From Geomonas paludis (GTDB lineage Bacteria > Desulfobacterota > Desulfuromonadia > Geobacterales > Geobacteraceae), in contig NZ_BLXY01000012.1 of assembly GCF_014193585.1 (NCBI RefSeq), forward strand, positions 1-64,000: a stretch of DNA of 64,000 nucleotides, read 5' to 3'. A program made the translations under genes and the position numbers. The stretch's first letter is position 1, and every line of letters begins with the position of its first letter. Positions 1 through 64,000 of the stretch are shown here, one piece after another. The notes beneath the pieces were generated by a model, which had not been told where the DNA came from, did no database searches, and was given only the letters and a program-made list of their open reading frames with translations.

Positions 1-1
1 G

Positions 2-64
2 CAGAAACTGAAAGTTTTCCAAGACCGAATCCAGGTCGAGGAATTCGACTACAAATTACGTTGA
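2..64 (+). CDS. C-terminal tail of an ORF cut by the window edge, possibly a transposase
   Basis: Only the last 20 codons are visible, ending QVEEFDYKLR and a TGA stop at 62-64. No family can be assigned from this length. It sits just before two 19-bp direct repeats of the kind found at insertion-sequence ends, so a transposase or integrase tail is plausible. That is inference from context; the missing upstream sequence would decide it. Confidence 0.35.
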   Translation, partial: QKLKVFQDRIQVEEFDYKLR

Positions 65-73
65 GGGAACGAG

Positions 74-119
74 TGTCCACGATGTCCTGGCATCAAAATC
101 TGTCCACGATGTCGTGGCA
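74..119. repeat. Two 19-bp direct repeats, possible IS end
   Basis: The sequence TGTCCACGATGTC[C/G]TGGCA occurs at 74-92 and again at 101-119, one mismatch apart and 27 bp in phase. Multiple short repeats just outside a truncated ORF resemble the terminal repeats of some insertion sequences (for example the IS21 type). The opposite end of any such element is not in this window. Confidence 0.4.
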
Positions 120-151
120 CTCAACATCTAGGTTCTACGTTACAAATCAAA

Positions 152-186
152 GGGGACTGGCTCCGCAGGTGCCTGTCCCCTTTTTA
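152..186. repeat. REP-like palindrome (family 1), single copy with T-tract
   Basis: GGGGACTGGCTCCG pairs with its near-complement AGGTGCCTGTCCCC to form an imperfect hairpin. It is followed by TTTTT, so this copy could also end transcription running in from the left. The same palindrome occurs at nine more places in the window. Confidence 0.7.
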
Positions 187-237
187 CGTTGTCCCTTTTT
201 CACTAGCCCCTAGTCCCTAGCCCCCAGCCCCGCAGTT

Positions 238-1035
238 CTAGGTATGCCGGTGCGCCAGCGACTGCTGGGGATCTATCTTGTCGGAAACCTTCTCCTGGAT
301 GTACCTCGCCAGCCCGTCCAGGTCGGCGAACACGAAGGCATGGTTGATCCCCAAAAGCTTCAGTTCCTGGGCTAGGAATCCCCGGTTTTCAAAGGGAATG
401 CGGTACTTGCGGATATGCTCCCTCGGTGAAAGCTGCTGCTCCAGCGGCCGCCAGGGGTTCCTCAGCAGCGAGAACACCCCGCTTTGCGCCTTGATGCGTG
501 AGGCGATCACCGGCGCCATGAAGAAACAGGTGTCGGCCTCGAAGGGGTTGGCCCTCTCGTCGATGTCGGATAGCCCGTACATGGTATGGACGATGTAGAG
601 CGCGGCGCCGCCGCAGTAGTCGGGATTGTTGAGCCGGTCCCGCCGCAGGTCCAGGTCGCCGTAGGGCGCGGCGACGGCGAAGTACAGGGCGATCAGCGGA
701 TTCACCGACCAGTCCAGCAGCCGGGTCGGCAGGCCATGATGCTGCGCCAGCGCCAGCCACTCCCATTCCGTGGCCGGCTGCACCTCGACCAGGTGGCGCC
801 CCGATTTCTTGAACTCCTGCAACGCCTGGTACTCGCCGTAGATGTCGGCCGGCATCACCTCGCTGGCGGGACGCCGCCCAGCGCCGCCCGGATCGGGAGT
901 GAGCCGTCCGATCTTCGGGATCAGGGTATAGAAGTCGCGGCTCTCGCCCCGGAAGAAGTTCCACGAGCCCGGCGCGGTCTTGATGATCAGCCTGCGGAAG
1001 TCGTCAAAAGATGTAATCTCGCCCGAGATATCCAT
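238..1035 (-). CDS. FRG-domain protein
   Basis: This 265-residue protein matches the FRG domain family, named for its conserved Phe-Arg-Gly: NFFRGESRDFY lies near the N-terminus and WLALAQHHGLPTRLLDWS in the middle, both hallmark blocks. The biochemical activity of FRG domains is not settled; they often occur in mobile and defence-associated regions. The start at 1035 was chosen over an upstream ATG at 1077 because GGAGG lies 5 nt before it. Its neighbours are IS-like repeats on one side and a MocR regulator on the other, so the locus looks accessory. No membrane segment or signal peptide is seen. Confidence 0.75.
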   Translation of the reverse strand: MDISGEITSFDDFRRLIIKTAPGSWNFFRGESRDFYTLIPKIGRLTPDPGGAGRRPASEVMPADIYGEYQALQEFKKSGRHLVEVQPATEWEWLALAQHHGLPTRLLDWSVNPLIALYFAVAAPYGDLDLRRDRLNNPDYCGGAALYIVHTMYGLSDIDERANPFEADTCFFMAPVIASRIKAQSGVFSLLRNPWRPLEQQLSPREHIRKYRIPFENRGFLAQELKLLGINHAFVFADLDGLARYIQEKVSDKIDPQQSLAHRHT

Positions 1036-1117
1036 GGCCCCCTCCGTTGTCCGGTCCAACAAGCCGAAGCACCACAAGAGTTAACCATAAATAATCTTTG
1101 CGGCATCCTTCACGCGA

Positions 1118-2560
1118 TCAGCCGAACCACGCCTGCCGCAACAGCTTTATCCCCTCGGCGATCTCCTCCGCGGAGAGGCCGCCGAAGCCGATCATGATCA
1201 GGTTCTCCGGGGCGGACGCCGGGTTCTGCCAGAACTGCCGGGTCGGCGTCACCTTGACCTGGTACGCCGCCGCCCGCGCCACCATCGCTTCCTGGGTCTC
1301 GCCGGTGCAATGCTCCAAAAGGACGTGCAGCCCCGCGTGGGACCCGTAGATCCGCACCCGATCCCCCATCTCCCTCTGTATCGACTGCACCAGCACCTCG
1401 TGCTTCTTCTTGTTCACCAGGCAGACCTTCCTCAAGTGCCGGTCCCAGTGCCCCCCCGACAAGAGGCTGGTCGCGACGTACTGCTGCAGCCGGGGCACGG
1501 CGCACTTGTAGCGCTCGAAGACGGTGTGATACCGGGCCAGCAGCCACTGCGGCAGCACCATGTACCCCATGCGCAGCCCGGGCGCGAAGGCCTTGGAAAA
1601 GGTCCCGAGATAGATCACGCGCTCCTGGCAGTCGATCGACTGCAGGGCAGGGATAGGCCGGGTCCGGTAGCGGAACTCGCTGTCGTAGTCGTCCTCGATG
1701 ATGACCCCTCCGCTTTGCTCCGCCCATTGCAGCAGCCGCATGCGGTGCTGGATCGGCATCACCACGCCGGTCGGGAGCTGGTGCGACGGGGTGACGTAGG
1801 CGAGCCGCGCCCCGCTTTGCTTCAGCTCCGCCGGGTCGATGCCCGACTCCCCCACCGTGATCGGGAGCACCCGGTAGCCGTGGTTGCCGAAGATGACCCT
1901 GGTGAAGTCGTAACCCGGCTCCTCCATGCCAAGGATCCGCTCCTCCGGCGGAAACAGCAGGCAGATCATCATGGCCAGGTCCTGGAGTCCGGCGCCGACC
2001 ACGATCTGATCCGAGGAACATTTGACACCCCTCGACTGGCGCAGGTATTTCGCCAGTTCCCGCCGCAACTGCAGTTCCCCCTGTTTATCCCCGTAGTAGG
2101 CGATGGAATCGACCTTGAGCGAGGTCAGCACCTCGTTGTTCAGGCGCCGCCACAGCGCGTGGGGAAAGGAGTGCGGATCGAAATCGCCGTAGGAGAAGTT
2201 GTATTTCACCGGGTTGGCCTGCACCGGCGCCGGTTCCTCCACATCCGTGGCTGGCCCGGTCACCGGAAGGAACTCCGAATCGTCGCCCTCCCCCGTGATG
2301 CAGGGAAAATTCAGCAGGTCCTCCTGGAGATCCTGCACCACGTAACCCGATCCGTGCCGCCCCTCCACGTACCCCTCGATGCAGAGCTGGTCGTAGGCAG
2401 CCTCCACCGTGTTGCGCGCGATCGATAAATTTTTGGCCAGGTCCCTGGTCGACGTCAGCCGGCTCCCCTTCTCGTATTCGCCGGTTATGATGTTATGTTT
2501 CAGCTGCTCATAAAGCTGCTGATATAAAGGCTTTTTTGACTCGGGGTTCAGATAGATCAT
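1118..2560 (-). CDS. MocR/PdxR-type GntR regulator with aminotransferase domain
   Basis: A 480-residue protein with an N-terminal GntR winged helix (about residues 1-75, including the SIARNTVEAAYDQL recognition region) fused to a fold-type I aminotransferase domain. The PLP-binding lysine is in GTFSKAFAPG (Lys323). MocR proteins are transcription factors that sense PLP or amino-acid ligands, and many control vitamin B6 or amine metabolism. No pdx gene is adjacent here, so the target is unknown. The divergent gap towards the 2721 gene carries two perfect inverted repeats that are good operator candidates. Family assignment is firm; ligand and target are not. Confidence 0.88.
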   Translation of the reverse strand: MIYLNPESKKPLYQQLYEQLKHNIITGEYEKGSRLTSTRDLAKNLSIARNTVEAAYDQLCIEGYVEGRHGSGYVVQDLQEDLLNFPCITGEGDDSEFLPVTGPATDVEEPAPVQANPVKYNFSYGDFDPHSFPHALWRRLNNEVLTSLKVDSIAYYGDKQGELQLRRELAKYLRQSRGVKCSSDQIVVGAGLQDLAMMICLLFPPEERILGMEEPGYDFTRVIFGNHGYRVLPITVGESGIDPAELKQSGARLAYVTPSHQLPTGVVMPIQHRMRLLQWAEQSGGVIIEDDYDSEFRYRTRPIPALQSIDCQERVIYLGTFSKAFAPGLRMGYMVLPQWLLARYHTVFERYKCAVPRLQQYVATSLLSGGHWDRHLRKVCLVNKKKHEVLVQSIQREMGDRVRIYGSHAGLHVLLEHCTGETQEAMVARAAAYQVKVTPTRQFWQNPASAPENLIMIGFGGLSAEEIAEGIKLLRQAWFG

Positions 2561-2645
2561 GCCGTCCCTCTCTCAGCGTCCTCGGCGGAAGAACAAAGCT
2601 GTAAACGAAGTGTATCCATAAAATTTCTAAAATGTGGCCCTTCAC

Positions 2646-2694
2646 AAGGATACTATTTGAGTCCTATCCTTACACCAGATCGACAGCGGTGTAA
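2646..2694. promoter_or_regulatory. Two adjacent inverted repeats in a divergent intergenic region
   Basis: AAGGATA (2646-2652) pairs perfectly with TATCCTT (2665-2671) across 12 nt. TTACACC (2670-2676) pairs perfectly with GGTGTAA (2688-2694) across 11 nt. Their centres are about 23-24 bp apart, roughly two helical turns. They lie between the MocR gene and the divergent 2721 gene, as expected for operators of an autoregulating MocR protein. The assignment is inferred from position and symmetry only. Confidence 0.5.
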
Positions 2695-2720
2695 ATACTC
2701 ACCCATCCCAGGAGGACATT

Positions 2721-3395
2721 ATGAAAAGTGTCAGAGCAAATTTCCTCACAGTCATGACCATTATCGCCACCGCGCTTTTAGCAGCGTCTCCGCTGACTGC
2801 TACTGCCGCAGAATCCGGCGCCGCAGGCAAGGCCGCCCATAAAACAGCTGCACCTGAGCAGGCGGAACGGATGGAACTGAAGATAGGCTGGGTGACCATC
2901 GCCAACGACGGCTCCCTGCACGTCGACTTCACCGTTAAAGACGGCAGCGGCAAGGCGGTCACGGGACTGACCCGTGACGACATCGCCGCGGTTTCCTTCG
3001 GGCGGCTTGGTTACGAGGACGAGGTGGGGCTGAGGACGGTAGTCGGCCAACCGAACAAGATCTGGCTGAGCTACCTGGAGAAGCGCCGCGAGGGGCAGGG
3101 CGTCGAGCGGAACCGGGGCGTGGTCGCCCTTGGCGCCAAGGACCGCCTCACCGAGGAAGGGGACGGCAGCTACAGCCTCGACGTCAAAAGGCCGGCGCGG
3201 CTGCTGACCAAGTTCAGCTATGAGCCCACGGCCGAAACCGGCGTGATGCTGAGGATAACGAGAGTTGGCGGCGCAGAAGGGCGGGACTCGTATTTCTGGC
3301 GCCCGGCGCTGGCGAAGAGGATTGAAGTTCCCAAGATACTGGCCCGCGCAGAAGGCAGCCGTCCCCTGAGCACCAAGCCGCGCGCGTGGAACTAA
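2721..3395 (+). CDS. Secreted heme-less protein resembling the OmcA/MtrC N-terminal domain
   Basis: A 224-residue protein with a Sec signal peptide (a hydrophobic stretch around residues 9-29 ending TATAAE). The mature part contains VDFTVKDGSGKAVTGLT, LSYLEKR and EEGDGSYSL followed by FSYEPTAETG. Similar blocks occur in the N-terminal beta-sandwich domain of OmcA/MtrC-family decaheme cytochromes. There is no CXXCH motif, so it binds no c-type heme, and the protein stops about where the heme domain would begin. GGAGG lies 5 nt upstream of the ATG. It may be a truncated cytochrome or a standalone accessory domain. The resemblance is from memory of the family and needs a profile search. Confidence 0.6.
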   Translation: MKSVRANFLTVMTIIATALLAASPLTATAAESGAAGKAAHKTAAPEQAERMELKIGWVTIANDGSLHVDFTVKDGSGKAVTGLTRDDIAAVSFGRLGYEDEVGLRTVVGQPNKIWLSYLEKRREGQGVERNRGVVALGAKDRLTEEGDGSYSLDVKRPARLLTKFSYEPTAETGVMLRITRVGGAEGRDSYFWRPALAKRIEVPKILARAEGSRPLSTKPRAWN

Positions 3396-3424
3396 AGGGC
3401 TTGCGGGAGGGGGTGAGGTAGAAA

Positions 3425-3454
3425 GGGGACAGGCACCTTACGGAGCCAGTCCCC
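3425..3454. repeat. REP-like palindrome (family 1) covering a stop codon
   Basis: GGGGACAGGCACC pairs with GGAGCCAGTCCCC around a short loop. The stop codon and last codons of the neighbouring radical SAM gene lie inside this palindrome, so the repeat has shaped the C-terminus of that protein. Confidence 0.7.
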
Positions 3455-4355
3455 GCCGCGCGCCCTGCCTGGTGTTTCTCCGCTCCAGTTCGTGATCGAT
3501 ACAGTTCAGCACCTCGAACTTGGCGAGCGACCAAAGCGGCGCGATCAGATCCTTCCTGTTGCCGTCACCGGTCAGCCGCTGCACCACGATGTTGGGGTCG
3601 AGCCGCTCCAGAAAGTCGCAGACCAGCCCCACGTAGCTGTCCCGGTCCAGAAGCGGCACCTCTCCGGCCTGGTACAACTCGGCCAACCGGGTGCCGCGCA
3701 TCACGTGCAGGAGATGAACCTTGACGCCGTCCACGCCGGCCCGGTTGAGAAACTCCGCACCGGAGAGCATCTCCTCGCGGCTCTCCCCCGGCAGCCCCAG
3801 GATGATGTGGGCGCAGACCCGAATGCCGCGCTTTTGACACTCCCTGACGGCGGCGCTGAAAGAGGCGAGGTCGTGGCCGCGGTTGATGGCGGAGAGGGTG
3901 CGGTCCAGCGGCGACTGCAGGCCCAGTTCCAGCCAGAAGTAGCAGCGCCGGGCGTACTCGGCGAGGAGGTCGAGGGTTTCGGTCGGGAGGCAGTCCGGGC
4001 GGGTGCCGACGATGAGGCCCACCACGTCCGGCACCGAAAGCGCCTCGTCGTAGAGCCGGCGCAGCTGTTCCACCGGCGCGTAGGTGTTGGAGTAGGACTG
4101 GAAGTAGGCGATGAAGCGGGCCGCCTTGTACTTCCTGACCATGACCTCCTTGGCGTGCTCCAACTGCTCGGCGACCCCTACCCCCTGCAGGATCCCGTAG
4201 GACCCGGATCCCTTGCCGCCGCAGAAGATGCACCCTTCCGTGCCGACGCTGCCGTCGCGGTTGGGGCAGGTGAATCCCGCGTCCACCGAGAGCCGCTGCA
4301 CCTTGCAGCCGAACACCCTCTTGAGCTCTTCCGAAAATGTGTTGTAACGCAGCAT
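3438..4355 (-). CDS. TIGR01212-family radical SAM protein (YhcC-like)
   Basis: A 305-residue radical SAM protein. The cluster cysteines are in CPNRDGSVGTEGCIFC, the spacing typical of the YhcC/TIGR01212 family and distinct from the classic CxxxCxxC. Further family blocks are YFQSYSNTYAPVE and GTRPDCLPTETLDLL, with a TIM-barrel core ending near residue 250. The E. coli homologue has no firmly established substrate. It is a single gene facing the 2721 gene. The extreme C-terminus (RRGLAP) is encoded by a REP palindrome and so is probably not conserved. Confidence 0.88.
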   Translation of the reverse strand: MLRYNTFSEELKRVFGCKVQRLSVDAGFTCPNRDGSVGTEGCIFCGGKGSGSYGILQGVGVAEQLEHAKEVMVRKYKAARFIAYFQSYSNTYAPVEQLRRLYDEALSVPDVVGLIVGTRPDCLPTETLDLLAEYARRCYFWLELGLQSPLDRTLSAINRGHDLASFSAAVRECQKRGIRVCAHIILGLPGESREEMLSGAEFLNRAGVDGVKVHLLHVMRGTRLAELYQAGEVPLLDRDSYVGLVCDFLERLDPNIVVQRLTGDGNRKDLIAPLWSLAKFEVLNCIDHELERRNTRQGARRGLAP

Positions 4356-4632
4356 GAAAACTCCTCGGCTTCCCTTCTAACACATAGCGGCCCGATCTAT
4401 CAATCACGCTGCCACTCTACATTCACCTTTTGCTGGCATATATAAACACGCACATCCTGTAGGGGCGAATAATCATTCGCCCGCCTCTCCGGTTGGCCCA
4501 ACCGCCAAAGACACCCCTCACCCCCGCCCCTCTCCCAAAGGGCGAGGGGAGACCAGCCCCCAGTCCCTAGCCCCCATCCCCTAGCCTTTTCAGTTGCCTC
4601 CCCCACCCAAACCCTGTATCTTCAACCGGGTC
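4356..4632. other. Intergenic region with REP-like sequence
   Basis: This 277-bp divergent region contains a degenerate C-rich palindrome around 4505-4550 (CCCCTCTCCC against GGGCGAGGGG) belonging to the second REP-like family of the window. No convincing sigma-70 promoter or Shine-Dalgarno sequence was found for the downstream helicase gene. Confidence 0.4.
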
Positions 4633-7161
4633 ATGCAAAAGTACTTTTCAGCTCTCGCCATCGAGCAGCTCCGCACTGCAATCTCAGAAGCAAACGGCAA
4701 CGAAGTCTTCTTTTTGGGTCGCACCGACGAGGCGCGCATCGTCGTCACGGTGGAGCCGCTGGCGCGCGGCAACAAGGACGCCGTCCCCGCCATCATGATC
4801 GCCTGCTCTTTCGGCGACGTGGTCATCCACAACCACCCCTCCGGCAACCTCAACCCTTCGCAACCCGATATCGAGATCGCCTCGCTCCTGGGCAACCAAG
4901 GGGTCGGCTTCTACATCGTCAACAACGACGCCTCCCGCGCCAACCAGGTGGTCGCGCCCTTCGCGCGCAAGGTGGTGGAACGCCTCTCCTATCCCGAGGT
5001 CGAGCATTTCTACGCGCCCGACGGCGTGCTGGCCCAGGCCCTGCCCGGCTACGAGCACCGTCCCGAGCAAAGCAGGATGGCGCTCAACCTCTCGGAAGCA
5101 TTCAACGAGGAGAAGGTTGCCATCGTCGAGGCCGGGACCGGCACCGGCAAGTCGCTGGCCTACCTCCTTCCCGCCGCCCTCTGGTCGGTGCGCAACAAGG
5201 AGCGGGTGGTCATCTCCACCAACACCATCAACCTGCAGGAGCAGCTGATCCAGAAGGACATCCCGTTTCTGCAGCAGCACGCCGGCGTGCAGTTCCGCGC
5301 CGTGCTGGTCAAGGGGCGCGGCAACTACCTCTGCCTGAGGAAGCTGCGGGTGAACGCCGCCGACGCCTCCCTCTTCAAGGACGACACCGCCCAGGAGCTG
5401 GACGCCATCGTCGCCTGGAGCAAAAAGACCGAGGACGGCTGCCGCGGCGACCTGGCCTTCATCCCCAAGGATGAAGTATGGGAAGAGCTATGCTGCGAGT
5501 CGGACCAGTGCGGACGGGTGAAGTGCCCGGAGTACCCGCGCTGCTTCTTCTACAAGGCCCGGCGCGAGGCGGCCGGCGCCGACCTCCTCGTGGTTAACCA
5601 CGCCCTGCTCCTCGCCGACCTCTCGGTGCGCCAGGAGACCGGCTACGACGCCACCGCCATCCTCCCCCCCTTCCACCGGCTCATCTTCGACGAGGGGCAT
5701 CACCTGGAGGATGTCGCCACCAACTTCCTCTCCAGCCAGGTCTCGCGACTGGGGCTGGTCAAGCTGCTGGGCAAACTGCAACACCCAAGGAAAGCGCATC
5801 GCGGCGTGCTGCCGCAGCTTTCCACGCAGCTCTCCGCCGCCGTACCGGAATCGCAGGACGACCTCTACCTGGAGATCGCCGAAGTCCTGGAAGGGCGCCT
5901 GATCCCCAGGAGGGTCGCGGTGCTGGAGGCGGTGACCCGCGGCATGGACCAGATCGGCGAGGCGCTGTTCAGGAAATTGAAGAAGGACGGGGTCGAGCAG
6001 AAGCTGCGCGTGACGCCGGCGATTTATAATACGCCCCTCTGGCATGAGGTGACGCCGCACATCGAGAATATGGCCAAAGAGCTTTCCGACTACGCCCTGG
6101 CCATGCAGGCGTTTCTGAAGGGATGCGAGAAGCTTTCCGACAAGGTGCTGGAAAAGCTGGCCGGGCCGCTCACCGACCTCAGGGGAGTGAAAGGGAGGAT
6201 CGAGTGCGCCGTCGATGCGCTGAGGTTCTTCATGGCGCGGGAGGATGAGTTCTGCCGCTGGTTTGAATTGAGAAAGGGCCCGCTGGTGAAGCTCTGCTGC
6301 TCTCCCTTAGAGGTGGCCGAGTCAATCAAGAAGGCGATCCTGGACCGCTTCAAGACCGTGGTGCTCACCTCGGCCACGCTCGCCATCGGGGAGAAGTTCG
6401 ACTTTCTGAAACACCGCACCGGCATCGAGCTGCTCGCCAAGGATCGGGTCAGCGAGCTTTTGCTCCCCTCCCCCTTCGACTACGCGCACCAGGCGCTGGT
6501 GGCGGTCCCTTCCGACATGCCCGAGCCGACCTCACCCATGTTCGAGGCGCGGCTGTGCAGCCACCTTTTGGACGCGCTAAAGATTTCCCAGGGGCGCGCC
6601 TTCGTGCTCTTCACCTCGTACGACCTCCTGATACGGGTCTTCAACCGCCTGGCCGAGCCGCTCAAGGCCGCCGGCCTCACCCCGATGCGCCAGGGGGAGA
6701 CCAACCGTCACATGCTCCTCTCCAAGTTCCGCAACTCGCTCAACCCTGTGCTGTTCGGTACCGATTCTTTCTGGGAGGGAGTGGACGTGCAGGGGCGGGG
6801 GCTGGAGTTGGTGGTGATCACCCGGCTGCCCTTCCGGGTTCCCACCGAGCCGATCCTGGAGGCGAGGAGCGAGCACATTACCGCCAAGGGGGGCGATCCT
6901 TTCATGAGCTACACCGTGCCGCAGGCGGTGATCAAGTTCAAGCAGGGCTTCGGGAGGCTGATCCGGAGCAAGGAGGACCGCGGCGCGGTATTGATCCTGG
7001 ATTCGCGGGTACTGACCAAGAACTACGGCAAGATCTTCCTCACCGCGCTGCACGGCGTCACCGTACAGAAGGCACCGGAAGAAGAGATCTGCCGGAGGCT
7101 CGAAGCCTTCTTCGCGCCGTCCCCGGACTCCCCCTCCCTTGACTCTCACCCCACCCCCTAG
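4633..7161 (+). CDS. JAB/MPN domain fused to a DinG/XPD-type DNA helicase
   Basis: About 842 residues. The first ~125 residues resemble a RadC-type JAB/MPN domain, including HNHPSGNLNPSQPD, the metal-binding H-x-H...S..D signature. The rest is a superfamily 2 helicase of the DinG/XPD group: Walker A EAGTGTGKS, four cysteines in CCESDQCGRVKCPEYPRC suitable for the family's [4Fe-4S] cluster, DEGHH for motif II, and QGFGRLIRSKEDRG for motif VI. DinG unwinds DNA 5'-to-3' and resolves R-loops and D-loops. The fused JAB domain suggests an extra peptidase or scaffold role. The ATG at 4633 is preferred to a TTG at 4594; neither has a strong ribosome binding site. Confidence 0.88.
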   Translation: MQKYFSALAIEQLRTAISEANGNEVFFLGRTDEARIVVTVEPLARGNKDAVPAIMIACSFGDVVIHNHPSGNLNPSQPDIEIASLLGNQGVGFYIVNNDASRANQVVAPFARKVVERLSYPEVEHFYAPDGVLAQALPGYEHRPEQSRMALNLSEAFNEEKVAIVEAGTGTGKSLAYLLPAALWSVRNKERVVISTNTINLQEQLIQKDIPFLQQHAGVQFRAVLVKGRGNYLCLRKLRVNAADASLFKDDTAQELDAIVAWSKKTEDGCRGDLAFIPKDEVWEELCCESDQCGRVKCPEYPRCFFYKARREAAGADLLVVNHALLLADLSVRQETGYDATAILPPFHRLIFDEGHHLEDVATNFLSSQVSRLGLVKLLGKLQHPRKAHRGVLPQLSTQLSAAVPESQDDLYLEIAEVLEGRLIPRRVAVLEAVTRGMDQIGEALFRKLKKDGVEQKLRVTPAIYNTPLWHEVTPHIENMAKELSDYALAMQAFLKGCEKLSDKVLEKLAGPLTDLRGVKGRIECAVDALRFFMAREDEFCRWFELRKGPLVKLCCSPLEVAESIKKAILDRFKTVVLTSATLAIGEKFDFLKHRTGIELLAKDRVSELLLPSPFDYAHQALVAVPSDMPEPTSPMFEARLCSHLLDALKISQGRAFVLFTSYDLLIRVFNRLAEPLKAAGLTPMRQGETNRHMLLSKFRNSLNPVLFGTDSFWEGVDVQGRGLELVVITRLPFRVPTEPILEARSEHITAKGGDPFMSYTVPQAVIKFKQGFGRLIRSKEDRGAVLILDSRVLTKNYGKIFLTALHGVTVQKAPEEEICRRLEAFFAPSPDSPSLDSHPTP

Positions 7162-7200
7162 CCCCTTCCCGCAAGGGGAGGGGGGACCAACCGCGCCAGG

Positions 7201-7304
7201 GGGGACTGGCTCCGCCAGGTGCCTGTCCCCCTACTGTTTGGCAGATGGCTGAGCCAAAAGGAGCGTTCCGCTAGAGGGACAGGCACCTAGCGGAGCCAGT
7301 CCCT
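7201..7304. repeat. Composite REP pair (family 1, BIME-like)
   Basis: Two family-1 palindromes in opposite orientation, 7201-7230 and 7275-7304, flank a spacer ending GCGTTCCGCTAGA. The same spacer end recurs in the copies near 30.8 kb and 43.6 kb, and inverted near 35.65 kb. The repeated unit is therefore the whole two-hairpin block. It sits between two convergent genes. Confidence 0.75.
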
Positions 7305-7320
7305 TCTACTGGGCGCCACA

Positions 7321-8058
7321 CTACTGCTGGAGCCCCCGCGCCACCGTTACCGCCGCCACCGCGGCGACCTCAGCGTCGCGCAGCGCGTCGGCGCAGGCGC
7401 CGAGGGTGCTCCCCGTGGTAAAGACGTCGTCCACCAGCAGCACCCGCTTTCCCGCCAACGCCTTCGGATCCCGCACCCCGAAGGCGCCTTTCACGTTAGT
7501 CACCCTGTCGCCGGCATCCAGCCCCGTCTGTGGCTCCGTCCAGCGCAGCCGGCGCAGGTTCCCCACCACTTGTGGCACCCGTAGTTTCTTCCCGAGCACT
7601 TCCCCGATCAGTTGGGACTGGTTGTAGCCCCGTTGCCGGAGCCTCTTGCGGTGCAGCGGCACCGGCACCACGCAGTCTGGATTGGCCTCGTCCAGGAACT
7701 GTTCCAGCCTTTGGTACGCCAGCAGCCCCAGCGGATCGGCCAGGTGCATTTTCCCGCCGTACTTGAAGCGATGGATCATTTCCTGGAGCGGACCGGCAAG
7801 GACAGCCGCCGAGCGGCAGGTATGGGAAGGAGGATGCGACAGGCACGCGCCGCAGGTATGGTCGCGGCCATCGCCAGTGGCAAAGGGGGCACCGCAGCGG
7901 GTGCACAGGGGCGAGGTGAGAAAAGTGATTTTGCCGAGACAGTCGGCACAGATGAAAGGCTGGGGCGGAGGTTCCTCCGCCCCGGTCGCAGGTATGGCCC
8001 CTTTGCACGCATGGCACAAAGGGGGAAACAGCAGATCGATCAGAGGGCGCAAGAGCAT
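7321..8058 (-). CDS. comF: ComF family protein
   Basis: A 245-residue protein with an N-terminal zinc-finger-like region (CHAC, CADC, CTRCGAPF, CGAC in residues ~15-80) followed by a phosphoribosyltransferase-like domain with the PRPP-binding loop VLLVDDVFTTGSTL. ComF proteins act in DNA uptake during transformation in competent bacteria and are widely conserved elsewhere with unclear substrates. The start at 8058 (MLLRPLIDLLFPPLC) was preferred over an upstream ATG at 8136 because family members begin at this point, GGGGG lies upstream, and the extra 26 codons are encoded by a repeat. Confidence 0.85.
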   Translation of the reverse strand: MLLRPLIDLLFPPLCHACKGAIPATGAEEPPPQPFICADCLGKITFLTSPLCTRCGAPFATGDGRDHTCGACLSHPPSHTCRSAAVLAGPLQEMIHRFKYGGKMHLADPLGLLAYQRLEQFLDEANPDCVVPVPLHRKRLRQRGYNQSQLIGEVLGKKLRVPQVVGNLRRLRWTEPQTGLDAGDRVTNVKGAFGVRDPKALAGKRVLLVDDVFTTGSTLGACADALRDAEVAAVAAVTVARGLQQ

Positions 8059-8080
8059 GACTACCCCCAAGAAACAAACC

Positions 8081-8214
8081 CGTTCAACGTTCAACGTTCG
8101 ACGTTCGACGTTAGAAACGCTCCTTGCCCCTTGCATGAAGTCCGCGCTGCATCTGTCCCTTTGCCATCAGCACGGAAGGTCCTGGTTTTAACATAGAACG
8201 TAGAACGTTGAACG
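8081..8214. repeat. Inverted repeat made of short GTTCAACG-type iterons
   Basis: The left arm (8081-8112) is a run of TTCAACG/TTCGACG heptamers. The right arm (about 8192-8214, GAACGTAGAACGTTGAACGG) is its near-complement. The pair flanks about 80 bp between comF and the LUD gene. Heptamer tandem arms in inverted orientation suggest a small non-autonomous element or a strong cruciform. Function unknown. Confidence 0.5.
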
Positions 8215-8226
8215 GCTTCTGCTTCT

Positions 8227-8880
8227 CTAAAGTCCCATATCCTCGTTCACCACCAGCACCCTGATATCGGTGTTCCTCGGCTTCCTCTCGATGATGGTGG
8301 TCACGCGGCAGATGCGCTGCGGCGAGTTGCAGTCCGAGCAAAAGCCGGTGGTGGTACAGGGGGTGGAGAGGTTCAGCCTCTTGGCGTTGGGCGGCGAGGC
8401 GTAGGTCCTGATGCGCTGTACTGCGTCCTCGATGCTGCCGTCCACCAGCTTGTTGCGTCCCACCACCACGATCACCTTCTGCGGACCAAAGAACATGGCG
8501 GCGGCGCGGTTGCCGTTGCCGTCGATGTTGACCAGGACACCGGAAAGAGTCACCGCATTGCTCCCGGTCAGAAAGAGGTCGCAGGTAAGCTGCCGCCTGG
8601 TGATGGCCAGCTTCTCCTCAGGGGAAAGCCCCGGCAGACCGTGGTTCAGGATCTCCTTCCCCATCCCCTTCAGCTTGTCGGAGAGCTTCAGGTCCGCGAT
8701 GGAAAGCGACCCGCCGAAGCCGACGCTTTTGGCCTGGGCCGCCTCGTTGACGATGTAGTGGAACACTTCTTCGCCGTTATGGCAGTAGAGCGCGTCGAAG
8801 CCGTTCTTCTTGAGGTTCTCAACCGCCTTCTCGCATTTGTGGGCGAAGGCCCAGTTGTTCAACTCTTCGGTGTTGCTCAT
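8227..8880 (-). CDS. LUD-domain protein (lactate utilization/DUF162 family)
   Basis: A 217-residue LUD (DUF162) protein: VGFGGSLSIADL, DLFLTGSNAVTLSGVLVNIDGNGNR and KVIVVVGRNKLVD are the characteristic blocks. LUD proteins include LutC of the L-lactate oxidation complex, but single-domain members also occur alone. A CXXC-like cysteine pair (FCSDCNSPQRIC) near residue 180 could bind metal. There is no lutA/lutB neighbour, so a lactate role is not supported by context. It has its own ribosome binding site region and is separated from the next gene by a REP element. Confidence 0.82.
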   Translation of the reverse strand: MSNTEELNNWAFAHKCEKAVENLKKNGFDALYCHNGEEVFHYIVNEAAQAKSVGFGGSLSIADLKLSDKLKGMGKEILNHGLPGLSPEEKLAITRRQLTCDLFLTGSNAVTLSGVLVNIDGNGNRAAAMFFGPQKVIVVVGRNKLVDGSIEDAVQRIRTYASPPNAKRLNLSTPCTTTGFCSDCNSPQRICRVTTIIERKPRNTDIRVLVVNEDMGL

Positions 8881-8963
8881 GTATCCTCCAATGGATCATG
8901 TGGTGGGGCGTTGACCAGGTCCGAGAAAGATCTCCCGGGCCCTGTCTCTCCCGGTAGCCGGTT

Positions 8964-9051
8964 CCCTCATCCGCCCCTGCGGGGCACCTTCTCCCGGAGG
9001 GAGAAGGCATCATTTCCCCTCGCCCTCCGGGAGAGGGGCAGGGGTGAGGGC
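8964..9051. repeat. REP-like element (family 2), two hairpins
   Basis: CTTCTCCCGGAGGGAGAAGG and CCCTCCGGGAGAGGG form two compact hairpins joined by the conserved GGGTGAGGG tail. They lie between two minus-strand genes, so the repeat would be transcribed. Confidence 0.7.
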
Positions 9052-9083
9052 GCTGCCACCGGGACGATCTGACGATCTCAGCT

Positions 9084-9746
9084 CTACCTTTGTGCCAGAT
9101 ACTCCTTCTCATAAGGCCAGCACTCGCCCATGAAGCCGATCAGGTGGCTCATGCGCTCCTTGAAGCCGAGGCGGAACGGGTCCTGCTCCGGGAAGGAGCG
9201 CTTCTCGCGCACGCTGTCGCAAAGGTCTTTGCCCAAGGCCCGGGCCTTCTGGAACAGCGCCTCCTGGTCCGGGAACATGCGCGGGCCCGCTCCGGGAGAG
9301 CCGATGCTGCCGACGTTCTGGGCCCCCATGGCGTTGACGATGCGCTGCAGGTACTCCAGCGGCTCTTCGTCGCCGCCACCGCCGGAGGTCTCGACCAGGG
9401 CCGAGTACTTCCCTTCCAGCGCGGTGAGGTGGATCAGGCCGTTGCAGCGGTCCAGGAACGCCTTCAACTGGGCGGTGATGCTCAAAAGGTAGTTGGGAGT
9501 CGCCAGGATAAAAGCATCGGCAGCCAGCAGCTTATCCTTAATGGTTTCGTACTCGTCCTTCACCGGGCAGATGCCGACCTTGTGGCAGGCGTCACAGGCC
9601 ACGCAAGGTTTGATGGGAGTCTCGGAAAGCGAGACGATCTCGATGTCGGCGCCCGCCTGCACCGCGCCGGCCAGCACCTCTTCCAAAAGCCGTCCCGTGG
9701 TACCGTTCATGCCGCGGGGGCTGCCGTTGATGGCAACTATCTTCAT
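9084..9746 (-). CDS. NAD(P)H-dependent FMN reductase / iron-sulfur flavoprotein family
   Basis: A 220-residue flavodoxin-fold protein. The N-terminal phosphate-binding loop INGSPRGMNGTTG binds FMN. CVACDACHKVGICPVKD supplies cysteines with the spacing seen in iron-sulfur flavoproteins of anaerobes, and TPNYLLSITAQLKAFLDR is a flavodoxin-fold block. It probably transfers electrons between NAD(P)H and an unidentified acceptor. It reads in the same direction as gpmI but is separated from it by a tandem repeat. Confidence 0.8.
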   Translation of the reverse strand: MKIVAINGSPRGMNGTTGRLLEEVLAGAVQAGADIEIVSLSETPIKPCVACDACHKVGICPVKDEYETIKDKLLAADAFILATPNYLLSITAQLKAFLDRCNGLIHLTALEGKYSALVETSGGGGDEEPLEYLQRIVNAMGAQNVGSIGSPGAGPRMFPDQEALFQKARALGKDLCDSVREKRSFPEQDPFRLGFKERMSHLIGFMGECWPYEKEYLAQR

Positions 9747-9763
9747 GGTTTCTCCTTCTCTTC

Positions 9764-9808
9764 TGTCCGACCAGTCCGACCAGTCCGACCAGTCAGACCA
9801 GTCAGACG
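9764..9808. repeat. Short tandem repeat, 9-bp unit, about 4-5 copies
   Basis: The unit GTCCGACCA (later copies GTCAGACCA) repeats in tandem immediately upstream of the flavoprotein start codon, between it and the gpmI stop. Copy number at such a site can vary by slippage and could alter leader length. No coding role is seen. Confidence 0.75.
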
Positions 9809-9825
9809 TCAGACTGGATCACAAG

Positions 9826-11361
9826 CTACCCCAGCAAACTCTTCCCGGTCATCTCGGCCGGCTGCGGCAGGCCGAGCAGATCCAGCATGGTGGGCGCGAG
9901 GTCAGCGAGGACACCGGTCCTCAGCTTGACGCCCTTCCTGCTGTCATCCACCAGCACCACCGGCGCCATGTCGCAGGTGTGGGCCGTGTGCGGTCCGCCC
10001 TGATCGTCCTGCATCATCTCGGCGTTGCCGTGATCGGCGGTGATGATGGTGATGCCGCCCTTGGCGCGCACCTTCTCCACCAACTTGCCCACGCACTCGT
10101 CCACCGCCTCCACCGCCTTCACGGCGGCGGCGAAGATGCCGGTATGACCGACCATGTCGGCATTGGCGAAGTTGAGGATGATGACGTCGTACTTGTCCTC
10201 GTCCAGCCGCTTCATGAGCTCCTCGGTGACCAGGTACGCGCTCATTTCCGGCTTCTGGTCGTAGGTGGCGACCTCCTTCGGCGACGGGATCAGGGCACGG
10301 TCTTCACCGGGGAAGGCCTCCTCCCTGCCGCCGTTGAAGAAGAAGGTGACATGCGCGTACTTCTCGGTCTCCGCGATCCTCAGCTGGGTGAGCCCTGCCT
10401 TGCTGATCACTTCCGGGAAGATGTTGACCAGGTCCTCGGGACCGAAGGCGACCGGCAGACCGAAGGTTTCGTCGTAGGTGGTCATGCAGACGTAGGAGGA
10501 AAGCTTCGGCCACGCCTCCCTCTGGAATCCGTTGAACTGCGGGTCGGTGAAGGCGCGGGTGATCTCGCGGGCGCGGTCGGAGCGGAAGTTGAAGAAGATG
10601 AAGGCGTCGCCGTCGGAAAGCCTCCCCACCGGCTCGCCCCCCGCCATGATCACGCTGGGAAGGACGAACTCGTCGGTGACCCCGTCGGCATAGCTCTGCT
10701 TCATGGCCGCTTCCGCGCTGGCAAACGGGCTCCCCTCGCCCAGCACCATGGCCCGGTAGGCCTTCTCCACCCTGTCCCAGCGGTTGTCGCGGTCCATGGC
10801 GTAGTAGCGCCCGATCACCGTCGCGATCTTGCCGAAACCGATGCGGGCGATCTGGTTTTCCAGGTTCCTGATATAGTCGGCGCCGCTCTGGGGCGGGGTG
10901 TCGCGGCCGTCCATGAGGCAGTGGACGAAGACCTGCGCCACGCCCTGCCGCTTGGCCATCTCGATCAGCGCGTAGAGGTGGGTGTCGTGCGAATGCACCC
11001 CGCCGTCGGAGAGAAGTCCGGCCAGGTGCAGCCTGCCGCTCCCCGCCTTCGCCTGGGCCATGCACTCCAGCAGTGCCGGGTTGGTGAAGAAATCGCCGTC
11101 GTCGATCGCCTTGCTGATCCTGGTCAGGTCCTGGTACACGACGCGGCCGGCGCCTATGTTGGTGTGACCGACTTCGGAGTTCCCCATCTGGCCGGAGGGG
11201 AGCCCGACGGCCAGCCCTGAGCCGTCGATCTGGCCGGAGGGGTATTCGGCAGTGAGCCGGTTCATGTTGGGTGTCTTTGCCTGGGCGACGGCGTTGGCTT
11301 CCTGTTCGGGGTTGATCCCCCAACCGTCGAGGATCATCAAGAGCAGAGGCTTTCTCGGCAT
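9826..11361 (-). CDS. gpmI: 2,3-bisphosphoglycerate-independent phosphoglycerate mutase
   Basis: A 511-residue enzyme that interconverts 3- and 2-phosphoglycerate in glycolysis and gluconeogenesis. It belongs to the alkaline-phosphatase superfamily and is Mn-dependent: LMILDGWG (metal site and start of the fold), [13 protein letters not shown] with the phosphorylated serine, [33 protein letters not shown] and ITADHGNAE. Length is normal for GpmI. It is last in the proB-proA-nadD-rsfS-rlmH block but separated from rlmH by a terminator, so it probably also has its own promoter. Confidence 0.97.
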
Positions 11362-11396
11362 GGCATTTCTCCCTCATTAGAGTTATTAGATCCAAT

Positions 11397-11428
11397 TAAA
11401 AAAGGTGAAGCAGAACGTCTTCACCTTT
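11397..11428 (-). terminator. Rho-independent terminator after rlmH
   Basis: On the minus strand the perfect 10-bp stem AAAGGTGAAG/CTTCACCTTT (11401-11410 with 11419-11428) ends in a T-run. It separates rlmH from gpmI. Confidence 0.8.
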
Positions 11429-11445
11429 AAAACAATCACTTACCC

Positions 11446-11910
11446 TTACTCATGATGGTACGGCTCACCGTTAATGATGGTGAAGCCGCGGTAGATCTGC
11501 TCCAGCAGGAAGACCCTCACCATCTGGTGGGTGAGCGTCATGCGGGAGAGCGAAATGGTCTTGAAAGCCTGGGCCCGGAAGCTGTCGGTGAAGCCGTAGG
11601 CCCCGCCGATGGCGAAGACCAGGTCCTGGGTCCCCTGGTCGCGGTTCTTGGACAGGAAGGAGGCGAGTTCCGGGGAGCTCATCTGTTCTCCCCTTTCGTC
11701 CAGGAGCACCAGCTTCCCCCCCTTGGGGATCAGCTTGGCGAGGCGCTCGCATTCCCGCTCCCGCATGGTGGCCGCCTGCGCCCCCTTTTCCTCGCGGGCC
11801 TCCAGGATCTCCAGCGGTGCGTACCGCTTCACCCTCCCCGCGTACTCTTCGATGCCGGTGCGGACCCAGCTCTCCTGGGTCTTGCCGACCCAAAGGAGCT
11901 TCAGTCTCAT
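11446..11910 (-). CDS. rlmH: 23S rRNA (pseudouridine-1915-N3)-methyltransferase
   Basis: A 154-residue SPOUT-class methyltransferase that methylates pseudouridine 1915 in helix 69 of 23S rRNA. Family blocks are LLWVGKTQ at the start, LVLLDERGEQMSSPELA, FAIGGAYGF for the knotted SAM site, and the C-terminal LLEQIYRGFTIINGEPYHHE. Length is typical. It overlaps rsfS by 4 bp, indicating translational coupling. Confidence 0.96.
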   Translation of the reverse strand: MRLKLLWVGKTQESWVRTGIEEYAGRVKRYAPLEILEAREEKGAQAATMRERECERLAKLIPKGGKLVLLDERGEQMSSPELASFLSKNRDQGTQDLVFAIGGAYGFTDSFRAQAFKTISLSRMTLTHQMVRVFLLEQIYRGFTIINGEPYHHE

Positions 11911-12299
11911 TTCTCTTTATGCTCCCAGAGGTACTCCTCGGGGATCTCGATCTGCGGGGCGCGGCTCCAGAGGTCGTCCAGGTTGTAGATCTTGCGCACG
12001 TCCTCCTGGAACAGGTGCACGATGACGTCGCCGAAGTCGACCACCACCCAGCGCCCCTCATCGTACCCTTCGGTGTCGATGGCCTTGTCGATCGGCTTGA
12101 GCCCCTGCTTGACCGAGTCGGCCATGGCCTGCACCTGGCGGTCGGAGCGCCCGGTGGCGAGCACCAGGTAGTCGGCGATGCTGGAGATGTTCTTGATCTC
12201 GAGCACCTTGACGTCGAGCGCCTTCTTGTCCAGAGCGAAAGCCGCACATTTCACGGCGCGTTCAACGGCCGGAATCATTACTTCCTTATCTTGCATCAA
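11907..12299 (-). CDS. rsfS: Ribosome silencing factor RsfS
   Basis: A 130-residue RsfS/Iojap protein that binds uL14 on the large ribosomal subunit and blocks subunit joining under starvation. VLEIKNISSIADYLVLATGRSDRQVQAMAD and WVVVDFGDVIVHLF are the characteristic blocks. It lies between nadD, whose end it overlaps by 14 bp, and rlmH. This arrangement is widely conserved in bacteria. Confidence 0.95.
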   Translation of the reverse strand: MMQDKEVMIPAVERAVKCAAFALDKKALDVKVLEIKNISSIADYLVLATGRSDRQVQAMADSVKQGLKPIDKAIDTEGYDEGRWVVVDFGDVIVHLFQEDVRKIYNLDDLWSRAPQIEIPEEYLWEHKEK

Positions 12300-12936
12300 C
12301 GTATAACCCTTGTTCCTTTATGTAGTGTTCGACGGCCTCGGGAAGGAGGTACCTGATCGAACGGTCGGCACTGACGAGCTGCCGGATTTGGCTGGATGAG
12401 ATATCGAGCAGCACCCCATCGAGCGCGTAGACACAATGACCCGAACTGTGGTTCAGGCGTTTAGCCGCCGAATCATAACAGAACTCCCCACTTATGGCAA
12501 CAGGGAGGGCCTGGGCGAGACTGGCGATGGTTGAACCGGGGCGCTGCACGCTGACGATGTTGCACAGCCCGAAGATGGCCTGGTACTGGTGCCAGGTGGA
12601 GATGTCGTTGAACGAGTCCGCCCCCACGATGAAGAAGAGCTCGTCCTCCGGGTGCTCCGCGTGCAACTGGCGCAGCGTGTCCACGGAGTAGGAGCGTCCG
12701 CCGCGCACCGCCTCCATGTCCGAGACCTCGAAAGCGGGGTTGCCGGCGACCGCCAGGCGCACCATCTCCAGGCGGCTGGCGAAGGAGAGTTCCCCCACCT
12801 GCGGCTTGTGCGGCGGCGTGGCAGCCGGGATGAAGACGACCCGGTCCAGCTGGAACAGGTCGCGCGCCTCCTCGGCGATGCGCAGGTGCGCGTTATGGAT
12901 GGGGTTGAAGGTCCCCCCCAGTATCCCCGTTTTCAT
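12286..12936 (-). CDS. nadD: Nicotinate-nucleotide adenylyltransferase
   Basis: A 216-residue enzyme that adenylates nicotinate mononucleotide in NAD synthesis. It has the nucleotidyltransferase signature GGTFNPIHNAHL near the N-terminus, FIPAATPPHK, FIVGADSFNDISTWHQY, and ISSSQIRQLVSADRSIRYLLPEAV, which carries the ISSTxIR-like motif. Length fits. It leads the tightly packed nadD-rsfS-rlmH set. A REP element separates it from proA upstream. Confidence 0.96.
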   Translation of the reverse strand: MKTGILGGTFNPIHNAHLRIAEEARDLFQLDRVVFIPAATPPHKPQVGELSFASRLEMVRLAVAGNPAFEVSDMEAVRGGRSYSVDTLRQLHAEHPEDELFFIVGADSFNDISTWHQYQAIFGLCNIVSVQRPGSTIASLAQALPVAISGEFCYDSAAKRLNHSSGHCVYALDGVLLDISSSQIRQLVSADRSIRYLLPEAVEHYIKEQGLYVDAR

Positions 12937-13028
12937 TACTATCCCGGCTCCGGTTGTGGACGAAAACCAAAGGCCTTAACGCAAAGCCGCCAAGGCGCAG
13001 AGACAAGCCATGACCTTCTTCCGCTAGG

Positions 13029-13121
13029 CCCCTCTCCCTCCGGGAGAGGGTGCCCGAAGGGCGGGTGAGGGAGTTTTCCCAGCCAATCCCTCACCCTAGC
13101 CCTCTCCCAGAGGGAGAGGGG
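13029..13121. repeat. REP-like element (family 2), two hairpins
   Basis: CCCTCTCCCTCCGGGAGAGGG at the left and CCCTCTCCCAGAGGGAGAGGG at the right form two perfect-looking stems in the proA-nadD gap, inside the presumed operon. Paired REP hairpins in a transcript often act as RNA stabilisers or attenuators. Confidence 0.75.
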
Positions 13122-13128
13122 ATTTCTA

Positions 13129-14385
<1,257 letters not shown>

Positions 14386-14412
14386 GAGTACCTCCGTAAA
14401 ACCCTAAGGCAA

Positions 14413-14525
14413 TTAACAGGTATAAAAGGGATAAAAGGGATAAGGGCGAAAAGCCGCAAAGGACGAGAGAACCCGTCTTGATCCTTTCAAGGTTTTATCC
14501 CCTGTATCCCCTTTATCCCTGTTAA
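14413..14525. repeat. Long inverted repeat with 31-bp arms between proA and proB
   Basis: The arms at 14413-14443 and 14495-14525 are complementary at 27 of 31 positions and begin TTAACAGG. Each arm contains tandem GGGATAA-type units. The loop is about 51 bp. The element is flanked by no recognisable target duplication. It sits inside the proBA operon and would fold into a long hairpin in the transcript. Confidence 0.65.
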
Positions 14526-14546
14526 ACGTCTTGTTTTAGTCTCGTT

Positions 14547-15668
14547 TTATAGCAGAACCAGATTGTCCCGGTGGATGACGTCGTCGCCGTAGCGGAAGCC
14601 GAGAATCTGCTCGATCTCGTTGCTCTTGTGGCGGCTGATCTTCTCGATCTCCTGGCTGGAGTAGTCCACGATGCCGCGCGCGAACTCGACACCGTCCGGG
14701 TCCACGACCCTGACGCAGGCGCCGCGATCGAAGCGCCCCTCGACCTTCGCGATCCCCGACGGGAGCAGGCTCTTGCCGTGGGTGGCCAGCGCGCCCCTGG
14801 CGCCGGCGTCGACCACGAGGCTTCCGGCCGGCTTGATGGTGAAAGCGATCCAGTGCTTGCGCCGGTTCAGCGACTCGCCGGCGGGCAGGAACAGGGTTCC
14901 CAGCAGTTCGCCGTTCATGACCCGGGCCAGGTTGCCGTCCCCCTTGCCGGCGAAGATGATGGCGGCGACGCCTGACTTCACCACCTTCTTGGCGGCGGCC
15001 AGTTTGGTCGCCATGCCTCCGGTGCCGACGTTGGTGCCGCTCCCCCCCGCGCCGCGCTCCATCTCGCGGGTCACCGCGCCCACCTGGTGAATCAGGGTGG
15101 CGCCCGGGTCGGTGCGCGGGTCGGCGGTGTAGAGACCATCGATGTCGGTCATGATCAAGAGGAGCTGCGCCTCGACCAGGTTGGTGACCAGTGCGGAGAG
15201 GTTGTCGTTGTCGCCGAACTTCAGTTCGTCCACCACCACGGTGTCGTTCTCGTTGATGACCGGGACGATGCCGCAGGAAAGCAGGGTGTCCAGCGTACCG
15301 CGCGCGTTCTGGAAACGGCGCCGGTTGGCAAGGTCGTCGCGGGTCAAAAGGATCTGGGCGACCTTCAAGTCGTAGCCGGAGAAGGCCTCCTCGTAGGCGC
15401 GCATCAGGCGCGACTGGCCGATGGCGGCCGCTGCCTGCTTCTGCGGCAGGGTCCTGGGCCGGTCCGGCAGGCCGAGCGCCGGGCGCCCCGCCGCCACGGC
15501 ACCGGAGGAGACCACGACCACCTCGATCCCCTTGGCGCGCAGCCCCGCGATCTGCGAGGCGAGCCCGTCCAGGAAAGCGGGATCGATGCCGTTGTCCTCG
15601 CAGGTCAAGACGCCGGAGCCGATCTTCACCACGATTCTCTTTACCTTTTTGAGCAGTTCCTTACGCAT
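14547..15668 (-). CDS. proB: Glutamate 5-kinase
   Basis: A 373-residue enzyme that phosphorylates glutamate, the first and usually proline-inhibited step of proline synthesis. The amino-acid-kinase domain has [44 protein letters not shown] and [12 protein letters not shown]. The C-terminal ~100 residues form a PUA domain ([27 protein letters not shown]). Length is typical for the long form. It is the first gene of the block in this window and is divergent from the DUF2062 gene. Confidence 0.97.
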
Positions 15669-15815
15669 AACGGATTCCGTCTATTTGTTTAGTAAAGGCA
15701 AGGATACTAACACGTTTCCCCACCTGTGGCAATTTTCTTAAAAGGCCGCAGCCGTCAAACTCATTGACAAAGGCCAGTGCGGACTTTAGACTGGGGGCCC
15801 ACTTCGAGGTGACTG

Positions 15816-16301
15816 TTGCTGAACAAAGAGCTCTGGAAAAAAAGGATCTACGGCATCCTGTCGCTGGACAGCCATCCCGGGCACATCGCCGCCGGATTCG
15901 CCGTCGGCGTCTTCATCAGCTTCACCCCGTTCTTCGGTCTGCACACCCCTCTGGCCATCGTCGCCGCCTTTCTCCTGAGACTCAACAAACTGACCTGCAT
16001 CACCGGCGCCTGGGTCAACACCCCTATCACCGTGGTCCCCATCCTGGGGATCAGCTACAAGCTGGGCGCCTTCCTGCGCGGTCGTCCCATCAAGGACCTC
16101 CCGGTCGCGGCGGGGCTCGAGTGGCACAACCTTGAGCGCTACGCCAAGTCCCTGATCCTCGGTTCCTCCATCCTCGGCTTCTTCGCCGCCGTCATCGCCT
16201 ACTTCCTCTGCTACTACCTCGTCATCCGCTTCCGCGCCAGGGACGCAGCCCAGGCCGAACTGACCAAGGAGATGACCGAGGTGGGCGAAGAGCTGGAGTA
16301 A
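15816..16301 (+). CDS. DUF2062 membrane protein
   Basis: A 161-residue protein with the DUF2062 pattern: SLDSHPGHIAAGFAVGVFISFTPFFGLHT followed by a second hydrophobic segment, WVNTPITVVPI, and a C-terminal transmembrane helix (about residues 112-135). Members are inner-membrane proteins of unknown function. The start is a TTG with GAGGTG 4 nt upstream; no better in-frame ATG exists. The C-terminus is charged and acidic. Confidence 0.8.
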   Translation: MLNKELWKKRIYGILSLDSHPGHIAAGFAVGVFISFTPFFGLHTPLAIVAAFLLRLNKLTCITGAWVNTPITVVPILGISYKLGAFLRGRPIKDLPVAAGLEWHNLERYAKSLILGSSILGFFAAVIAYFLCYYLVIRFRARDAAQAELTKEMTEVGEELE

Positions 16302-16310
16302 TCCCCCCCC

Positions 16311-16346
16311 AAAAAAAATCGGGGACAGTCCGCAGACCGCCCCCGA
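16311..16346 (-). terminator. Rho-independent terminator after pitA
   Basis: On the minus strand the stem TCGGGG/CCCCGA (16341-16346 with 16319-16324) is followed by eight T residues (16318-16311). It terminates the phosphate-transport pair coming from the right. Confidence 0.65.
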
Positions 16347-16369
16347 CCTATTCCCGATGTCCCCCCCCG

Positions 16370-17371
16370 TTACTTGCCCAGGAATGGCGACAACACGATG
16401 TAGCTGACAAAACCGACGAAGCCCGAAGCCGGGATGGTGATTACCCACGCCGTGACGATGCGGTAGGCGACTGCCCAGTTGACCGCAGAGATCCTCTTGG
16501 TCAGGCCGACCCCGAGGATGGAAGAGGTGATCACGTGGGTGGTACTGGTGGGCAGGCCCATGGCCGAAGCGCCCAGGATGACGCCCGCCGAAGCGGTTTC
16601 AACGCAGAAGCCGTGCACCGGCTGCAGTTTCACGAAGTCGTGGCCGACGGTCTTGATGATCCTCCAGCCGCCCGCGGCGGTGCCCAGGCCCATGGCGATG
16701 GCGCAGGAGAGCTTGACCCAGTTGGGGACGTCGAAGGTCGTGATGGAGCCGTAGCTGACCAGGGCCATGGTGATGACACCCATCGACTTTTGGGCGTCGG
16801 CGGTGCCGTGGGAGAAGGCCATCACCGCTGCGGACAGGATCTGCAGCTTGCGGAACACCTTGTTCAGGTTGTAAGGCGCCTTGTTCCTGAAGGCCCACAT
16901 CATGGCGACCATGAACATGAAGCCGAAGAAGGCGCCGACGACCGGAGAGATGACCAGCACGGTGATGATCTTCTTGAGACCGGCCCAGTGCAGCGCTCCG
17001 CTGCCGGCGTGGGCCACCACCGACCCCACCAGGCCGCCGATGATGGCGTGCGATGAGGAGGAAGGGAGGCCGTAGTACCAGGTGATCAGGTTCCAGATAA
17101 TGGCACCCAGGATGCCGGCCAGCACCACCATCTGCGTGATGTTGTTGGCGTCGACGATTCCCTTGCCGATGGTCGCCGCGACCTTGGTGGAGATCATCGC
17201 ACCAAGGAAGTTCAGCCCCGCAGCCATGAAGATCGCCGTCTTGACGGTGAGTGCGCGGGTGGAGACGCAGGTGGCAATGGCATTCGCGGTATCGTGGAAG
17301 CCGTTGATGTAGTCGAACAACAGGGCCGCGCCGATGACGGCCACCAGCAGGACCAGTGTGACCTCAGGCAT
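16370..17371 (-). CDS. pitA: Low-affinity inorganic phosphate transporter
   Basis: A 333-residue Pit/PHO4-family permease with about ten hydrophobic segments. The duplicated PHO4 signatures are FDYINGFHDTANAIAT near the N-terminus and the ILGASAMGLPTSTTHVITSSILGVG half-repeat near the C-terminus. It moves metal-phosphate complexes across the inner membrane using the proton gradient. It overlaps the upstream DUF47 gene by 8 bp, the usual pit-accessory pairing. Confidence 0.93.
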   Translation of the reverse strand: MPEVTLVLLVAVIGAALLFDYINGFHDTANAIATCVSTRALTVKTAIFMAAGLNFLGAMISTKVAATIGKGIVDANNITQMVVLAGILGAIIWNLITWYYGLPSSSSHAIIGGLVGSVVAHAGSGALHWAGLKKIITVLVISPVVGAFFGFMFMVAMMWAFRNKAPYNLNKVFRKLQILSAAVMAFSHGTADAQKSMGVITMALVSYGSITTFDVPNWVKLSCAIAMGLGTAAGGWRIIKTVGHDFVKLQPVHGFCVETASAGVILGASAMGLPTSTTHVITSSILGVGLTKRISAVNWAVAYRIVTAWVITIPASGFVGFVSYIVLSPFLGK

Positions 17372-17981
17372 TTTTTACCACCACGCTTTCCAGGATGTTC
17401 GCGGCATCCTCGCACTTGTCGGTTGCGGTCTCGAGTGTCTCGTAGATCTCTTTCCACTTGATGAGCTGGATCGGGTCCTTCTCCTCGGCGAAGAGACGGC
17501 TAATCGCCTCGCGGCAGACGCGGTCCGCCTCGTTTTCGAGGGCGTTCACCTCGATGCAGTAGGCGCTGATCGGCTCAAGCTTGCCGCCCAGGACGGCGAC
17601 GGTCTTGTCGATGGTCTGGCAGGCCTTGAGGATCAGGAAGGCCAGCTCCTTGGACTCCGGCGTCGGCTTCTGCACGTTGTACATGACGAAGCGCTGCGCG
17701 GAAGCGTCGATCAGGTCGAGGATGTCGTCCAGTGCCGCGGAAAGGGCGTAGATGTCCTCACGATCGAAGGGGGTGATGAAGCTCTTGTTCAGCTTCTTGA
17801 TGATATCGTGGGTGATGGTGTCGCCCTTGTGCTCGACGTCCTTGATCTTGCGCTGGCTGGCCACAGGATCGTCAAAGTTGTCCAGCATGTCCTTCAGGAG
17901 CTGGGCCCCCTCGATGATGTTGTGGGACATTTCCCTGAACATGGCGAAAAACTTTTCCTCTTTTGGCATCAACCCAAACAT
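17364..17981 (-). CDS. DUF47 (PhoU-like) partner of the Pit transporter
   Basis: A 205-residue all-helical DUF47 protein: MPKEEKFFAMFREMSHNI at the start and the PhoU-like KDVEHKGDTITHDIIKKLNKSFITPFDREDIY block. DUF47 proteins are encoded with Pit transporters and are thought to regulate them. The start at 17981 was chosen over an ATG at 18086 because GGAGGG precedes it with correct spacing and family members begin here. It is the first gene of a two-gene operon with pitA. Confidence 0.9.
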   Translation of the reverse strand: MFGLMPKEEKFFAMFREMSHNIIEGAQLLKDMLDNFDDPVASQRKIKDVEHKGDTITHDIIKKLNKSFITPFDREDIYALSAALDDILDLIDASAQRFVMYNVQKPTPESKELAFLILKACQTIDKTVAVLGGKLEPISAYCIEVNALENEADRVCREAISRLFAEEKDPIQLIKWKEIYETLETATDKCEDAANILESVVVKNA

Positions 17982-18206
17982 TAGTCCCTCCAAAGTCCCG
18001 GCCGTGGGCCGGTATCTAGTTGCAAACTGTGGAGATATAACATATCCCCGGCAAATATAAAACCATGAAATAAGTAATTCGTTCAAACTAATTAGGCGGA
18101 TGCTGTTTACTTCCCTCGCCGCTTTCGGTCTGGCGAAGCCGCCGCCCTTGTGTATTATTAAGCTTTAATTTTTTTCAGCCCGGGACTCCACCACAGGAGC
18201 GGTTTC

Positions 18207-18902
18207 ATGAACGGCGGAATAAAGTGCTGGCCCGAAGCGGAACGTCCCCGTGAGAAGATGATGCAACGTGGCCCATCGGCGCTTTCCGAAGCGGAACTGC
18301 TGGCCCTCATCCTCGGCAGCGGCGATGCCGCCAGCGGCCGCAGCGCGCTGGACCTGGGCCGTGAGCTGATCCTTCAGTTCAAGTCCCTGCGGGGGCTGGC
18401 CGACGCCTCGTTGCCGGAGATCCAGCGGGTCAAGGGAATCGGGCCCGCCAAGGCGACCTGCATCCTGGCCGCGCTCGACCTGTCCCGGCGCATCCGCGAG
18501 AAGGAGCGGCGCCCCATCGAGTCGTTCGAGCGTTTCACCTCGGCGGCGCAGGTATTCGAACACCTGAACCACGAATACCGGGACCGGCACACCGAGCAGT
18601 TCGTGGCGCTGCTTTTGGATGGCAAGAACCGGATCATCAGCCGCGCCCTCATCTCCGAAGGATCGCTGAACCAGAGCATCGTGCACCCACGCGAGGTCTT
18701 CAACGCGGCGGTGCGCCAGTCGGCGGCGGCCATGATCCTGTTGCACAACCACCCAAGCGGCGACCCCACTCCCAGCCCCGAAGACCTTGCCGTCACGCGT
18801 CTTCTGTGCGAGGCCGGACAGATCATGGGGATCAGGGTGCTCGATCACATCGTGATAGGCGAGAACGAGTACTACAGCTTTGCCGATCACGGCCAGATCT
18901 AG
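18207..18902 (+). CDS. radC: RadC family JAB-domain protein
   Basis: A 231-residue RadC protein with an N-terminal helix-hairpin-helix region (LADASLPEIQRVKGIGPAKA) and a C-terminal JAB/MPN domain with the metal-binding HNHPSGDPTPSPED. The family was named after a supposed radiation phenotype that was later withdrawn; its molecular role is still unclear. GGAG lies 8 nt before the ATG. The JAMM motif closely resembles that of the DinG fusion at 4.6 kb, so the window carries two RadC-type JAB domains. Confidence 0.93.
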   Translation: MNGGIKCWPEAERPREKMMQRGPSALSEAELLALILGSGDAASGRSALDLGRELILQFKSLRGLADASLPEIQRVKGIGPAKATCILAALDLSRRIREKERRPIESFERFTSAAQVFEHLNHEYRDRHTEQFVALLLDGKNRIISRALISEGSLNQSIVHPREVFNAAVRQSAAAMILLHNHPSGDPTPSPEDLAVTRLLCEAGQIMGIRVLDHIVIGENEYYSFADHGQI

Positions 18903-18917
18903 CCCACCGGAGGAGCC

Positions 18918-19265
18918 ATGGAAACGACCGTCGCCTCGGTGCAGGGCGCCTACTTCCTGACAACGGGCCTGTGGCCTATCTTCAGCATCAGGACCTTCAT
19001 GATGATCACCGGCCCCAAAACGGACCTGTGGCTGGTGAAGACGGTCGGGGCGGTCCTGGGCGTGACCGGTGCGGCCCTCCTCGTGGCCGGTCTCGCCGAC
19101 CAGGTGACACAGGCGCTGGTGCTGCTGGCGGTAGGAAGTGCCGCCGCCCTCGCCGCCGCCGATGTCATTTACGCCTCCCGCAAGGTCATTGCACCGGTAT
19201 ACCTGCTGGACGCCGTACTGGAAGCGGCGTTGATCGTCTGGTGGGTTGCCGCGTTACTGCTTTGA
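18918..19265 (+). CDS. Small four-helix membrane protein, unknown
   Basis: A 115-residue hydrophobic protein with about four predicted membrane segments (roughly residues 10-30, 40-60, 63-83, 90-114) and a short soluble loop containing TGPKTDLWLVKTVG. No family was recognised with confidence. It begins 16 nt after radC with GGAGGAGCC before its ATG, so co-transcription is likely. Confidence 0.72.
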   Translation: METTVASVQGAYFLTTGLWPIFSIRTFMMITGPKTDLWLVKTVGAVLGVTGAALLVAGLADQVTQALVLLAVGSAAALAAADVIYASRKVIAPVYLLDAVLEAALIVWWVAALLL

Positions 19266-19334
19266 AGACGCACCACTACCCCCCGCGCCGGATCAGCCGG
19301 TGAGGGCGCCGCAGCGGCGGAACAGGAGAACGAG

Positions 19335-19808
19335 ATGCGCAAAACCGTAACGAAGAGCCAATTTCAGCAGCACCACGACCAAGGTGCCGAGTGGCTGGAC
19401 CTGGACAGCATCGCCCGGGTGGAAATATCGTCGGAAGACCCGACCCAGCCCATCGAGGCCGCCCTGCAGCCGGCGGGAGCCCCGGGATGGCGGGCGGCAG
19501 AGCCGGGGCCGCAGGTGATCCGCCTGATGTTCGACGCTCCGCAAAAGGTGAAGCGGATCTACCTGCTGATCAACGAAGAGGAAGTGGCGCGGACCCAGGA
19601 ATTCGTACTGCGTTACGCGCAGCACCACGGCCACCACTTCCGGGAGATCGTGCGCCAGCAGTTCACCTTCTCCCCTCCCGGCACCACCACCGAGCAGGAG
19701 GAGTACCAGGTGGACCTCGACGGCGTGACCATGCTGGAACTTGAGATCATGCCCGATGTCTCCGGCTCGGCGGCGAAGGCGTCGCTGGGGAGGCTGCTGC
19801 TGGCTTGA
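19335..19808 (+). CDS. Hypothetical protein with possible discoidin/XRCC1-like fold
   Basis: A 157-residue soluble protein. The central part (VKRIYLLINEEEVARTQEFVLRYA, FREIVRQQFTFSPPGTTTEQEEY, LELEIMPD) recalls discoidin/XRCC1-N-type beta-sandwich proteins annotated as carbohydrate-binding in related genomes. That resemblance is weak and from memory. No signal peptide is seen. A ribosome binding site (AGGAGAACGAG) precedes the ATG. It is followed by a hairpin terminator. Confidence 0.65.
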   Translation: MRKTVTKSQFQQHHDQGAEWLDLDSIARVEISSEDPTQPIEAALQPAGAPGWRAAEPGPQVIRLMFDAPQKVKRIYLLINEEEVARTQEFVLRYAQHHGHHFREIVRQQFTFSPPGTTTEQEEYQVDLDGVTMLELEIMPDVSGSAAKASLGRLLLA

Positions 19809-19823
19809 CCGGAACAAAAAAAA

Positions 19824-19907
19824 GCGCCGAGAGGAAAAGGAGGATCCATCATCGGCGCAAAAGTTGGGTTTTCTGGCAAGCGGCATCTGCTGTGCCGCTT
19901 TGTCTTT
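19824..19907 (+). terminator. Two hairpins ending the radC cluster
   Basis: GCGCCGA/TCGGCGC (19824-19830 with 19852-19858) is followed by AGCGGCA/TGCCGCT (19879-19885 with 19893-19899) and TTTGTCTTTC. The second hairpin with its T-rich tail looks like the terminator; the first may be part of the mRNA end. From here to 20165 nothing else was recognised. Confidence 0.55.
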
Positions 19908-20169
19908 CATTATTACAAGAGCGGTGCCAAATTCATTGGGCGCTCGAAAAATTTCTCAACCCCCTGTTTGGCAAGGTATTTTTAGCATTTCGAGGTCAAT
20001 CACCGCCACCTGCTCCGGATCAACCGGCTGAACAGCAAAGCCGCTCCGGGCGCCCTCAACCCGGCAAAAACCACGCGAGAACAGCCACTTTCACGTCTTG
20101 AGCAGCAGTTCAAAGTTTGCACAGGGTGTCAAAATCCCGCTGCCGCTGTGTCATCAATCCTGTTCAACC

Positions 20170-20290
20170 TCCCCCCTCTCCCCCTCTCTCCTTGGGAGAG
20201 GGTGGCCGCAGGCCGGGTGAGGGCGCTGCGGACTGCGTCATTCTCTCGTGGCTAGGCCCTCACCCCGGCCCTCTCCCGGAGGGAGAGGGA
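20170..20290. repeat. REP-like element (family 2), two hairpins
   Basis: CCCTCTCTCCTTGGGAGAGGG and CCCTCTCCCGGAGGGAGAGGG form paired stems with the family tail GGCCGGGTGAGGGCGCTGC. They lie between convergent genes. Confidence 0.7.
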
Positions 20291-20318
20291 GATTACCCCC
20301 TATAGCGCCCATAAAAAG

Positions 20319-20354
20319 AAACGGCCGCGGAACATCAGCCCCGCGGCCGTTTTT
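20319..20354 (-). terminator. Bidirectional Rho-independent terminator
   Basis: The perfect 9-bp stem CGGCCGCGG/CCGCGGCCG (20322-20330 with 20341-20349) has A residues on the left and TTTTT on the right. It can end transcripts from both directions and lies just after the YdbL-like gene. Confidence 0.85.
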
Positions 20355-20371
20355 GCCGATATTTCCACTTG

Positions 20372-21046
20372 TTACTTCTGCACCCACCGGTCGTTCGGCA
20401 GTTGCATCCACCACCCCGGCTGGGCCGCTTCCCGCTTGGTCTCGGCGTAGGTGGCAGCCGCTTTACCCATGACCAGGTTCAGCGCCTCCTTGCTCTCTTT
20501 TTGCTTCTGCAACTTGAGGATGGCCTTGGCCATGCTCATGACTACCGTCTTGCGGCTCTGGTTTTCCGCGGCCACCAGCGCCTCATCCTGCGGGGCAAGC
20601 TTCCCCTTGGCGGAAGGGGGAACCACCACCAGCGCCTGCTTCGAGAGCCCGACTGCCCCGCTGGCAAAGAGGGCGTTCAGCCTGGGGAGCCGCTTGCTCA
20701 TCTCGTCGTAGGCCTTCAGGACCTCCGGCATGCTGGAGAGCTCGACCGCCAGGGCCTCCGCGTCGGCATCGGTATCCGCGGCATAGGCCTCGGCCACCAA
20801 CGAGAACTGCGGCAGGCCGTCAAAAAGGCGACTCTGCGGTTTGTCCCGGGGCGCGGCCGGCGGCAGGCCCGGGGGCGGCGCGGGGGTGGCCGGTTTATCA
20901 CCGCTCTTCAGGAGCATGTCGTCCAGCGACTTGTACGCCTCCTTGGCGGCTTTCTCGGGGAAGTAGACGTTGACCGTAATGACCGCGCAGGCGGCAAGGG
21001 AGCAACAGGCAAGGACCAGCAGCAACTTGATCAGTCTCGTTTTCAT
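20372..21046 (-). CDS. DUF1318 lipoprotein combining YnbE-like and YdbL-like parts
   Basis: A 224-residue lipoprotein. The signal peptide ends in a lipobox SLAAC at about residue 20. The next segment, VITVNVYFPEKAAKEAY, resembles the small lipoprotein YnbE. The C-terminal ~100 residues, ending WWMQLPNDRWVQK, match DUF1318 (YdbL). In E. coli, YdbH, YnbE and YdbL work together in outer-membrane lipid homeostasis, and here the gene sits directly after a YdbH/AsmA-like gene. The proline-rich linker (APPPGLPPAAP) joins the two parts. That the fusion does both jobs is inference. Confidence 0.78.
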   Translation of the reverse strand: MKTRLIKLLLVLACCSLAACAVITVNVYFPEKAAKEAYKSLDDMLLKSGDKPATPAPPPGLPPAAPRDKPQSRLFDGLPQFSLVAEAYAADTDADAEALAVELSSMPEVLKAYDEMSKRLPRLNALFASGAVGLSKQALVVVPPSAKGKLAPQDEALVAAENQSRKTVVMSMAKAILKLQKQKESKEALNLVMGKAAATYAETKREAAQPGWWMQLPNDRWVQK

Positions 21047-21113
21047 GGGACACCCCCGTCTCGACGTTTTTCTACTCCTGGATATGGCACTTCACGAATA
21101 TAACACAGCAGCA

Positions 21114-24100
21114 TCACTCTTCCCACTTGAACTCCGGCACCGGCTCCGGTTTCGCCGGCGTCTTCTCGGCGGGGGCCTCTCCGGTCGCGGGCGTACCGCG
21201 CACGGCCGCCTCCTTGATCGACTCCAGCAGGTGGTCCAGGGCGATCCGGTTCTGGGTCGGCGCTATGTTCACGTTCAGGTCCTTCACCCCGAAGAAGTTG
21301 GTATTGACGATCTTCAGCGTATTGAAGGTCAGGTCCCCCTCCTGCAGGGTCGCCTTGATCTCCGCCTCGTCGTAGTCGCGGTCCCGGCTCAGGAAAAAGC
21401 CACTGAGCTTCTGCTTGGCCAGGCGCTGCAGAAACTCCTTGCTGACCAGCATCTTCTCCCCTCCCCCTTCGCGGGCCCAGAGATCGATAAAGCCGGTCAT
21501 CCCCGCGACGCCGCCTCCCATCCCCCTGACGCTGATGACGCCATCCACCCGCCCCGAGATGTACCCTTGCACGCTGGGAATGCTGCGGCAGAGCCGCTTC
21601 AGGCTAACGCCGTTCACCAGCAGATCGGCGCGATAGGTCATCTTTTCCCTGACCGCCAGGTACCCCGTCCCGAGCATGACCCCATCGTACAGAGTTGTCC
21701 GCAGGGGGGCGATCTCCATGAGTCCCTGTGCGGCGCGCAGCTGCAGGGTGAGCTTGCCGAGTTCCAGGGTGCCGAAAACCGTTTTCCCCACCGTCAGCTG
21801 TTCGCCAGCGGACGGGAGAGCCCGCAACTCGCCGAGCACACGCTGGTAGTTCGCCCTGCTGAACTCCCTGCTCTCTTTGGGCTGGGGTGCGCTCTTGCCG
21901 GAGAGGTCGAGGGAGACCGGGATCCTGCCGTTGATGTCGGCAACCGTCAGCTTCTGGGGGGGCGACTCGATACTCCCCCCCCGCAGGTCGATGCCCCCTT
22001 CCAGGAACTGCCGCCCGTCCCGTAACTCGAGCGTTGCGTTTGCGGCGAGCGCGCCTTTCAGCGTCGCCTCCTGGAGCGCCGGGGGGAGCAGGTTGGCGGT
22101 CGCATCGATCAGCTCCTCGACCCGGGTGTCGGGGAGCGCAATGCTGATGGTCCCGCGACGCTTGGGGGTGAAGGCGGCGGCCACCTGCCCCCGCGCCCGC
22201 AGGGCAACCCCTTTGCCCGGCGAAAAGAGCCCTTCGCCGATGGCGAGGTTCCCTCCCGCATAGCTCCCGGACAGGAACAGGGAGGCGCCGGTGAGAGCGT
22301 TCTTGCCGCCCTTGGCCAGGGCCAGCCCGCGCCCCTTGGTATCGAAGCGGCACTCCAGCCCCTTCTTTCCGGAGTAGGTGCCGGAAGCGCGCAGGTCGAA
22401 GTGGCCGCCGGTGGGGCGGACGGTGGCGGACCGCGGCAGCAGGGATGCAGCCTGGGTCGCGCTGCCGTCCTGTAGCGAGGCCTTGAAAGCGACGCCGGAC
22501 TCGGCAGCAAAGGGACGGAAGGTCGCCTCGGCGGCCAGCTTCCCACCCAGCAAAGTGCCGTTCAACTGCGCGCGCCCCCCCGCCTTGGCGAAGCTCGCCT
22601 GCAGCACCGCGCCCCCTAGCTGTTTGCTGTTCATGGTGACGGCAGGGGAGGAAAGGTCGGCGGATCCCTCCAGCCATTTCTCCGTCCCTGCCGTGACCAG
22701 CCTGCCTTGAACCCGCCCCGACAGACCGGCAAGCTCCAGGTCGCCCTGGCGCAACGCGCCCCCCTCCAGCTCAAGAAAGAGCGGAGTCTGCCCTGCCGGG
22801 GTTCCCGGAGGGGGCAATCGGCCGGCGACCCGGTTGGCGACCAGCCTCGTTGTTCCCAGCCGGGCCTGAACCCCGTCCAGGGTGACCTTGTCGTCCTCGA
22901 CCCGGTAGCCGAAACGGGCGTCGCCGTGCTGCGAGCCCACGGTCACCCCTGCCAGCTGTGCCTGGCCGGCAGCCTGCCGGTGTCCCCCCTGCTGGCGCAG
23001 GCCTATGCTGACCGCCCCGTCCTTGACGGCCACCGGCTCCTTGCCCCGCATTCCAGCGAAACCGGCCAGCCCGATGCGTCCCGAGAGCTTCAGGTCCTGC
23101 GCCCCTTTTCCCGTCAACGTCACCGTGCCCGACCCGGTGCCGGCGGTGGCCTGCAGGTCGTAGCGTTTCAGGAACGGGTTCAGGGCGGAGAGCTTCGCCT
23201 GCGCGAGCCTGAGCGTGGCCGACAGCGGCTCGGGGCGCTGCAGATCGTATGACAGATCCCCCTCGGCGGGGACGCCGAAGACGCGGAAGCCGAAGCCTCG
23301 GCTTTCCATCGTCACCGGTTTCAAATGAGAAGAGAGGGTCACATCGAAGGGGAGGTGCAGGGTCTCGATGATCGCCCCGCCCGCCCCTGGAGTGGCAGAG
23401 AGAGTGCCGACGGCGGCGACGCCCTGTCCCTTGCGCGACAGTGCCGCCTTCCCGGAAAGCCCCGTGACCAGCAGTTCCCCCTTCCTTGTCAGCGAACCAT
23501 CCTGGAGCAGCAGGAGACCGGCGGCGCTCTCCACCCCGCCGGTACCGGTACCTTCCAACCTCAGGGACTCGCAGCGCAGCTTCCCCGCCAGCAGCAGACC
23601 GCGCCGGGCCTCCTCGTTCAGAAGCACGTTGAGCAGGGCCAGATCGACCTGGTCCACCCCGAACAGGAGGGCATAGCGCCGCTCCTTGCTCACCCCGGTC
23701 AGGCTCCCCTCGGCGTGCAGTTGCGCCACCTTCTCGATCGCCAGCGTCGCGTCGTTGAGATCGACCCGGTCCTCGGCAAGTGTGTATGAACCGTTGAACT
23801 GCAGCGTTCCAGCGATGGGGTAGCTGCCCCGGGCCGCCGGCAGCAGGACGTCCCTGAACCGGAAGGAGCCCGAACTGCGCAACTCCCCCTTGGCCAGCAC
23901 CGCGTTGACGGTCAGGGAGCCGACCGCCTTTTCCAGCGGCTGCGGGTTCTTGAGCTTCAGCAGCGTCGCGACCTTGCGCAGCGACAGGATCGGTGCACTC
24001 AATGTCAGGTCCACCGCAGCCTGGTCGCCCGGCCGTGCGGTGCCTTGCAGCTGGTAACGGTTGTGTCCGGCATCCTCGAAGGCAAGCTCCACCTGCGCGT

Positions 24101-24668
24101 TGCGCGAACCGCCGCTGGTCAGGTTGTAGAGTTTGACGTCGACCCCACGCACCCCCTCCCCCTGCACCGTCAGCGCCCCCTTACGCACCACGAGTTTACC
24201 GATCACCGTCTCGGGCGCGGGCTTCGCCGGCTTCCTGGCGGCCAGCCTGCGCTGCAGGTCGCTGAAGTTCCAGGCGCCGGCGCCGTTTTTCTGGAGGTTG
24301 ATGCTGCCGCCGTCGACGGCGATGAGGTCGAAGCGCCGCTTGCCCCGCAAAAGCCCGAGCCATTGTGGCCTGACCGCCACGGTCTCCGCCGCGACCAGGT
24401 CGGGGCCGGCAAACCCTTTCGGGTTCATCAGTCTGACCCCGCCCAGCACCAGCGTCCGGCCCGAAAGCGAGACGCGCTGCACGGTGAATTGCTGATTCAG
24501 CGTCGAGGTGACCAGGTGGGAGATCTGCCGGGCGGGGAGCGGCGTGGCGAGGTAGATCTGCAGCAGGATGAAGGCGAGCAGACACACGCCCAGGAGCCCG
24601 GCGCCGATATACGCCAGGATCCTGACCGGTCCCTCCGGGATTAAGTCTCTGCCGCCGACCTCTCTCAT
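21114..24668 (-). CDS. Large AsmA/YdbH-like envelope protein
   Basis: An 1184-residue protein with one N-terminal transmembrane helix (about residues 15-37) and a very long periplasmic region rich in short beta-strands, as in AsmA/TamB/YdbH bridge proteins. Family-typical blocks are VTSTLNQQFTVQRVSLSGRTLVLGGV near the start, AGAWNFSDLQRRL, and C-terminal LKRLCRSIPSVQGYISGRVDGV. Such proteins form hydrophobic grooves that carry phospholipids between membranes. The downstream DUF1318 lipoprotein supports the YdbH-type assignment. A ribosome binding site (AGGAAGGGGG) precedes the ATG. Confidence 0.8.
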   Translation of the reverse strand: MREVGGRDLIPEGPVRILAYIGAGLLGVCLLAFILLQIYLATPLPARQISHLVTSTLNQQFTVQRVSLSGRTLVLGGVRLMNPKGFAGPDLVAAETVAVRPQWLGLLRGKRRFDLIAVDGGSINLQKNGAGAWNFSDLQRRLAARKPAKPAPETVIGKLVVRKGALTVQGEGVRGVDVKLYNLTSGGSRNAQVELAFEDAGHNRYQLQGTARPGDQAAVDLTLSAPILSLRKVATLLKLKNPQPLEKAVGSLTVNAVLAKGELRSSGSFRFRDVLLPAARGSYPIAGTLQFNGSYTLAEDRVDLNDATLAIEKVAQLHAEGSLTGVSKERRYALLFGVDQVDLALLNVLLNEEARRGLLLAGKLRCESLRLEGTGTGGVESAAGLLLLQDGSLTRKGELLVTGLSGKAALSRKGQGVAAVGTLSATPGAGGAIIETLHLPFDVTLSSHLKPVTMESRGFGFRVFGVPAEGDLSYDLQRPEPLSATLRLAQAKLSALNPFLKRYDLQATAGTGSGTVTLTGKGAQDLKLSGRIGLAGFAGMRGKEPVAVKDGAVSIGLRQQGGHRQAAGQAQLAGVTVGSQHGDARFGYRVEDDKVTLDGVQARLGTTRLVANRVAGRLPPPGTPAGQTPLFLELEGGALRQGDLELAGLSGRVQGRLVTAGTEKWLEGSADLSSPAVTMNSKQLGGAVLQASFAKAGGRAQLNGTLLGGKLAAEATFRPFAAESGVAFKASLQDGSATQAASLLPRSATVRPTGGHFDLRASGTYSGKKGLECRFDTKGRGLALAKGGKNALTGASLFLSGSYAGGNLAIGEGLFSPGKGVALRARGQVAAAFTPKRRGTISIALPDTRVEELIDATANLLPPALQEATLKGALAANATLELRDGRQFLEGGIDLRGGSIESPPQKLTVADINGRIPVSLDLSGKSAPQPKESREFSRANYQRVLGELRALPSAGEQLTVGKTVFGTLELGKLTLQLRAAQGLMEIAPLRTTLYDGVMLGTGYLAVREKMTYRADLLVNGVSLKRLCRSIPSVQGYISGRVDGVISVRGMGGGVAGMTGFIDLWAREGGGEKMLVSKEFLQRLAKQKLSGFFLSRDRDYDEAEIKATLQEGDLTFNTLKIVNTNFFGVKDLNVNIAPTQNRIALDHLLESIKEAAVRGTPATGEAPAEKTPAKPEPVPEFKWEE

Positions 24669-24738
24669 GTGCCCCCTTCCTGTGCAGCGTGAACTTTACC
24701 CTGCTTCGCCGCCGTGGGCAAGGAGAGGGTGAAACGCG

Positions 24739-24769
24739 AAAAGGGGCACCCGGCATGGGTGCCCCTTTT
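24739..24769. terminator. Bidirectional Rho-independent terminator
   Basis: AAAAGGGGCACCC pairs perfectly with GGGTGCCCCTTTT (24739-24751 with 24757-24769) around a 5-nt loop. It ends the GAPDH transcript before the AsmA-like gene. Confidence 0.88.
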
Positions 24770-24798
24770 CCTGTCTAGCAAGTTTTGCCTGCGCCGAA

Positions 24799-26244
24799 CT
24801 AGGCCGGCAGCGCCGGAAGTTCCAAGCCCGCCATCTTCTGGACCATGCGCACGACCTGGCAGCTGTAGCCGAACTCGTTGTCGTACCAGACGTAGAGCAC
24901 GCAGCGGTTCCCCTGGACGATGGTGGCCAGGGAGTCGACCACGCCGGCGTGGCGCGAACCGACGAAGTCGCTGGAGACGACGTCCGGCGAGTTGGTGTAG
25001 TCGATCTGGTTCTGCAGCGGCGAATCGAGCGAGATCGCGCGCAGGTGGGCGTTCAGCGTCTCCACGTCGGTCTCGGTGCCGAGCTGCAGGTTGAGGATCG
25101 CCAGCGAAACGTTCGGGGTCGGCACGCGGATGGCGTTGCCGGTCAGCTTGCCGGTCAGTTCCGGAAGCACCTTGGCCACGGCCTTGGCGGCGCCGGTCTC
25201 GGTGATGACCATGTTGAGCGGGGCGCTCCGCCCGCGGCGGTCCGCCTTGTGGTAGTTGTCGATCAGGTTCTGGTCGTTGGTGTAGGAGTGGCAGGTCTCG
25301 ACGTGGCCGCTCACGATGCCGAACTTGTCGCTCACCACTTTCAACACCGGCACGATGGCGTTGGTGGTGCAGCTCGCGGCCGAGAAGATGGTCTCTTGCG
25401 GCACGATCAGTTCGTTGTTGATGCCGGCGACGACGTTGGGGATGTCACCCTTGCCCGGAGCGGTAAGGAGCACCTGGGAGACGCCGGGCGCCTTCAGGTG
25501 ACGGCCCAGCCCTTCGCGGTCGCGCCACTTGCCGGTGTTGTCGATGACGATGGCGTTGTTGATGCCGTACTGGGTGTAGTCGACGTTTTCGGGGGCGTCC
25601 GAGTAGATGATGCGGATCATGTTGCCGTTGGCGATGATCGCGTTCTCTTCCTCGTCGATGGTGATGATGCCGTTGAAGGGCCCGTGCACCGAGTCGCGGC
25701 GCAAAAGGCTGGCCCTCTTGACCAGGTCATCCGGTCCGGCCTTGCGCACCACGGCGGCGCGCAGGCGGAGCTTCTCGCCGCTGCCGGACTTCTCGACCAG
25801 GATGCGGGCGAGCAGGCGGCCGATGCGGCCGAAACCGTAGAGCACGATGTCCTGCGGCTCGTCGAGCAGCGAGGTGCGGCCGGTGTTGACCGAAGCGAGC
25901 TCGCTGGCAACGAAGTCGTCGATGGAGACCTGGTCCTTGACCGCGTCATAGCGGACGGCGAGCCTGCCGAGGTCGATACGGGCCGGCGCCAGGTCCAGCT
26001 TGGCGAGGGCCTCCAGGATCGGGAACGTCTCCTGGACGGTCAGTTCGCCGTCGAGGATCAGACGGGCGAAACGATGCGCCTTGAGGATCTCGATGGTCGG
26101 GCTGTTTACCAGGGAGCGACCGTACACCGTGGTGACGATGTTGTTGTCGCGGTAAAGATGGCCGATGATCGGGAGCATGCGCTCGGCAAGTTCCTCGTGG
26201 CCCTGCCATTCCTTCAAATAAGCTTCCTGTTTCTCAATCTTCAT
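24799..26244 (-). CDS. gap: Long-form glyceraldehyde-3-phosphate dehydrogenase
   Basis: A 481-residue GAPDH. The usual NAD(P)-binding start GFGRIGRLLARIL lies around residue 130, behind an N-terminal extension of about 125 residues (MKIEKQEAYLKEWQGHEE...). The catalytic cysteine is Cys292 in FSAASCTTNAIVP and the histidine is in CHSYTNDQN. Extended forms of this length are known in several proteobacteria, and some are thought to work in the gluconeogenic direction. The start at 26244 was preferred to 26376 because the extra 44 codons show no conserved sequence and a ribosome binding site lies here. It is monocistronic. Confidence 0.9.
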   Translation of the reverse strand: MKIEKQEAYLKEWQGHEELAERMLPIIGHLYRDNNIVTTVYGRSLVNSPTIEILKAHRFARLILDGELTVQETFPILEALAKLDLAPARIDLGRLAVRYDAVKDQVSIDDFVASELASVNTGRTSLLDEPQDIVLYGFGRIGRLLARILVEKSGSGEKLRLRAAVVRKAGPDDLVKRASLLRRDSVHGPFNGIITIDEEENAIIANGNMIRIIYSDAPENVDYTQYGINNAIVIDNTGKWRDREGLGRHLKAPGVSQVLLTAPGKGDIPNVVAGINNELIVPQETIFSAASCTTNAIVPVLKVVSDKFGIVSGHVETCHSYTNDQNLIDNYHKADRRGRSAPLNMVITETGAAKAVAKVLPELTGKLTGNAIRVPTPNVSLAILNLQLGTETDVETLNAHLRAISLDSPLQNQIDYTNSPDVVSSDFVGSRHAGVVDSLATIVQGNRCVLYVWYDNEFGYSCQVVRMVQKMAGLELPALPA

Positions 26245-26688
26245 AGTTCCGTCCCTTCGCAGAAAATAACACCGGACACTTTCAGGCGCCTCCGGCGCAA
26301 AACTCAGCGTACAAATAACGGCCGACGCACCACTGTCAATTGCACTCCAAGGCATCGCCTGAGTACACCGAATCATTTCGCGGTTGACAGAACGACAGTA
26401 GCAGGAACGGCCAAAACGGCTGCATACTACAGCATTTTTGTGATGTAAACAATTGAAACTTCAGGAAGATAAACAAGTAATGTTTTTGTTAATTACCACA
26501 GACAAATAATGGCGCCGCTCATGTCTTGCCGCCCTTTTATGCCGCCACAACCTTTGCGCCGGACGCAGTTATCGTGTTATCCTTGCCCGTCGCGGCTTGC
26601 GCCGCCGGTGTGCGAGCCTTAGCCCCCCCCACCGGCGCGGGACCCGTCACCCCGGCCTAACGGGGCAAAATCTTTACTCGGAACCGCT
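26245..26688. other. Divergent intergenic region with G+C-rich hairpins
   Basis: The left part (26245-26500) is the GAPDH leader; a possible minus-strand promoter has TTTACA near 26448. The right part (26590-26665) folds into CGCCGGTG/CACCGGCG and CCCCG/CGGGG stems just before the DUF486 gene. No known riboswitch consensus was recognised there. No ORF was supported. Confidence 0.4.
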
Positions 26689-27018
26689 ATGAGAACCATC
26701 GTATTGTTGATCCTGTCCAACGTCTTCATGACCTTCGCCTGGTACGCCCACCTCAAGGACCTGCGCAGCGCGCCGGTCTACGTCGCCATCCTGGCCAGTT
26801 GGGGCATCGCCCTCTTCGAGTACATGCTCCAGGTGCCCGCCAACCGCGCCGGGTTCGGAACCTTTAGCCTGGGACAATTAAAGATCATGCAGGAAGTGAT
26901 CACCCTTTCCGTCTTCGTTCCCTTCGCGGTCTTCTACATGGGGCAGCCGCTCAAGCTGGACTACCTGTGGGCGGGCGTCTGCATGGCGGGGGCCGTCTTC
27001 TTCATCTTTCGCGGTTAA
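26689..27018 (+). CDS. DUF486 small membrane protein
   Basis: A 109-residue protein of the DUF486 family (drug/metabolite transporter-like). It has four hydrophobic helices and the family blocks NVFMTFAWYAHLK, SWGIALFEYMLQVPANR, FSLGQLKIMQEVITL and YLWAGVCMAGAVFFIFRG. The cellular role is unknown. It is monocistronic, followed by C/G-rich REP-like sequence, and preceded by a structured leader region. Confidence 0.88.
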   Translation: MRTIVLLILSNVFMTFAWYAHLKDLRSAPVYVAILASWGIALFEYMLQVPANRAGFGTFSLGQLKIMQEVITLSVFVPFAVFYMGQPLKLDYLWAGVCMAGAVFFIFRG

Positions 27019-27022
27019 AAAG

Positions 27023-27124
27023 TCCCCCCTCCCCTCGCGGGAGGGGGGTAGGGGGTGGGGGTAGGTGCCACATTTGCGGTCATGGCAAGGTCACCCCCCC
27101 TGCCCCTCCCCTCGCGGGGGGGGG
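27023..27124. repeat. REP-like element (family 2 variant), two hairpins
   Basis: CCCCCCTCCCCTCGCGGGAG with its GGGGGG complement occurs twice, separated by about 60 bp. It is transcribed downstream of the DUF486 gene. Confidence 0.6.
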
Positions 27125-27195
27125 AGCTGCAAACGCGGGTCGATCTCGATCAATGTTAAGGTCCGGACAACGCTGGGCTAACGGGAGAACAGCGG

Positions 27196-27669
27196 ATGGC
27201 AAAGGCGAGAACTGCGAAAGGGCGCGGGTTGCGCGTGGTTGCGGTCTTCGAGGCCCTGAAGGGAGTGGTGGTGCTGCTGGCAGGGTGCGGTGTGCTGACA
27301 CTGGTGCACAAGAACCTGCACGACATCGCGGTGCGCCTGGTGCTGGTGCTGCACATGAACCCGGCGCGCCATTACCCGGGCATCTTTATCGACGCCGCTA
27401 ACCGCGTTACCGACCTGCAGCTCTGGATGCTCGCGGCTTCCGCACTGGCCTTCGCGGCGGTGCGCCTGGTGGAAGCCTACGGCCTGTGGCATGAGAAAAG
27501 ATGGGCGGAGTGGTTCGGCTTCCTCTCGGGAGCGATCTACCTCCCCGTCGAAGTCTACGAGATCTTTCGCAAACCGGACTGGGCCCGTGCTGCCGTGTTC
27601 CTGGTCAACGTCTGCGTGGTCGGCTACCTCGCCTCGGCGCTGAAGCGCTCCCGGAAGTCGCGCCGCTAG
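27196..27669 (+). CDS. DUF2127 membrane protein
   Basis: A 157-residue DUF2127 protein with about four transmembrane segments. It has the conserved start RGLRVVAVFEALKGVVVLLAG and RLVEAYGLWHEKRWAEWFGFLSGAIYLPVEVYE. Function unknown. Its stop codon overlaps the stop of the convergent gene at 27666 by 4 bp. Confidence 0.88.
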   Translation: MAKARTAKGRGLRVVAVFEALKGVVVLLAGCGVLTLVHKNLHDIAVRLVLVLHMNPARHYPGIFIDAANRVTDLQLWMLAASALAFAAVRLVEAYGLWHEKRWAEWFGFLSGAIYLPVEVYEIFRKPDWARAAVFLVNVCVVGYLASALKRSRKSRR

Positions 27670-28436
27670 CCCAGGTAAGGTGCCAGGACCTGCAGCGAGC
27701 TCTCCAGGTGCGGCGTGCTGTGGGATTCGATGGTGTAGGCGGCGTCCGGCGCGTACCGCTCCATCAGTTTGAAGAACAACCCGAAGTCGATGGCGCCTTC
27801 GCCCGGGGGTGCATGGTCGTCCCTGGTGCCGCTGTTGTCATGGATGTGCACCTCCCTGATCCACGACCCCAGCGCCTCGAACCACTCCTCCATCCCCACC
27901 CGCTTGAAAAGATTCCAGTGTCCCACGTCGAAGCAGTGCCCGAAGGAAGGATCCTGCACCGCCTCGAAGAGCGCCTTCAGGGTCGACGGCTCCTCCTCGA
28001 AAATGTTTTCCACCGCGACCACGGTGCCGATCTCCCTGGTGCGCCGCAACACCTCCCGCCAGGCGGCGACGCTCAATTCGAGCCACTGCCCCTGCGCCTC
28101 CCCGTAACGCCAACGGTCGAAACCCGGGTGAAACACCATCACCTCCGGGCGCAGCACTGCGGCGGCGTCCAGCACCTGGCCGAAGCGGTGCATGGTCGCG
28201 TCGCGCAGCATCCGCTCCAACGAGCCAGGGTTCAGGTCCATGAACGGCGCGTGGATGGTGCAGGAAAGCCCCTCCCCGGCCAACGCCCGCGCGGTTTCTG
28301 CCAACTGCGCCGGAGTGGCCGCGTCGAGCGCGTCCGCGGAGAGGTAGATCTCCGGGTTCAGCTTGCGCTCCAGGATGAAGGGGAGATGCTCGCCGATCTG
28401 GCTGTACGGGACGTGGACGAAGACTCGTTTACTCAT
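27666..28436 (-). CDS. Sugar phosphate isomerase/epimerase family TIM-barrel protein
   Basis: A 256-residue AP-endonuclease-2/xylose-isomerase-like TIM barrel. Likely metal-site residues lie in VVAVENIFEEEPSTL, GHCFDVGHWNLF, EVHIHDNSGTRDDH and YTIESHS. Members catalyse isomerisation or epimerisation, or act as endonuclease IV relatives. The substrate is unknown. It overlaps the upstream K+ channel gene by 8 bp, so the two are probably co-transcribed, although no functional link is obvious. Confidence 0.82.
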   Translation of the reverse strand: MSKRVFVHVPYSQIGEHLPFILERKLNPEIYLSADALDAATPAQLAETARALAGEGLSCTIHAPFMDLNPGSLERMLRDATMHRFGQVLDAAAVLRPEVMVFHPGFDRWRYGEAQGQWLELSVAAWREVLRRTREIGTVVAVENIFEEEPSTLKALFEAVQDPSFGHCFDVGHWNLFKRVGMEEWFEALGSWIREVHIHDNSGTRDDHAPPGEGAIDFGLFFKLMERYAPDAAYTIESHSTPHLESSLQVLAPYLG

Positions 28437-29481
28437 CTTTTTTCCTGTGTTTTTTGATCAATTCCTCGGCGCAGCTGTCGCAGCGGACCAGCTGGTCCAG
28501 CTTCTGGATCGCCGCCGGTTCTCCCAGCACGATCAGCGTGTCGTGCGCCTCGATCTTGGTGTGGGACTCGGGGTTGAAGACCATTTTGCCGGTCTGCTTC
28601 TTGACCCCGACGATGATGACCCCGGTTTCCTTGCGGAAGCCGGAGCTGGCCAGCGTCTCGCCGATGAAGCCGGAATGGGGAGGGATCAGGATCTCCTCCA
28701 TCTGCAGCTCCATGTGCTCGCGGCCGGTGGCGATCTCGATGAAATCGACCACGGTGGGGCGCAGGATCGCCTGGGCCATGCGCGAGCCGCCGATCAGGTA
28801 GGGCGAAACGACCTTGTTGGCGCCGGCCCGCTTCAGCTTGATCTCGCTCCCCTCCTCGCCGGCGCGGGCCAGGATGAAGAGGTCGGGGTTCAGCCCCCGC
28901 GCCGTCAGGGTGATATAGACGTTCTCGGTGTCGGAGGTGACCACCGAGATCAGCCCCTTGGCCTTCTTGATGCCCGCCCTCAGCAGCACGTCGTCGATGG
29001 TGGCGTCGCCGGGCAGGAACAGGTAGCCGTGACCGTCCTGCTCCATCTGGGCGATCATCTCGACGTCCTTCTCAACCACCACGAAGGGGAGCGGCTTGGC
29101 CGAGAACTCCTTGCAGATCAGCGAGCCGATGCGCCCGAAACCGCAGATGATGTAGTGCCCGTCCAGGGCGGCAATCGCCTTTTCCACCTTTTTCCTCCCG
29201 ATGATGCGCTGAAACTGCCCCTCGAACATGATCTGGGCCAGGCTGCCGACGATGTAACCGATGACGCCCACCCCGAAGAAGATCAGCATCATGGTGAAGA
29301 CCTTGCCGACGTGGCTCAGGTCGTGGACCTCGCGGAAACCGACCGTGCCCAGGGTGATCACCGTCATGTACAGGGCGTCGAGCAGGCTCCACCCCTCCAG
29401 CGTCATGTAGCCGCAGGTCCCGACGGTGAGCAGTAGCAGCAGCACACAAATTGAGATCTTGAAATGGCGTACCGGGTCCAT
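28429..29481 (-). CDS. RCK-gated potassium channel (GsuK-like)
   Basis: A 350-residue two-helix K+ channel subunit. TM1 is at about residues 8-27, the pore loop filter is TLGTVGF (about 43-49), and TM2 is about 58-82. A Rossmann RCK domain follows (GHYIICGFGRIGSLIC; nucleotide site FVVVEKD), then a TrkA-C domain (residues ~255-335). The Geobacter sulfurreducens homologue GsuK has the same layout and is gated by nucleotides and ions. No internal Met start of the free RCK domain is obvious. A short C-terminal tail has CDSC. It is divergent from the GntR regulator. Confidence 0.9.
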   Translation of the reverse strand: MDPVRHFKISICVLLLLLTVGTCGYMTLEGWSLLDALYMTVITLGTVGFREVHDLSHVGKVFTMMLIFFGVGVIGYIVGSLAQIMFEGQFQRIIGRKKVEKAIAALDGHYIICGFGRIGSLICKEFSAKPLPFVVVEKDVEMIAQMEQDGHGYLFLPGDATIDDVLLRAGIKKAKGLISVVTSDTENVYITLTARGLNPDLFILARAGEEGSEIKLKRAGANKVVSPYLIGGSRMAQAILRPTVVDFIEIATGREHMELQMEEILIPPHSGFIGETLASSGFRKETGVIIVGVKKQTGKMVFNPESHTKIEAHDTLIVLGEPAAIQKLDQLVRCDSCAEELIKKHRKKDE

Positions 29482-29574
29482 AGCTAAACTCCCTCAGCGT
29501 CGCAACATACAGAGCGAGTCGGGAGATTACAAGCTTTTTCATGTGCAACCCCACAATTCTGAAGAGGGAAGTTC

Positions 29575-29602
29575 TTGACAATCTTTGGATACTGTATACA
29601 AT
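29575..29602 (+). promoter_or_regulatory. Sigma-70 promoter with embedded GntR/FCD-type palindrome
   Basis: TTGACA (29575-29580) is 16 nt from TACAAT (29597-29602). The palindrome TGTATACA (29593-29600) overlaps the -10 box, in the context ACTGTATACAAT that resembles FCD-family GntR operators. This predicts autorepression of the downstream regulator. Confidence 0.7.
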
Positions 29603-29626
29603 ACGGCGATCATTGAAGGGGGCCGC

Positions 29627-30319
29627 ATGAAGAAGAACGTTGAGAAGCACCTTACCCTTAGAGAACGGATACTTGAGACCATCCGCGACGCCATCATGTC
29701 GGGAGCCCTCAAGCCGGGAGAAAAGGTAGCTGAGCCCGAACTCGCAGCCCGCTTCGGCATCAGCCGCACCCCGATCCGGGAAGCGTTCCGCCAGTTGGAA
29801 TCGGAAGGGTATCTCTCCGTCATACCGCGCAAGGGAGCGCTGGTCGCCAGCTTTTCCGCCAAGGATGTCGAAGAGTTCTACGCCATCAAGAGCATCCTCG
29901 AAGGCTACGCCGCCCGCAAGGCGTGCAGCCTGCTCAGCACCAGGGAAATCAACAAGCTGGAAGCGATCAACGAGAAGTTGCGCGAGATCGCCGCGGAAGG
30001 GGACGTGCGCCACTTCTTCAAGGTGCACAACAGCTTCCACGACCTCTTCATCAAGGGCGCCGGCAACGAGAAACTGCACGACATGATCGCCCAGTTGCTC
30101 AAGAAATTCCAGCGCCTGCGCCTGGCTTCGCTGATGAAGCCGGGTCGGATGCAGCTCTCGGTGGAGGAGCACGAGAAGATCATCGAAGCCTTCCGCAAGC
30201 GCGATCCGGTGATGGCAGAGATGCTGGTGCAGAAAAACGCCGAGTACGGCGGCAAGGTCCTCATCGAGGAAGACACCGCAGCCGCAGAAGCCTGGACCAG
30301 CAAAGGGCTCGATCTCTAA
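29627..30319 (+). CDS. GntR-family regulator with FCD domain
   Basis: A 230-residue regulator with an N-terminal winged helix (LRERILETIRDAIMSGALKPGEKVAEPELAARFGISRTPIREAFRQLESEGYL) and a C-terminal all-helical FCD ligand domain (residues ~75-215; EEFYAIKSILEGYAARKA, EHEKIIEAFRKRD). FCD regulators usually sense organic acids and control catabolic genes. No catabolic operon is adjacent, so the target is unknown. The start at 29627 follows AAGGGGG; an upstream ATG at 29585 lies inside the promoter. Confidence 0.9.
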   Translation: MKKNVEKHLTLRERILETIRDAIMSGALKPGEKVAEPELAARFGISRTPIREAFRQLESEGYLSVIPRKGALVASFSAKDVEEFYAIKSILEGYAARKACSLLSTREINKLEAINEKLREIAAEGDVRHFFKVHNSFHDLFIKGAGNEKLHDMIAQLLKKFQRLRLASLMKPGRMQLSVEEHEKIIEAFRKRDPVMAEMLVQKNAEYGGKVLIEEDTAAAEAWTSKGLDL

Positions 30320-30330
30320 AACTTCAAGAA

Positions 30331-30369
30331 GGTCCCCGTTTGGACCACAGGCGCGGGGCCTGTCTTTTC
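30331..30369 (+). terminator. Probable terminator after the GntR gene
   Basis: GGTCCCCG (30331-30338) pairs with CGGGGCC (30354-30360), one bulge, followed by TGTCTTTTC. It lies 11 nt after the stop codon. Confidence 0.6.
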
Positions 30370-30543
30370 TCAGGTTTGCGGTGCCGGCGCACGTGCCCGG
30401 CATTGCCACGCCGCCCTATCATTTCGTCCGCCCCCCTCCTCTTGTTCCTGCCAACCACGCTACCCGCTCACCCATGACCTATTCAAGCTCCACCGTCCAC
30501 TGTAATCCATGACGGTCTTTCGCCAGTAAAGTCCCCCGCGGGA

Positions 30544-30573
30544 GGGGACTGGCTCCGCCAGGTGCCTGTCCCC
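30544..30573. repeat. REP-like palindrome (family 1), single copy
   Basis: A full palindrome, GGGGACTGGCTCCG with its complement CAGGTGCCTGTCCCC, immediately left of the 128-bp duplicated element. From 30370 to 30543 no gene or clear signal was recognised. Confidence 0.7.
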
Positions 30574-30580
30574 TTAGGGC

Positions 30581-30708
30581 TTTGATCTCGTTCCCAAGGT
30601 CCACCTTGGGAACGCAAAGCCTCTCGGAAGCTCCAACTTCCCTCGGATGCAAAGCTGGAGCTTTCCGCCATATAGGGTTCCCAAGCTGGAGCTTGGGAAC
30701 CAGGAAAA
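30581..30708. repeat. 128-bp palindromic element, copy A
   Basis: A second copy of the same length lies at 51661-51788, with only about six substitutions between them. Each has three internal hairpins: GTTCCCAAGGT/ACCTTGGGAAC, AGCTCCA/TGGAGCT (copy A arms) and GTTCCCAAGCT/AGCTTGGGAAC. The whole unit begins and ends with matching arms. It is probably a miniature mobile element. Similar sequences are known as dispersed repeats in many bacteria and are often misread as small ORFs. Confidence 0.85.
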
Positions 30709-30723
30709 GCTCCACCGCAGGAG

Positions 30724-30852
30724 GGGGACTGGCTCCGCCAGGTGCCTGTCCCCTTAGAGCTTCAGGTGCCTGCCCCTTAGGGCTTGGGTAAGTGGGGCTA
30801 AGCGGAATGGGGCGTTCCGCTAGAGGGACAGGCACCTTACGGAGCCTGTCCC
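30724..30852. repeat. Composite REP pair (family 1, BIME-like)
   Basis: Opposed palindromes at 30724-30753 and about 30824-30852 share the GCGTTCCGCTAGA spacer end with the 7.2 and 43.6 kb copies. The inner spacer holds an extra partial repeat (CAGGTGCCTGCCCC). Confidence 0.75.
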
Positions 30853-30963
30853 TTCCGCCACGTCCCCTCTCTCCACCACTTCTCAAGCTGTGGTTTTTCT
30901 TTGCCTCATCGCTCGCTTTGCGCTAAATTAGCGCGTTGCCATTTCATTGGAGAGGGAGGCGCC

Positions 30964-32352
30964 GTGCAGCAGCTGAAAATGATCCCGAAAGTGGACCGGG
31001 TACTGGAATGGGAGGCGGTGCGCGCACTGCTCGCAAACCACCCGAGGGAGCTGGTCCTCAAGGCGGTGCGGCTGGTACTGGACCGGCTCAGAAGCGGCGC
31101 CCGCGCCGGCGGCCTGAGCGATGCGGCCTTCGGCGAAGCCGCAGTATGCGCCGAAGTGGCGCGCGAGCTGCGGCTGCTGATCCAGCCCAGCCTGAAACGG
31201 GTCATCAACGGTTCCGGCATCGTGATCCACACCAACCTCGGACGCTCCATTCTCCCCGAGGCGGCGCGCGAGGCGCTGAACACGATCGCCTTTTCCTATT
31301 CCAATCTCGAGTTCAACCTCGACGAGGGTGTGCGCGGCAGCCGCTACAGCCACGTCGAGGCACTGCTGTGCGAGCTGACCGGCGCCGAAGCGGCCATCGT
31401 GGTCAACAACAACGCCGCCGCCGTGCTGCTCACGCTGAGCGCCATGGCGGCGGGGCGCGAGGCCGTGGTGTCGCGCGGCGAACTGGTGGAAATCGGCGGC
31501 TCCTTCCGGATCCCGGAGGTCATGAAGCTTTCCGGCGTGACGCTGAAGGAGGTCGGCACCACCAACCGGACCCATGCCAAGGACTACCTGGGCGCGGTCA
31601 ACGAAAACACCGCCGTTTTCCTCAAGGTGCACTGCAGCAACTTCGCCGTGCTCGGCTTCACCAAGGAGGTGACCGCCGAGGAGATGGTCGAACTGGGCCG
31701 GCAGGCGGGCGTGCCCGTGCTGGCCGACATGGGGAGCGGCAACCTGGTCGATCTCTCCAACCGGCTCCCCTGCCCCGAGCCCACCGTCCAGGACTTCGTC
31801 CGCGCCGGGGTCGACGTGATCACCTTCAGCGGCGACAAGCTCCTGGGCGGCCCGCAGGCCGGCATCATCGTGGGCAAAAAGCCGTTCATCGAGGCCATGA
31901 AGAAGCACCAGCTTTTGCGCGCGCTCAGGATGGACAAGCTGACCCTGGCCAGCCTGGAGGCGACGCTCGCCCTGTACCGCGACGAGATGGTCGCGCTCAA
32001 GGAAGTGCCTACGCTACGCATGCTGACCGCCACCCTCCCCGAGCTCACCGCCCGGGCCAAGAAGATCGCCGGCCGGCTGCGTCACCGTACGCCGGACGCC
32101 GTCAACTTCAAACTCAGCGAGGGATTCTCCCAGGCCGGCGGTGGCACGCTGCCGCTGTTGAACCTCCCCACCATGCTGATCGAGGTCGCGGTGGAGGGGC
32201 TCACCCCCAACGACATCGAGGCGAGGCTGCGCGGCATGGAGATCCCCGTGATCGGTCGCATCAACAGGAACGCCTTCCTGCTCGACCCGAGGACCCTGCA
32301 GGACGCCGATCTCGACGACCTTGCCGCCGCCCTGAGCGCCCTGGCAGCCTAA
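30964..32352 (+). CDS. selA: L-seryl-tRNA(Sec) selenium transferase
   Basis: A 462-residue PLP enzyme that converts seryl-tRNA(Sec) to selenocysteyl-tRNA(Sec). The PLP lysine is Lys292 in FSGDKLLGGPQAG. Other SelA blocks are INGSGIVIHTNLGRSIL, YSNLEFNLDEGVRGSR, AIVVNNNAAAVLL and ADMGSGNLVD. The GTG at 30964 was chosen because GAGAGGGAGG precedes it and the resulting length equals that of E. coli SelA (463). selB and tRNA-Sec, usually adjacent, are not in this window; ispD follows instead. Confidence 0.95.
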   Translation: MQQLKMIPKVDRVLEWEAVRALLANHPRELVLKAVRLVLDRLRSGARAGGLSDAAFGEAAVCAEVARELRLLIQPSLKRVINGSGIVIHTNLGRSILPEAAREALNTIAFSYSNLEFNLDEGVRGSRYSHVEALLCELTGAEAAIVVNNNAAAVLLTLSAMAAGREAVVSRGELVEIGGSFRIPEVMKLSGVTLKEVGTTNRTHAKDYLGAVNENTAVFLKVHCSNFAVLGFTKEVTAEEMVELGRQAGVPVLADMGSGNLVDLSNRLPCPEPTVQDFVRAGVDVITFSGDKLLGGPQAGIIVGKKPFIEAMKKHQLLRALRMDKLTLASLEATLALYRDEMVALKEVPTLRMLTATLPELTARAKKIAGRLRHRTPDAVNFKLSEGFSQAGGGTLPLLNLPTMLIEVAVEGLTPNDIEARLRGMEIPVIGRINRNAFLLDPRTLQDADLDDLAAALSALAA

Positions 32353-32368
32353 GCCTCCTCCGTCCACA

Positions 32369-32404
32369 TCCCCTCTCCCTCTGGGAGAGGGCCAGGGTGA
32401 GGGC
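32369..32404. repeat. REP-like hairpin (family 2), single
   Basis: CCCCTCTCCCTCTGGGAGAGG with the family tail GGTGAGGGCG, between selA and ispD. Confidence 0.65.
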
Positions 32405-32539
32405 GTGCCGTTGATTCGAGATCGGGTAGACGCACCAGTGACAGCGCCAACTTTGGTCATATTTAACTGGTTTTTTCACAGCCAAACTGTATAATTCGGC
32501 GATTTCCCCCTCAGGGCGCCCGCTTTTAACGAGGTAACT

Positions 32540-33235
32540 TTGGCCAGAACATTCGCGCTCATCCCCGCCGCCGGCATGGGCAAGAGGATGGGGGCAGGCT
32601 CCAACAAGCAGTACCTCATGCTGGACGGCATGCCGATCCTCGCCCGCACCGTGCAGACCTTCCAGGAAGCCGCCTGCATCGACGCGATCTATCTCATCTC
32701 GCCGGAACAGGAGATCCCGTTCTGCCGCAGCGAGGTGGTCGAGCGCTACGGTTTCACCAAGGTGCGCGCCATCGTGCCCGGCGGCAGCGAGCGGCAGCAC
32801 TCGGTGTACAACGGTCTGCGCGCCATCGACGACATCGAGCCCGAAGACATCGTGCTGATCCACGACGGGGTGCGCCCCTTCGTCTCGGTGCAGATGCTCG
32901 AAGATGCCGTCGCGGCAGCCCGCGAGGCCGGCGCCTGCGTGGTCGCCGTCCCGGTGAAGGACACGGTGAAGGTGGTGCGTGAAGGGGTGGTAGCCGCCAC
33001 GCCGCCGCGGGAAACGCTCTGGCTCGCCCAGACGCCGCAGGGTTTCCGCTACGGCCTGATCCGTGCCGCCCACGACCAGGCCGCCGCCGCAGGATTCCTG
33101 GGGACCGACGACGCATCGCTCATGGAATGGCAGGGGCAGCCGGTCCGGGTGGTGCAGGGCGACTACCGCAACATAAAGATCACCACGCCCGAGGACATGA
33201 TCCTCGCCGAGGCGTTTTTGAAGGAGAAGAACTGA
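32540..33235 (+). CDS. ispD: 2-C-methyl-D-erythritol 4-phosphate cytidylyltransferase
   Basis: A 231-residue MEP-pathway enzyme that couples CTP to methylerythritol phosphate. Motifs are the nucleotide-binding [45 protein letters not shown], and [19 protein letters not shown]. The start is TTG with GAGG upstream. The ispF start codon follows one nt after the ispD stop, so the pair is coupled. Confidence 0.96.
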
Positions 33236-33236
33236 C

Positions 33237-33713
33237 ATGATGCGCATCGGACACGGCTACGACGTACACCGACTTGTGGAGGGGCGCAAACTGATCCTGG
33301 GAGGGGTCGAGGTCCCCTACGTCAAGGGGCTCCTGGGGCATTCTGACGCTGACGTGCTGCTGCACGCCATCTCCGATGCCATCCTGGGCGCCATCGGCGA
33401 GGGTGACATCGGCAAGCACTTCCCCGACACCGATCCCGCCTACAAGGGGGCCGACAGCCGGAAGCTCCTGCGCCACGTGATGGATCTCGCCGAGCGCAAG
33501 GGATACCGGATCGGCAACGTCGACGCCACCATCGTGGCCCAGCGTCCCAAGCTCGCCCCCTTCATCCAGCAGATGAGGCAGAACATCGCCGAGACGCTGG
33601 GCACCGAGGAGGACCGGGTCAACGTCAAGGCGACCACCACCGAAGAGCTCGGCTTCGCCGGCCGGGGCGAAGGGATCGCCGCCTATTCGGTGGCGCTGTT
33701 GGCAAAGAAGTAA
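33237..33713 (+). CDS. ispF: 2-C-methyl-D-erythritol 2,4-cyclodiphosphate synthase
   Basis: A 158-residue trimeric zinc enzyme of the MEP pathway. [18 protein letters not shown] holds the DxH metal ligands. [19 protein letters not shown] and [11 protein letters not shown] are diagnostic, and [28 protein letters not shown] ends the protein. There are two adjacent ATG codons (33237 and 33240); which one is used cannot be told. Confidence 0.97.
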
Positions 33714-33732
33714 GAAACGGGTTTAGCCTGTA

Positions 33733-33845
33733 CCCTCGCCCCCCGGGAGAGGGTGGCCGAAGGCCGGGTGAGGGCGCTGCCACAGCGTGACCCCATCCTC
33801 AAGGAGACACCCCTCACCCCGACCCTCTCCCAGAGGGAGAGGGAG
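33733..33845. repeat. REP-like element (family 2), two hairpins
   Basis: Opposed hairpins CGCCCCCCGGGAGAGGG and CCCTCTCCCAGAGGGAGAGGG with GGCCGGGTGAGGGCGCTGCC between them. The left hairpin lies just after the ispF stop. Confidence 0.7.
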
Positions 33846-33920
33846 GCAACACAGCTGCCATTTGTTAATTAATCACTCTCGCACGCCGGCCCCACCCCGG
33901 CGGCGGACAGGACACTTGAT

Positions 33921-35609
<1,689 letters not shown>

Positions 35610-35619
35610 GGCAGGGTAA

Positions 35620-35725
35620 GGGACTGGCTCCGTCAGGTGCCTGTCCCTCTAGCGGAACGCTCCATTCTGCCCCAGCCAGCTTACCCAACCCCCAAGGGGA
35701 CAGGCACCTTGCGGAGCCAGTCCCC
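35620..35725. repeat. Composite REP pair (family 1), inverted orientation
   Basis: Palindromes at 35620-35647 and 35696-35725 with the spacer beginning TCTAGCGGAACGCTCC, the reverse complement of the spacer in the other composites. The block can therefore insert either way round. It lies between glnS and cysS. Confidence 0.75.
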
Positions 35726-35777
35726 CTCCCCCTTCGCAAAGGGGGACTTCTAAAACTTTATAGAAAGAGGATCTGAC

Positions 35778-37220
<1,443 letters not shown>

Positions 37221-37260
37221 TGTAACAGGAAGGACCCGGGAAACCGGGAACTGCAGGTAT

Positions 37261-37291
37261 AAAAAAAGGCCGCTTAACGCGGCCGTTTTTT
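37261..37291 (+). terminator. Rho-independent terminator after cysS
   Basis: GGCCGC/GCGGCC (37268-37273 with 37279-37284) flanked by seven A residues and TTTTTT. It can act in both directions, so it may also end the convergent ribbon-helix-helix gene. Confidence 0.85.
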
Positions 37292-37319
37292 ATGTTTCGG
37301 CGGGGTGTTGCAAGGCGGC

Positions 37320-37499
37320 CTAGGCCGCCTTCTGGTTCATCTCGACGCTCCTGGCCTTCACGAGTTCCATCGCTTCCCTCATGATGTCGGAAACGCTTTT
37401 CTTGGTGGAGTCCATGATTGCTTCGAGGGTCTCACGCTCTGCGTCGCTGATCCTCATGGAAATGACATTGTACCTGGGGTTCTCTCTCATTCTGCCCAT
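37320..37499 (-). CDS. 59-residue ribbon-helix-helix protein
   Basis: Translated directly from the minus strand: MGRMRENPRYNVISMRIS, then DAERETLEAIMDSTKKSVSD, then IMREAMELVKARSVEMNQKAA. A basic beta-strand (RYNVISMRIS) followed by two amphipathic helices with the KSVSDIMREAM turn is the Arc/MetJ ribbon-helix-helix layout, so it probably binds DNA as a dimer. AAGGAG lies 9 nt before the chosen ATG; MRENPRYN three codons later is the alternative start. A near-consensus sigma-54 promoter lies about 52 nt upstream. No toxin gene is adjacent, so an antitoxin role is not supported. Confidence 0.8.
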   Translation of the reverse strand: MGRMRENPRYNVISMRISDAERETLEAIMDSTKKSVSDIMREAMELVKARSVEMNQKAA

Positions 37500-37550
37500 C
37501 TGCTTCTTCTCCTTGTACTGCTCAAGATTGGTGACACGATGTCTACAATA

Positions 37551-37568
37551 TTGCTATATGCGTGCCAA
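37551..37568 (-). promoter_or_regulatory. Sigma-54 promoter for the ribbon-helix-helix gene
   Basis: On the minus strand TTGGCACG-CATA-TAGCAA, with GG and GC exactly 10 nt apart. This matches the sigma-54 consensus TTGGCACG-N4-TTGCWA at all but one strongly conserved position. The predicted start is near 37541, about 42 nt before the ATG. Confidence 0.75.
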
Positions 37569-37660
37569 CCTCAAAAAAGAGCAGCCCTGCCGCGTAACCC
37601 ACTGTTTTCACGTATACCCTTAATTTTACGTTAGATATTTATAATCCAATGATGTATACA

Positions 37661-37684
37661 AAGTGCGCCACTTTTGGCACACGG
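37661..37684. promoter_or_regulatory. Palindromic site upstream of the sigma-54 promoter (putative enhancer)
   Basis: AAGTGCGC-N8-GCACACGG. It matches the palindrome AAGTGTGC-N8-GCACACTT found at the regulator's own promoter (40092-40115), with the same 8-nt spacer. It lies about 93-130 bp upstream of the sigma-54 promoter, the normal distance for an activator site. Confidence 0.6.
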
Positions 37685-37745
37685 TGCGTAATTGTGCCCA
37701 TTTGTATCATTTTGGCCACGCCGGCGTTACCGTCCGTGTGGCAAA

Positions 37746-40028
37746 TCACTCATCATCTTCCTCGCGCGCGCGGATTGTGCGTCCTTTCAACCCGTGCTTG
37801 GCCAAAAGACGATAAAAAGTCCTTCTGGGGATGTTGGCGAGTTGTGCCGCTTTTGACACATTGCCCCCGGCGTCGGCCAGGTAGCGCTGGATCAGCTTCT
37901 TCTCGACCCGCAGTACGTGCGGCTCGCGCTCCTTTTTGAACGAGCGCAGGTCGATGACGTCCTCCCCCTCGTCGGCATAGCTTTCCGCGAAGGCCAGCGG
38001 CAGGTTGCCCAGCTTGATGATGTCGTCGTGGGTGAGCACCGCGGCGCGCTCGATGACGTTCTGCATCTCCCTGATGTTGCCCGGCCAGGGGTACTTGACC
38101 ATGGCGTTGATGGCGCGCTCCTCGATGCCCACGATGTGCTTGTTCAGCTTGTTGCGCGCCTTCTCCAGGAAGTAGTGCGCGAGCTGCGGGATCGACTCCA
38201 CCCGCTCCCTAAGCGGCGGCATGGTGATGGAAAAGACGTTGAGGCGGTAGTAGAGGTCCTCGCGGAACCAGCCGTCGCGCACGCCGTCCTCCAGCGACTT
38301 GTTGGTGGCCGCGATGAGACGGACGTCGACGCGGCGCGCCACGGTGCCGCCGACCGGCCTCACCTCGCCCAGGTCGAGTACGCGCAGAAGCTCCGCCTGC
38401 AGCTTCGGGGTGATATCGCCGATCTCGTCCAGGAAGATGGTGCCGCCGTCGGCCGCCTCGAAAAGACCCTTCTTCTCGGTGATGGCGCCGGTGAAGGAGC
38501 CCTTCTTGTGGCCGAACAGTTCGCTCTCCAGCAGCGAGTCCGTGATGGTGGTGCAGTTCACCGTTACCAGCGGCTTGTCGTTTCGCTTGCTGTAGCGGTG
38601 GATGGCGCGCGCCGCCAGCTCCTTGCCGGTACCCGACTCGCCGCGGATCAGCACCGTGGTCGGCGTCGGCCCGACCTGCTTGATCTGGTCCAGGGCCTCC
38701 AGCGTATTGCCGTCGCTCCCCACTATGAACTCGTCGCCGTACTCGCGGTCCAACTCCCTCTTGGCCAGCTCGTACTTCTGGATCAGGCGCCCGCGCTCCT
38801 CTTCCAGTTGCTGCAGGTTGTGCGGCAGGCACATCTCCAGGTCGGCAAGCCCCTGGAAGACGGCGACCGCGTACTCCCGGCAGGTGCGGTAGCCGCAGGT
38901 GCGGCAGTTGAGTTCGTCCTTCTGGGTGAACTTGTTGGTCGCCTGGAGGATCTTCTTGACGTCGCCCCCCTTGGGCGTCGGGAGCTTCGCGTACTTGTCC
39001 GAGAAGGTGCGCGAAAGGTTGATGTCCCAATCCTTCTGGTAGTGCGGCGCCACGCGGTACGGGGTCTCGCCGCGGAAGTGGTTGATCACCATGTTGCGCC
39101 GGGAGAACTCGGTCAGTTCCTTGTTGCGCCCCGGGCCGCCGATGCAGCCGTCGTAGCAGAAACGCAGATCCACCAGCTTCGGACTGATGCGCCCGGCGGC
39201 GAGGTCCTTGATGATCCCCATCACGTTCACTTCGCCCTCGGCGGTGACGATCTCGGTATCGAGCGGGTCGGGGTTGATGCCGAAGGCCTGGAAGGAGCCC
39301 TGGGAGAGCGAGAAGACCCGCCCCATGTGCGGCGCCCTGCCGTCGAACGGCTCCTCCTGCAGGGAGGAGAGGTCGATGCCGCGCTCCTTGAAGATCGATT
39401 CCAGTTCCCGGTAGGTCAGCAGCACGTCCACCGCCCCCTTGGTCTGTTCCGCCTGCACCTCGAACTTGCCGGCGATGCAGGAGCTGATGTAGATCACCTT
39501 GACCTGCTCTCCCAGCACCTGCTTCAGGTAACGCCCCATGGCGACCATGTGGGTTACCACCCCGACCAGGTTCTCGATCAGCTGCGGGTAGTGTCGCTCC
39601 ACCAGGTCAACCACGGCCGGGCAGTGGGAAGAGATGAGCGGCAAATCCGCCTTGTCGATGGCGTTTCTGTACTCGCCGGCGATCAGCTCCACGCCGCGGG
39701 CCCCTTCGTGCACCTCGGCGAAACCGAGCTGGCGCAGGCCTGCGGAGAGCTGGCCGGGAGAGCAGTTGTGGAAGAAGGCGGGGAAGGAGCAGCCCAGGAC
39801 GGCGACGACCGGGTCACCGGAGGTAAGAAGCGCCTCGGTCACCACCACGTTGTCCGCGATGACCTTGGCGTGCTGGGGGCAGTTGCTCAGGCAGTTGCCG
39901 CAGCCGATGCAGCGCTCGAAGATGATCTCGGTGTAGCTCTTCTCCACCTTGATCGCCTTGACCGGGCAGCTGCGCACGCAGGAGTAGCATTTTCGGCATT
40001 GGTCGGTAATGGTTACAATAGGATACAT
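37746..40028 (-). CDS. Sigma-54 activator with Fe-hydrogenase-like sensor domain
   Basis: A 760-residue one-protein sensor-regulator. Residues ~1-55 hold two [4Fe-4S] ferredoxin motifs (CRKCYSCVRSCPVKA; CIGCGNCLSNCPQ). Residues ~70-380 resemble the large subunit of Fe-only hydrogenase: SSHCPAVVDL for L1, YISSCIAGKFE for L2, FCYDGCIGGPG for L3. Three positions match H-cluster ligands, but the first L1 cysteine is His. A second Fe-S motif (CRTCGYRTCREYAVAVFQG, ~400) precedes a sigma-54 AAA+ domain (GESGTGKE, ESELFGHKKGSFTGA, GGTIFLDEI, PWPGNIREMQNV) and a Fis helix-turn-helix. It probably converts a redox or H2 signal into transcription from sigma-54 promoters. The start at 40028 follows GAGGA. 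Confidence 0.88.
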   Translation of the reverse strand: MYPIVTITDQCRKCYSCVRSCPVKAIKVEKSYTEIIFERCIGCGNCLSNCPQHAKVIADNVVVTEALLTSGDPVVAVLGCSFPAFFHNCSPGQLSAGLRQLGFAEVHEGARGVELIAGEYRNAIDKADLPLISSHCPAVVDLVERHYPQLIENLVGVVTHMVAMGRYLKQVLGEQVKVIYISSCIAGKFEVQAEQTKGAVDVLLTYRELESIFKERGIDLSSLQEEPFDGRAPHMGRVFSLSQGSFQAFGINPDPLDTEIVTAEGEVNVMGIIKDLAAGRISPKLVDLRFCYDGCIGGPGRNKELTEFSRRNMVINHFRGETPYRVAPHYQKDWDINLSRTFSDKYAKLPTPKGGDVKKILQATNKFTQKDELNCRTCGYRTCREYAVAVFQGLADLEMCLPHNLQQLEEERGRLIQKYELAKRELDREYGDEFIVGSDGNTLEALDQIKQVGPTPTTVLIRGESGTGKELAARAIHRYSKRNDKPLVTVNCTTITDSLLESELFGHKKGSFTGAITEKKGLFEAADGGTIFLDEIGDITPKLQAELLRVLDLGEVRPVGGTVARRVDVRLIAATNKSLEDGVRDGWFREDLYYRLNVFSITMPPLRERVESIPQLAHYFLEKARNKLNKHIVGIEERAINAMVKYPWPGNIREMQNVIERAAVLTHDDIIKLGNLPLAFAESYADEGEDVIDLRSFKKEREPHVLRVEKKLIQRYLADAGGNVSKAAQLANIPRRTFYRLLAKHGLKGRTIRAREEDDE

Positions 40029-40072
40029 CGTTCCTCGCTGGCACAGCCGGATGAAATTGCAGGTCAGGTGGG

Positions 40073-40115
40073 ATTGTATAGGAATCGGGAAAAGTGTGCA
40101 ACAGTTGGCACACTT
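40073..40115 (-). promoter_or_regulatory. Sigma-70 promoter of the regulator with overlapping palindrome
   Basis: On the minus strand TTGCAC (40101-40096) and TACAAT (40078-40073) are 17 nt apart. The perfect palindrome AAGTGTGC-N8-GCACACTT (40092-40115) covers the -35 box, which predicts negative autoregulation. The start codon at 40028 is 45 nt from the -10 box. Confidence 0.7.
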
Positions 40116-40131
40116 GAGATGCGGAAGGTAC

Positions 40132-40210
40132 AAAAAAAAACCCTAGCGACTAGGAGGGCAAGTCGGCTAGGGGAAGGAGGATCCTACGATCCTCCGCAAC
40201 TCTTATCTAT
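40132..40210 (-). ncRNA. Predicted small RNA, about 79 nt, two hairpins and a U-tract
   Basis: Read on the minus strand from about 40210. Hairpin 1 is GGAGGATC/GATCCTCC with loop GTAG (40176-40195). Hairpin 2 is CCCTAG-C-CGACT with AGTCG-CTAGGG and the C-rich loop TGCCCTCCT (40141-40172), followed by nine U residues. The loop could pair with Shine-Dalgarno sequences (GGAGG). A strong sigma-70 promoter precedes it. It may be an independent small RNA or a leader attenuator of the regulator; the regulator has its own promoter downstream, which favours the first. Confidence 0.65.
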
Positions 40211-40216
40211 GAACAC

Positions 40217-40245
40217 ATTATACTGAGGCGCTAAAAAGACTGCAA
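40217..40245 (-). promoter_or_regulatory. Strong sigma-70 promoter of the predicted small RNA
   Basis: Minus strand TTGCAG (40245-40240), 17-nt spacer, consensus TATAAT (40222-40217). Predicted start near 40210, right at the 5' end of the hairpins. Confidence 0.75.
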
Positions 40246-40340
40246 GAGCTTAACTGTAATTAATCAAAGGATTCTTCACGGTCTCCACCTCATGAGCCCC
40301 GCCCGGAGCGGGTTTCATAAGAAAAAGAGCGGGTTGGCGC

Positions 40341-40371
40341 ATTGCGCCCGGCGCAATTGATGTGGTATAAG
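40341..40371 (+). promoter_or_regulatory. Promoter with perfect palindrome before the transglutaminase gene
   Basis: TTGCGC (40342-40347), 18-nt spacer, TATAAG (40366-40371). The palindrome ATTGCGCC-C-GGCGCAAT (40341-40357) covers the -35 box, as an operator would. The regulator is unknown. Confidence 0.55.
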
Positions 40372-40400
40372 TTACCGCGATCTCAGCCAAGGAGGATGGC

Positions 40401-41843
40401 ATGACAACCACGGCACGCTTTCATTTCTCACTACGGCTCATGGCGGTACTCGCCCTGGTCCTGCTGCCGCTGCAGCTCCTGGCGGCGACTCCTCTCCCCA
40501 AACTGGCCGCCCCGCCCGAAGGGGAGCGCTGGTTCAGCATCATCATGGGCGACGAGCAGGTCGGCTTCGGCCAGACGACCGTCACCCGCACTGCCAACGG
40601 CTACCAGATTTCCTCGCGCGGCAGCGTCAAGATGAAGGTGATGGGGTTCTCGCGTGAGGCCAGTTCCACGGAATCGTACCAGGTGGCTCCCGACCTCACC
40701 CTGCGCTCGTTCCAGGTCCAAAACCGCATCGACGGCAGCCCCGTCGACATCGAGGGCGCGGTGACCCCGAAGGGAATCACGGTGCACACCCGTTCCGCCA
40801 ACGGCAACAAGGAGCGGCTCCTGAAGGTGAAGGGTGCGGTGTACCCGCCCCATGCCCTGAACCTGTACCCGCTCATGCAGGGGGCCGTGCCGGGCAAGAC
40901 CTACAAGATCCAGTACCTCGATCCGGAAGCGGTGAAGGTGAAGCAGGCGAAGGTCGAGGTAGTAGGCCCGGAAACGCTGGACGGCAAGCAGGTGGTGCAC
41001 CTGAAGAACGACCTCTACACCATGGTGGACAACGACATCTGGGTCGATCTCTCTGGCAATACCTTGAAGGAATCGGTGCGGGACGGGCTGGTGGTCACGA
41101 TGGCGCGGGACGAGGCGACCGCGAGGGCCGAGCTTGCGGAAGCGGCCATGGAGAAGAAAGATCTCGTCTACGACTTCAGCATGATCCGGGTGACGCCGCC
41201 CCTGGAGCACCCCGAGCGGCTGCAGAAACTGGTAGTGCAGATAACCGGGATACCGGCGCAGCAGCGCCTGCTGCAGGGGACGTGGCAGAGTGCTGAGCGC
41301 CAGGCTGACGGCAGCGTGATCTTCATCCTCCCCAACCCCGGCCTCCCCGCGGAAGAAGCGCCCACCCAGGCGGACCTGCAGCCCGGCGAGCGCACCCCCA
41401 GCGACAACCCCGAGATCATTGCCCGCATGAGGGCCATCGTGGGCGACGAAAAGGTTCCAGCCCAAAAGGTCGCCCGGCTGACGGCGTGGGTTGCCACGCA
41501 GATCAAGGCCGACGTGATCGATTCCCAGTCGCCGCTAGAGACGCTGCAGAAAGGGCGCGGCAACTGCCAAAGCCACGCGCGGCTCTACGTCTCGCTGGCG
41601 CGGGCCGCCGGCATCCCGACCCGCTTCGTGTCCGGGCTCGTGTACCAGGGCGACGGGTTCCTGTACCACAGTTGGGCGGAAAGTTACCTGGAAGGGAGGT
41701 GGGTCTCGGTCGATCCCACCTTCAACCAGGTTCCCGCCGATGTCACCCACATCAAGCTGGTCGAAGGAGAGTCGCTGGACGAGATGGGGAGCATCGCCGG
41801 CATGATCGGGCGTGCGCGGGCCAAGGTGCTCGAGAAGCGCTAG
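40401..41843 (+). CDS. Secreted transglutaminase-like cysteine protease domain protein
   Basis: A 480-residue protein with a signal peptide (hydrophobic residues ~9-29, cleavage near LLAAT). The long N-terminal part is beta-rich. The C-terminal transglutaminase-like core has Cys389 in GRGNCQSHARL, then His in YHSWAESYL and Asp in SVDPTFNQV, a complete triad. It is likely periplasmic, acting as a protease or cross-linker on unknown targets. A strong AAGGAGG precedes the ATG. It is monocistronic and ends before a REP block and a terminator. Confidence 0.85.
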   Translation: MTTTARFHFSLRLMAVLALVLLPLQLLAATPLPKLAAPPEGERWFSIIMGDEQVGFGQTTVTRTANGYQISSRGSVKMKVMGFSREASSTESYQVAPDLTLRSFQVQNRIDGSPVDIEGAVTPKGITVHTRSANGNKERLLKVKGAVYPPHALNLYPLMQGAVPGKTYKIQYLDPEAVKVKQAKVEVVGPETLDGKQVVHLKNDLYTMVDNDIWVDLSGNTLKESVRDGLVVTMARDEATARAELAEAAMEKKDLVYDFSMIRVTPPLEHPERLQKLVVQITGIPAQQRLLQGTWQSAERQADGSVIFILPNPGLPAEEAPTQADLQPGERTPSDNPEIIARMRAIVGDEKVPAQKVARLTAWVATQIKADVIDSQSPLETLQKGRGNCQSHARLYVSLARAAGIPTRFVSGLVYQGDGFLYHSWAESYLEGRWVSVDPTFNQVPADVTHIKLVEGESLDEMGSIAGMIGRARAKVLEKR

Positions 41844-41889
41844 TCTTTTGCCACGGCCACCTACAAACCTGATTAGCGACATCGCTAAT

Positions 41890-42003
41890 TCCCTCTCCCT
41901 CCGGGAGAGGGTGCCCGAAGGGCGGGTGAGGGAGGTGCCACGAAGCGGGATCATTGCCTATTGCAGCGCCCTCACCCCACCCCGCTCCCGGAGGGAGAGG
42001 GGG
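41890..42003. repeat. REP-like element (family 2), two hairpins
   Basis: CCCTCTCCCTCCGGGAGAGGG and CCGCTCCCGGAGGGAGAGGG around the family core GGGCGGGTGAGGGAGGTGCC, transcribed at the end of the transglutaminase gene. Confidence 0.7.
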
Positions 42004-42041
42004 ATGGGCAAGGCGGAAGACAGTCGCTAATCCTTAAATGC

Positions 42042-42078
42042 AAAGCGGGGCCGATCTGTTGATCCGCCCCGCTTTTTT
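42042..42078 (+). terminator. Rho-independent terminator after the transglutaminase gene
   Basis: AAAGCGGGGC pairs with GCCCCGCTTT (42042-42051 with 42066-42075), followed by a T-run to 42078. Confidence 0.8.
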
Positions 42079-42084
42079 GGCAGA

Positions 42085-42149
42085 AGGACAGGCTCCGTCA
42101 GGTGCCTGTTCCGCAGAAAGGGGACGGGCACCTGCCGGAGCCAGTCCCC
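42085..42149. repeat. REP-like pair (family 1), one copy degenerate
   Basis: A worn copy at 42086-42112 and a good copy at 42120-42149 in opposite orientation, with the inter-palindrome spacer lost. Confidence 0.65.
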
Positions 42150-42162
42150 TCCTTCTTGCCGT

Positions 42163-42300
42163 CTAGTGGCAGGCCTGCGCCGCCACCACACCCACTCCGT
42201 TCTCTCCCGTACCCTTCTTCAAGCTGCTCCGGTAGCAGCCGATCTGCACCAGGATTGCCACTACGTACACCACCCCAACCGCGATAATGAAACCACCCAT
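42163..42300 (-). CDS. Possible 45-residue single-pass membrane protein
   Basis: Translated from the minus strand: MGGFIIAVGVVYVVAILVQI, then GCYRSSLKKGTGENGVG, then VVAAQACH and a TAG stop. One strong transmembrane helix is followed by a basic stretch, as in many small bacterial membrane proteins. GGGGTGA lies 5 nt upstream of the ATG. No family was recognised. It is upstream of nothing obvious and sits between a REP block and the end of the cobamide operon. Real translation is likely but unproven. Confidence 0.5.
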   Translation of the reverse strand: MGGFIIAVGVVYVVAILVQIGCYRSSLKKGTGENGVGVVAAQACH

Positions 42301-42520
42301 CTGTCACCCCATTAGTATTTGGATTGGCCGCAGTCAAGCTACCTCCTCGGCTGCGGGCGCATCTTCTAATGAGCACGATACATGCCGCATCGAGTCCAGC
42401 GTATGTTATTCGTGAGGAAACGGGAGGTTACGACATTGTAGCCAGGTTATGGAATCGAAACGTGTGCGAAAGTGGGACGCCGAACTGTCTCAATAGCTAA
42501 CGTCGCAGCAGACGCGACAC
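42301..42520. other. Intergenic region upstream of the 45-residue ORF
   Basis: CCGCAG/CTGCGG can form a hairpin around 42330-42355 whose minus-strand loop contains GAGGAGG. The sequence GCGAAAGTGGGACGCC near 42468 superficially resembles part of a c-di-GMP riboswitch but lacks the rest. No other gene was supported. Confidence 0.35.
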
Positions 42521-42521
42521 G

Positions 42522-42548
42522 AAAAAGGGCGACCCGGTGCGGTCGCCC
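42522..42548 (-). terminator. Terminator of the cobamide operon
   Basis: The perfect stem GGGCGACC/GGTCGCCC (42527-42534 with 42541-42548) is followed on the minus strand by five T residues. It lies 24 nt after the cbiO stop. Confidence 0.85.
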
Positions 42549-42571
42549 TGTGAGGGAGTACGGTGCAGCAA

Positions 42572-43417
42572 TCAGCCTTTGCGAGACATCGCCTCCACCA
42601 TCTCGCGGCGGGCTTCGCCAATGGTCAGGGGGAGGCGGGTGAAGGGGAGGCCTTCTTCGTGCTTCAGCTGGTAGATCAGCTCCGCGATGTGGGGGAGGCG
42701 CAGCTTTACGTTGGCCAACTCTTCGGGGGCGGTGAAGACGTCTTCGGGAGCGCCGCCGCGGACCAGACGACCTTTGCTCAGGATATGGAGCTGGTGCAGG
42801 AAGATGGGCACCAAGTCGACGCTATGGGTGGCCATGACGATGGTGACGCCCTGGTCCCGGTTCAACCGGGTCAGGAGCTCCATCATCCGGTACTCGCCCA
42901 TGGGATCCAGTCCGGCGGTGGGCTCGTCCAAAAGCAGGATCTCGTGCCCCATGGCGAGAAGCCCGGCAATGCAGACCCGCTTCTTCTGGCCGTAGCTCAG
43001 GTTGTGAATCCCCTTGCCGGCAAACTCGGACATGTCGACGCTGGCCAGGGCCGCCTCGACACGGCTTTTCACCTCGGCCTCGGCGCACCCCATGTTGCGC
43101 GGGCCGAAAGCGGCATCCTCGAAGACGCTGCTGGCGAAGAGCTGGTCGTCGGGGTTCTGGAACACGAGACCGACCTTGCGGTAGATGTCACGCGGGTGCA
43201 GGCGCAGCACGTTGTCGCCGTCCAGAAGCACCTCGCCGCGATACCCCTTGATCAGCCCGTCCATGATCTTGAGCAGCGTCGTCTTGCCCGAGCCGTTGGA
43301 GCCGAGGATGCCGGCGAACTCGCCCCGAGCGATATTGAGGCGCAGGTCGGCCAGCGCGACGGTGCCGTCGGGGTATTTATAGCTTTCGAGGTTGACGGAG
43401 ATTCTGGTTTGGTCCAC
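42572..43417 (-). CDS. cbiO: Cobalt ECF transporter ATP-binding protein
   Basis: A 281-residue ABC ATPase: Walker A GSNGSGKTTLL, Q-loop FQNPDDQLF, signature LSYGQKKR (a variant of LSGGQ typical of CbiO), Walker B ILLLDEPTAGLDP, H-loop ATHSVD. It powers cobalt import with CbiM, CbiN and CbiQ. It is the last gene of the operon, but a 315-bp gap containing two REP blocks separates it from cbiQ, which may lower its expression relative to the others. Confidence 0.93.
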   Translation of the reverse strand: MDQTRISVNLESYKYPDGTVALADLRLNIARGEFAGILGSNGSGKTTLLKIMDGLIKGYRGEVLLDGDNVLRLHPRDIYRKVGLVFQNPDDQLFASSVFEDAAFGPRNMGCAEAEVKSRVEAALASVDMSEFAGKGIHNLSYGQKKRVCIAGLLAMGHEILLLDEPTAGLDPMGEYRMMELLTRLNRDQGVTIVMATHSVDLVPIFLHQLHILSKGRLVRGGAPEDVFTAPEELANVKLRLPHIAELIYQLKHEEGLPFTRLPLTIGEARREMVEAMSRKG

Positions 43418-43539
43418 GCTGCGTTCCTTTTTCCTGATTAGCTACCTACAACTCTATGTGGCTTTTCCTGCCAGCATCAAATCCCCCCTGCCCCCCCTTC
43501 GCAAAGGGGGGAACGTCGGGGCTCGTGCAGCGCTTTGGA

Positions 43540-43643
43540 GGGGACTGGCTCCGTTAGGTGCCTGTCCCCTTTGTGGTTGAGAAAGGTGGCTGAGCTGAAA
43601 GGGCGTTCCGCTAGAGGGACAGGCACCTGACGGAGCCAGTCCC
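43540..43643. repeat. Composite REP pair (family 1) inside the cobamide operon
   Basis: Opposed palindromes at 43540-43569 and 43615-43643 with the GCGTTCCGCTAGA spacer end, as at 7.2 kb. It lies in the cbiQ-cbiO gap, so the polycistronic mRNA carries it. Confidence 0.78.
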
Positions 43644-43683
43644 TTCTGCTTTTGGCTGTGGCTATTATTTTGCCCTTGGCAAC

Positions 43684-43718
43684 GCCCTCACCCTAGCCCT
43701 CTCCCGGAGGGAGAGGGG
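43684..43718. repeat. REP-like hairpin (family 2), single
   Basis: CCCTCTCCCGGAGGGAGAGGG with the tail CGCCCTCACCCTAG, 15 nt after the cbiQ stop on the minus strand. It may stabilise the upstream mRNA. Confidence 0.7.
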
Positions 43719-43732
43719 ATGTGGACGTGAAC

Positions 43733-44494
43733 TTATGACATCAATCTCAACACTGCGATAGCACTCACTAAGAGAAACGCGGAGCCGACCTCGACCGCCC
43801 GGAGCGGACGGTGCACTGACGCGGGCATGGCGCCATCGTAGCCGCGCTGCACCATGGCGGTGGTGATGCTCTGGCTGTTGTCGAAGGCCTTGATGACCAA
43901 GATGCCCGCCAATGTCCCCAACGAGGAGAGGGCACGCCGGCAACCGACGTAGCCGAGACGGTTCTTCTGGGCGTTGTAGACCACCTGGGCATCTTCGAGG
44001 AGCAGGAACAGGTAGCGCCAGGCGAAGAGCGCGACGTCCACCAACACCTGCGGCACCCGGAGCCACGAGAGCGCGGCCATGAGTTCGGTGAAGGGTGTGG
44101 AAAAACCGACCACGGCCAGCAGGGAGACTCCGCCCATGATACGCCCGGCGATGAGGAGCCCCGCCGCCAGCCCGTCGCGGTGCCCGACCAGTTCCCACCC
44201 CGCCACACCGATGCTGAACATGGGTATGGTGCCAGAAAAGAAGGTCTTCAGCGCCAGCACCATGACCGCGATGAAGAGCGGTTCGGAGAAGCGCAGCACG
44301 AGAATGCGCAGCGGCGTCCCCAGGTGCAGGCAGAGGGCGAGCCCGAGCGCCGCCACCGCCAGGGGGAAGGCCACTCCCTGCGCGCTCAGCACCATGACCA
44401 GCAGGGCCAGGGCGCTGACCAGCTTCACCCGCGCATCGACTGAGGCGAGAGGATGTGCCGCGTGGTGGCGGTATGCGTTGAAGTGATGGTGCAT
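43733..44494 (-). CDS. cbiQ: Cobalt ECF transporter transmembrane protein
   Basis: A 253-residue integral membrane coupling protein (EcfT) with about five hydrophobic segments. LASVDARVKLVSALALLVMVL is the usual start region and MVQRGYDGAMP near residue 215 contains the ATPase-coupling arginine motif. The start at 44494 overlaps the cbiN stop by 1 bp (TGATG), so translation is coupled. An upstream in-frame region is unrelated Arg/Gly-rich sequence from the cbiN reading frame. Confidence 0.92.
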   Translation of the reverse strand: MHHHFNAYRHHAAHPLASVDARVKLVSALALLVMVLSAQGVAFPLAVAALGLALCLHLGTPLRILVLRFSEPLFIAVMVLALKTFFSGTIPMFSIGVAGWELVGHRDGLAAGLLIAGRIMGGVSLLAVVGFSTPFTELMAALSWLRVPQVLVDVALFAWRYLFLLLEDAQVVYNAQKNRLGYVGCRRALSSLGTLAGILVIKAFDNSQSITTAMVQRGYDGAMPASVHRPLRAVEVGSAFLLVSAIAVLRLMS

Positions 44495-44787
44495 CAACCT
44501 TCCTTCTTGTCTTTGCCGGTCAACTGCCGCCAGTAGTACCCTGCGGCGAACCCGCCCACGACGCCCGCCCCCAGGAAAGCGAACAGCAGCAGATCTCCGG
44601 AGCCGGGATCGATGAGCGGCGCCTTCGCTTCCCGCCCGTGCTCCTTGGCGATCTTCTCCACCACGGCCTCGTCCACCCCCTGGTAAGCCTTCGGGGCCAG
44701 CGAGAAGAAGTAGAAGGCGAACAGCAGCGTCGGCAGCATCACGGTGTGCAGCAGCAGTACTTTCCACCTGCGTTTTCTATCAGGCAT
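44494..44787 (-). CDS. cbiN: Cobalt transporter small subunit CbiN-like
   Basis: A 97-residue protein with two transmembrane helices (about residues 9-30 and 65-86) and a periplasmic loop FKG-type segment (YQGVDEAVVEKIAKEHG). CbiN assists cobalt loading of CbiM. The sequence is divergent from enterobacterial CbiN, so the symbol rests on size, topology and its position between cbiM and cbiQ. It overlaps cbiM by 8 bp. Confidence 0.8.
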   Translation of the reverse strand: MPDRKRRWKVLLLHTVMLPTLLFAFYFFSLAPKAYQGVDEAVVEKIAKEHGREAKAPLIDPGSGDLLLFAFLGAGVVGGFAAGYYWRQLTGKDKKEG

Positions 44788-45532
44788 TGCCGGGCACCTC
44801 CTTTTCCGTGATGACCCTCATCTTTACCAGCAGGTCCGGGCGCTTGCGGTACAAAAGCGTGACCATGCCCGCGGTAATCACCCCTTCCAGGATGCCCAGT
44901 GGCAACTGGGTGGGGAGGAAGGCGATGACGATTTTGACGAACAGCGGCCACAGCGGCGACTCCCCCCGGATGCCGAGGGCGAGAAGGAGCGACGTGGTGG
45001 CGTAGGTGGCCCAGTCTGCCACAAGCCCGGCGATAAATCCAGCCAGAGCTAAACTCCCGCCGACCTTGCGCAGGGCCCGGAAGGCGAACCAGCCGGCAAA
45101 GGAGCCGACCACGCCCATGGAGAGGGTGTTGGCGCCCAGCGTCGAGAGCCCGCCGTGGGCCAGGAACAGCGCCTGAATCAGCAGCGATACCGCCGCGATG
45201 ATCACGCTCACCAGCGGGCCCACCAGGATGGCCGATACCCCAGTACCGCAGGGATGCGAGCAGGTCCCAGCGGTCGGCACCGGGATCGGCATGCAGGAGA
45301 TGATGAAGACCACGGCGGTGAGGAGCCCCACCAGCGGCTTCATGGAGAGGTCCTCCCGCGCCAGGGCGTTCAACTGCCTGATGCCGAGGGCCAGAAACGG
45401 CACCAGCACCAGGAACCAGGCCAGCGCCCAGGGGAAGGGGAGGATACCTTCGGAGATGTGCATGGCATGGGCGGGGGACGGAACCAGAAGAGGTACCAAC
45501 ACACTACCAGCGAGCAGCGCACGGCCACACAC
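44780..45532 (-). CDS. cbiM: Cobalt ECF transporter substrate-specific component
   Basis: A 250-residue membrane protein. The mature part begins MHISEGILPFPWALAW, where the N-terminal Met-His-Ile chelates cobalt. FIISCMPIPVPTAGTCSHPCGTG is diagnostic. The preceding 23 residues (VCGRALLAGSVLVPLLVPSPAHA) read as a signal peptide cleaved at AHA, so the start was set at the GTG 45532, preceded by AGGTGG, rather than at the mature Met (45463). A longer reading frame from an ATG overlapping the bzaF stop would translate a REP element and is less likely. Confidence 0.85.
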   Translation of the reverse strand: MCGRALLAGSVLVPLLVPSPAHAMHISEGILPFPWALAWFLVLVPFLALGIRQLNALAREDLSMKPLVGLLTAVVFIISCMPIPVPTAGTCSHPCGTGVSAILVGPLVSVIIAAVSLLIQALFLAHGGLSTLGANTLSMGVVGSFAGWFAFRALRKVGGSLALAGFIAGLVADWATYATTSLLLALGIRGESPLWPLFVKIVIAFLPTQLPLGILEGVITAGMVTLLYRKRPDLLVKMRVITEKEVPGNA

Positions 45533-45548
45533 CGGCTGTCCACCTACC

Positions 45549-45629
45549 TCCCTCGCCCTCCGGGAGAGGGTCGGGGTGAGGGCATCTCCCTCACCCGGCC
45601 TTCGGCCACCCTCTCCCAGAGGGAGAGGG
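45549..45629. repeat. REP-like element (family 2) between bzaF and cbiM
   Basis: CGCCCTCCGGGAGAGGGTCG and CCCTCTCCCAGAGGGAGAGGG hairpins fill the gap before the cbiM signal peptide. The sequence is open in the cbiM frame, so the operon remains readable through it. Confidence 0.75.
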
Positions 45630-45651
45630 TTATTCACAAACGTGCCCAGCA

Positions 45652-46959
45652 TCAAATCTTGTCCCCGCGCAGGTCGGCGGCGAAGATCTTGCCGGCGCCG
45701 CGGGAGGCGCAGAAGTCGCCGCACATGGTGCAGGTCTGCTCGTCTTCGGGGACGCGGCTCTTCCTGATGGCGGCGGCGTCTTCCGGGAACAAGGCCAGTT
45801 CGAACTGGCGCTGCCAGTCGAGGTCCCGGCGCGCCTTGCTCATCTCCTTGTCGCGCTCCCTGCCCCGCTCGGGGTACTTGTTCATGTCGCCGATGTAGGC
45901 GGCGATCTTGGCAGCCTTGACGCCCATCTTGACGTCCTCCTCGTTGGGAAGCGCCAGGTGCTCGGCCGGGGTGATGTAGCAGATCAGGTCGGCGCCGAAG
46001 CGGGAGGACTGGGCGGCGCCGATGGCGGCGGTGATGTGGTCGAACCCGGGCGCTACGTCGGTGGAGATGGGCCCGAGCATATAATAAGGGGCGCCGCCGC
46101 TCATCCTCTTCTGCAACTTGATGTTCCCCTCGACCTCGTCCAGCGGCACGTGGCCCGGACCTTCCACCAGCATCTGGCATCCCATGTCGCGGCCAAGTTC
46201 GGCCAGCTCGCAGTTGATCAAAAGTTCCTGGATCTGGGCGCGGTCGCTGGAGTCGTGGATGGCGCCGGCCCGCAGGCCGTTACCGAGCGAGAGCACGGTG
46301 TCGTAACGCTTCAGGATCTCCACCACGCGGTCGAACTTCTCGTAGAGCGGGTTCTCGCGGTTGTTGGCGATCATCCAGGCCGCCATGCTGACGCCCCCCT
46401 TGGAGACCAGGCCGCCGTAGCGGTACCCCTGCTTGCGCAGGCGCTCCAGGGTGTAGAGGTTGATGCCGCAATGCACGGCCATGAAGGCCATGCCGTCGGC
46501 GCACTGGCGCTCGATGATGTCGAAGAGCATCTCCTCGTCCAGCTTGTTGGGGTCGCCGTACTTCCTCGCCGCCTCGCAGAAGGCCTGGTACAGCGGCACG
46601 TTGCCCACCGGCAGGTCCACCGCGGCGATCACCTCGCGCCGCACCCGGTCCAGGTCGCCGCCCACGGAAAGCTCCATCAGGGTATCGGCGCCCGCTTCCT
46701 GCGCCACCTTTGCCTTGCGCACCTCGGCCTCGTAATCGATGATGTCCGACGAGGTGCCGATGGATGCGTTCACCTTGGTGCGCAGCCCGGTGCCGATACC
46801 GGCCACCTTTGGTTTCCTGACGTGGTTCCAGGGGATGACGATCTGCCCCGCAGCCACCTTGTCCCGGACGTACTCCGGCGTTAACTGCTCGTCGAATGCC
46901 ACCTGCGTCATCTGCGGCGTAATGATCCCCGCGCGCGCTGCTTCAATCTGCGTTTTCAT
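45652..46959 (-). CDS. bzaF: ThiC-like radical SAM enzyme, probably 5-hydroxybenzimidazole synthase
   Basis: A 435-residue ThiC-superfamily enzyme: [88 protein letters not shown], and C-terminal cluster cysteines CTMCGDFC. The spacing here is CX2CX3C, whereas E. coli ThiC has CX2CX4C. ThiC makes the thiamin pyrimidine from AIR; its paralogue BzaF makes 5-hydroxybenzimidazole, a cobamide lower ligand. Lying in a riboswitch-controlled cobamide operon between cbiA and cbiM supports BzaF. The family is certain; the choice of BzaF over ThiC is from context. Confidence 0.82.
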
Positions 46960-48344
46960 GTGAGACTCCTGGTCCGGTATGCCCTGCAGTGTCCCACGAA
47001 GTCCCGTGCGATACCCGGTGAGCTGCCGAAGTGTAAATGGATGTAGGAGGCCAGGCAGTTTTGGTAGCGAAAACCTTCCAGTCCCAGGTCGGCGCCCTTC
47101 CTGCTGACCCGGTAGAGGCGTTCGATTCCCTCCGGCATCTCCTCCATCTCGGAATAATGAAACTCATGGCCCCGGGCGGTGGCTCCCTTGGGGCCGATCA
47201 CGGCGTCCCCGATCAACTCGATCTCCCGGTACCCGAGCGCCTTGCGCCGCGGCAGCATCCGGGTCCGCACCGGGAAGACGCCGGCAAACGGGATCGTCCC
47301 CCCCTCGCCCGCCACGCCTTGGGTGAGGTAGATGAAACCGCCGCACTCGGCGTAAACCGGCATGCCCGCCTCGACCGCCTGGCGGACCGCCTGCCGCATC
47401 GACTCGTTGGCGGCCAGCTTCTCGGCGAAGAGCTCGGGATAGCCGCCGGGAAGGTAGATACCGCCGATCCCATCTGGCAACGCGGCATCCCTCAAGGGGG
47501 AAAAACAACAGATTTCGGCGCCCTGCTCGGCAAGGAGTCTGAGGTTGTCCGGATAGGCGAAGCAAAAGGCGGCGTCGCGCGCCACCGCGATACGCACCGA
47601 TTCGGCACCACCGCCGGCACCGGCTTCCGAAAGCGCCGACTGCGGCAGCGCCGGGATTTCCTGCTGTTGCAATGCCAGCAGGGCGTCCAGGTCGAGGTGC
47701 CGCTCGACGACCTCGACCAAGTGGTCCAGAAACTCCGCGGAGAGCGGGTTGTCTTCGGCCGTGGTCAGCCCCAGGTGGCGCGACGGGATGGCAAGCGCCG
47801 CGTCCCTCGGCATGCACCCCAGCAGCGCGACTCCGGGGAGGTGCGCCGCCAGCGCCTCGCGCAGGATCCGCTCATGGTTGGCGCTCGCCACGTTGTTGAA
47901 GACGACCGCCGCGACCTTCACAGCCGGGTCGAAGCCGGCAAAGCCGCTCACCAGGGCGGCGGCGCTGCGGGCCTGGCTCCTGGCATCGATGACCAGGACG
48001 ACCGGCGCGGCCAACTCCTTGGCAATCTGCGCCGTACTGCCGGCATCGGAACTGCCGTCGATGCCGTCGAAGAGCCCCATCACCCCTTCGATCACCGCTA
48101 TGTCGCTGCCAGCCGTGCTGCGGGCGAAGCTCTCCCTCACGAACTCGCGCGGGCACATCCATCCGTCCAGGTTGATGGACGGGACGCCGGTCACCAGGGC
48201 GTGGTAGCCGGGATCGATGAAGTCCGGCCCGACCTTGAACGGCGCCACCTTGAGCCCACGACGCCTGAGCGCCGCCATGATGCCGAGGGTCACGGTGGTT
48301 TTTCCGGAGCCGCTGTGCGGCGCTGCGATGACGATACGCTTCAT
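46956..48344 (-). CDS. cbiA: Cobyrinate a,c-diamide synthase
   Basis: A 462-residue amidotransferase of corrin synthesis (CbiA/CobB). The N-terminal ATP-binding dethiobiotin-synthetase-like domain has [27 protein letters not shown] and EGVMGLFDG. The C-terminal triad-type glutaminase has the [12 protein letters not shown] and [12 protein letters not shown] nucleophile motif (Cys in AECGGF). It amidates the a and c carboxyls of cobyrinate. It overlaps bzaF by 4 bp (ATGA). Confidence 0.95.
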
Positions 48345-48360
48345 GCCCGGGAAGTCTCCG

Positions 48361-48957
48361 TCAGCCGTTGACCAGCTGGACCACGGTGTTGCCGTCGGAC
48401 CAGTAGTCGATGATGTTCATGGCGCAGTACTGCTGGTCGATGCTGAAGAAGGAGCCCAGCGGCGCCTTGATGGCATCAAGAAGTACGATCCGGTTTACGC
48501 CGCCGTGCGCCACCACCAGCACCTCCTCGCCCCGGTGCCGCTCCACGATCTCCTTCAGGGCGGGCAGCACGCGTCCGGCCAGTTCGCCAAGGCTCTCGCC
48601 GCCGGGGGCGCAGAAATTCTCCAGGTCCGCCAGGCGCGCCGCCCACTCGTCCGGGCGCTGTTCCTGGATCTGGGCTACGGAAAGCCCTTCCCAGACGCCG
48701 CAGCTCAGCTCGCGCAGGGCGGGGACGGTGACTGGCTCGACGCCGAGGTAGGGGCCGAGGATCTCGCCGCCGCGCACGGTGCGCTGCAGGTCGCTGGTGT
48801 AGAGGGCGCTGATCCGGTCCGGGTCCAGGCGCGGTTTCAACTGGTGGTACATCTCCTCGCCGCGCGGGGTGAGACGGACGTCGTAGTGGCCGTTGTAGCA
48901 GTAGGGACGCTCCACCTCGCCGTGGCGGATCAGGTGGATCCTTGTTCGTTGGATCAT
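48361..48957 (-). CDS. cobC: Histidine phosphatase, probable alpha-ribazole phosphatase
   Basis: A 198-residue phosphoglycerate-mutase-like phosphatase: the phospho-acceptor signature is [11 protein letters not shown] near the N-terminus and the second histidine is in [14 protein letters not shown]. In cobamide synthesis CobC removes the phosphate from alpha-ribazole phosphate or from the late intermediate. Many relatives have other substrates, so the name depends on its place between cobS and cbiA. Confidence 0.82.
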
Positions 48958-48989
48958 GCAGTTCTCCTTAAGGAGGGTGACTGTGCTAA

Positions 48990-49017
48990 GGGGACAGGCA
49001 CCTGGCGGAGCCAGCCC
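48990..49017. repeat. REP-like palindrome (family 1), single
   Basis: GGGGACAGGCACC with GGAGCCAGCCC ends directly at the cobS stop codon. It is the fourth REP location in this operon. Confidence 0.65.
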
Positions 49018-49764
49018 TCAACCCATCCTGCCTAAAAGGGCCAGTAGGAAGATAAGGCAAAAGATCTCGTTCAGTTCGCTGGCGCAGCCGATCACGTCAC
49101 CGGTGACGCCACCGAGCCTGCCATGCGACCACGCCTTGATGCCCCAGGTCAGCAGGAACAGGAGCAGCAGGGTGATGAGCCCGGACAGGTGGAGCAGCGC
49201 CGCGCCGACGGCGACGGTGCAGAGACCGGCGAGGACCAGCTGCAGCGTCCCCGCCCCGCCCACGAAGGCGTGGCCGAGCCCGTCCTTGCGGGCCCGCTGC
49301 GAGCCGACGGTCATCTGCACCTGGGCGAAGCGGGCGGCCATCGGGAAGAACAGCAGCGCCTCCCGCTTGTACTCGGCGGGAAGCGCCAGCAGCGCCTGGT
49401 ACTTGAGCATGAGGCCCAGCACCAGACCGACCGCCCCCACGGCACCAACCCGGGAATCCTTCATGATCTCCAGGAAGCGCTCGCGTGAGCCGCGCGCGGC
49501 CAGCCCATCGCAGACGTCGGAGAGACCGTCCAGGTGCAGCGCGCCGGTGGCGACGCTCAGGATGGCGACCAGTAGCAGGTCGGCCACGGAACGGGGCAAG
49601 AGCGGCGTCAGCAGGAAGTCCACTCCGGCCAGGAGCGCGCCGAGGGCGAACCCCACCAACGGGAACAGGGCCATGGAGCGGCCCAGGTCCTTTTCCTCGC
49701 AGCGCACCGAGAGCGGCAGCGGCACGATGGTCAGGAACTGGAAGGCGATGATGAATAGCCTCAT
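49018..49764 (-). CDS. cobS: Adenosylcobinamide-GDP ribazoletransferase
   Basis: A 248-residue integral membrane enzyme that joins adenosylcobinamide-GDP to alpha-ribazole. Family blocks are AFQFLTIVPLPLSVR at the start, LHLDGLSDVCDGLAARGSRERFLEIMKDSRVGAVG in the middle (the conserved DGLxDxxDG metal site), and a polytopic hydrophobic C-terminus. It is 21 nt from cobT. Confidence 0.94.
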   Translation of the reverse strand: MRLFIIAFQFLTIVPLPLSVRCEEKDLGRSMALFPLVGFALGALLAGVDFLLTPLLPRSVADLLLVAILSVATGALHLDGLSDVCDGLAARGSRERFLEIMKDSRVGAVGAVGLVLGLMLKYQALLALPAEYKREALLFFPMAARFAQVQMTVGSQRARKDGLGHAFVGGAGTLQLVLAGLCTVAVGAALLHLSGLITLLLLFLLTWGIKAWSHGRLGGVTGDVIGCASELNEIFCLIFLLALLGRMG

Positions 49765-49785
49765 GCGTTACCTCAGCCGCCTCGC

Positions 49786-50838
49786 CTAGGCGGAGGCCAC
49801 CCCGGCCTCTTCGAAGGTTGCCATTTCCTTCAGGATCTTGACGCCGGCCTCGATCAGCCCCATGGCCAGCGCGGCGCCGGTCCCCTCGCCCAGGCGCAGC
49901 TGCAGGTCGAGCAGCGGCTTCACGCCGATGCGCTCCAGCATCATCTGGTGCCCGATCTCCACGGAGGTGTGGGCGGTGAAGATGTAGTCGCGCACGGAGG
50001 GATGCATCTCGGAGGCGATCAGCGCGCCGGCGGTGGAGATGAAACCGTCGACGACCACCGGTATCCGGTTGGCCGCGGCGCCCAGCACGAGGCCTGCGAT
50101 GCCCGCGATTTCCAGGCCGCCCACCTTGGTGAGGACGTCGAGCGGGTCCTGCGGCTCGGGGCGGTTCAGGTCGAGACCGGCCTGGATCACCTTGATCTTT
50201 TTTTCCAGCGCCTCGTCGCCGATGCCGGTGCCGCGGTGGGTAACCTCGCGGACGGTGCAGCCGGCGATGGCCGCGATGATGGCGGAGGAGGGGCTGGTGT
50301 TGCCGATGCCCATCTCGCCGGTGCCGACCATGGTGATCCCTTCCTTCTTGGCCTCGTCGGCGAGCGCGATGCCGACCTCGATGGCGGCAACCGCCTCCTC
50401 GCGGGTCATGGCGCTACCCTTGGCGAAGTTGCGGGTCCCCTTGGCGACCTTGCGGATGATGAGGCCCGGGGCGGGCTCGAAGTCGTAGTCGACGCCAACG
50501 TCCACCACGCGCACCTCGGCGCCGCTGTGACGGGCGAGCACGTTGACGCCCGCGCCGCCGCGCAGGAAGTTGAGCACCATCTGCGGGGTGACTTCCTTGG
50601 GGAACAGGGAAACCCCTTCCTCCACGATGCCGTGGTCACCGGCAAAGGTGAAGATGACCTTCTTGGCGGTGTCGGGGGCGAGGTCACCGGTGATGGCGGC
50701 GAAGCGGCGGCCGACTTCCTCCAGGCGCCCCAGCGAGCCGAGCGGCTTGGTCTTGTTGTCCAGTTTGGCCTGGGCCTTGGCGAGCAGCGCCTCGTCCACC
50801 GGCTGGATCTTGGCGAGTGTCGTTTCCAGAAGTTGCAT
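49786..50838 (-). CDS. cobT: Nicotinate-nucleotide--dimethylbenzimidazole phosphoribosyltransferase
   Basis: A 350-residue enzyme that activates benzimidazole lower ligands as ribotides. [51 protein letters not shown] and the C-terminal [17 protein letters not shown] with the catalytic glutamate are diagnostic. The start at 50838 follows AAGGAGG; an upstream ATG at 50859 adds seven codons including the ribosome binding site. CobT can accept 5-hydroxybenzimidazole, fitting the bzaF neighbour. Confidence 0.95.
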
Positions 50839-50866
50839 CGTTCCCTCCTTGTATTTCATGGCAATA

Positions 50867-51388
50867 TCACTTCAGCCTGAGCGGCAGTCCCGAGATGGTG
50901 ACGTACACCTCGTCCGCCGCGGCGGCGATGATCTCGTTGGCCTCGCCGGCCAGGTCCCGGAAGGCGCGGGAGAGCGGGTGCTCGGGGACGATCCCCATCC
51001 CTACCTCGTTGGTGACGATGATGAGCGGCGTGGCAAGCGAGCTAAAGCCCCCGGCGAAGCTCTTCACCTCGGCCAGGGCCTCGGCGGCCCCGCCCGGGCA
51101 GCGGAACAGGAGGTTGGAGATCCAGAGGGTGACGCAGTCCATCAGCATCACGTTGAAGCGCCCCTGGTGGCTGCGGATCGCCTCCGCCACCTTGAGCGGT
51201 TCCTCGACGGTCTGCCATTCCGGGCCGCGCCGCCCCTGGTGCCGGGCGATGCGGTCCGCCATCTCGGCGTCCCCCGCCTCGCCGGTAGCGAGGTAGCCCC
51301 GCAGCGGCGCGTACTTGTCGGCCAGACCTTCAGCGAAGCGGCTCTTGCCGCTGCGGGCGCCGCCGGTGACCAGGACCACTTTGGACAT
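50867..51388 (-). CDS. cobU: Adenosylcobinamide kinase/guanylyltransferase
   Basis: A 173-residue bifunctional enzyme that phosphorylates adenosylcobinamide and transfers GMP. It has a P-loop [12 protein letters not shown] at the N-terminus, [23 protein letters not shown] with the guanylylated histidine region, and [11 protein letters not shown]. It is the first gene of the operon. Its start codon directly abuts the T-run of the riboswitch terminator, whose G-rich 3' arm is also the ribosome binding site. Confidence 0.94.
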
Positions 51389-51421
51389 AAAAAAACCCCC
51401 CTTCCCATGACGGAAGGCGGG
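51389..51421 (-). terminator. Riboswitch expression platform: terminator overlapping the cobU ribosome binding site
   Basis: On the minus strand CCCGCCTTCC pairs with GGAAGGGGGG (nine of ten positions) and runs into seven T residues that touch the cobU ATG. The GGAAGGGGGG arm is also the only Shine-Dalgarno candidate, so this hairpin could block both transcription and translation. Confidence 0.75.
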
Positions 51422-51482
51422 TCAAAAACGCACTGCAGGTGCGGTTCCGGCTTTAGCCCCTCTGCCACGGAGGTTGCAACAA

Positions 51483-51655
51483 GCTTCTCATCCTGGCAGG
51501 TTTCCTGACTCACGGGTCGTCTTACTCGCCGCGCCTTCCCGATGCGATCAGTGGCGTTGTTGCGGCTTTCATCTCCGTTCACAGTTGCGGGACAGCGAGG
51601 GATTCACACCCTCTTCCCTTTTAACCCCTCTCGGGGCACCAAGACGAACGTCTAT
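51483..51655 (-). promoter_or_regulatory. Cobalamin riboswitch
   Basis: The minus strand has the B12-aptamer landmarks in order: TTGGTGCCC, AAAAGGGAAGAGGGTGTGAA, CTGTCCCGCAACTGTGAACG (the B12 box region), GCCACTG, and GGAAACCTGCC near the 3' end. It controls cobU and the downstream operon. Binding of cobalamin should favour the terminator just before cobU. Confidence 0.93.
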
Positions 51656-51660
51656 GTATT

Positions 51661-51788
51661 TTTGATCTCGTTCCCAAGGTCCACCTTGGGAACGCAAAGC
51701 CTCTCCGAAGATCCAACTTCCCTCGGATGCAAAGCTGGAGCTTTGCGTCACATGGGGTTCCCAAGCTGGAGCTTGGGAACCAGGAAAA
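51661..51788. repeat. 128-bp palindromic element, copy B
   Basis: The same length and hairpins as copy A at 30581-30708, with about six substitutions. It lies between the putative promoter at the engB end and the cobalamin riboswitch, so it would be transcribed in the leader. Confidence 0.85.
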
Positions 51789-51789
51789 C

Positions 51790-51824
51790 GCCCTCACCCT
51801 AGCCCTCTCCCGGAGGGAGAGGGG
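51790..51824. repeat. REP-like hairpin (family 2), single
   Basis: CCCTCTCCCGGAGGGAGAGGG with the CGCCCTCACCCTAG tail, immediately next to the 128-bp element. The junction of the two elements suggests one inserted beside the other. Confidence 0.7.
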
Positions 51825-51882
51825 ATGTAGAAGCGTTTGGCGGAAGATCATGCAAATCGCGTTTTATTTTGCAGCGACGTGT

Positions 51883-51911
51883 TTACTAACAGACGCCGCG
51901 GGGAAAGTCAA
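51883..51911 (-). promoter_or_regulatory. Possible promoter of the cobamide operon
   Basis: Minus strand TTGACT (51911-51906), 17-nt spacer, TAGTAA (51888-51883), overlapping the engB stop codon. Transcription from here would cross about 220 bp of repeats before reaching the riboswitch. Confidence 0.5.
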
Positions 51912-52543
51912 TCACTAACCGGCGCCGCTTCCTCTGCAAATTCGCCGGGTTCGCACGCTGCGGGGGCCAGGGCCGCGTCGATGCGGGCCCAGACGGCATC
52001 CTTGCCTTCCTTGTTCAGCGCCGAAAAAAAGGTGAGGTCCTGCTTGTCGACGCCCAGCGTGGCGCTGATCACGGCGGTCTGGCGGGCCCGCTCGTTCTTG
52101 GAGAGCTTGTCGCACTTGGTGACCACGATGATGGGGGCGATGGAGTAGGCGCGCAGCCAGGCGAGCATCTGCAGGTCATCGTCGTTGGGGACCCGGCGGA
52201 TATCCAGGATGAGCACCACGCCGCGCAGGTTCCTTCTCTTGGCGAGGTAGGTCTCCATCATGGGGCGCCAGTCCTTCTTCACCGCCAGCGGCACCTTGGC
52301 GTAGCCGTAGCCGGGGAGGTCGACCAGCATGAAGTCGTCGTTTACCTGGAAGAAGTTGATCAGCTGGGTGCGGCCGGGGGTGGAACTGGTGCGCACCAGG
52401 TTCTTCCGGTTCACCAGCACGTTGACCAGGGAAGACTTGCCGACGTTGGAGCGTCCAGCGAAGGCGATCTCGGGCAGGTTCCCCTCGGGATAGTGTGCCG
52501 GGCGGGTGGCACTTTTAATGAACTCAGTATTTTTTACGATCAA
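51908..52543 (-). CDS. engB: Ribosome biogenesis GTPase YsxC/EngB
   Basis: A 211-residue GTPase needed for 50S subunit assembly. The G1 motif is [11 protein letters not shown]2 STPGRTQ, G3 DLPGYGYA, G4 TKCDK. The C-terminal tail is longer and acidic ([15 protein letters not shown]). Its stop region overlaps the putative promoter of the cobamide operon. It is probably monocistronic with its promoter facing the HDOD gene. Confidence 0.96.
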
Positions 52544-52617
52544 TGCGAAACCTTATTCCTGTTTTTTCAGGGCAGTATAGACCGCGGCGAGCCCCCTTTC
52601 AATCATTAAATCCGAGC

Positions 52618-52645
52618 TTGCTTAAAGCTAACGTTTTGGTATATT
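52618..52645 (+). promoter_or_regulatory. Possible promoter of the HDOD gene
   Basis: TTGCTT (52618-52623), 16-nt spacer, TATATT (52640-52645), 47 nt before the ATG. Confidence 0.5.
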
Positions 52646-52691
52646 TTTGAACCTGATCAGAACCCGGCCACCCAACGGAAGGATCCAAGGC

Positions 52692-53543
52692 ATGAATAAA
52701 GAACTCGAAACTGCGATCATGACCGCAGCGGACCTGCCCACCATTCCCATCGTTGCCATCAAGGTGATGGAGCTTATCGAAAGTGACAGCGCCACCGCAG
52801 AAGAGCTCGCCAAGATCGTATCATCGGACCCCGCCGTTGCGGCGCGCGTCCTGAAAATATCCAACTCCTCCTTTTACGGCTGTCGCCGGCAGATCCAGAC
52901 CCTCTCCAGTGCCATCGTCATCCTCGGTTTCAGTACCCTGAGAAGCCTCGTGGTCGCCGCCTCGGTGAAGCAGGTCTACAAGCCCTACGGTCTCACCGAA
53001 AAGATGCTCTGGGAGCATTCCTTCGCCGCCGGGCTCGCCGCCAGGATCATCGCCAGACGCACCCGCGCCGCCAACGAAGAGGAAGCCTTCCTCGCCGGCC
53101 TGTTCCACGACATCGGCAAGATCATCATGAACACCCTGGACCGGGACAAGTTCCAGGAGGTGATGCAGCACTGTTATAACGAGGGGATTTCCTTCGGGCA
53201 GGCGGAGAAGGGGGTCTACCCCTTCACCCATGACGAGGTGGGAGCGTACGTGATCAGGAAGTGGAACTTCCCGGAGATCCTGACGGCGGCGATCCTGCAG
53301 CACCACCAGTTGGACTTCAGCGAACTGGACGACCCGGCCCTGATCAACCTGACCGCGGTGACCTCGCTGGCCGACCAGTTCTGCCTGAAACTCGGCATCG
53401 GGATCAGGGAACCCCAGGAAGAGATCGACCTCGCCGGTTCCAAGGCGGGTCAGTTGCTGAAGATCACGGAAGAAAACGCGGCCGGGATGCTGGAGGCCTT
53501 CGACAAGGCCTTCGCCGAGGACAAGGCCCTTTTCACCAGCTAG
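52692..53543 (+). CDS. HDOD-domain signalling protein
   Basis: A 283-residue protein made almost entirely of an HDOD domain: LPTIPIVAIKVMELIESDSATAEELAKIVSSDPAVAARVLKISNSSFYG, then LGFSTLRSLVVAASV, with a retained HD-like motif GLFHDIGK and YVIRKWNFPEILTAAILQHH. HDOD proteins act in signalling and motility, often beside c-di-GMP or two-component genes, and lack proven hydrolase activity. The start at 52692 was chosen because the upstream frame lies in the promoter. Its end overlaps a convergent small gene by 4 bp. Confidence 0.88.
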   Translation: MNKELETAIMTAADLPTIPIVAIKVMELIESDSATAEELAKIVSSDPAVAARVLKISNSSFYGCRRQIQTLSSAIVILGFSTLRSLVVAASVKQVYKPYGLTEKMLWEHSFAAGLAARIIARRTRAANEEEAFLAGLFHDIGKIIMNTLDRDKFQEVMQHCYNEGISFGQAEKGVYPFTHDEVGAYVIRKWNFPEILTAAILQHHQLDFSELDDPALINLTAVTSLADQFCLKLGIGIREPQEEIDLAGSKAGQLLKITEENAAGMLEAFDKAFAEDKALFTS

Positions 53544-53728
53544 GGCTCGTCGGAGGCGTCCTCGGCTTCGGCGTTCTCAAGCAGCTTCTTCGCCTCTTCG
53601 GAGATGCTGACGCTGTCGGTCGGCTCCGACTTCTGGGCCGGCTTGCCGCGCCTGCGCTGATGCTCCTGCCCCCCGGCATCGGGGTCGATCCTGAGCCCCC
53701 CCGAAATCCTGTCGACGCTGTAGCTCAT
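53540..53728 (-). CDS. 62-residue acidic small protein, unknown
   Basis: Starts MSYSVDRISGGLRIDPDAGG with a strong GGGAGGAGG ribosome binding site 2-4 nt upstream, and ends DSVSISEEAKKLLENAEAED plus four residues. The C-terminal half is an amphipathic helix whose D-V-x-I-S-x-E-A-K-K-L pattern recalls the N-terminal segment of FlgM-like and other flagellum-linked small proteins; this is only a faint likeness. A longer upstream frame to 53806 lacks a ribosome binding site. It is convergent with the HDOD gene. Confidence 0.6.
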   Translation of the reverse strand: MSYSVDRISGGLRIDPDAGGQEHQRRRGKPAQKSEPTDSVSISEEAKKLLENAEAEDASDEP

Positions 53729-53836
53729 GCCTCCTCCCATCGCTCCTGGTCTGGCGCATATCAACGACCGGCATCTTAGCAGCAAGTCCCAGCTAATGGA
53801 AGACAATTAATAGGTTGCGGCACCCCGATATCGCCC

Positions 53837-53865
53837 TTGTCTAGCCAAGGGGGGTACTGTATACT
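53837..53865 (+). promoter_or_regulatory. Promoter of the histidine kinase/regulator pair
   Basis: TTGTCT (53837-53842), 17-nt spacer, TATACT (53860-53865), 39 nt before the kinase ATG. Confidence 0.65.
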
Positions 53866-53904
53866 TGCGGCCTTAGTGAAAACTCATATATCGGAAACAA
53901 CGTC

Positions 53905-55377
53905 ATGAAACTGAACACAAAGCTGGTGATGATCATGCTCACCATGCTGGTAGTCGCCACGCTGATCCTCTTCATACTGAACCAGTTCAGCCAGAACGAC
54001 CTGGTGCAGGAGATCCAGGAGAGTTCCAACGTGGTTTCCAAGGCCATTCAGCTGAGCGTCGAGGACCTGACCTCGGAGGAAGAGTCCACCCGGCTCTCTG
54101 AATACTTAAGCCACGCGAAAAACAAGGGCGTCAACGAGATCAACATCATCAACAACGAAGGGGAGATCATCAACTCCTCCGACCCGGCCCAGGTCGGCAA
54201 GAAGCGCGAGATCAAGAAGCTGGAGAAGGGGCTCAAGCGCCGCGGCGGCGGTGGCGGCAGCTCGCTCAAGCCGTACGACCTGGTGGTCCCGGTCATCGTG
54301 GGCGACGAACAGCTGGGCTACGTGCAGATCAACCTCCTGTTGGACAACATCCGCGACATCCAGCACGCCAACTTCGTGCGCCGCCTCTCCGCCACGGTGC
54401 TGGTGTTCATGGGCGGCATGATACTGATCATCTTCCTGGCGCGCCGCTACACCAGCCCGATTCACCGCCTGGCCACCGGGGTCAACAACGTCTCCGCCGG
54501 CGACCTGAGCGTCACCTTCGAGGCGGAAAGCGGCGACGAGATCGGAGAGTTGGCCGAGAACCTGAACGAGATGGTGAAGAAGCTCAAGGAAAAGGAGCAG
54601 CTGGAGAAACGGCTCTACGAGGCGGAACACCTCTCCAAGGTGGGACAGCTGGCCGCCGGCATCGCCCACGAGATCAGGAACCCGTTAAACTACATAAGCC
54701 TCGCCATCGACCACCTGAAGAGCGAGTTGCTCCCCTCCTGCCCGGAAAAGGGGGGCGAGCTCGAGTCCATCGCGGACAACATCAAGGAAGAGGTGCGCAA
54801 GGCCAACTACATGGTGCTCAACTTCATGAACTACGGCCGCCCGCTCAAGCTGAAACTGCAGCGGGTGTGCTACGCCGAGCTGGTCGACAAGGCGATCCAC
54901 ATCATGCAGGACCGGTTAAGCGAGCGGAACATGCAGGTGGTGCGCGAGATCCCGGCCGACCTGCCGGCGATGTACATCGACCCGGAGCTGATGCGCAACT
55001 GCCTGTGCAACTTCATCAGCAACAGCATGCAGGCCATGACCGACGGCGGCGTCATCACCCTGGGCGCCGTGGTGGCCCCGGAAACGGGTGAATGCCGGCT
55101 GAGTTTCGGCGACAGCGGCGTGGGCATCGACGAGCAGGACCTGGAGAAGGTGTTCCAACCCTACTTCACCACCCGCGAGGCGGGCATCGGCCTCGGGCTG
55201 GCCATCACCGAACGCATCGTCAAGGAGCACGGCGGGCGCATCAGCGTGGCAAGCCGCAAGGGGGAAGGGACCACCTTCACGGTCATCCTCCCCGCCTCGG
55301 CGCTGGCCCGCAGCGAAGAGCAGGCGCGGCAGGCGACCCTGATCGCGGCCGGCCCGAATGAAGCATCTGGAAATTAA
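53905..55377 (+). CDS. Sensor histidine kinase with periplasmic domain
   Basis: A 490-residue membrane kinase: TM1 at about residues 8-27, a periplasmic single-Cache-like sensor region to ~165, TM2 about 168-188, HAMP to ~240, HisKA with the phosphorylated His255 in GIAHEIRNPL, and a HATPase domain with N-box NFISNSMQAM, GDSGVGI and REAGIGLGLAITERIV. The order and H-box are those of NtrB/ZraS-type partners of NtrC-family regulators. The ligand is unknown. It ends 15 nt before its regulator. Confidence 0.92.
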   Translation: MKLNTKLVMIMLTMLVVATLILFILNQFSQNDLVQEIQESSNVVSKAIQLSVEDLTSEEESTRLSEYLSHAKNKGVNEINIINNEGEIINSSDPAQVGKKREIKKLEKGLKRRGGGGGSSLKPYDLVVPVIVGDEQLGYVQINLLLDNIRDIQHANFVRRLSATVLVFMGGMILIIFLARRYTSPIHRLATGVNNVSAGDLSVTFEAESGDEIGELAENLNEMVKKLKEKEQLEKRLYEAEHLSKVGQLAAGIAHEIRNPLNYISLAIDHLKSELLPSCPEKGGELESIADNIKEEVRKANYMVLNFMNYGRPLKLKLQRVCYAELVDKAIHIMQDRLSERNMQVVREIPADLPAMYIDPELMRNCLCNFISNSMQAMTDGGVITLGAVVAPETGECRLSFGDSGVGIDEQDLEKVFQPYFTTREAGIGLGLAITERIVKEHGGRISVASRKGEGTTFTVILPASALARSEEQARQATLIAAGPNEASGN

Positions 55378-55392
55378 GAGACTGGAGTGGCG

Positions 55393-56760
<1,368 letters not shown>

Positions 56761-56776
56761 GTAGCGAGGAGGCGGT

Positions 56777-59329
56777 ATGAACCTCTTCTCGACGCTGCAC
56801 CGCTTCACCGTTGTCCCCTCGCTCCCCAGGGAGCTCTCCGGGCTGCAACGGATCGCATACAACCTCTGGTGGACGTGGGAACCGGAGGCCATCGGACTTT
56901 TCAAGCGCCTCGACCCGGAACTTTGGCGGGCGACGCGCCACAACCCCCTGGAGATGCTGGGGTGCCTGCAGCAGGCCACCTACGACAGCCTGATGCTGGA
57001 CGAAGGGTTCATGTCGCACCTGGCCCAGGTGGAGGAGAGGCTCGACGAGTACCTCGCCTCGCGCACCTGGTACGAGCGGCACGGCAACCCGCGCACGCGC
57101 ATCGCCTACTTCTCGATGGAGTTCGGCCTGCACGAGTCGCTCCCCATCTACTCCGGGGGCCTCGGCATCCTGGCCGGCGACCACCTGAAGTCGGCCAGCG
57201 ACCTCGGGCTGCCGCTGGTCGGGGTGGGACTTCTGTACCGCCAGGGGTACTTCCGGCAGCACCTGAACTTCGAGGGGTGGCAGCAGGAGGTCTACCCCGA
57301 GAACGACTTCTACAACCTCCCCCTGCACCTGGAGCGGGACGCGGCGGGAACGCCGCTTACCCTGGAGCTGGAATACCCCGGCCGCAGCGTGCGGGTGCAG
57401 ATCTGGCGCGTCCAGGTGGGGCGGGTGCGGCTCTACCTCTTGGACAGCAACCTGGAGGAGAACACGCCGGCCGACCGCGAGATCACCACGAGGCTCTACG
57501 GCGGCGACCAGGAGATGCGCATCAGGCAGGAGATCCTGCTCGGCATCGGCGGCATCCGCGCCCTGCGCCTCCTGGGCATCGAGCCCAACGTCTGCCACAT
57601 GAACGAGGGGCACGCCGCCTTCCTCGCCCTGGAACGGATCCGGATCCTCATGGAGGAGCGTGCGCTCAGCTTCGGCGAGGCGATGGAGGCCGTTCGCGGC
57701 GGCAACGTATTCACCACCCACACCCCGGTCGAGGCGGGGATCGACCACTTCCCACCCGAGCTGATCGAGCGCTACCTGGGCTGCTACTACCGCCACCTGG
57801 GGCTCACCCGCGAGCAGTTCCTTACCCTGGGGATGCAGAACCACGGCCGCAGCAACGAGAACTTCTGCATGGCGGTGCTGGCCATGAAGCTCTCGCTGCA
57901 CTCAAACGGCGTCAGCGAGCTGCACGGCATGGTGTCGCGCCGCATGTGGGCCGACGTCTGGCCCGACCTTCCCGAAGAACAACTCCCCCTCACCTACGTC
58001 ACCAACGGCGTGCACCAGAAGAGCTGGCTCTCCGAGGAGATGAGCAACCTCCTGATCCGCTACCTGGGCACGCGCTGGCTGGAGCAGAGCGACGACGCGC
58101 TCTGGCGCAAGGTGTCCCGCATCCCCGACGCCGAACTCTGGCGCACCCACCGCCGCGGCACCGAGCGCCTGGTCGACTACGCCCGCTTCAGCCTCCGGGC
58201 GCAGCTGCAGAAACTCGACGCCGGGCCCAAGGAGATCGACCGCGCCGGCGACGTGCTCGACCCGGAGATCCTCACCATCGGCTTCGCGCGCCGCTTCGCC
58301 ACCTACAAGCGCGGCACGCTGCTGTTGCAGGACAAGGAGCGGCTGGAGCGGATCCTGAACCACCCGGAGCGGCCGGTGCAGATCGTCTTCGCCGGCAAGG
58401 CCCACCCCGCCGACCACCAGGGCAAGGAGCTGATCCGGCAGATCGTGCAACTCGCCCAGCAGGAGAAGTTCCGGCGCCGCATCGTCTTCCTGGAGGATTA
58501 CGACATCTCGGTGGCGCGCCGCCTGGTACAGGGGGTGGACGTCTGGCTCAATACGCCGCTTCGGCCGCAGGAGGCCAGCGGCACCAGCGGCATGAAGGTC
58601 GCCTTCAACGGCGGGCTGAACATGAGCATCCTGGACGGCTGGTGGTGCGAGGGGTACCGCGGCAACAACGGCTGGGCCATCGGCAGGGGCGAGGTGTACG
58701 ACGACCTCACCTACCAGAACGAGGTGGAAAGCAGGGCCATCTACGACCTGTTGGAGAAGGAGATCGTGCCGCTGTTCTACAACCGCGGCAGCGACGGCGT
58801 GCCGCGCGGCTGGACCGCCTTCATGAAGGCGTCCATGCAGACCCTCTGCCCGGTCTTTTCCACCGACCGCATGGTGCAGGAGTACGCCCGGCGCTGCTAC
58901 CTCCCGTCCTTCGAGAACTGGGAGCGGCTGAACCGGGACGATCTGAGGCTCGCGGTGGAACTGGCGCGCTGGAAGGAAAGGCTGCACGGCGTGTGGGGCG
59001 GGCTTGCCATCGTGGCGGTCCAGGCCCAGTGCGAGCGGGAGGTGACCGTGGGGCAGAAGGTCCCCATCTCGGTGCAGATCACGCCGGGCGAGGTGCCGCT
59101 GTCCGAGATCGCGGTCGAGGTCTACTTCGGGGTGCTCGATTCGCGGGGCGCCATCATGGGTGGGGAGGTGGTGCCGCTCGACCCCGCCCCGGACCCGGAC
59201 AAGGTGGGGCATTTTGGCGGCGAGCTGGAATGCCGCTTCTGCGGCCGGCACGGTTTTCTGCTGCGGGTCATGCCGCGGCACCCGGAACTGGGCACCGTGT
59301 ACGACCCCGGCCTCATCCTGTGGGGGTGA
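56777..59329 (+). CDS. glgP: Alpha-glucan (glycogen) phosphorylase
   Basis: An 850-residue phosphorylase that releases glucose-1-phosphate from glycogen. It belongs to the group with an N-terminal DUF3417 region (PSLPRELSGLQRIAYNLWWTWEPEA). YSGGLGILAGDHLKSASDLGLPLVGVGLLYRQGYFRQ, MNEGHAAFLALERIR and the PLP site EASGTSGMKVAFNG (Lys607) are clear. AGGAGGCGG precedes the ATG. Its position 16 nt after a sigma-54 regulator suggests stress- or nutrient-linked transcription by readthrough. Confidence 0.95.
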   Translation: MNLFSTLHRFTVVPSLPRELSGLQRIAYNLWWTWEPEAIGLFKRLDPELWRATRHNPLEMLGCLQQATYDSLMLDEGFMSHLAQVEERLDEYLASRTWYERHGNPRTRIAYFSMEFGLHESLPIYSGGLGILAGDHLKSASDLGLPLVGVGLLYRQGYFRQHLNFEGWQQEVYPENDFYNLPLHLERDAAGTPLTLELEYPGRSVRVQIWRVQVGRVRLYLLDSNLEENTPADREITTRLYGGDQEMRIRQEILLGIGGIRALRLLGIEPNVCHMNEGHAAFLALERIRILMEERALSFGEAMEAVRGGNVFTTHTPVEAGIDHFPPELIERYLGCYYRHLGLTREQFLTLGMQNHGRSNENFCMAVLAMKLSLHSNGVSELHGMVSRRMWADVWPDLPEEQLPLTYVTNGVHQKSWLSEEMSNLLIRYLGTRWLEQSDDALWRKVSRIPDAELWRTHRRGTERLVDYARFSLRAQLQKLDAGPKEIDRAGDVLDPEILTIGFARRFATYKRGTLLLQDKERLERILNHPERPVQIVFAGKAHPADHQGKELIRQIVQLAQQEKFRRRIVFLEDYDISVARRLVQGVDVWLNTPLRPQEASGTSGMKVAFNGGLNMSILDGWWCEGYRGNNGWAIGRGEVYDDLTYQNEVESRAIYDLLEKEIVPLFYNRGSDGVPRGWTAFMKASMQTLCPVFSTDRMVQEYARRCYLPSFENWERLNRDDLRLAVELARWKERLHGVWGGLAIVAVQAQCEREVTVGQKVPISVQITPGEVPLSEIAVEVYFGVLDSRGAIMGGEVVPLDPAPDPDKVGHFGGELECRFCGRHGFLLRVMPRHPELGTVYDPGLILWG

Positions 59330-59331
59330 CG

Positions 59332-59381
59332 GGGGACTGCTCCGCCAGGGAGGGGACTGGCTCCGCCAGGTGCCTGTCCCC
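59332..59381. repeat. REP-like palindrome (family 1) plus partial copy
   Basis: A truncated copy at 59332-59350 sits directly beside a full palindrome at 59352-59381; further scraps (CAGGTGCAGTCCCC) reach 59404. Looks like stepwise gain and decay. Confidence 0.65.
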
Positions 59382-59457
59382 TTAGTCGGTCAGGTGCAGT
59401 CCCCTTAGTCGATTGGGACGGGTCCGGCAAGGACGAATTCAGCAGGTTGAATCAAGG

Positions 59458-59487
59458 GAGGTGAGGCGAGTGCCTCACCTCTTTTTT
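59458..59487 (+). terminator. glgP terminator overlapping the end of flhB
   Basis: The perfect 10-bp stem GAGGTGAGGC/GCCTCACCTC (59458-59467 with 59472-59481) is followed by TTTTTT on the plus strand. The flhB stop codon and last codons lie within it. Confidence 0.88.
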
Positions 59488-60533
59488 AAGCTGTAGACGT
59501 AGGCGAGGATCTCGGCGACGGCGGCGAAGAGCCCTTCCGGGATCTCGTACCCCTCCTCCACCTGGGCGTAGAGCTCGCGGGCCAGGAAGCGGTTCTCCAC
59601 CAGGGTCACGTTGTTTTCCCGCGCCACGATCTTCATCTGCAGCGCCATCTGGTCCACCCCCTTGAAGAGCACCACCGGGGCCGACATCTTGAAGCGGTCG
59701 TACTTGAGCGCCACGGCGTAGTGGGTCGGGTTGGTCACCACCACGTCCGCGGTCGGGATGACCTGGCGCATGCGCCGGCGCGCCATCTGGAACGCCTTCT
59801 GGCGCTGCTTTCCCTTGATGGCCGGGTCGCCCTCGGTGTTCTTGTGCTCGTCCTTCACCTCCTGCTTGGTCATCTTCAGGTTGTCCAGGAAGCGCCACTT
59901 GACGAAGGCCAGGTCGAGCACCGCCAGGATGATCAGCACCCCGCAGGTGTGCAGCACGATCTTGAAGGCGATGTGGCCGATGAACTGCAGGATCCCCTGC
60001 AGGTCCTGGTCGACCAGGAAGATGATCCCTTCCATCTCCTCGGCCAGGATCTTGTAGGCCATGTACCCCACGATCCCCATCTTCAGGAAGGACTTGGCCA
60101 CCTCGAACAGCGAGTCCTTGTTGAAGAGCCTCCCCACCCCCTGCACCGGGTTCAGGCGCCCCAGGTCGAACTTGAGCTTCTCGGAACTGAGGTTGATCCC
60201 TCCCTGGCTGATCTCTACGGCGACCCCCGCGATCAGGCAGACCAGCATGAACGGCGTCAGCATGATGCCCAGGTTGGCGAATTGCTTGATCATCAGGTGG
60301 TGCACGCCGGCCGGGGTGATCTCGATGGTGGCGAGTCCGCCGAAGATCTCCCTCATGGTCCCCTGCAAGGTCTTGAGCATCACGCTGGAAGTGGCGTAGA
60401 GCGCCACCATGGCCGCGATCAGCGTCACTGCGGAGGTCATCTCGCGGCTGCGCGCTACGTTCCCCTTGCTCTTGGCATCGGAGATCTTTTTACTGGTAGG
60501 TTTCTCTGTTTTGGAGTGTTTGTCGTCGGACAT
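59475..60533 (-). CDS. flhB: Flagellar export apparatus protein FlhB
   Basis: A 352-residue protein with four membrane helices (about residues 30-50, 85-110, 140-160, 185-210) and a cytoplasmic domain carrying the self-cleaving NPTH motif in VVTNPTHYAVAL. It starts EKTEKPTSKKISDAKSKGNVARS, close to the family signature. It switches export from hook to filament subunits after cleavage. It is 9 nt after fliR. Confidence 0.96.
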   Translation of the reverse strand: MSDDKHSKTEKPTSKKISDAKSKGNVARSREMTSAVTLIAAMVALYATSSVMLKTLQGTMREIFGGLATIEITPAGVHHLMIKQFANLGIMLTPFMLVCLIAGVAVEISQGGINLSSEKLKFDLGRLNPVQGVGRLFNKDSLFEVAKSFLKMGIVGYMAYKILAEEMEGIIFLVDQDLQGILQFIGHIAFKIVLHTCGVLIILAVLDLAFVKWRFLDNLKMTKQEVKDEHKNTEGDPAIKGKQRQKAFQMARRRMRQVIPTADVVVTNPTHYAVALKYDRFKMSAPVVLFKGVDQMALQMKIVARENNVTLVENRFLARELYAQVEEGYEIPEGLFAAVAEILAYVYSLKKR

Positions 60534-60542
60534 GGCGAAGGC

Positions 60543-61328
60543 CTAGGCGAGCAGTTTGAACAGGGTGTGCATCTGCTGCACGAACGCACCGAAGCTGCCG
60601 TTAAGGACGCGCAGGAACACCGGCAGCGTGATGCCGAGGATCAGGAAGCCGATGCCGATGTTGAGCGGCATGCTGACCATGAAGACGTTCATGGCCGGGA
60701 AGCTGCGCGCCACGATCCCCAGCGCCACCGTGGTGGCCAGGAGCGCCACCGAGACCGGCGCCGCCAGCTTGAGGGCGATGACGAAGATGCCGGTGCTGGT
60801 CTCGATCAGGAATTTCAGCAGCCCGCCGCTCACGTGCCAGGCTCCCAAGGGAATGAGCTGGTAGCTCTCCACGATCCCCTTGATGAAGAAGTGGTGCACG
60901 TCGAGGGCGAGGAAGATCAGGGTGGCCAGCACCCCCTCGAAGATGGCCATGGTGGGGACGTTGTTCTGGGTGGTCGGGTCGAACTGGGCGGCGATGGAGA
61001 TGCCCATCTGGGTCCCCACCAGCTGACCGCCGAACTCCACCGCGGCGAAGACGAACTGCGAGATCGCCCCCAGCGTGAGCCCTACCAGCGTTTCGCGCAG
61101 CACCAGGATCATCAGGGAGAGGGAGTCGGTCTCGACGGGGACGGCCTTCAGCCGGATGATGGGGAAGATGACCAGCGCCATGGCGAAGATGAGCGCCACC
61201 TTGATGCGGTTGGGGACCAGGCGGGCGCCGAACATCGGGATGGCCATGAACAGCGCCGCGACCCGGGCCAGGACCAGGGCGAAGGGGATCAGGTCGGCCA
61301 GGGCCTTGAGCGGGAGGGCGTCGAACAC
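60543..61328 (-). CDS. fliR: Flagellar export apparatus protein FliR
   Basis: A 261-residue membrane protein of the export gate with about six transmembrane segments. LVPNRIKVALIFAMALVIFP and EFGGQLVGTQMGISIAAQFDP are typical FliR blocks. Its start codon follows the fliQ stop directly, showing tight coupling. Confidence 0.95.
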   Translation of the reverse strand: MFDALPLKALADLIPFALVLARVAALFMAIPMFGARLVPNRIKVALIFAMALVIFPIIRLKAVPVETDSLSLMILVLRETLVGLTLGAISQFVFAAVEFGGQLVGTQMGISIAAQFDPTTQNNVPTMAIFEGVLATLIFLALDVHHFFIKGIVESYQLIPLGAWHVSGGLLKFLIETSTGIFVIALKLAAPVSVALLATTVALGIVARSFPAMNVFMVSMPLNIGIGFLILGITLPVFLRVLNGSFGAFVQQMHTLFKLLA

Positions 61329-61598
61329 CTAATGCCTCATGTTGGCGATCATGCCGTAGATCTCGTGGGTGAAGTCGCTCATGTACATCATCATCCAGGG
61401 GAAGAAGATGACCATGGCCACCATGACCGCGATGATCTTGGGAGCGAAGGCGAGCGTCGCCTCGTTGATCGAGGTCACCGCCTGGAAGATGCTGATGAGC
61501 AGGCCCACCACCAGGGCGCAGATGAGCAAGGGCGCCGACAGCAGTATCACCGCCTCGAAGCTTCTCCTGCCCAGTTGAACTACCATTTCCGGGGTCAT
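61329..61598 (-). CDS. fliQ: Flagellar export apparatus protein FliQ
   Basis: An 89-residue protein with two transmembrane helices; VLLSAPLLICALVVGLLISIFQAVTSINEATLAFAPKI is the family hallmark. It assembles with FliP and FliR in the export gate. Unlike the rest of the cluster it is separated from its upstream neighbour (fliP) by a 120-bp gap. Confidence 0.95.
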   Translation of the reverse strand: MTPEMVVQLGRRSFEAVILLSAPLLICALVVGLLISIFQAVTSINEATLAFAPKIIAVMVAMVIFFPWMMMYMSDFTHEIYGMIANMRH

Positions 61599-61664
61599 AC
61601 CAACTCCTATCGATTGAAGGCGCGCAGCGCCTCACACCGTCACCAGCCCATACTATCTTTTTCC

Positions 61665-61702
61665 GGGTCCACTTCTTCGTCCACGTGGTCCACCGGGTCC
61701 AC
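61665..61702. repeat. Four copies of GTCCAC in the fliP-fliQ gap
   Basis: GGTCCAC, CGTCCAC, GGTCCAC and GGTCCAC follow each other within 38 bp in a 120-bp gap of an otherwise tightly packed operon. Possibly a protein-binding array or a simple repeat expansion. Confidence 0.5.
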
Positions 61703-61718
61703 CCAAAGCCGGAACCGG

Positions 61719-62477
61719 CTATCCGAAGCTCTTCACCAGCGATCCGATGACCAGTCCCCAGCCGTCCACCAGCACGAACAAGAGAATCTTGAAGGGGAGC
61801 GATATCATCACCGGCGGCAGCATCATCATACCCATGGACATGAGCACCGAGGCGACCACCATGTCCAGCACCAGGAACGGGATGAAGATCAAAAAGCCGA
61901 TCTGGAACGCGGTCTTCAGCTCGCTCACCATGTAGGCGGGAATGAGCGTCATGGTCGGGATGTCGTCGGCGTTGCGCGGCCTGGGGAGCTTGGAGAGGCT
62001 GATGAACAGGCCCAGGTCCTTCTCGCGCACCTGCGACAGCATGAACTTCCTCAGGGGCGCCACGCCGCGCTTCAGGGCCTCCTCCTGGGTGATGGTCTGC
62101 GCCTTGTACGGCTGCAGCGCCTGGGTGTTCACCTGCTGCCAGACCGGGGCCATGATGAAGAAGGTGAGAAACAGCGACAGCCCCACCACGATCTGGTTGG
62201 AGGGGGCCTGCTGGGTCCCCAGCGCCGACCGGAGAAAGGAGAGCACCACGACGATGCGGGTGAAGGAGGTGGTCATCATCAGCAGGCTCGGCGCCAGCGA
62301 GATGATGGTCATCACGAAGAAGATCTGCAGCACCACGGAGACGTCGGCCGGCTTGCTGACCTTGCCGACCCCGACGCTGACCGTGGGAAGGGAAAGCGGC
62401 TCCGCGCCCGCGGTCGCCGCCAGTATCAGGGATAGAGCCACCAGGAGCAGCGCCCCCAGTATCTTTTTATGTTTCAC
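61719..62477 (-). CDS. fliP: Flagellar export apparatus protein FliP
   Basis: A 252-residue protein with a signal peptide (residues ~1-25, cleaved near TAGAEP) and four hydrophobic helices. MTSFTRIVVVLSFLRSALGTQQ and PAYMVSELKTAFQIGFLIFIPFLVLDMVVAS are diagnostic. It nucleates the export gate. It overlaps fliO by 4 bp. Confidence 0.96.
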   Translation of the reverse strand: MKHKKILGALLLVALSLILAATAGAEPLSLPTVSVGVGKVSKPADVSVVLQIFFVMTIISLAPSLLMMTTSFTRIVVVLSFLRSALGTQQAPSNQIVVGLSLFLTFFIMAPVWQQVNTQALQPYKAQTITQEEALKRGVAPLRKFMLSQVREKDLGLFISLSKLPRPRNADDIPTMTLIPAYMVSELKTAFQIGFLIFIPFLVLDMVVASVLMSMGMMMLPPVMISLPFKILLFVLVDGWGLVIGSLVKSFG

Positions 62478-62944
62478 GCAAACCCACCGCTTTTGCCGAG
62501 TTGCCCAAGCGGCGCCTCCTTACGGGGGAGCCCGCCGGCGAGAGCCTCCAGCTTCTTCCTGAGCTGGCCCGGGATGAGCGCCGCGGCGCTTTTCTCCTCG
62601 ACCACCTCGATCTCTTCCAGCATCTCCACCTGCTTGATCAGGCTCACCCCTTCGCCGCTGTTGGACAGGAGCAGGTATTCGCCACCCACCTCGACCAGCA
62701 TCAGCGACTTCTTGGGGGCCAGGTGCTTGGTCTCCACCACGCGGATGTACCCCGCCGACTTCCCCTGCGGCATCTTCATGAGCTTGCCGGCCAGGTAGTA
62801 CAGGATCAGGATGATGCCGATCACCAGGATCAGCGATCCCGCCATCTGCGCCAGGCTCCCCACCAGGTCGGGGCCGCCGCTGTCGGCATGGGCCGCCGCC
62901 GGGAGGAGCAACGCCGCCGTTGTCACCGCCGCGAGCTTTCTCAT
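62474..62944 (-). CDS. fliO: Flagellar assembly protein FliO
   Basis: A 156-residue protein with an N-terminal signal-like helix and one transmembrane segment (about residues 30-52: LAQMAGSLILVIGIILILYYL). The cytoplasmic part has the FliO block SAGYIRVVETKHLAPKKSLMLVEVGGEYLLL. FliO stabilises FliP during assembly. The start at 62944 overlaps the fliN stop; an apparent longer frame is only the fliN region in another frame. Confidence 0.9.
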   Translation of the reverse strand: MRKLAAVTTAALLLPAAAHADSGGPDLVGSLAQMAGSLILVIGIILILYYLAGKLMKMPQGKSAGYIRVVETKHLAPKKSLMLVEVGGEYLLLSNSGEGVSLIKQVEMLEEIEVVEEKSAAALIPGQLRKKLEALAGGLPRKEAPLGQLGKSGGFA

Positions 62945-63246
62945 AGCACCTTGTCCACCCTCTCGTTGGGGCTCACGATGTCCAGGAGCCGGATGCCGAA
63001 CTTGTCGTTCACCACCACCGCCTCGCCGCGCGCCACCAGCTTGGAGTTCACGAAGACGTCCAGCGGCTCGCCCGCGAGCTTGGTCAGCTCCACCACCGAG
63101 CCCTGGTTCAGTTGCAGCACGTCCCGCACCAGGAGCTTGGTCCGCCCCAGCTCCACCGTGAGCTGCAGCGGGATGTCCATGATGAAGTCCAGGTTCTTCG
63201 GCTGCGGAACTTCCTTCTGTTCGTCTAAAGCGAGTTTTTCGCTCAA
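62941..63246 (-). CDS. fliN: Flagellar motor switch protein FliN
   Basis: A 101-residue SpoA-domain protein: LDFIMDIPLQLTVELGRTKLLVRDVLQLNQGSVVELTKLAGEPLDVFVNSKLVARGEAVVVNDKFGIRL is the complete C-ring core. The N-terminus is short, lacking the long leader of some FliN/FliY proteins. It overlaps fliM by 4 bp. Confidence 0.96.
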   Translation of the reverse strand: MSEKLALDEQKEVPQPKNLDFIMDIPLQLTVELGRTKLLVRDVLQLNQGSVVELTKLAGEPLDVFVNSKLVARGEAVVVNDKFGIRLLDIVSPNERVDKVL

Positions 63247-64000
63247 TCTTCACCTCCTGTCAGGGTGCGGGTGATCTGTACTGCCTTGTTGCCGCCGCTT
63301 ACCCCGGCAATTCCCATAAACTTCTTAGTCCCCCCCACCTTCACCACCAGTTCGTCCTTGCCGCTGGAGTCGAGCATGATCACGTCGCCGGGGGTGAGTC
63401 CCATCAGGTCCGCCAGCGATATGGTCGCGCCCCCCATCTCCACCGACATGTCCATGGGCGCACCCATGAGTTCCTCGGAGAGACGGTAGGACCAGAGGGG
63501 ATCCACCACCATCATGTCCATCTGCACGCCGCGCTTCAGCTTGTCGCGGATCGGCTCGATGGTCAGAAACGGGATGGCGAGGATCATGTTGCCCACGGTC
63601 TCCTCGATCTGGATCTTCATGCTCATGGTGACCACCTGGTACTCCGGGGGGACGATGTTGACCAGGCGCGGGTTCATCTCCAGGCGCAAAAGGTTCATGC
63701 TGGCCGGACAGAGCGGCGCCCAGGCACGCTCCAGGTCGGCCAGCGCGTCCTTGACGATCTTCTCCACCAGGCGCAGTTCGATGGAGGTGAAGAGCCGGTT
63801 CATCCCCTGCCCCGACGGCACGCCCGACCCGCCGAGGATGCTGTCCACGATGGTGAACACCAGGGTGCTGTCGAAGGCGATCAGCGCCGCCCCCTTCAAC
63901 GGGTCCATCTTGTAGATGGCCATGCAGACCGGGGACGGGAGCACGCTCAGGAAATCCCCGAACTTGTAGGGGACCGCCTCCTCCTTCTTGATATCCACCA
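63243..64000 (-). CDS. fliM: Flagellar motor switch protein FliM, 5' end missing
   Basis: Only the C-terminal ~252 codons are in the window; the gene continues beyond the right edge, and the CheY-binding N-terminus is not seen. Visible blocks are GMNRLFTSIELRLVEKIVKDALADLERAW, NIVPPEYQVVTMSMKIQIEETVGNMILAIPFLTIEPI, and the C-terminal SpoA domain (GATISLADLMGLTPGDVIMLDS). It couples chemotaxis signals to rotor direction. Confidence 0.95.
   Translation of the reverse strand, partial: VDIKKEEAVPYKFGDFLSVLPSPVCMAIYKMDPLKGAALIAFDSTLVFTIVDSILGGSGVPSGQGMNRLFTSIELRLVEKIVKDALADLERAWAPLCPASMNLLRLEMNPRLVNIVPPEYQVVTMSMKIQIEETVGNMILAIPFLTIEPIRDKLKRGVQMDMMVVDPLWSYRLSEELMGAPMDMSVEMGGATISLADLMGLTPGDVIMLDSSGKDELVVKVGGTKKFMGIAGVSGGNKAVQITRTLTGGED

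Follow-up and report, generated by a model that had tools for sequence, protein, structure and literature searches.

What kind of gene product is encoded just upstream of a sigma-54-dependent regulator in Geomonas paludis, a leader that controls that regulator in cis or a small RNA (sRNA) that acts on mRNAs from other loci? Geobacter and its relatives are model metal-respiring bacteria, and most genomes of the order carry this structured RNA, which is catalogued as a probable cis-regulatory leader and appears to be a trans-acting sRNA. The element lies in the window (the whole stretch of 64,000 nucleotides that was analysed), between a divergent transglutaminase-domain gene (40401–41843, plus strand) and the regulator gene. 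Structure, covariation, an invariant loop, a conserved promoter and differing neighbours were computed for it and are taken up in turn below. The features discussed are the following.

40240–40245, minus strand: TTGCAG, the −35 hexamer of the predicted sRNA promoter, which the Rfam model does not cover
40217–40222, minus strand: −10 hexamer TATAAT, 17-nt spacer from the −35, on Rfam model positions 3–8
40132–40210, minus strand: predicted 79-nt small RNA, 5′ end placed from the −10, likely +1 the A at 40210
40134–40224, minus strand: match to Rfam RF01733 (atoC RNA), 73.1 bits, cut-off 50, model positions 1–93
40176–40195, minus strand: hairpin 1, GGAGGAUC-GUAG-GAUCCUCC, 8 pairs, stem variable yet covarying
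40141–40172, minus strand: hairpin 2, the terminator stem, with covarying pairs
40152–40160, minus strand: 9-nt terminator loop UGCCCUCCU, proposed anti-Shine-Dalgarno seed, containing CCCUCCU
40132–40140, minus strand: U9 terminator tail, five T columns invariant in 65/65 aligned sequences
40073–40101, minus strand: promoter-like site of the regulator, TTGCAC-17-TACAAT (TGCACA-16-TACAAT in a simple scan), downstream of the sRNA terminator
37746–40028, minus strand: regulator gene (Pfam: ferredoxin, Fe-hydrogenase C-terminal, sigma-54 activator, HTH_8)
35778–37220, plus strand: cysS, by likeness to the scanned protein of locus L114, just beyond the regulator

A catalogued RNA with a predicted promoter and terminator of its own

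This locus very likely encodes an sRNA some 79 nt long. A preliminary description had proposed a TATAAT promoter with 17-nt spacing, two hairpins, a U9 tail and a 79-nt transcript, all of which are present on the minus strand, and had placed the end of the RNA before the regulator's own promoter; the promoter-like site of the regulator (40101–40073) does lie beyond the terminator. The same description regarded the element as a new small RNA with an anti-Shine-Dalgarno loop. The stand-alone anti-Shine-Dalgarno sRNA is well supported by comparison, but the element is not new, as it is already catalogued: RF01733, "atoC RNA" (Rfam type Cis-reg), covers it at full length (E = 1.8e-11 over the window). 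Table 1 of the 2010 paper PMC2864571 enters atoC as "RNA? y, cis-reg? y, switch? ?" for delta-proteobacteria, and the same paper states that motifs commonly found upstream of coding regions were usually presumed to be cis-regulatory elements within 5′ UTRs. Searches of the open literature by the phrase "atoC RNA", by RF01733 and by title found no experimental study of atoC RNA.

The RF01733 consensus UAuAcU at model positions 3–8 aligns to the −10 hexamer of the window. Judged from this alignment, the family model appears to contain the −10 of the RNA's own promoter, and the 5′ part of the model may lie outside the transcript; since the −10 lies inside the model, the transcript would begin at about model position 15. 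The promoter-free model R1 matches 40132–40210 at 66.5 bits. The 79-nt RNA folds at −31.5 kcal/mol, compared with −19.55 (sd 2.93) for shuffled sequences (z = −4.08), and 0/200 shuffles fold as well. A simple scan counts against the reading: it did not list the sRNA promoter, whose −35 hexamer is identical to the consensus TTGACA at only 3/6 positions, and of the terminator hairpin it listed only a smaller form (1 found vs 1.5 expected by chance).

Conservation of the promoter across the order

We scanned the sequence upstream of each locus for promoters, taking the best site per locus and using shuffled sequences as the control. A candidate was obtained in 127 of the 128 order loci having 60 upstream bases, with a mean best score of 8.96 vs 6.84 in dinucleotide shuffles (127 loci), and the score was at least 9 in 68.5% of the 127 loci vs 5.7% of the shuffles. 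The chosen −10 stood at a single fixed offset in 93/127 loci. Scores below 8 were found in 18/127 loci, including five of the nine loci of genus g27. A narrower search, run with no shuffled control, returned a candidate in 151/154 loci, with TTG at the −35 in 132/151 and lacking in 19/151 (by order family, 45/48, 3/3, 10/13 and 52/62; outside the order, 22/25); here the hexamers served as anchors, and their conservation is therefore partly by construction. The spacer between the hexamers is almost unconserved, and two conserved blocks around a free spacer resemble a promoter rather than an RNA. The element combines a promoter of its own with an intrinsic terminator, as would be expected of a trans-acting base-pairing sRNA, in both cases as read from sequence.

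Covarying stems and an invariant loop

For the analysis of covariation, 129 order loci were thinned to 65 sequences with less than 90% identity; L113, L124–L127 and L129 had been left out before alignment, since they were truncated, scored under or close to the cut-off, or represented second copies. The preliminary description had named loss of the stems and C-rich loop in related genomes as evidence against it, and both turned out to be conserved: the stems covary, and CCCUCCU is found in 65/65 aligned sequences, as well as in 128/129 order loci and in 25/25 loci read outside the order, the latter (from 22 genomes) being the best-scoring among those listed and not a random sample. Over both helices, 97.5% of the cells in the 65 sequences are paired, and 141 cells are changed on both sides. 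As controls, 0/500 shuffles reached any of five covariation measures, and sliding the partners cut pairing to 34.5–47.7%.

Because the search models include the loop, the invariance of CCCUCCU is partly favoured by detection. However, 90/129 order matches score at least 64 bits and could therefore lose the seven loop positions (an estimated 14 bits at most) and still pass the cut-off of 50, and the lone order match without CCCUCCU (the second copy in genome G064, 52 bits) was nevertheless detected. The flanks of the loop vary around the invariant core, the loop of hairpin 1 is variable in length among the aligned sequences, and a UUGCG ahead of hairpin 1 is nearly invariant. Two second copies differ in character: L124 (G064) has lost CCCUCCU and kept the stems, while L127 (G018) has kept CCCUCCU and has a longer hairpin 1.

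Distribution within the class Desulfuromonadia

The covariance search across relatives that had been suggested placed RF01733 above the cut-off in 124/141 order genomes, and in 126 at E ≤ 0.001. There is a single match in the genome of G. paludis, as in 123 of the 126 matching order genomes; two matches were found in G018, G064 and G078, those of G078 at contig ends. RF01733 had no match in 14 control genomes. Among 395 genomes drawn from the phylum, 11 had a match at E ≤ 0.001, eight of them above the cut-off, and all 11 are the genome itself or members of the same family, the same order or the same class.

The transcript-only model R1, built from the 65 sequences without the promoter and with E-values that are rough, matched 216/277 class genomes and 69/82 genera at E ≤ 0.001. 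Outside the order this leaves, by subtraction, 90/136 genomes with a match; within it, the same 15 genomes are without a match under RF01733 and under the transcript-only model, and 12 genomes have two or three matches. A search pattern for the loop plus terminator found, among the matches listed, Geomonas, Geobacter, Geotalea, Citrifermentans and Oryzomonas, and also Pelotalea, Desulfuromonas, Geothermobacter and Geoalkalibacter. Some genomes have multiple matches to the transcript-only model, up to six in G643 and three in G008.

Proposed pairing of the terminator loop with Shine-Dalgarno leaders

As the most likely mechanism, to which we assign a probability of about 0.68, the element would be an independent sRNA gene that acts on leaders of other loci. 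A sigma-70-type promoter would start a transcript of about 79 nt, which would stop at its own intrinsic terminator; CCCUCCU in the terminator loop would pair with the AGGAGGG-type leaders of mRNAs encoded elsewhere, and pairing would block ribosome binding, thereby causing repression in trans, with Hfq probably helping through the U-rich linker and the U tail. Transcription, binding by Hfq, pairing, repression and targets are all inferred here; repression of AGGAGGG-leader mRNAs in trans is suggested by these considerations taken together: CCCUCCU is complementary to AGGAGGG, the layout resembles that of RepG, the logic resembles that of NfeR1, and Hfq is encoded in the genome (PF17209, 81.9 bits). 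A U-rich linker followed by a U tail would suit Hfq. The CCUCC within CCCUCCU is the core of the anti-Shine-Dalgarno sequence of the ribosome; a pattern for the 16S 3′ end had 0 matches in the draft genome, so the comparison is with that sequence as generally known.

Two known systems share parts of this design. The NfeR1/alpha-r14 ("cuckoo") sRNAs of rhizobia likewise carry an ultraconserved, unpaired anti-Shine-Dalgarno motif on sequence-variable stems, and NfeR1 is described as covering the ribosome binding site, leading to repression (PMC10746234). However, alpha-r14 RNAs are described there as three hairpins each with CCUCCUCCC, whereas the present RNA has two hairpins and one CCCUCCU loop, in the terminator; it does not show the alpha-r14 architecture, and no homology is claimed. 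RepG of Helicobacter pylori likewise uses a C/U-rich terminator loop as its pairing site and lies beside a regulator gene; according to PMC8295292 its partner is a G-repeat of the tlpB leader, and the likeness to the RNA considered here is one of layout only.

The sequence AGGAGGG-N(3–9)-ATG occurs at 144 sites in the genome itself, and the backward control has 65, so the seed alone is not specific; for AGGAGGA the count is higher still (264 vs 70). The longer pattern AGGAGGGCA-N(1–9)-ATG has five forward and three reverse sites in the genome, the backward control giving 0 and 1, and is matched in 19/19 genomes of the genus, matches that mostly reflect ordinary Shine-Dalgarno sites. When ORFs were read at three of the 11 AGGAGGGCA stretches, one site lay immediately 5′ of a gene start, the product of which we take to resemble the GTPase Era, and the other two could not be tied to one. 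From these seed and site searches of the genome and the genus, no specific mRNA target emerged.

A broader version of the same idea is possible though doubtful: that most of the class Desulfuromonadia shares this RNA as a core sRNA, and that its fixed anti-Shine-Dalgarno core in the terminator loop would restrain translation initiation globally, across the whole AGGAGGG leader class, instead of regulating a few genes.

It is unlikely that the stand-alone RNA acts by binding a protein or a second sRNA and not mRNA leaders, with its C-rich loop as a protein site or a sponge. An invariant loop between varying flanks is what would be expected of a protein site, the UUGCG before hairpin 1 is nearly invariant as well, and the missing specific target would be natural on such a reading; against this, CCCUCCU complements a strong Shine-Dalgarno sequence exactly, and seeds of this type are described for other sRNAs (PMC10746234, PMC8295292). 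A CsrA sponge in particular was considered and rejected: on inspection of the alignment by eye, the hairpin loops have no conserved GGA, which such a sponge needs. In G. sulfurreducens, three CsrB-like sRNAs are predicted, antisense to GSU0072 and to GSU2675 and between GSU1100 and phoR, as listed in PMC11934962.

Neighbouring genes and the cis-regulatory label

The Rfam label implies a cis-regulatory leader: the element would belong to the 5′ UTR of the gene that follows and work as an attenuator or riboswitch, with its terminator under the control of a ligand or a protein. The atoC RNA entry and the present element are the same sequence family, with two hairpins and a C-rich loop in the second. 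The arrangement in the window, where the element is co-directional with the regulator, agrees with the label, as does its publication as probably cis-regulatory in the part of PMC2864571 cited above. We determined the next downstream conserved ORF at each locus. ORF clusters were assigned automatically, with one antisense ORF in L003 reassigned by hand. In the 129 order loci, this ORF is the Fe-hydrogenase-like sigma-54 regulator in 46, folK in 54 and a small RHH-like ORF in seven, giving a co-directional ORF in 107/129 loci, where an additional cis effect is thus possible. The remaining loci have a convergent ORF (10; cysS in five, others in five), no conserved ORF (nine) or a contig end (three).

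Several of these observations speak against the leader. Across the family, the RNA does not consistently occupy the 5′ UTR of a co-directional gene, the next gene being convergent in 10/129 order loci and in 22 of the 25 best-scoring loci outside the order (two co-directional, one contig end). The downstream genes, the regulator and folK, are unrelated. The model includes the −10, so that transcription would start inside it, and the regulator has a promoter-like site of its own: among regulator loci with a placed start codon (33/46), a promoter-like site scoring at least 9 was found in 25/33. Antitermination by pairing of the hairpin 1 5′ arm GGAGG with CCUCC of the loop is possible in this genus; by eye, the pairing is not kept in aligned sequences where hairpin 1 has GAGAG, and as an unconserved feature it was set aside.

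Given the neighbourhood, the promoter and the terminator, we reject the cis leader as the main reading and consider it quite improbable. The presumption of PMC2864571 does not fit many RF01733 loci. The entry is typed Cis-reg and its model starts before the likely +1, whereas promoter, terminator and differing neighbours suggest an independent sRNA: promoter, hairpins and terminator are kept while the neighbours differ, often with the RNA facing the 3′ end of the next gene, and the RNA therefore behaves as its own gene. The stand-alone anti-Shine-Dalgarno sRNA fits better than the Cis-reg label, and RF01733 is probably mislabelled in function and ordinary in kind, a base-pairing sRNA. With the label corrected, what is now an orphan motif would become a regulator that can be tested, its seed named and its promoter mapped.

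In 12 order loci a convergent cysS is found within 1.5 kb, and the regulator is present in none of these 12, an absence judged at the level of the locus and not of the whole genome; in the window, cysS comes just after the regulator. The pattern is consistent with the regulator having been lost and the RNA retained; gain elsewhere is also possible.

That the conserved stretch codes for a small peptide is very improbable and was rejected: a closed ORF of at least 15 codons (ATG, GTG or TTG starts) lies inside the element in 40/129 loci, but 89/129 have none, the spacing between UUGCG and the loop is spread over all three frames (69, 39 and 16 of 124 loci counted), and the hairpin-1 loop varies in length on stems that covary.

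Further observations at the loci

At L263, a locus outside the order, the convergent neighbour (3151–3609, minus strand) is an Rrf2-type regulator, the single one scanned; 21 further loci of the set have homologues of it. Together with the ferredoxin/Fe-hydrogenase-like sigma-54 neighbours of Geobacteraceae-type loci, it may hint at redox or Fe-S sensing. A palindrome, AAGTGTGCCAACTGTTGCACACTT (40092–40115, minus strand), overlaps the −35 of the regulator's promoter-like site, and TGTGCCA, one of its arms, occurs in 31/33 regulator loci; the palindrome is a candidate operator, perhaps for autoregulation. Elsewhere in the window, a cobalamin riboswitch (RF00174) lies at 51478–51658 on the minus strand (122.4 bits).
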